This document shows, one piece after another, positions 1-14,476 of a DNA stretch of 14,476 bases (within the stretch, counting starts at the first letter, position 1; each line of letters starts with the position of its first letter). Source of the DNA: an uncultured Planctomycetaceae bacterium (GTDB taxonomy: Bacteria; Planctomycetota; Planctomycetia; Pirellulales; Pirellulaceae); the NCBI GenBank assembly GCA_903927685.1, contig CAIYOB010001178.1:1-14476 (forward strand), written 5' to 3'. The position numbers and the translations under genes are program-made. The notes beneath the pieces are model-generated. The model was given only the letters and a program-made list of their open reading frames with translations, was not told the origin of the DNA and searched no databases.

Positions 1-720
1 CCCCAGCTGCTGCTCGGCAAGCACCACCAACTCACTCAAAATCTCATTCCCGAGGTGGATGTGCCCCAGCAGCTGCCCGGCGTCCGTGTAAACCAGAGTC
101 GGATCCCAGCCCAACTCGCGAATCTTGCCGATATCGTGCAGGAATGCTCCCATCAGCAGCAGATCGGCATCGATTTCGGGGTACCGGGGGGCGACGACGG
201 CGGCCAGTTCCATCAAGCTGACGACATGGTCCAGCAGTCCGCCTCGGTAGGCGTGGTGATGCTTGATCCCGGCCGGGGCCGAAGTAAAACGAGCCATGAA
301 CGACTCGTCCGTCAGAAAGCAGTCGGCCAGATTGCGCAGCGGGTAGCTCCGCATCCCACGCAGCAACTGGGCCACTCGCGTCGCCAAGCGGTCGACGGCG
401 CTGGCGTCCAGGGTCACGAAATCGGCCTCGTTGACGTGCGCAGCGGGCGTCCGATCGATATGGTTGACGATGATCTGCAGGGCGCCGTTGTACACTTGCG
501 CGGTGCCCTGGATTTGCAGATAGTCGCCGTTCTCGAACGAGTGGTACAGTTTTTCGTTCGCGTTCCACATCATCGCGTTGACCGAACCGGTGCGGTCGGA
601 CAGTCGCATTTGCAGGTACAGTCCGCCCTGGCGATTGGTCCGCAACTGCTTGTCGGCCACCAGGAAGATTTCATCGACCTGTTCGCGGTCGGTCAACTGT
701 TGAATGAAGCGGCGAGACAT
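1..720 (-). CDS. YhaM-type 3'-5' exoribonuclease (OB fold + HD domain), partial, C-terminus off the left edge
   Basis: Translating the minus strand from the ATG at 718-720 gives 240 codons with no stop to base 1. The start is therefore present and the C-terminus is outside the window. Residues about 14-95 read as a nucleic-acid-binding OB fold, including VDEIFLVADK and a run of beta-type segments ending near HID. An HD phosphohydrolase domain follows: KHHHAYRGGLLDH at 153-165, then FLHDIGK at 193-199 (metal-binding His195-Asp196), and GHIHLG at 219-224. This order and these motifs match the YhaM family, which degrades RNA or single-stranded DNA from the 3' end in the cytoplasm using divalent metal. 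Family members are about 310-320 residues, so roughly a quarter is missing. There is no strong Shine-Dalgarno sequence. It is divergent from the aldehyde dehydrogenase and probably has its own promoter at 765-793. A generic HD-domain phosphohydrolase is the alternative, but the OB+HD order makes YhaM likely. Confidence 0.88.
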   Translation of the reverse strand, partial: MSRRFIQQLTDREQVDEIFLVADKQLRTNRQGGLYLQMRLSDRTGSVNAMMWNANEKLYHSFENGDYLQIQGTAQVYNGALQIIVNHIDRTPAAHVNEADFVTLDASAVDRLATRVAQLLRGMRSYPLRNLADCFLTDESFMARFTSAPAGIKHHHAYRGGLLDHVVSLMELAAVVAPRYPEIDADLLLMGAFLHDIGKIRELGWDPTLVYTDAGQLLGHIHLGNEILSELVVLAEQQLG

Positions 721-1041
721 GGCAATCCGTCGTGGCAAGAAGGTGAGCTTCGCGAAAGGGCGTCATTCTAGGGGCGGCCCCTGGAAGCCGCAAGGGCCGC
801 GGCTTGCGGACAAGCCGGCGTGCGGACAGCGGGAGGCGGCCACAATTGCTACGTCTGAGCCCGGGGCGAGCACCAGCCTCGGCTCCGAATTCAGGTCCTT
901 GAACTCGCTACGACGGCGCGGGCCCAGCAGCCGCGTCGTCTTCGCCCAGGGGCGGCCAGGGCTCGCCATCGAAGACGTAGTCGTGGTTATACTGGGAGGG
1001 CAGGAGCCCCTGCGAGCACCGTTAAACGAGACCAGCCCACC
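721..1041. other. Divergent intergenic region between exoribonuclease and aldehyde dehydrogenase
   Basis: This 321-base gap separates two divergently transcribed genes and should hold both their promoters. The exoribonuclease side has the candidate promoter at 765-793. The aldehyde dehydrogenase side has a -10-like TATACT at 988-993, but no recognisable -35 at 16-18 bases upstream. Short inverted repeats are visible: AAGCCGC/GCGGCTT at 785-791 and 799-805, and GCAGG/CCTGC at 1000-1004 and 1009-1013. Neither is followed by a T run. Frames crossing the gap look like non-coding GC-rich sequence, and I see no small gene or RNA here. Confidence 0.5.
765..793 (-). promoter_or_regulatory. Putative sigma-70-like promoter for the exoribonuclease
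   Basis: On the minus strand there is TTGCGG (788-793), a 17-base spacer, then TAGAAT (765-770). The -10 matches the TATAAT consensus at 5 of 6 positions and the -35 at 3 of 6. Spacing is ideal, and the predicted start of transcription would leave a leader of about 40 bases before the ATG at 720. The -35 half is weak, so this is tentative. Confidence 0.33.
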
Positions 1042-2490
1042 ATGTCCAACTGCCCTGAAGTCCAACGTTCATCGTACCTGAATGGCCTCTGGGCCGAACC
1101 GCTCCGCTCGCTCGACGTGCGCAACCCCGCCAGCGGCGAACTGCTCGCGCGGGTCGGGACGGTTGACCGCGCGGCCGTCAAGCGGGCCATCGCCGATGCC
1201 GCCGCCGCGTGGCCCGCCTGGCGGGCGCTCAGTCCCAAGGAGCGTGGCGAGTACCTCCTGCGGATCGCCGACGTGCTCGCTTGCCGCCGTGAGGAAATCG
1301 CCCGCACCATTACGCTGGAAAATGGCAAGCCGTTGGCGCAGAGCCGTGCCGAGGTCGCGCTGAGCATCGACCATCTCCGCTGGTTCGCGGCGGAAGGCGA
1401 GCGGGCCTATGGTCGTGTTGTGCCCCAGCAAGTGTCGGGCAAGCGGCATCTAGTGCTACGCTGTCCGATCGGCGTGGTGGGCGCCATTTCGCCCTGGAAT
1501 TTCCCGCTGATGCTGGCCCTGCGCAAAGTCGGCCCCGCCCTGGCCGCCGGCTGTCCGGTGATCCTCAAGCCGGCCAGCGCGACGCCGTTGTCCGCGCTCC
1601 AGTTTGCCGAAGCGGCGCACGAAGCGCAGCTGCCGGCGGGTGTCTTTCAGTTGGTTGTCGGACGCGCGGACGAGATCGCCGCCGAGATGCTGCAGAACCC
1701 GCTGTGCCGCAAGATCTCCTTCACCGGCTTGACCGAAGTCGGACGCGAGTTGATCCGGGGTGCGGCGTCCCAAGTCACCAAGTTGTCGCTGGAATTGGGC
1801 GGCCATGCGCCTGTCCTGGTCTTCGACGATGCGGACCTGAACGTGGCCGTGTCGGGCGTGTTGACGGCCAAGTTCCGCAACACGGGCCAATCGTGCATCG
1901 CCGCCAACCGGATCTATGTCCAACGCGCCATTTACCCGCAGTTCCTCGAACGGCTGGTGGCGAGCACTCGGGCGCTCAAGATCGGCAACGGACTGGATGA
2001 CGGCGTCGAGATCGGGCCCCTGATCGGCCCGCAAGCGTTGGATCAGGCGTTGGCCCACGTCGGGCAAGCCGTCGCGGCGGGCGCAAGAGTCCTGTGTGGC
2101 GGCCGACGGTGGCCGGACGAACCCCGTGGCTTCTTTCTCGAACCGACGATTCTGGTGGATGTGCCGCCCGACGCTCGCTGCATGCGCGAGGAGACCTTTG
2201 CACCTATCGCCCCAGTGGCGGTATTCGAGTGCGAGGACGAAGCGATCCAGCAAGCAAATGCCACCGACTACGGTCTGGCCGCGTACGTATTCACCCGCGA
2301 TCTGGGCCGTGCCTGGCGACTGGCGGAAGCCTTGGAAGCCGGCACGGTGTGCGTTAACGAATCCGTTCCGGCCACGAGCCAATGCCCGTTCGGCGGCTGG
2401 AAACACAGCGGTTGGGGCCGGGAACTGGGCTGCGAAGGCCTGGACGGCTACCTCGAAACCAAGCATGTCTCTCTGAGGATCGATATCTGA
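1042..2490 (+). CDS. NAD(P)-dependent aldehyde dehydrogenase, succinate-semialdehyde dehydrogenase-like
   Basis: A complete 482-residue protein of normal length for the soluble aldehyde dehydrogenase superfamily, which oxidises an aldehyde to the carboxylate with NAD+ or NADP+. The key residues are present: PWNFP at 151-155 (Asn153, oxyanion hole), ILKPAS at 174-179 (Lys176, cofactor ribose), the glycine-turn segment FTGLTEVG at 227-234, ELGG at 251-254 (general base Glu251), NTGQSC at 280-285 (catalytic Cys285) and EETFAP at 383-388. The C-terminal FGGWKHSGWGRELG block and LETKH match the GabD-like subgroup. The KPASATPLSAL stretch also fits succinate-semialdehyde dehydrogenases, but substrate cannot be settled from sequence, and lactaldehyde- or glycolaldehyde-type enzymes remain possible. 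The ATG at 1042 fits the family N-terminus, though it lacks a clear Shine-Dalgarno. It appears to be monocistronic, with 170 bases before the next gene. Confidence 0.93.
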   Translation: MSNCPEVQRSSYLNGLWAEPLRSLDVRNPASGELLARVGTVDRAAVKRAIADAAAAWPAWRALSPKERGEYLLRIADVLACRREEIARTITLENGKPLAQSRAEVALSIDHLRWFAAEGERAYGRVVPQQVSGKRHLVLRCPIGVVGAISPWNFPLMLALRKVGPALAAGCPVILKPASATPLSALQFAEAAHEAQLPAGVFQLVVGRADEIAAEMLQNPLCRKISFTGLTEVGRELIRGAASQVTKLSLELGGHAPVLVFDDADLNVAVSGVLTAKFRNTGQSCIAANRIYVQRAIYPQFLERLVASTRALKIGNGLDDGVEIGPLIGPQALDQALAHVGQAVAAGARVLCGGRRWPDEPRGFFLEPTILVDVPPDARCMREETFAPIAPVAVFECEDEAIQQANATDYGLAAYVFTRDLGRAWRLAEALEAGTVCVNESVPATSQCPFGGWKHSGWGRELGCEGLDGYLETKHVSLRIDI

Positions 2491-2660
2491 CGGAACGGAG
2501 TTTTTGGGGCGAATCTGAATCCAAACGTCCTCGCCCGGCGAATCCTCCCTAGAGCCTTTCACTGCGCTTGGTCAATTCCTGAAACATCAGGCCGCGCGGG
2601 CCGGTTGGTGCCGACCTGCGACCGAGCTTAATCTCGCCCCTGCTCCCGGAGGATGAATCG

Positions 2661-3302
2661 ATGTCGAAAGTGGTTTTCCTGAGTCTGTCGTTTGCGTTGC
2701 TTGTCGCCGCCTTGTCCAGTCGCTCACCGGCGGCTGACACCTCGACGCCCAGTGGCGAATCGGGAGACGGCGCGGGTTTCAAGCCCCTGGTCGAGGCGCC
2801 GATGCCGGAGGGGTTTCCCGCTTACACACCCGTCGGGCAGATCGAGGTGAAGAAATACCCGGCGTACCGCAAGGCCGAAACTCGCGGCCGCACCGCCTTC
2901 TGGACGCTGTTTCAGCACATCACCACGTCCGGAATCTCGATGACTGCCCCGGTCGAGATGACTTTCGAGGCGGATGGGCCACCGGTGGGTCGCGAGCAGG
3001 CGATGGCCTTTCTGTATGGCGACCAGAGCCTCGGCAGCGCCGGAAAGAAGGGCGATGTGGAGGTGACGGACGTGCCGCCCGCCACGGTTGTCTGCCTTGG
3101 CATGCGAGGCCAGCGGACGGAACAGGCGGTTGTTCAGGCGGAGCACCGACTGCGAGATTGGCTGAACCAGAACAAGGATCGTTACGAACAGTGCGGGCCG
3201 GTGCGGATCATGGGCTACAATAGTCCCTTTGTGGCTCGCGACCGGCAGTTCTATGAGGTGCAGATTCCCATTCGTGAGTCGGCGGCCAAGGCATCCGCAT
3301 GA
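2661..3302 (+). CDS. Exported SOUL-family haem-binding protein
   Basis: A 213-residue protein with an N-terminal signal peptide: a hydrophobic core at about 4-19 and a likely cleavage after Ala25 (SPAA|D). The mature part shows SOUL/HBP family landmarks: KKYPAYRKAE at about 64-73, the FWTLFQHI helix, ISMTAPVEM at 92-100 (family signature), a central AFLYG strand, and GYNSPFV...FYEVQIPI near the C-terminus. SOUL proteins bind haem or related tetrapyrroles. Bacterial members are poorly understood and some may not bind haem. The ATG is supported by a strong Shine-Dalgarno (CGGAGGA, 2647-2653) 7 bases upstream. A second ATG overlaps at 2653 but is out of frame. The signal peptide implies periplasmic location, and no lipobox cysteine is visible. 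It lies 138 bases upstream of the sigma factor gene. Confidence 0.88.
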   Translation: MSKVVFLSLSFALLVAALSSRSPAADTSTPSGESGDGAGFKPLVEAPMPEGFPAYTPVGQIEVKKYPAYRKAETRGRTAFWTLFQHITTSGISMTAPVEMTFEADGPPVGREQAMAFLYGDQSLGSAGKKGDVEVTDVPPATVVCLGMRGQRTEQAVVQAEHRLRDWLNQNKDRYEQCGPVRIMGYNSPFVARDRQFYEVQIPIRESAAKASA

Positions 3303-3344
3303 CCGGCTCGCCGATGAGGCTGCCGCTGTGAGAATTCAGCATCA

Positions 3345-3373
3345 TTGACACGTTTCGCCTGTGGCACTAGGCT
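3345..3373 (+). promoter_or_regulatory. Putative sigma-70-like promoter of the sigma factor/B12 gene pair
   Basis: A perfect -35 TTGACA (3345-3350) is followed by exactly 17 bases and TAGGCT (3368-3373), which keeps the three most conserved -10 positions (T, A and final T). It points at the sigma factor gene and would give a leader of about 60 bases to the GTG at 3441. The hexamer also forms a TTG codon that could be mistaken for the start of a longer sigma-factor frame. Confidence 0.55.
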
Positions 3374-3440
3374 GGCGGCGCGAACACGGAGCCTAAGATT
3401 CGGCTCCCGGGTCTGCGTCATAGTTCCGCAGGGCGATTTC

Positions 3441-3995
3441 GTGTCTCTCACCATCCTCCAGCGAATTGCGGCCGGCGATGCTCAGGCGGTGAACGAATGC
3501 CTGGATCAGTACGGGAATCTGATCTGGTCGCTCGCCCGACGCCATTCGCCCGGTCACGCCGATGCGGAAGATGCCGTTCAAGAGACGCTGCTGGAGATTT
3601 GGCGCAGTGCCTCGCGGTTTGACCCGCAGTTGGCGTCCGAGGCGGCCTTTATCGCCACCATCGCCAAGCGGCGGCTGATCGATCGGCACCGCAAACGCAG
3701 TCGAACCATTGACGCGGCGCCGCTGGACGACGAGCCGGCGCGGGTTGCCGAGTCTGGCACACAGGCTCTCGAGCTTCAGGAGGAGGCCGAACGGGTTCGC
3801 GTCGTGATGGGACGCTTGCGTGCCGACGAGCGGCGAGTGCTCGAACTGTCGCTCGTCAACGGCTTGACCCACCATGAGATTTCCTCTGCCACCGAACTCC
3901 CGTTAGGGACTGTCAAAACCCACGCCCGCCGCGGCCTGAATCGTCTGCGCGAGCTGCTGGGAGCAACGCCCGACTCTTCGTCTGGGGACCCTTGA
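3441..3995 (+). CDS. ECF-type sigma-70 family RNA polymerase sigma factor
   Basis: A 184-residue sigma factor with only regions 2 and 4, as in extracytoplasmic-function (ECF) sigmas that redirect RNA polymerase to a small regulon. Region 2 spans about 14-83 and holds the core-binding and -10 recognition signature DAEDAVQETLLEIWRS at 41-56. Region 4 spans about 118-172 with a helix-turn-helix at 141-167 (GLTHHEIS...LPLGTVKTHARRGL). The frame is open back to TTG at 3345, but that codon is the -35 hexamer of a good promoter. The extra 32 residues are also unlike sigma factors. GTG at 3441 has AGGG at 3430-3433 and begins with the expected SLTILQRIAAGD helix, so I chose it. Only 3 bases separate its stop from the B12-binding protein gene, which implies co-transcription. 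No zinc-type anti-sigma gene lies next to it. The ECF subgroup cannot be assigned from sequence alone. Confidence 0.9.
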   Translation: MSLTILQRIAAGDAQAVNECLDQYGNLIWSLARRHSPGHADAEDAVQETLLEIWRSASRFDPQLASEAAFIATIAKRRLIDRHRKRSRTIDAAPLDDEPARVAESGTQALELQEEAERVRVVMGRLRADERRVLELSLVNGLTHHEISSATELPLGTVKTHARRGLNRLRELLGATPDSSSGDP

Positions 3996-3998
3996 ACC

Positions 3999-5069
3999 AT
4001 GAACCATCCGGACTCGATTTCCGCGGCCATGCTTCGCAGCACCGCCCCCGGCCTGGCGGGTTATGCGGCGAGCGATCTACTGCAGTCGCGGCCGGACTTG
4101 AAGCCGATGCTGGCGAGTCAGGCCTTTGCAAGCTGGCAGGTCGTGCTGCGTGATTGCCTGGAAGAACTTGCGGCGGCCCTGTCGGCGGACCGCCCGCAGT
4201 TCTTCGCGGGATACCTCGGTTGGCTGCAGAGCATGCTGACCGCCCGCGGCGTCCCGCCTGACGCCGTGCCGTTCGCTGTCACCTGCCTTGCCAACGTGGT
4301 GGAGACGGAATTGCCGGCCGAGTCGGGGGCGCGCGTGGCGGGCGTGCTGCGGCAGGCCCTGGGTGACCTGGAACGGAACCTGAACCAGGCTTCCGGCTTC
4401 CTCCAGACGGACACGCCTCACGGCCGCCTGGCCGCCCAGTTCCTGTTGGCGTTGTTGGAAGGCGACCGGGCCCAAGCCAGTCGCTTGGTCCTGGACGCCG
4501 CCCGAGAGGGCGCAGCCATCGAAGATCTTTATCTCCAGGTGCTGCTGCCCGTCCAGCAGGAAGTCGGACGGATGTGGCAGGCCGACGAGATCAACGTCGC
4601 CGAGGGGCATTTCGCAACGGCCACGACGAGCAGCATCCTGGCGCAACTGCGTCTGCGGGCGCCTCAGCGGGAGGGCAACGGCAAGACGGTGATGGCCGCC
4701 GCCGTTGCCGGAAATCGGCATGACCTCGGCGTGCAGATGGTCGGGGATTTCTTCGAGCTGGCCGGATGGCGCGTGATTCAACTCGGTCCGGACATGCCGA
4801 TTCCGGATTTGGCTCAAGCCGTGGAGTTCTACCAACCGGACCTGCTCGCCCTGTCCGTCGCTCTGCATACCCAACTGGTCACGCTGGCCGAGACGATCCG
4901 AGTCGTACGGGGCGGCCAGCGGGGGGCGAAAATCAAAATCCTGGTGGGCGGCCGCGGGTTAGCCGAGGCCGCGGACCTGGTCCCGCAGTTCGGCGCCGAC
5001 GCCTACGCCGCTGACCCGCAAGCCGCTGTTGCCTGGGGCAACTCGCTGGCGGTGGAAACCGGAACGTAG
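3999..5069 (+). CDS. Cobalamin (B12)-binding regulator with no DNA-binding domain, paired with an ECF sigma factor
   Basis: A 356-residue soluble protein. Residues about 1-130 form a helical N-terminal domain that I cannot name. Residues about 140-220 read as the four-helix cap of methionine synthase and CarH-type proteins. W193 and the VAEGH segment (200-204) correspond to the CarH Trp-x9-Glu-His pattern that covers the upper face of adenosylcobalamin; the Glu is Gly203 here and His204 is kept. Residues about 228-350 are the Rossmann-like B12 domain. NRHDLG at 239-244 aligns with DxHxxG, so His241 is the likely lower cobalt ligand. SVAL at 286-289 and LVGGRG at 315-320 complete the pattern. 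There is no MerR or other DNA-binding domain, no methyltransferase domain and no membrane span. It follows the sigma factor gene by 3 bases, with GGGGA at 3984-3988 as a ribosome site. Family knowledge suggests light or cobalamin sensing; control of the adjacent sigma factor is my inference. A corrinoid carrier protein is the alternative. Confidence 0.85.
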   Translation: MNHPDSISAAMLRSTAPGLAGYAASDLLQSRPDLKPMLASQAFASWQVVLRDCLEELAAALSADRPQFFAGYLGWLQSMLTARGVPPDAVPFAVTCLANVVETELPAESGARVAGVLRQALGDLERNLNQASGFLQTDTPHGRLAAQFLLALLEGDRAQASRLVLDAAREGAAIEDLYLQVLLPVQQEVGRMWQADEINVAEGHFATATTSSILAQLRLRAPQREGNGKTVMAAAVAGNRHDLGVQMVGDFFELAGWRVIQLGPDMPIPDLAQAVEFYQPDLLALSVALHTQLVTLAETIRVVRGGQRGAKIKILVGGRGLAEAADLVPQFGADAYAADPQAAVAWGNSLAVETGT

Positions 5070-5071
5070 CA

Positions 5072-5099
5072 AGGCTGCGAGCCCGCACTGGGCTTGCCT
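5072..5099. terminator. Possible shared hairpin terminator between convergent genes
   Basis: The 29 bases between the B12 protein stop and the convergent hypothetical gene's stop contain a nested inverted repeat. The inner stem is AGCCC (5080-5084)/GGGCT (5090-5094) with a 5-base loop, and the outer arms are AGGC (5072-5075)/GCCT (5096-5099). Location between convergent stops suits a bidirectional terminator, but neither side has a T run, so intrinsic termination is uncertain. Confidence 0.35.
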
Positions 5100-6046
5100 C
5101 AGGCCAGGACCTTGACCCACAGGCTGAAGCCGCCGCGGCGTGTGAAGGCGTCCAGCATATCGTAGTTGACTTGCACATAGATGTCGTGGCGCGGGTCCAG
5201 GTCGACCACGTCGGGTGCCATCCGGTCCTCCGACGCCAAGACCGTCCGCCGGGCCAGGTCTCCCTGCCAGACGATCAGGGCCGCCTCCGGGGAATTCCGA
5301 AACAGCCAGCCGTCCTGCGCCGCGGTGAGGTGTCCCCGGACGCGGCGCACCAGTCGCGGCTGATCACTCCCATGCCACCAGCCGACGTCAAAGGCGGAAA
5401 CGGCCAGCAGTGAAGCGCGCAGGGGCCGGTCGCCCAGCAGCAAGCGATTGCCAAAGACCTGGTTGTCAACGGACAGGTTGCGATACTCGAGCCACCCCTC
5501 TTCGCCGCCGGCGGGCGGGAACTCGACCGCTAGGAACCCGACGGACGCGGGAGACCGTCCAGCCGACTCCAACTGGGCGGCCGCCGGCTCGGCTGCCAGC
5601 GCGGCCGCGGGGCACTGCTGGACGTAGACGCCGCGGAAGGACGAACTCGCGGTATCGCTCTGGTAGGTCGTGGGGGGATACGTCGAGTAGTCGTACCAAA
5701 AGGCTTTGGCGTACAAGGTGTTGTTCGGGGTGGTCGAGCCGGCGGGGGCGATCCAGGCCCCCAGTGACGGCATGGAGCCGGAGGGCCAGCTGCCGTCAGC
5801 GGCCAGCCCGACCATCTGGGCGGAACCCCAATCCGCCGACGTCGGCGCGGGATCCCCAGGCCTCTTGATGATCAACCGGGCGATACCGGGCAGTCCCTGC
5901 ACGGGCGGCGTGAAGCGACCACTCGCGCGGCAGAGCGTTCCCATCGGGGCCTGTGGCGAATAGGATCTGACCGGTCCATCGCCTCCCGGGGGAGGGATGT
6001 TCACGCTCAGGATGCTGGCCGGACTGCTATTGGCTGACTTGTCCAT
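5099..6046 (-). CDS. Hypothetical protein, overlapping and probably co-translated with the upstream kinase
   Basis: A 315-residue protein I do not recognise. There is no signal peptide, membrane span or known catalytic motif. The N-terminal 80 residues are rich in Pro, Ser and Gly. The rest alternates hydrophobic and aromatic residues as in a beta-rich fold, with notable segments AKAFWYDYSTYPPTTYQSD (about 113-131), GWLEYRNLSVDNQVFGNRLL (about 183-202) and a C-terminal DIYVQVNY...FSLWVKVL. Its ATG (6044-6046) lies inside the end of the kinase gene, giving a 20-base overlap. An AAGGA ribosome site (minus strand, 6054-6058) sits 7 bases upstream within kinase coding sequence. This arrangement strongly suggests co-expression, so it may be a substrate, partner or effector of the kinase, but that is inference. 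Confidence 0.72.
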   Translation of the reverse strand: MDKSANSSPASILSVNIPPPGGDGPVRSYSPQAPMGTLCRASGRFTPPVQGLPGIARLIIKRPGDPAPTSADWGSAQMVGLAADGSWPSGSMPSLGAWIAPAGSTTPNNTLYAKAFWYDYSTYPPTTYQSDTASSSFRGVYVQQCPAAALAAEPAAAQLESAGRSPASVGFLAVEFPPAGGEEGWLEYRNLSVDNQVFGNRLLLGDRPLRASLLAVSAFDVGWWHGSDQPRLVRRVRGHLTAAQDGWLFRNSPEAALIVWQGDLARRTVLASEDRMAPDVVDLDPRHDIYVQVNYDMLDAFTRRGGFSLWVKVLA

Positions 6047-7931
6047 GGCGGGTTCCTTGATTCTCTAGTCGAAAACGAACATCACGAAACACGGTTGAAC
6101 CTTGTTCACCGATAACGCCGAAACGGCCGGCGCCTGTCGTAGGACTGACGGGAGCTGCGGCAGCGTCCTGGATGATCTTGTTCAAACGGACCCCGCGGAA
6201 TTCGGCGGAGATCATCCGGCCGCGCCGGACGCGGACTTGCAGCACATTGTCCACCAACGGCGGCAGGACAACCTGTTCTGAGGTCAGCATCGCGCGGTAG
6301 ATGTCAGGGCGCGCAACGAGCGCGGACGGCGTGAAGGTGAAATGGCCGAAATGAACCCAGGTCTCCGTTCCCTGAAGGCCCGGAAAGGCGACCACTGTGA
6401 GCACTTCGCATTCCGTCTCGCCGCTGCCGTCGTTCCGTTCCTGATGCCCCCAGAACAAGCCGCTGTTGCCAGCCCAAGCCGACTTGGCGATCGTGACCTG
6501 CAGCTGAAAATCCTCGGCGGCTGTCTGCCCCACTTCCAACAGGCCGATATCGGGATGATCCAGCAGGACTTCCTGAACGTCGGGATTGTAGAGCCATCGC
6601 GCCGTGTTCCAGTAGCGCGGAAAAACCAGCTCGCGGGGCGTCTGGTCCAGCAACGGGTACCACCGTCCCGGAGGCACGAACTGGTCCAGTTCCCAATTGG
6701 TCCGCAAGGGGAGCCGCTCGCGCCGTTCGCCCGATATCGACAGCAGCCACAGCCCCGGGCCGAACAGGCCGGCAAGTACGAGCAGGCCCAGGCCGAGCAG
6801 CGCCCAGGCTTTGCCTCGCCCCGCCGGCTCGGACGCCCGTTCCGGCGCGGCGGCAACCGGCGGCGCCGGAACCTGCGGCGAAAGACTTGCCGTGGGCTCG
6901 CTCGTCCGGAGCCATTTTCCCAGATCCTCGGCCAGATCAAACGCGGACGCAAAACGCTCGGCCACGGGCTTGCGAAGGCACCGCAGGCAGGCGTCCTCCA
7001 GCGCGTGCGGAATGCTCTCGTCGATCTGCCTGGGCGGACGCGGGGGCCGATTCAGGATCTCCTCCGGCAGCAACTGCCGATCGCCTTGAAAGGGCAGACG
7101 GCCGGTCAACAGCCGATACAGGATCACCCCCAGGCTCCAGACATCCGTCCGCCCGTCCAGCCACTGGACCTCGCGCCGGATCTGTTCGGGAGCCATGTAA
7201 TGCAGCGTCCCGGCGAACTCGCCCGCGTGACGAGCCTGCAAGTCCTCCCGCACCGCCAGGCCGAAGTCCGCGACATACGGTTCGCCGTTGGCGTCCAGCA
7301 GAATGTTGTTGGGCTTGAGATCCCGGTGGAAGTACTGACGCCGGTGCGCATGGTGGATTGCCAAGGCCACCTTGCGGAGCATCTCGACGCCCGCACGCAA
7401 CGGGATCCGCTCGGATCGGATCCGCGTGTCCAGTGAGCCGCCTTCCAGGTACTGCATCACGATGTAGTCCAGCCCGGTCGAGTCCCGGTCGATCCGGTAG
7501 ACTTTGACGATGTTCGGATGTTCGAGGCTGGCGATCGTGCGGGCTTCCTGCAGCAGGCCGGCCAAGGCCGCATCCGAGCGGAAGCGGTCGGCTCTGGGGA
7601 TCTTGATCGCGACCTGCCGGTTCAATTCCGGTTCGCTCGCCAGATACACGCGTCCGAATCCCCCCTCCCCCAAGATCCGAAGAATCTGGTAATTGCCCAG
7701 ATTCAAGGGGATGGCCACCGTTTCCGTCTCGGCGGTTGGCTCCTCGCCGGGCCGGGCCCGCTCCGGGTTCGCGGCAGCGTCCGCGTCGGCAGGCGGGTGC
7801 CCAATGTCCTTGCCGGCAGGCGGGTGCCATGTGCTGAGGAAGATCGCCAACCCGCACCGCGAGCACGTGGCTTGTTCGGTCGGTTGAGTCACCGCCGTCT
7901 CGGATTTGCATTTGGGACAGACAATCAACAT
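6027..7931 (-). CDS. Membrane-anchored Ser/Thr protein kinase with N-terminal zinc ribbon and extracytoplasmic C-terminal domain
   Basis: A 634-residue Hanks-type kinase that phosphorylates Ser/Thr on proteins. Counting from the chosen ATG at 7929-7931, a zinc ribbon is formed by CPKC (5-8) and CSRC (23-26). A Pro/Ala-rich linker leads to a complete kinase domain at about 80-340: glycine loop GEGGFGRV (88-95), VAIK (Lys110), helix-C Glu129, HRDLKPNN (202-209), DFG (222-224) and APE (247-249), all catalytic residues intact. A single membrane helix lies at about 374-399 (nt 6735-6812). The remaining about 235 residues should be outside the cytoplasm and resemble a jelly-roll/DUF1080-like domain (GNSGLFWG, FRDVRF near the end). 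The frame is open to an ATG at 7994. I prefer 7931 because the ribbon follows at once (MLIVCPKC), as in planctomycete kinases, but the ribosome site is weak for both. The downstream gene overlaps its last 20 bases. Confidence 0.92.
   Translation of the reverse strand: MLIVCPKCKSETAVTQPTEQATCSRCGLAIFLSTWHPPAGKDIGHPPADADAAANPERARPGEEPTAETETVAIPLNLGNYQILRILGEGGFGRVYLASEPELNRQVAIKIPRADRFRSDAALAGLLQEARTIASLEHPNIVKVYRIDRDSTGLDYIVMQYLEGGSLDTRIRSERIPLRAGVEMLRKVALAIHHAHRRQYFHRDLKPNNILLDANGEPYVADFGLAVREDLQARHAGEFAGTLHYMAPEQIRREVQWLDGRTDVWSLGVILYRLLTGRLPFQGDRQLLPEEILNRPPRPPRQIDESIPHALEDACLRCLRKPVAERFASAFDLAEDLGKWLRTSEPTASLSPQVPAPPVAAAPERASEPAGRGKAWALLGLGLLVLAGLFGPGLWLLSISGERRERLPLRTNWELDQFVPPGRWYPLLDQTPRELVFPRYWNTARWLYNPDVQEVLLDHPDIGLLEVGQTAAEDFQLQVTIAKSAWAGNSGLFWGHQERNDGSGETECEVLTVVAFPGLQGTETWVHFGHFTFTPSALVARPDIYRAMLTSEQVVLPPLVDNVLQVRVRRGRMISAEFRGVRLNKIIQDAAAAPVSPTTGAGRFGVIGEQGSTVFRDVRFRLENQGTRHGQVSQ
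7788..7828 (-). repeat. Short in-frame direct repeat in the kinase linker
   Basis: A 14-base unit GGCAGGCGGGTGCC (plus-strand reading) occurs at 7788-7801 and 7815-7828, a 27-base period. In the kinase frame this encodes two HPPA(G/D) motifs nine residues apart in the linker between the zinc ribbon and the kinase domain. It looks like a small in-frame duplication and has no clear function. Confidence 0.6.
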
Positions 7932-8021
7932 CTGCACCGCCCCGCCAGGATGAGAGCATCCCCCGCAGCCGGACGCTCCAGGAACGTTGCGCACGCACCG
8001 GCAACCCGATTGGACCGTCCC

Positions 8022-8050
8022 TTTATAACCTGGGTTCCTGCAGTGGACAA
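8022..8050 (-). promoter_or_regulatory. Putative sigma-70-like promoter of the kinase operon
   Basis: On the minus strand: TTGTCC (8045-8050), a 17-base spacer, then TATAAA (8022-8027). The -10 matches consensus at 5 of 6 positions and the -35 at 4 of 6, with ideal spacing. Transcription would begin near 8015, upstream of both candidate kinase starts (7994 and 7931). It lies after the stop of the TIM-barrel gene, so the kinase pair probably has its own transcription unit. Confidence 0.55.
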
Positions 8051-8162
8051 TCCGGCCACGGTCGGCGACGCCGCGCGGGCTCGTTCCACGGCCAGCCGAA
8101 GGCGTCGGCGAAGCGGGTAGGCAACCGCCTGTGGCTGGCTGGCGTCCGAGCCGAAAACCTCG

Positions 8163-9200
8163 TCAGCCGCCCCGGGCGTCCGGGCTCGAATCGTGTCCAC
8201 CGTCGGCTTTCGCTGGTCCTCCTGCCGCGCGGGTCAGCTTGTCGCGCAAGAAATTGACGCAGCCGGGAACTTGGGCTTCGCTCAAACCGTGCAGCAACAG
8301 TGGGCCGTGGAAACCAGAGGCGGCTAGCAGGGACAGGTAGCGATCGTAATCCAGTTTGCCGTGGCCCGCAGCCTCGTGGCCGGCATCGCCGTCGCGGCTC
8401 AGGTCCTTGGCATGGGCCAACGCAATGTCCTTGCCGAGCAGGGCAAATGCCTCGTCAAGAATCTCGCTCATTCGCGTCAACTCCCCGGTGTGAAAGATGT
8501 TGGCGGCGTCGATGGTCACCTTCAGATGCGGTGAGCCGATTTCGTCCAGCAGGCGCCGGGCCTTCTGTGCCGAATCGACCACGTTGTTGACTTCCGGCTC
8601 GAACGCCAGAACCACGCCGGCTTGCTGAGCGATCTCCGTGGCCTGGCGGACGCAAGCTACCATGTCGCGCCAAGCCTCCGGCGAGTCGTTCTCCGGATGC
8701 CGCCGCCACATGCTGGAGCGGTCACGTGTGCCGGTGCACAGATGGATCTTGGTGGTGCCCAGCCCCTGGCAAGCTGTTGCCAACGCTTGTAGCCACCGCA
8801 AGCCGCTCCGGCGGTGCTCCGGTTCCGGATGGCTCATGTTGAACGTGCCTTCGAGTGCGGCAATCGTGATCCCGCGGCCATCGGCCGCGCCGCGGATCCG
8901 GGCGACCAGTTCCGCCGGGATTTCGTCGGGCATCGCGGGCAGACCGACGCTGCCCATACTCAGCTGGACGCAGTCCAGCCCGCAGGCTTGGACCGCGTCC
9001 AACCGCGTCTCCAACGTCGGCCGGGCAAACGTGCCGATCAGGATTCCAAGCTGCATCACCGGGGCCGGTCCGCTGCCTGACTCCTCGCCCGCCGCCTGCA
9101 AGACCCTCGCAACCGCCGCGCCAATCACCAAACCACCCGCCGACTGGAGCCAGTGACGCCTCGTCCCCAGGCCCTCGCGTCCGTTCATCGCGTGGAACAT
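8163..9200 (-). CDS. Tat-exported sugar phosphate isomerase/epimerase-type TIM-barrel protein
   Basis: A 345-residue protein starting at ATG 9198-9200; ATG 9186-9188 is a second possibility. The frame is open further upstream to 9494, but that part overlaps the next gene and is not protein-like. TRRHWLQSAGG at 13-23 followed by a hydrophobic stretch to about 36 is a twin-arginine signal, so the protein is probably exported folded. The rest is an AP-endonuclease-2/xylose-isomerase-like TIM barrel: GILIGTF at 52-58, FNMSHPEP at 120-127, the strand VLAFEPEVNN (Glu201), VTIDAANIFH (Asp231) and LAHAKD (His263), which are likely metal ligands. The place where the family usually has a last Glu reads LLLHGLSE, so that ligand may be shifted or replaced. 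The family isomerises or epimerises sugars; the substrate is unknown. Its start is 11 bases after the stop of the large haem/HEAT gene, implying one operon. Confidence 0.87.
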   Translation of the reverse strand: MFHAMNGREGLGTRRHWLQSAGGLVIGAAVARVLQAAGEESGSGPAPVMQLGILIGTFARPTLETRLDAVQACGLDCVQLSMGSVGLPAMPDEIPAELVARIRGAADGRGITIAALEGTFNMSHPEPEHRRSGLRWLQALATACQGLGTTKIHLCTGTRDRSSMWRRHPENDSPEAWRDMVACVRQATEIAQQAGVVLAFEPEVNNVVDSAQKARRLLDEIGSPHLKVTIDAANIFHTGELTRMSEILDEAFALLGKDIALAHAKDLSRDGDAGHEAAGHGKLDYDRYLSLLAASGFHGPLLLHGLSEAQVPGCVNFLRDKLTRAAGGPAKADGGHDSSPDARGG

Positions 9201-9211
9201 GTCTTCTTTCT

Positions 9212-12200
9212 CTATTGAGCGCGGGACAGGTTTCCCAAGCTCCCGGGAGCCTGGCTGGTTGGGTAACCGCAGGCGCGCAGCAACGCCCGTCGCGTAGAGA
9301 ACTCGGGGTAGTCTCGGGCCAGTTCCCGCAGGGTCTGCCGCAGCGCGGGATCGGCCAGTTGGCCTAACGCCTCGGCGGCGGCGTGCCGCACGTCCGTGGC
9401 GTTGTTCAGTTCGCGGACGACTTCGAGCAACCGATCCGTCGCGCGGCGGTCGCCGATCCGGCCCAGCGCCCAGGCCGCGGTCGCGCGCCAACACGGCGTG
9501 TACTCCAACTGCAGGAAGTGGATGTTCGGCTCCGCCGGGTCAGGACGGCCGTGGCGGGCTTCATGCAATTCGGCGGCCAATGACGCCAGCAGCGTGTCCA
9601 CCGAGCGCGGATCGCCCAAGTTGCCCAGCGCCCGGCCCAGGTAGAACAGCACCCAATGCCGCTGCGGGATCCAGGTGGGATTACCCAGCGGACGACTGAT
9701 CGGGTCCTCGGGCAACGCTCGATACCGCTCATAGGCCGCCCGGACGCGCGGCTCGTAAACCGCGTCACGGCACAGCAGCGACAGGATCTGCGCGGCGCGG
9801 TTGTCTGCCGCGGGCGTGCCGGCCCAGGCCGCAAACGTGGTGCTGACCGCCTGTTTCAAGTCGTCCGCCGCCTGTGCCTGCGGATCGCCCAACAGGGCCA
9901 GGCAGGCTTCGACCAACTCCGCGCCGCGCCCGCTGCGGGCGAGCACTCGCCCGGCGAGGAGTTCGTAGTCGTCGTTGGCGGGGAACAAGGCCCGGTCGGG
10001 GTCGGTGGGCACGCTGCGAATCACGTGCGGGACGATGCTCGCCGTACGGGTCGACCCGAGGCGATCGAGGGCTGCCAGGATTCGGGCGTGCAGTGGTGAG
10101 GCGTGGCAGGCGTACAAGGCTGGATGGTCGCTGTACCAGCCGACGTAGTCCCAGTACTCTCGCAACTTGCCAAACGTCTCGATCAACGCCGTTTCCGCTT
10201 CCGGCGTCCCGATCCGCCCCAGCGCCTCGATGGCCGCTTCGACCAGGTACAGGTTGCCGGTCTTCGGATCGGTGTGGCTGGCCAGAATACCGGCCAGCAG
10301 CGGCACGGCGGCCGTGTCGTTCAGGTGCCCCAGCGCCCGGGTTGCCTCCTGCAGCGTCCGCGGATTCAGCGGCGAATCGGCGGGAAACGTGAAACTGTCG
10401 GTGCGATTGGCGTTCTCGAAGGGCGGATAGGGATTGCGGTCCTTTTCCCGGGCCACGAAGTCACGGAGCGCCGCCCGGCCCGCGTCGCCGCCCACGTGCC
10501 CCAAGGCGACCAGCGCGCGGCGGGATGCGACGCGGTCGTCGCCTGTAATACGTTCGAGCAGCGCTCGTTCGATCGCGTCCCACGAGTTGGCTTGGAACCA
10601 GGCTCGCCAGGCGTCGGCCTGCGGTTGACGCGCGTCCACCGAGGCGAATGGCTGGAACGGTTCCGCATGGCCCGTCAGGTTCTCGATTGCGACCGCCGCT
10701 GCCTGGGCCACAACAGCATCCCGATCGGACAAGGCATCCAGCAACGGCGGCACACTGTCCCGTGTCCCGCAGGCCGACAGGGCCAGGGCGGCGGCGACCC
10801 GGACCTCGCGACTGCTGTCCCGCAGGCACTCGGCCAACGCGGGGGCCGCGGACCGGTCCCGAAACAGGCTCAATCGCTGACAGGCCGCGATCTTCGTCGC
10901 TTCGGCCGCGTCCGGCGAAACGGTCAGGACCGCCGTGGGCCGGATCGGCGCCGACGGGGCTTCGCCTCGGCCGAGGCTGTCCCGGCCTCCCTGCAGTCGC
11001 TCGATCAACGCTGCGATCTGTTGCCGGCCGGTGGCCAGCGGATCGCCGCTGACGGCGTGCAGGTTCAGTGACGCCGTTTCGCGAAACCGCTCGAACTGCA
11101 GGTCCATCATGCCCGTCACGCCCGAGTTGTTGCCGCGAAAGCGGTGCGTTTCACCTTGCCCCAGCAGTTTTAGCGGCCGGGTTTGCATCGCCTGAGACAG
11201 GCGGATCTCCGCGGGCGGCGAGGCCGTACGTCCGGCGTGGCAGCCGACGCACGAGCGGCGCTCGCCGGGCCGCACGTAGATCCACGACATCTCGTTCAAC
11301 TCCGACCGTCCCTCGGCGTCTACGGCTTGCAGCGCCAACGGCACGTCGGCGGGCACTTCGACGTAGAACGAACCATCGGGCGCCAGCGGCACCGTGCCCA
11401 GTTCGACCGTTTCGTGGCCCGCGTGCACGATGTGCGAGTGGGACGAACGCGTGGTCAGTGCCTTGGCGGCCAGCACGCGGACGGCTCGGATCTGGTCCCA
11501 ATCGGCCTTGATCTTGCGCGTGAATCGGACGTTCTGGCAGTACAGGAACCCCGTGGCCGCCGGATTGCCCGGAGTGCCCAGCCGCTCGCGATCCACGATG
11601 TCGGCCAGCACGGGCGGACGCGGCTGGGCGCCGACGAAGATCGGCGAATGAACAGAGCCCTCGGGCGATTCGAAGATCGGCGTGACGGCCCCGTCGCGCG
11701 GATCGATCACGGCGATCACGTCCGAGTGCATCTGCCGCGCGTCCGGCCGCAGGATTGTGGCCAGCAGCCTCCCGTCGGGCAGCGGAGCCAAGTCGCCCAG
11801 GCCATTGGGCAGGCGTTGGAACGACGGCTCGCGGCCTCCGGAAGAGCAGACGAAATTCCCGCGGCTCGAAATGCAGGCCAGCTTGCCGTCTGGCAGCGGC
11901 GCCGGACTGCCGTAGCCCAATGCTCGCAGCCGCACCCCGTAATCCGCGCCGACGTCGGCGCCGACCTCGGTATGCCCGTCCGTCCCATCCGGGCGAATGG
12001 CGTGGATCTGCGTCTCGACCTTGGCGCGGTCGAAGAAGTTGTCCGTGCGGATGAACGCGATCCGGCCGTCGGCCATGACCTTGGGCTCGTTGTCGAAAAT
12101 CGGCGTGAACGTGACCGGCTCGATCTCACGCCCGTCGCTCTGCATGACGAACAAGGCCCGCGACGGCGGATTGTGGTATTCCTCGAAGCTGCCGATGCGT

Positions 12201-13351
12201 GTCGAGGTGAACACGATCCGCCCGTCGGGCAATTCGGCCGGATCGATATCGTGGAACGGCCCTGCGGTCAGCCGCACTGGCGGCCCACCGTCCAGGGGCA
12301 CGCGGTAGATGTGGAAAAAGGCATCGCCGTTCAGGGCCATCGCCGCGTACAAGGAACGACCATCGTAGCTGGCGGCCGGCGAACCGATGGCTCCGGTGCC
12401 CGCGTCGACCAGCAACTGGGGCGTTGCGTCCGGATCGGCGACCCTCAACAGGTATAGCTTGCGGCCGATCTTGGCCGGGCAGGGGATGTCGAACTCGGTG
12501 TAGGCTCGCGACCAGCTGTCGACCCGGAAGCACACCCCCCAGGCATCGCCGCGCAACGGCACGTACACGCTGCAGTCGTCGCCGACGTAGGCAATCGCCT
12601 CGGGCCAGCGGAAGTCCTCGCCGGGCTCCGTCAATGCCACGCGGGTCTGAAACATGCCCGGCCGTGACGATCCGTCGGGAGACCAGCTGAGCGCTCCCCA
12701 GGGCGCCATGCCCAGCGGCCCCACGACGGTCGCCTGCGACCACCCCGGGGGCTCGACGTACTCCGGGTGGGAATAATCCACCGGTTCGGCCTCGGCTGCC
12801 ACCCGCCACGAGGCATCGGTCACAAACTCCAGCGGCGGCTGGTCCGGGACTTCGACCCGCACGGCGGCCACGACCGCCCGGATCCCGCCCAAGTCGCCGC
12901 CGCGGATCCCGATCACGTTGCGGCCTCGCGCCAGACGCGTGGTAATGTCGTAACGCTCGACGGAACTCCAGACCTCGCCGCCAGCGCCCACGTCGTACCC
13001 GACGGCAGCCCCGTTGATGTACAGTTCGTAGTTGTTGTCCGCCGTGATCAGTACGCTGGCCGCCGTCGGCTTGTCCGCCAGCGTGAAGACGTGACGCAGC
13101 TGGCAGACATCCTGCTCCGGCGCCCCCCAGATCCAGGACGCGTTGGCCAGCGGTGGCAGCGTTCCGATCGGCTTCTGTTCCGCGGACTTGGCTGCGGCAT
13201 CCCGCTTCAGCACCGGTCGGCGGCCCTCGGCCGCGACCCACGGCGGGACGATCAGCATCGCGATCAAAGCGGCCGGCACGAGGCGAATGCAGCCGCCATG
13301 ACGAAATCCTGCGTCGGGTCGGTTTTCGCGGACAGAAGTCGCAGCCGCCAT
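9212..13351 (-). CDS. Giant exported protein: hydrazine-synthase-alpha-like middle domain with one CxxCH haem site plus HEAT repeats
   Basis: A 1379-residue protein. A signal peptide is likely (hydrophobic 24-38, cleavage near Ala40-Ala41). Residues about 70-240 form a beta-sandwich, lectin-like region (ITADNNYELYINGAAVG). Residues about 290-575 contain repeated blades with DG motifs (PAELPDGRIVFTS, APLPDGKLACISS, APLPDGRLLA), a TolB/PD40-like propeller. Residues about 578-707 match the hydrazine synthase alpha middle domain, ending in PGERRSCVGCH: Cys701, Cys704 and His705 form a c-type haem site (nt 11237-11251). From about 815 to 1355 there are HEAT-type helical repeats (AALALSACGTRDSVPPLLDA, ATAAWALGRIGDRRATDRLL and others). 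True hydrazine synthase belongs to anammox bacteria, and this fusion is not evidence of anammox metabolism: similar domain mixes are common in planctomycetes with unknown function. The ATG at 13349-13351 has a ribosome site AAAGGA (13360-13365) 8 bases upstream. It is the first gene of an operon with the TIM-barrel protein. Confidence 0.88.
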   Translation of the reverse strand: MAAATSVRENRPDAGFRHGGCIRLVPAALIAMLIVPPWVAAEGRRPVLKRDAAAKSAEQKPIGTLPPLANASWIWGAPEQDVCQLRHVFTLADKPTAASVLITADNNYELYINGAAVGYDVGAGGEVWSSVERYDITTRLARGRNVIGIRGGDLGGIRAVVAAVRVEVPDQPPLEFVTDASWRVAAEAEPVDYSHPEYVEPPGWSQATVVGPLGMAPWGALSWSPDGSSRPGMFQTRVALTEPGEDFRWPEAIAYVGDDCSVYVPLRGDAWGVCFRVDSWSRAYTEFDIPCPAKIGRKLYLLRVADPDATPQLLVDAGTGAIGSPAASYDGRSLYAAMALNGDAFFHIYRVPLDGGPPVRLTAGPFHDIDPAELPDGRIVFTSTRIGSFEEYHNPPSRALFVMQSDGREIEPVTFTPIFDNEPKVMADGRIAFIRTDNFFDRAKVETQIHAIRPDGTDGHTEVGADVGADYGVRLRALGYGSPAPLPDGKLACISSRGNFVCSSGGREPSFQRLPNGLGDLAPLPDGRLLATILRPDARQMHSDVIAVIDPRDGAVTPIFESPEGSVHSPIFVGAQPRPPVLADIVDRERLGTPGNPAATGFLYCQNVRFTRKIKADWDQIRAVRVLAAKALTTRSSHSHIVHAGHETVELGTVPLAPDGSFYVEVPADVPLALQAVDAEGRSELNEMSWIYVRPGERRSCVGCHAGRTASPPAEIRLSQAMQTRPLKLLGQGETHRFRGNNSGVTGMMDLQFERFRETASLNLHAVSGDPLATGRQQIAALIERLQGGRDSLGRGEAPSAPIRPTAVLTVSPDAAEATKIAACQRLSLFRDRSAAPALAECLRDSSREVRVAAALALSACGTRDSVPPLLDALSDRDAVVAQAAAVAIENLTGHAEPFQPFASVDARQPQADAWRAWFQANSWDAIERALLERITGDDRVASRRALVALGHVGGDAGRAALRDFVAREKDRNPYPPFENANRTDSFTFPADSPLNPRTLQEATRALGHLNDTAAVPLLAGILASHTDPKTGNLYLVEAAIEALGRIGTPEAETALIETFGKLREYWDYVGWYSDHPALYACHASPLHARILAALDRLGSTRTASIVPHVIRSVPTDPDRALFPANDDYELLAGRVLARSGRGAELVEACLALLGDPQAQAADDLKQAVSTTFAAWAGTPAADNRAAQILSLLCRDAVYEPRVRAAYERYRALPEDPISRPLGNPTWIPQRHWVLFYLGRALGNLGDPRSVDTLLASLAAELHEARHGRPDPAEPNIHFLQLEYTPCWRATAAWALGRIGDRRATDRLLEVVRELNNATDVRHAAAEALGQLADPALRQTLRELARDYPEFSTRRALLRACGYPTSQAPGSLGNLSRAQ

Positions 13352-13387
13352 GATAGGGATCCTTTAACTAGGGGTGTTGAAGAACGC

Positions 13388-13479
13388 CCCCTCCCGCAAG
13401 CGGGAAGGTTGGACGCGGTCGCGGCCGCCCCGCCACCTTCACCCTCCCGCAAGCGGGAGGGTCGGACGCGGTGGCGGCC
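13388..13479. repeat. Two-copy palindromic intergenic repeat (REP-like)
   Basis: Two copies of a 39-base unit, at 13388-13426 and 13441-13479, differ at only four positions (53-base period). Each centres on TCCCGCAAGCGGGA. In the second copy the palindrome is perfect over 10 bases each side (13441-13450 and 13453-13462). An outer pair, CCGCCACC (13430-13437) and GGTGGCGG (13470-13477), encloses it. It lies in the 204-base gap after the acyl-CoA synthetase stop and before the giant haem gene. It may be a dispersed element, a transcription barrier or an mRNA-stabilising structure. No T run follows, so it is not a classical terminator. Confidence 0.7.
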
Positions 13480-13555
13480 GGGGAGGGCTTCCTATGCCCG
13501 GGGAACGGTGGTCGCTCCTTCCTTGGGGCACTCTCGGAATTTCGCGCCATCTGCC

Positions 13556-14476
13556 CTACGGTCGGCGGAGCATCAGGCGGCTGTCGGCCACCGAGCAGCC
13601 TTGGCCTTCCGGATGTACGATCAGCGGGTTGATGTCCAACTCCGAGATCTCCGGGTGATTGCAGACCATTTCGGACAGGCGGAGCAGCGTGTCGACGATC
13701 GAGGCGATGTCCGCGGGCGGATTGCCGCGGAAGCCGTCCAGCACCTTGAAGGACCGGATCTGGCGGACCATGCTCTCGGCCGAGATCTTCCACATCGGCG
13801 CCAAGCGGAACGAGACGTCCTTGAGGACTTCGACCAGCGTCCCGCCCAGTCCGAACATCATCAGCGGTCCGAAGCGGGCGTCGCGACTGGCACCCAGGAT
13901 CACCTCGACGCCCTTGCGCGCCATCTCTTCGATCAGCACCCCTTGGATCCTGGCCGTCGGGATCGCCCGCGTCACATTCTGCAGGATCTTCTGATAGCCG
14001 GCCGTGGCCTCGTCCGTCCCCTGAATGTTCAACAGCACGCCGCCCGCGTCGAATTTGTGGACCACGTCCGCCGACATCACCTTCATCACGACGGCCGTGC
14101 CGAACGACGCCGCGACTTGCCCAGCCTCGTCCGCACTGTGGACGATCGCGCTGCGCAACAGCGGCAGTCGGTAGCATTCCAACAGCGGACGGCACTCGGC
14201 CTGAGTCAGATACTGCTGATCCCGGCCGTCCAGAGCTGCCGCGACAATGCCCTTGGCCCGTTCGATATCCAAGTCCTGAAAGACCTGCATCTCACGGCGC
14301 GGGATCTCGTGCAGGGCGACCAGCCGTTCGGCCGCCGCCAGGCTGCGGATCGCGTCCTCGGGAAACGCATAGTTCGGGATACCCGCCTTGCGCAGGATGT
14401 CTACTCCCGGGGCGACGTCCTTGGCGCCCATAAAGGCGCACACGACCGGCTTCTTGATCCCGTGGACCGCATCCGG
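13556..14476 (-). CDS. ADP/NDP-forming acyl-CoA (acetyl-CoA) synthetase, partial, N-terminus off the right edge
   Basis: The frame is open from the right edge (base 14476) to TAG at 13556-13558, giving 306 visible residues. A GTG at 14441-14443 is internal: the 11 codons before it (PDAVHGIKKPV) continue the conserved strand KKPVVCAFMG, so the true start lies outside. Residues about 1-60 are the end of the succinyl-CoA-ligase-like alpha part (IPNYAFPEDAIRSLAAAERL). The rest is the ATP-grasp beta part: VVMKVMSADVVHKFDAGGV, VLIEEMARKGVEVILGASRD, GLGGTLVEVLKDVSFRLAP and the closing ELDINPLIV. These fused enzymes convert acyl-CoA + ADP + phosphate to acid + CoA + ATP, and the reverse, in the cytoplasm. 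The phosphohistidine loop should lie in the missing part. No GNAT acetyltransferase domain is fused at this end. It may have its own transcription unit, since a 204-base repeat-bearing gap follows. Confidence 0.9.
   Translation of the reverse strand, partial: PDAVHGIKKPVVCAFMGAKDVAPGVDILRKAGIPNYAFPEDAIRSLAAAERLVALHEIPRREMQVFQDLDIERAKGIVAAALDGRDQQYLTQAECRPLLECYRLPLLRSAIVHSADEAGQVAASFGTAVVMKVMSADVVHKFDAGGVLLNIQGTDEATAGYQKILQNVTRAIPTARIQGVLIEEMARKGVEVILGASRDARFGPLMMFGLGGTLVEVLKDVSFRLAPMWKISAESMVRQIRSFKVLDGFRGNPPADIASIVDTLLRLSEMVCNHPEISELDINPLIVHPEGQGCSVADSRLMLRRP

What the first reader, a model, noticed from the sequence alone, without database searches (positions are those of the whole stretch)
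3345..5069. ECF sigma factor paired with a B12-binding protein in the anti-sigma position
Seen: a two-region sigma factor gene is followed after 3 bases by a cobalamin-binding protein with no DNA-binding domain, behind a TTGACA-N17-TAGGCT promoter. Known: ECF sigma genes are usually followed by their anti-sigma factor, and CarH/LitR proteins use B12 as a light sensor through a fused MerR domain, while AerR-type proteins use B12 without one. Inference: the B12 protein controls the sigma factor directly, making a light- or cobalamin-responsive switch that differs from CarH. This is the best candidate for an undescribed system here.
Basis: partly seen in the sequence, partly recalled or inferred. 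Interest (0 to 1): 0.72.

Follow-up and report, generated by a model that had tools for sequence, protein, structure and literature searches.

The report
B12 light-sensor relative replaces anti-sigma
In some planctomycete bacteria, a vitamin-B12 protein related to known light sensors sits in the gene slot that close relatives give to the inhibitor of a stress-response switch, which suggests that light or B12 status, instead of a membrane sensor, controls this stress response.

Summary
In detail: a SigK-like ECF sigma gene (3441-3995) is followed after 3 bases by a cobalamin protein (3999-5069). That protein also has an N-terminal globin domain, so it has photocobilin architecture in reversed domain order. 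The pairing is conserved: in one family, 14 of 119 genomes carry this sigma and the same 14 carry the B12 protein, downstream of it on the same strand. In sister sigmas without it, the next gene was an RskA-type anti-sigma in 10 of 10 loci tested, and RskA was found in 0 of 17 paired genomes: the B12 protein occupies the anti-sigma slot. A bipartite ECF promoter (GAAWCC-N16-CGAAY; relaxed form) precedes fasciclin (12 of 12) and SOUL (8 of 9) neighbours, one copy lying at 2517-2543 in the window; three sister RskA loci share it. The bilin site is lost (Cys to Trp in 18 of 18; haem oxygenase in 0 of 23 genomes), while AdoCbl light-signature motifs are mostly kept (the window copy has Gly for Glu203). 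Direct sigma binding was not shown: a fused AlphaFold model was inconclusive (pTM 0.63). Most likely an AdoCbl/light-responsive sigma switch, a new variant that makes the unknown SigK signal testable.

The parts
2517..2543 (+). ECF-type promoter motif GAATCC-N16-CGAAT, 117 bases before the SOUL start codon; likely target and possibly autoregulatory promoter of the sigma
   Evidence: one exact match of the extended pattern (2516-2543), expected 0.01 by shuffles; relaxed form before FAS1 12 of 12 and SOUL 8 of 9, strict form 9 of 12 and 5 of 9
2661..3302 (+). SOUL haem-binding-family protein, putative regulon member
   Evidence: PF04832 1.2e-12; homologue in 9 of 18 paired loci, window included
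3345..3373 (+).
3441..3995 (+). SigK/RpoE-like ECF sigma factor (GTG start; TTG 3345 is an alternative)
3999..5069 (+). globin-B12 protein of photocobilin architecture in the anti-sigma position
4005..4376 (+). N-terminal helical (photoglobin-like) domain, residues 3-126; residues 50-103 match the bilin globin of SasPcob
   Evidence: profile match i-E 1.8e-7; helices in the model
4431..4649 (+). B12-binding_2 four-helix domain (GxxW 190-193; EH motif is G203-H204 in the window)
   Evidence: PF02607 4.3e-15; motif table
4686..5024 (+). B12-binding Rossmann domain (GNRHDLG 238-244, GPDMP 263-267)
   Evidence: PF02310 7.1e-16

Best explanation
The locus is a SigK-like ECF sigma factor whose membrane anti-sigma (RskA in sister loci) has been exchanged for a predicted cytoplasmic globin-B12 protein related to photocobilins. 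Proposed mechanism: with AdoCbl bound in the dark, the globin-B12 protein holds the sigma off RNA polymerase; light that breaks the Co-C bond (or loss of AdoCbl) changes its oligomeric state and frees the sigma. The sigma then transcribes from GAAWCC-N16-CGAAY promoters: SOUL (and perhaps its own operon) in the window, and in relatives also fasciclin, glutathione peroxidase and an FAD oxidoreductase. This resembles the photo-oxidative-stress regulon of RpoE-ChrR. Shown here: conserved pairing, the slot shared with RskA, absence of RskA_C from the paired genomes, the promoter motif shared with three sister RskA loci, kept AdoCbl light motifs and a lost bilin site. Inferred: direct binding, its sign, the direction of the exchange, and the signal (light rather than B12 or redox state).
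Against: The fused model gave pTM 0.63 with a poorly folded sigma region 2 (pLDDT mostly 51-71), so no interface is supported. The window copy and its seven nearest relatives P0002-P0008 have Gly for the Glu of the EH motif. The gap between the genes, measured to the tblastn start, is 292-500 bases in 5 of 18 loci. No light experiment exists and the habitats are not known to be lit. The B12 family also occurs without this sigma within the fetched flank (up to 1.5 kb) in 17 of 34 assessable genomes, all more distant members. Away from the sigma contigs the strict motif is no commoner than the spacer control (28 against 25 hits). Four of 4 SDR and 3 of 4 FAD upstream regions lacked it with my start choices. 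The 35 control loci gave 8 hits against 1.8 expected, 4 of them before fasciclin or SOUL genes of sister loci. The sigma tree does not resolve the direction of the exchange.
Confidence: 0.63

Rival explanations
1. The globin-B12 protein controls the sigma but senses cobalamin supply or redox state (cob(II)alamin, oxygen), not light, as AerR/AppA-like B12 or SCHIC proteins partly do (recalled).
Against: The four AdoCbl light-signature motifs are kept in nearly all paired members and the three top matches by Z are photocobilins.
Confidence: 0.3
2. The globin-B12 protein activates or stabilises the sigma, or acts with an unseen anti-sigma, rather than being its inhibitor.
For: RskA itself can activate as well as inhibit SigK (PMC7509140, abstract and passages); no interface was modelled.
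Against: No other regulator was seen among the ORFs shared between the 18 loci (several with short flanks); RskA_C is found in 0 of 17 paired genomes; the sigma has an intact DAED motif, so it should be active unless held back (PMC8103513 passage).
Confidence: 0.2
3. The B12 protein is a corrinoid methyltransferase subunit or other co-regulated enzyme part, and its place next to the sigma is operon co-membership only.
For: NCBIfam best hit is MtgC-like, and public names include MtbC1; a monomethylamine corrinoid protein is fourth by Z (24.4).
Against: NCBIfam hits lie far below cut-off (best 81 against 370 bits); no corrinoid methyltransferase among the neighbours that I identified (not every neighbour was scanned); globin domain and photocobilin match; it takes the RskA slot; 5 of 6 scanned distant relatives include a fused histidine kinase.
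Confidence: 0.05
4. The neighbouring Ser/Thr kinase (6027-7994) regulates the sigma by phosphorylation and the B12 protein is incidental.
For: ECF-kinase pairs are known (PMC8103513 passage).
Against: The kinase is not among the window ORFs with a match (1e-12) in the 17 other paired loci (some of those have short flanks); it is convergent and about 1 kb away; the sigma keeps DAED.
Confidence: 0.02

Closest known systems
Photocobilins (SasPcob 8J2W/8J2X, AbDPcob; PMC10979010)
   Same: B12-binding domain plus photoglobin domain; AdoCbl motifs; B12 half superposes at 1.6 A. The paper notes groups with the AdoCbl domain at the N- or the C-terminus (section 9).
   Different: Globin is N-terminal here; bilin residues lost; the likely output is a separate ECF sigma; EH is GH in the window copy.
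SigK-RskA (mycobacteria and others; PMC7509140)
   Same: Sigma is closest to SigK/RpoE; sister planctomycete sigmas carry RskA; fasciclin genes are targets: MPT70/MPT83 are SigK-regulated and their M. kansasii homologues are fasciclin-domain proteins induced by light (PMC9861118 passages).
   Different: RskA is missing (0 of 17 genomes); a globin-B12 protein stands in its place.
RpoE-ChrR of Rhodobacter sphaeroides (PMC7074977)
   Same: Sigma similarity; overlapping regulon (fasciclin, cyclopropane fatty-acid synthase, SDR; Table 1).
   Different: ChrR is a zinc-binding cupin-type anti-sigma (recalled), degraded upon singlet oxygen; here a B12 protein.
CarH/LitR
   Same: AdoCbl domain with the GxxW, GxxH and GxxxP motifs (names from PMC11796333 passages).
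   Different: No MerR DNA-binding domain; would act through a sigma factor.
AerR/PpaA (function recalled)
   Different: The partner would be an ECF sigma and not PpsR/CrtJ; extra globin domain.

Membership tests
photocobilin | B12-binding_2 plus B12-binding domains | tested here: met
   66 of 66 members
photocobilin | fused photoglobin (globin) domain | tested here: met
   SasPcob globin matched i-E 1.8e-7; a kinase-fused relative (L017) hits Pfam Phycobilisome 5.4e-5, but only 4 of 66 closer members do, weakly (best 0.012); order is reversed
photocobilin | light-signature motifs GxxW, EH, GxxH, GxxxP | tested here: inconclusive
   paired set 18/18, 17/18, 17/18, 18/18; window has GH for EH
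photocobilin | bilin-binding site (Asp270 of SasPcob; CXQD of photoglobins) and bilin supply | tested here: not met
   position aligned with the Cys is Trp 18/18, with the Asp 0/18; PF01126 0 of 23 genomes. Hence called globin-B12 protein of photocobilin architecture, not a photocobilin
CarH/LitR | MerR DNA-binding domain | tested here: not met
   no such Pfam hit; N-terminal part is the globin-like domain
ECF sigma factor | sigma regions 2 and 4 only | tested here: met
SigK subfamily (NCBIfam PRK09646) | curated score cut-off | tested here: not met
   best-scoring model, but 110.6 against 226 bits; called SigK-like only
SigK-RskA pair | RskA anti-sigma as next gene | tested here: not met
   next gene is the globin-B12 protein; RskA_C found in 0 of 17 paired genomes; present in 10 of 10 tested sister loci
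anti-sigma factor | binds and inhibits the cognate sigma | not testable with these tools
   fused model inconclusive
corrinoid methyltransferase protein (MtaC/MtbC/MtgC) | family score cut-off | tested here: not met
   scores far below cut-offs

The most novel reading that the evidence does not exclude
A cobalamin photoreceptor relative has taken over the anti-sigma role of RskA for a SigK-type sigma factor: an AdoCbl-based, light-gated anti-sigma factor that couples light directly to a photo-oxidative-stress regulon (fasciclin, SOUL, peroxidase, flavin oxidoreductase), with the bilin chromophore of its photocobilin kin discarded.
Probability: 0.4. Interest if true: 0.88.

Novelty: new variant of a known kind. 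Interest (0 to 1): 0.75.

Why it matters
The signal for SigK-RskA is described as unknown (PMC7509140 and PMC9861118, passages). If one lineage swaps the membrane sensor for a B12 light-sensor relative while keeping the same promoter and targets, light or photo-oxidative stress becomes a leading candidate for what this regulon answers, which fits the light induction of the M. kansasii fasciclin genes. It would also add a ligand-gated and possibly light-gated class to anti-sigma factors and give a compact optogenetic part: one sigma, one sensor, one short promoter.

Tried and rejected
Whole genome of the window: none held. Rfam on the window: no hits at gathering score. Modelling the sigma with the B12 protein as one chain: pTM 0.63, no conclusion; no PAE or coordinates were available to me, so contacts could not be measured. 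Ser/Thr kinase as regulator: rejected as not conserved. Bilin co-sensing in the sigma-paired group: judged unlikely. SDR/DUF2867 as a motif-driven target: not supported (0 of 4). A wide genome regulon: not supported, because outside the sigma contigs the strict motif is as common as its spacer control (28 against 25). Sigma tree to decide the direction of exchange: unresolved. The fold comparison covered only the B12 half (model residues 138-355), probably because the domain order is reversed; I did not model the globin alone, so its kinship rests on sequence profiles. Literature: searches listed no title or abstract describing a sigma factor paired with a globin-B12 protein; the four papers (CarH/CarQ in myxobacteria, an AerR-like protein) were seen as listings only. 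The photoglobin paper of Schneider et al. 2022, which by its recalled abstract surveyed gene neighbourhoods, is not held, so earlier mention there cannot be excluded.

Full report
OBSERVATION. The sigma gene has regions 2 and 4 and most likely starts at GTG 3441. The B12 protein starts 3 bases after the sigma stop. TTGACA-N17-TAGGCT exists at 3345-3373 but is not conserved.

CHROMOPHORES. The light-signature motifs named in PMC11796333 (passages) are kept in the 18 sigma-paired members: GxxW 18, EH 17, GxxH 17, GxxxP 18. The window is the one that lacks Glu in EH; its seven nearest database relatives share this Gly, as do P0046 and P0111. The bilin site is not kept. The photoglobin motif is CXQD (PMC10151467 passages). 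A C-x-[QEK]-D motif is seen by eye in 6 of 22 relatives without the sigma (L009, L015, L016, L017, L026, L027) and in 0 of 18 paired ones, where the Cys position is Trp and the Asp position Val, Leu, Trp or Cys. Haem oxygenase PF01126 was found in 0 of 23 genomes of the paired (17) and standalone (6) groups and in 2 of 12 genomes with the other relatives. Other haem-degrading families were not searched.

PAIRING. Profile searches found the globin-B12 family (E<=1e-60) in 12 of 397 genomes (class), 13 of 199 and 14 of 119 (two families), by my count of the handles 35 distinct genomes. In 17 of them a sigma close to the window's (phmmer E 4e-54 or better) lies upstream on the same strand; one (G454) is cut by the contig end; in 17 none was seen within the flank fetched (up to 1.5 kb, less where contigs end). 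The split follows relatedness: paired members score 2.1e-118 or better, unpaired ones 3.5e-108 or worse. The converse search with the sigma (E<=1e-50) in the 119-genome family found exactly the same 14 genomes. The thresholds were mine. The gap from sigma stop to tblastn start is 8 bases or less in 8 of 18 loci, 44-173 in 5 and 292-500 in 5; I did not test the wide gaps for small genes. Thirteen pairs of homologues in the two protein searches share the same longest-contig length among the 120 rows listed in each (counted by hand, an indirect sign of shared contigs).

THE SLOT. The sigma family is wider than the B12 protein: 53 of 199 genomes in family G001 and 65 of 397 in the class at E<=1e-45. 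Of the 12 unpaired loci fetched, I tested the next gene in 10, and all 10 matched RskA_C, 9 above Pfam's cut-off and L077 just below (27.7 against 29.4); L083 and L084 were not tested. In the 17 paired genomes RskA_C was found in 0. That search rang in 2 of 14 named control genomes, but its sensitivity on planctomycete RskA was not measured, and completeness of these genomes is not told. So the globin-B12 protein occupies the RskA position, and RskA seems to be gone where it does. In a tree of 30 sigmas the partner label needs 2 changes (shuffled mean 9.6), but the root and hence the direction of the exchange is unresolved. G444 carries both a sigma-RskA pair (L076) and a standalone globin-B12 gene (L021).

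REGULON. All-against-all comparison of 18 paired loci found recurrent neighbours: fasciclin (12 loci), SOUL (9, window included), NmrA/DUF2867 SDR (5), FAD amine-oxidase-like (4), cyclopropane-fatty-acid synthase (3), a PEP-utilising enzyme (3) and glutathione peroxidase (2). Pfam names rest on one member of each. Upstream of these I noticed GAAWCC-N16-CGAAY. In the 18 loci it occurs 23 times with spacer 16 against 0-4 for ten other spacers; with spacers 15-17 together 26 against 2.8 expected. The 35 control loci gave 8 against 1.8 expected. A relaxed form precedes 12 of 12 fasciclin, 8 of 9 SOUL, 1 of 4 FAD and 0 of 4 SDR genes; the strict form 9, 5, 1 and 0; the ninth SOUL (L054) has a strict copy 42 bases before a later start codon. 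Because the motif was found on these same regions, those counts are not independent. Genome-wide, 44 strict hits lie in the 17 genomes, 16 of them on the sigma contigs; the pattern shortened by two bases gives 25, none on those contigs, and the reversed pattern 4. Outside the sigma contigs the two are alike (28 against 25), so most distant hits may be chance. Of 30 hits fetched, 15 are followed by a fasciclin, SOUL, FAD or peroxidase gene: 13 of 14 on sigma contigs and 2 of 16 elsewhere (fasciclin in G001, L104; FAD oxidoreductase in G044, L101) (identified by similarity by eye). The window has one strict hit, 117 bases before SOUL. Three of 12 sister RskA loci have fasciclin with the same motif upstream of their sigma and one of these also SOUL (by eye), so at least part of the regulon is shared and the controller differs.

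COMPARISON. The sigma's best PDB hit is RpoE 2q1z/2z2s and the second SigK; the best NCBIfam model is SigK, below its cut-off. The R. sphaeroides RpoE regulon includes a fasciclin protein, cfaS and an SDR (PMC7074977 Table 1 among passages). SigK targets MPT70/MPT83, whose M. kansasii homologues are annotated as fasciclin-domain proteins and rise 3- and 6-fold in light, with the SigK stimulus called obscure (PMC9861118 passages). That the SigK promoter reads CCATCC/CCGAAT, and that the mycobacterial sigK locus holds cyclopropane-synthase and FAD genes, is my recollection and was not confirmed by a call.

MECHANISM AND LIMITS. The sigma keeps DAED, a core polymerase contact (PMC8103513 passage), so it should be active unless restrained; no other shared regulator was seen. 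I therefore infer that the globin-B12 protein restrains it and releases it on Co-C photolysis or AdoCbl loss. Direct contact was not shown: a read-through fusion modelled as one chain gave pTM 0.63 with a poorly folded sigma. Light as the signal rests on the kept motifs, the photoreceptor kinship and the photo-oxidative flavour of the regulon; the Gly in the window's EH motif and the loss of the bilin site are points against or at least complications. My confidence in the best explanation went from 0.60 to 0.63.

ORIGIN. The window has no genome in the collection. The only genome contigs relative found, with patterns from a single sequence, was a Candidatus Anammoximicrobium MAG, family Pirellulaceae, 65% identical in the B12 protein; the window is probably from the same planctomycete order.

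Noticed in passing
window 6027-7994 (-): Ser/Thr protein kinase (Pkinase 5.2e-48) with a weak zinc-ribbon match at its N-terminus; no match in the 17 other paired loci.
   Followed up: partly
window 9212-13351 (-): 1379-aa protein with repeat-type matches to phycobilin lyase models and a weak match to hydrazine synthase alpha (NF052339, 1.7e-7), all far below cut-off.
   Followed up: no
window 5099-6046 (-): 315-aa ORF without any Pfam match at E 0.1.
   Followed up: no
L010, L011, L014, L017, L029: Globin-B12 module fused to HisKA-HATPase-receiver: putative B12-type sensor kinases of planctomycetes; L012, L013 and L028 have similar lengths but were not scanned.
   Followed up: partly
L021 and L076 (genome G444): One genome holds both a sigma-RskA pair and an unlinked standalone globin-B12 gene.
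   Followed up: no
P0001-P0008, P0046, P0111, residue 203 of P0001: Gly replaces the conserved Glu of the EH motif in the window's nearest relatives and in two others; may alter adenosyl contacts.
   Followed up: no
   Followed up: no
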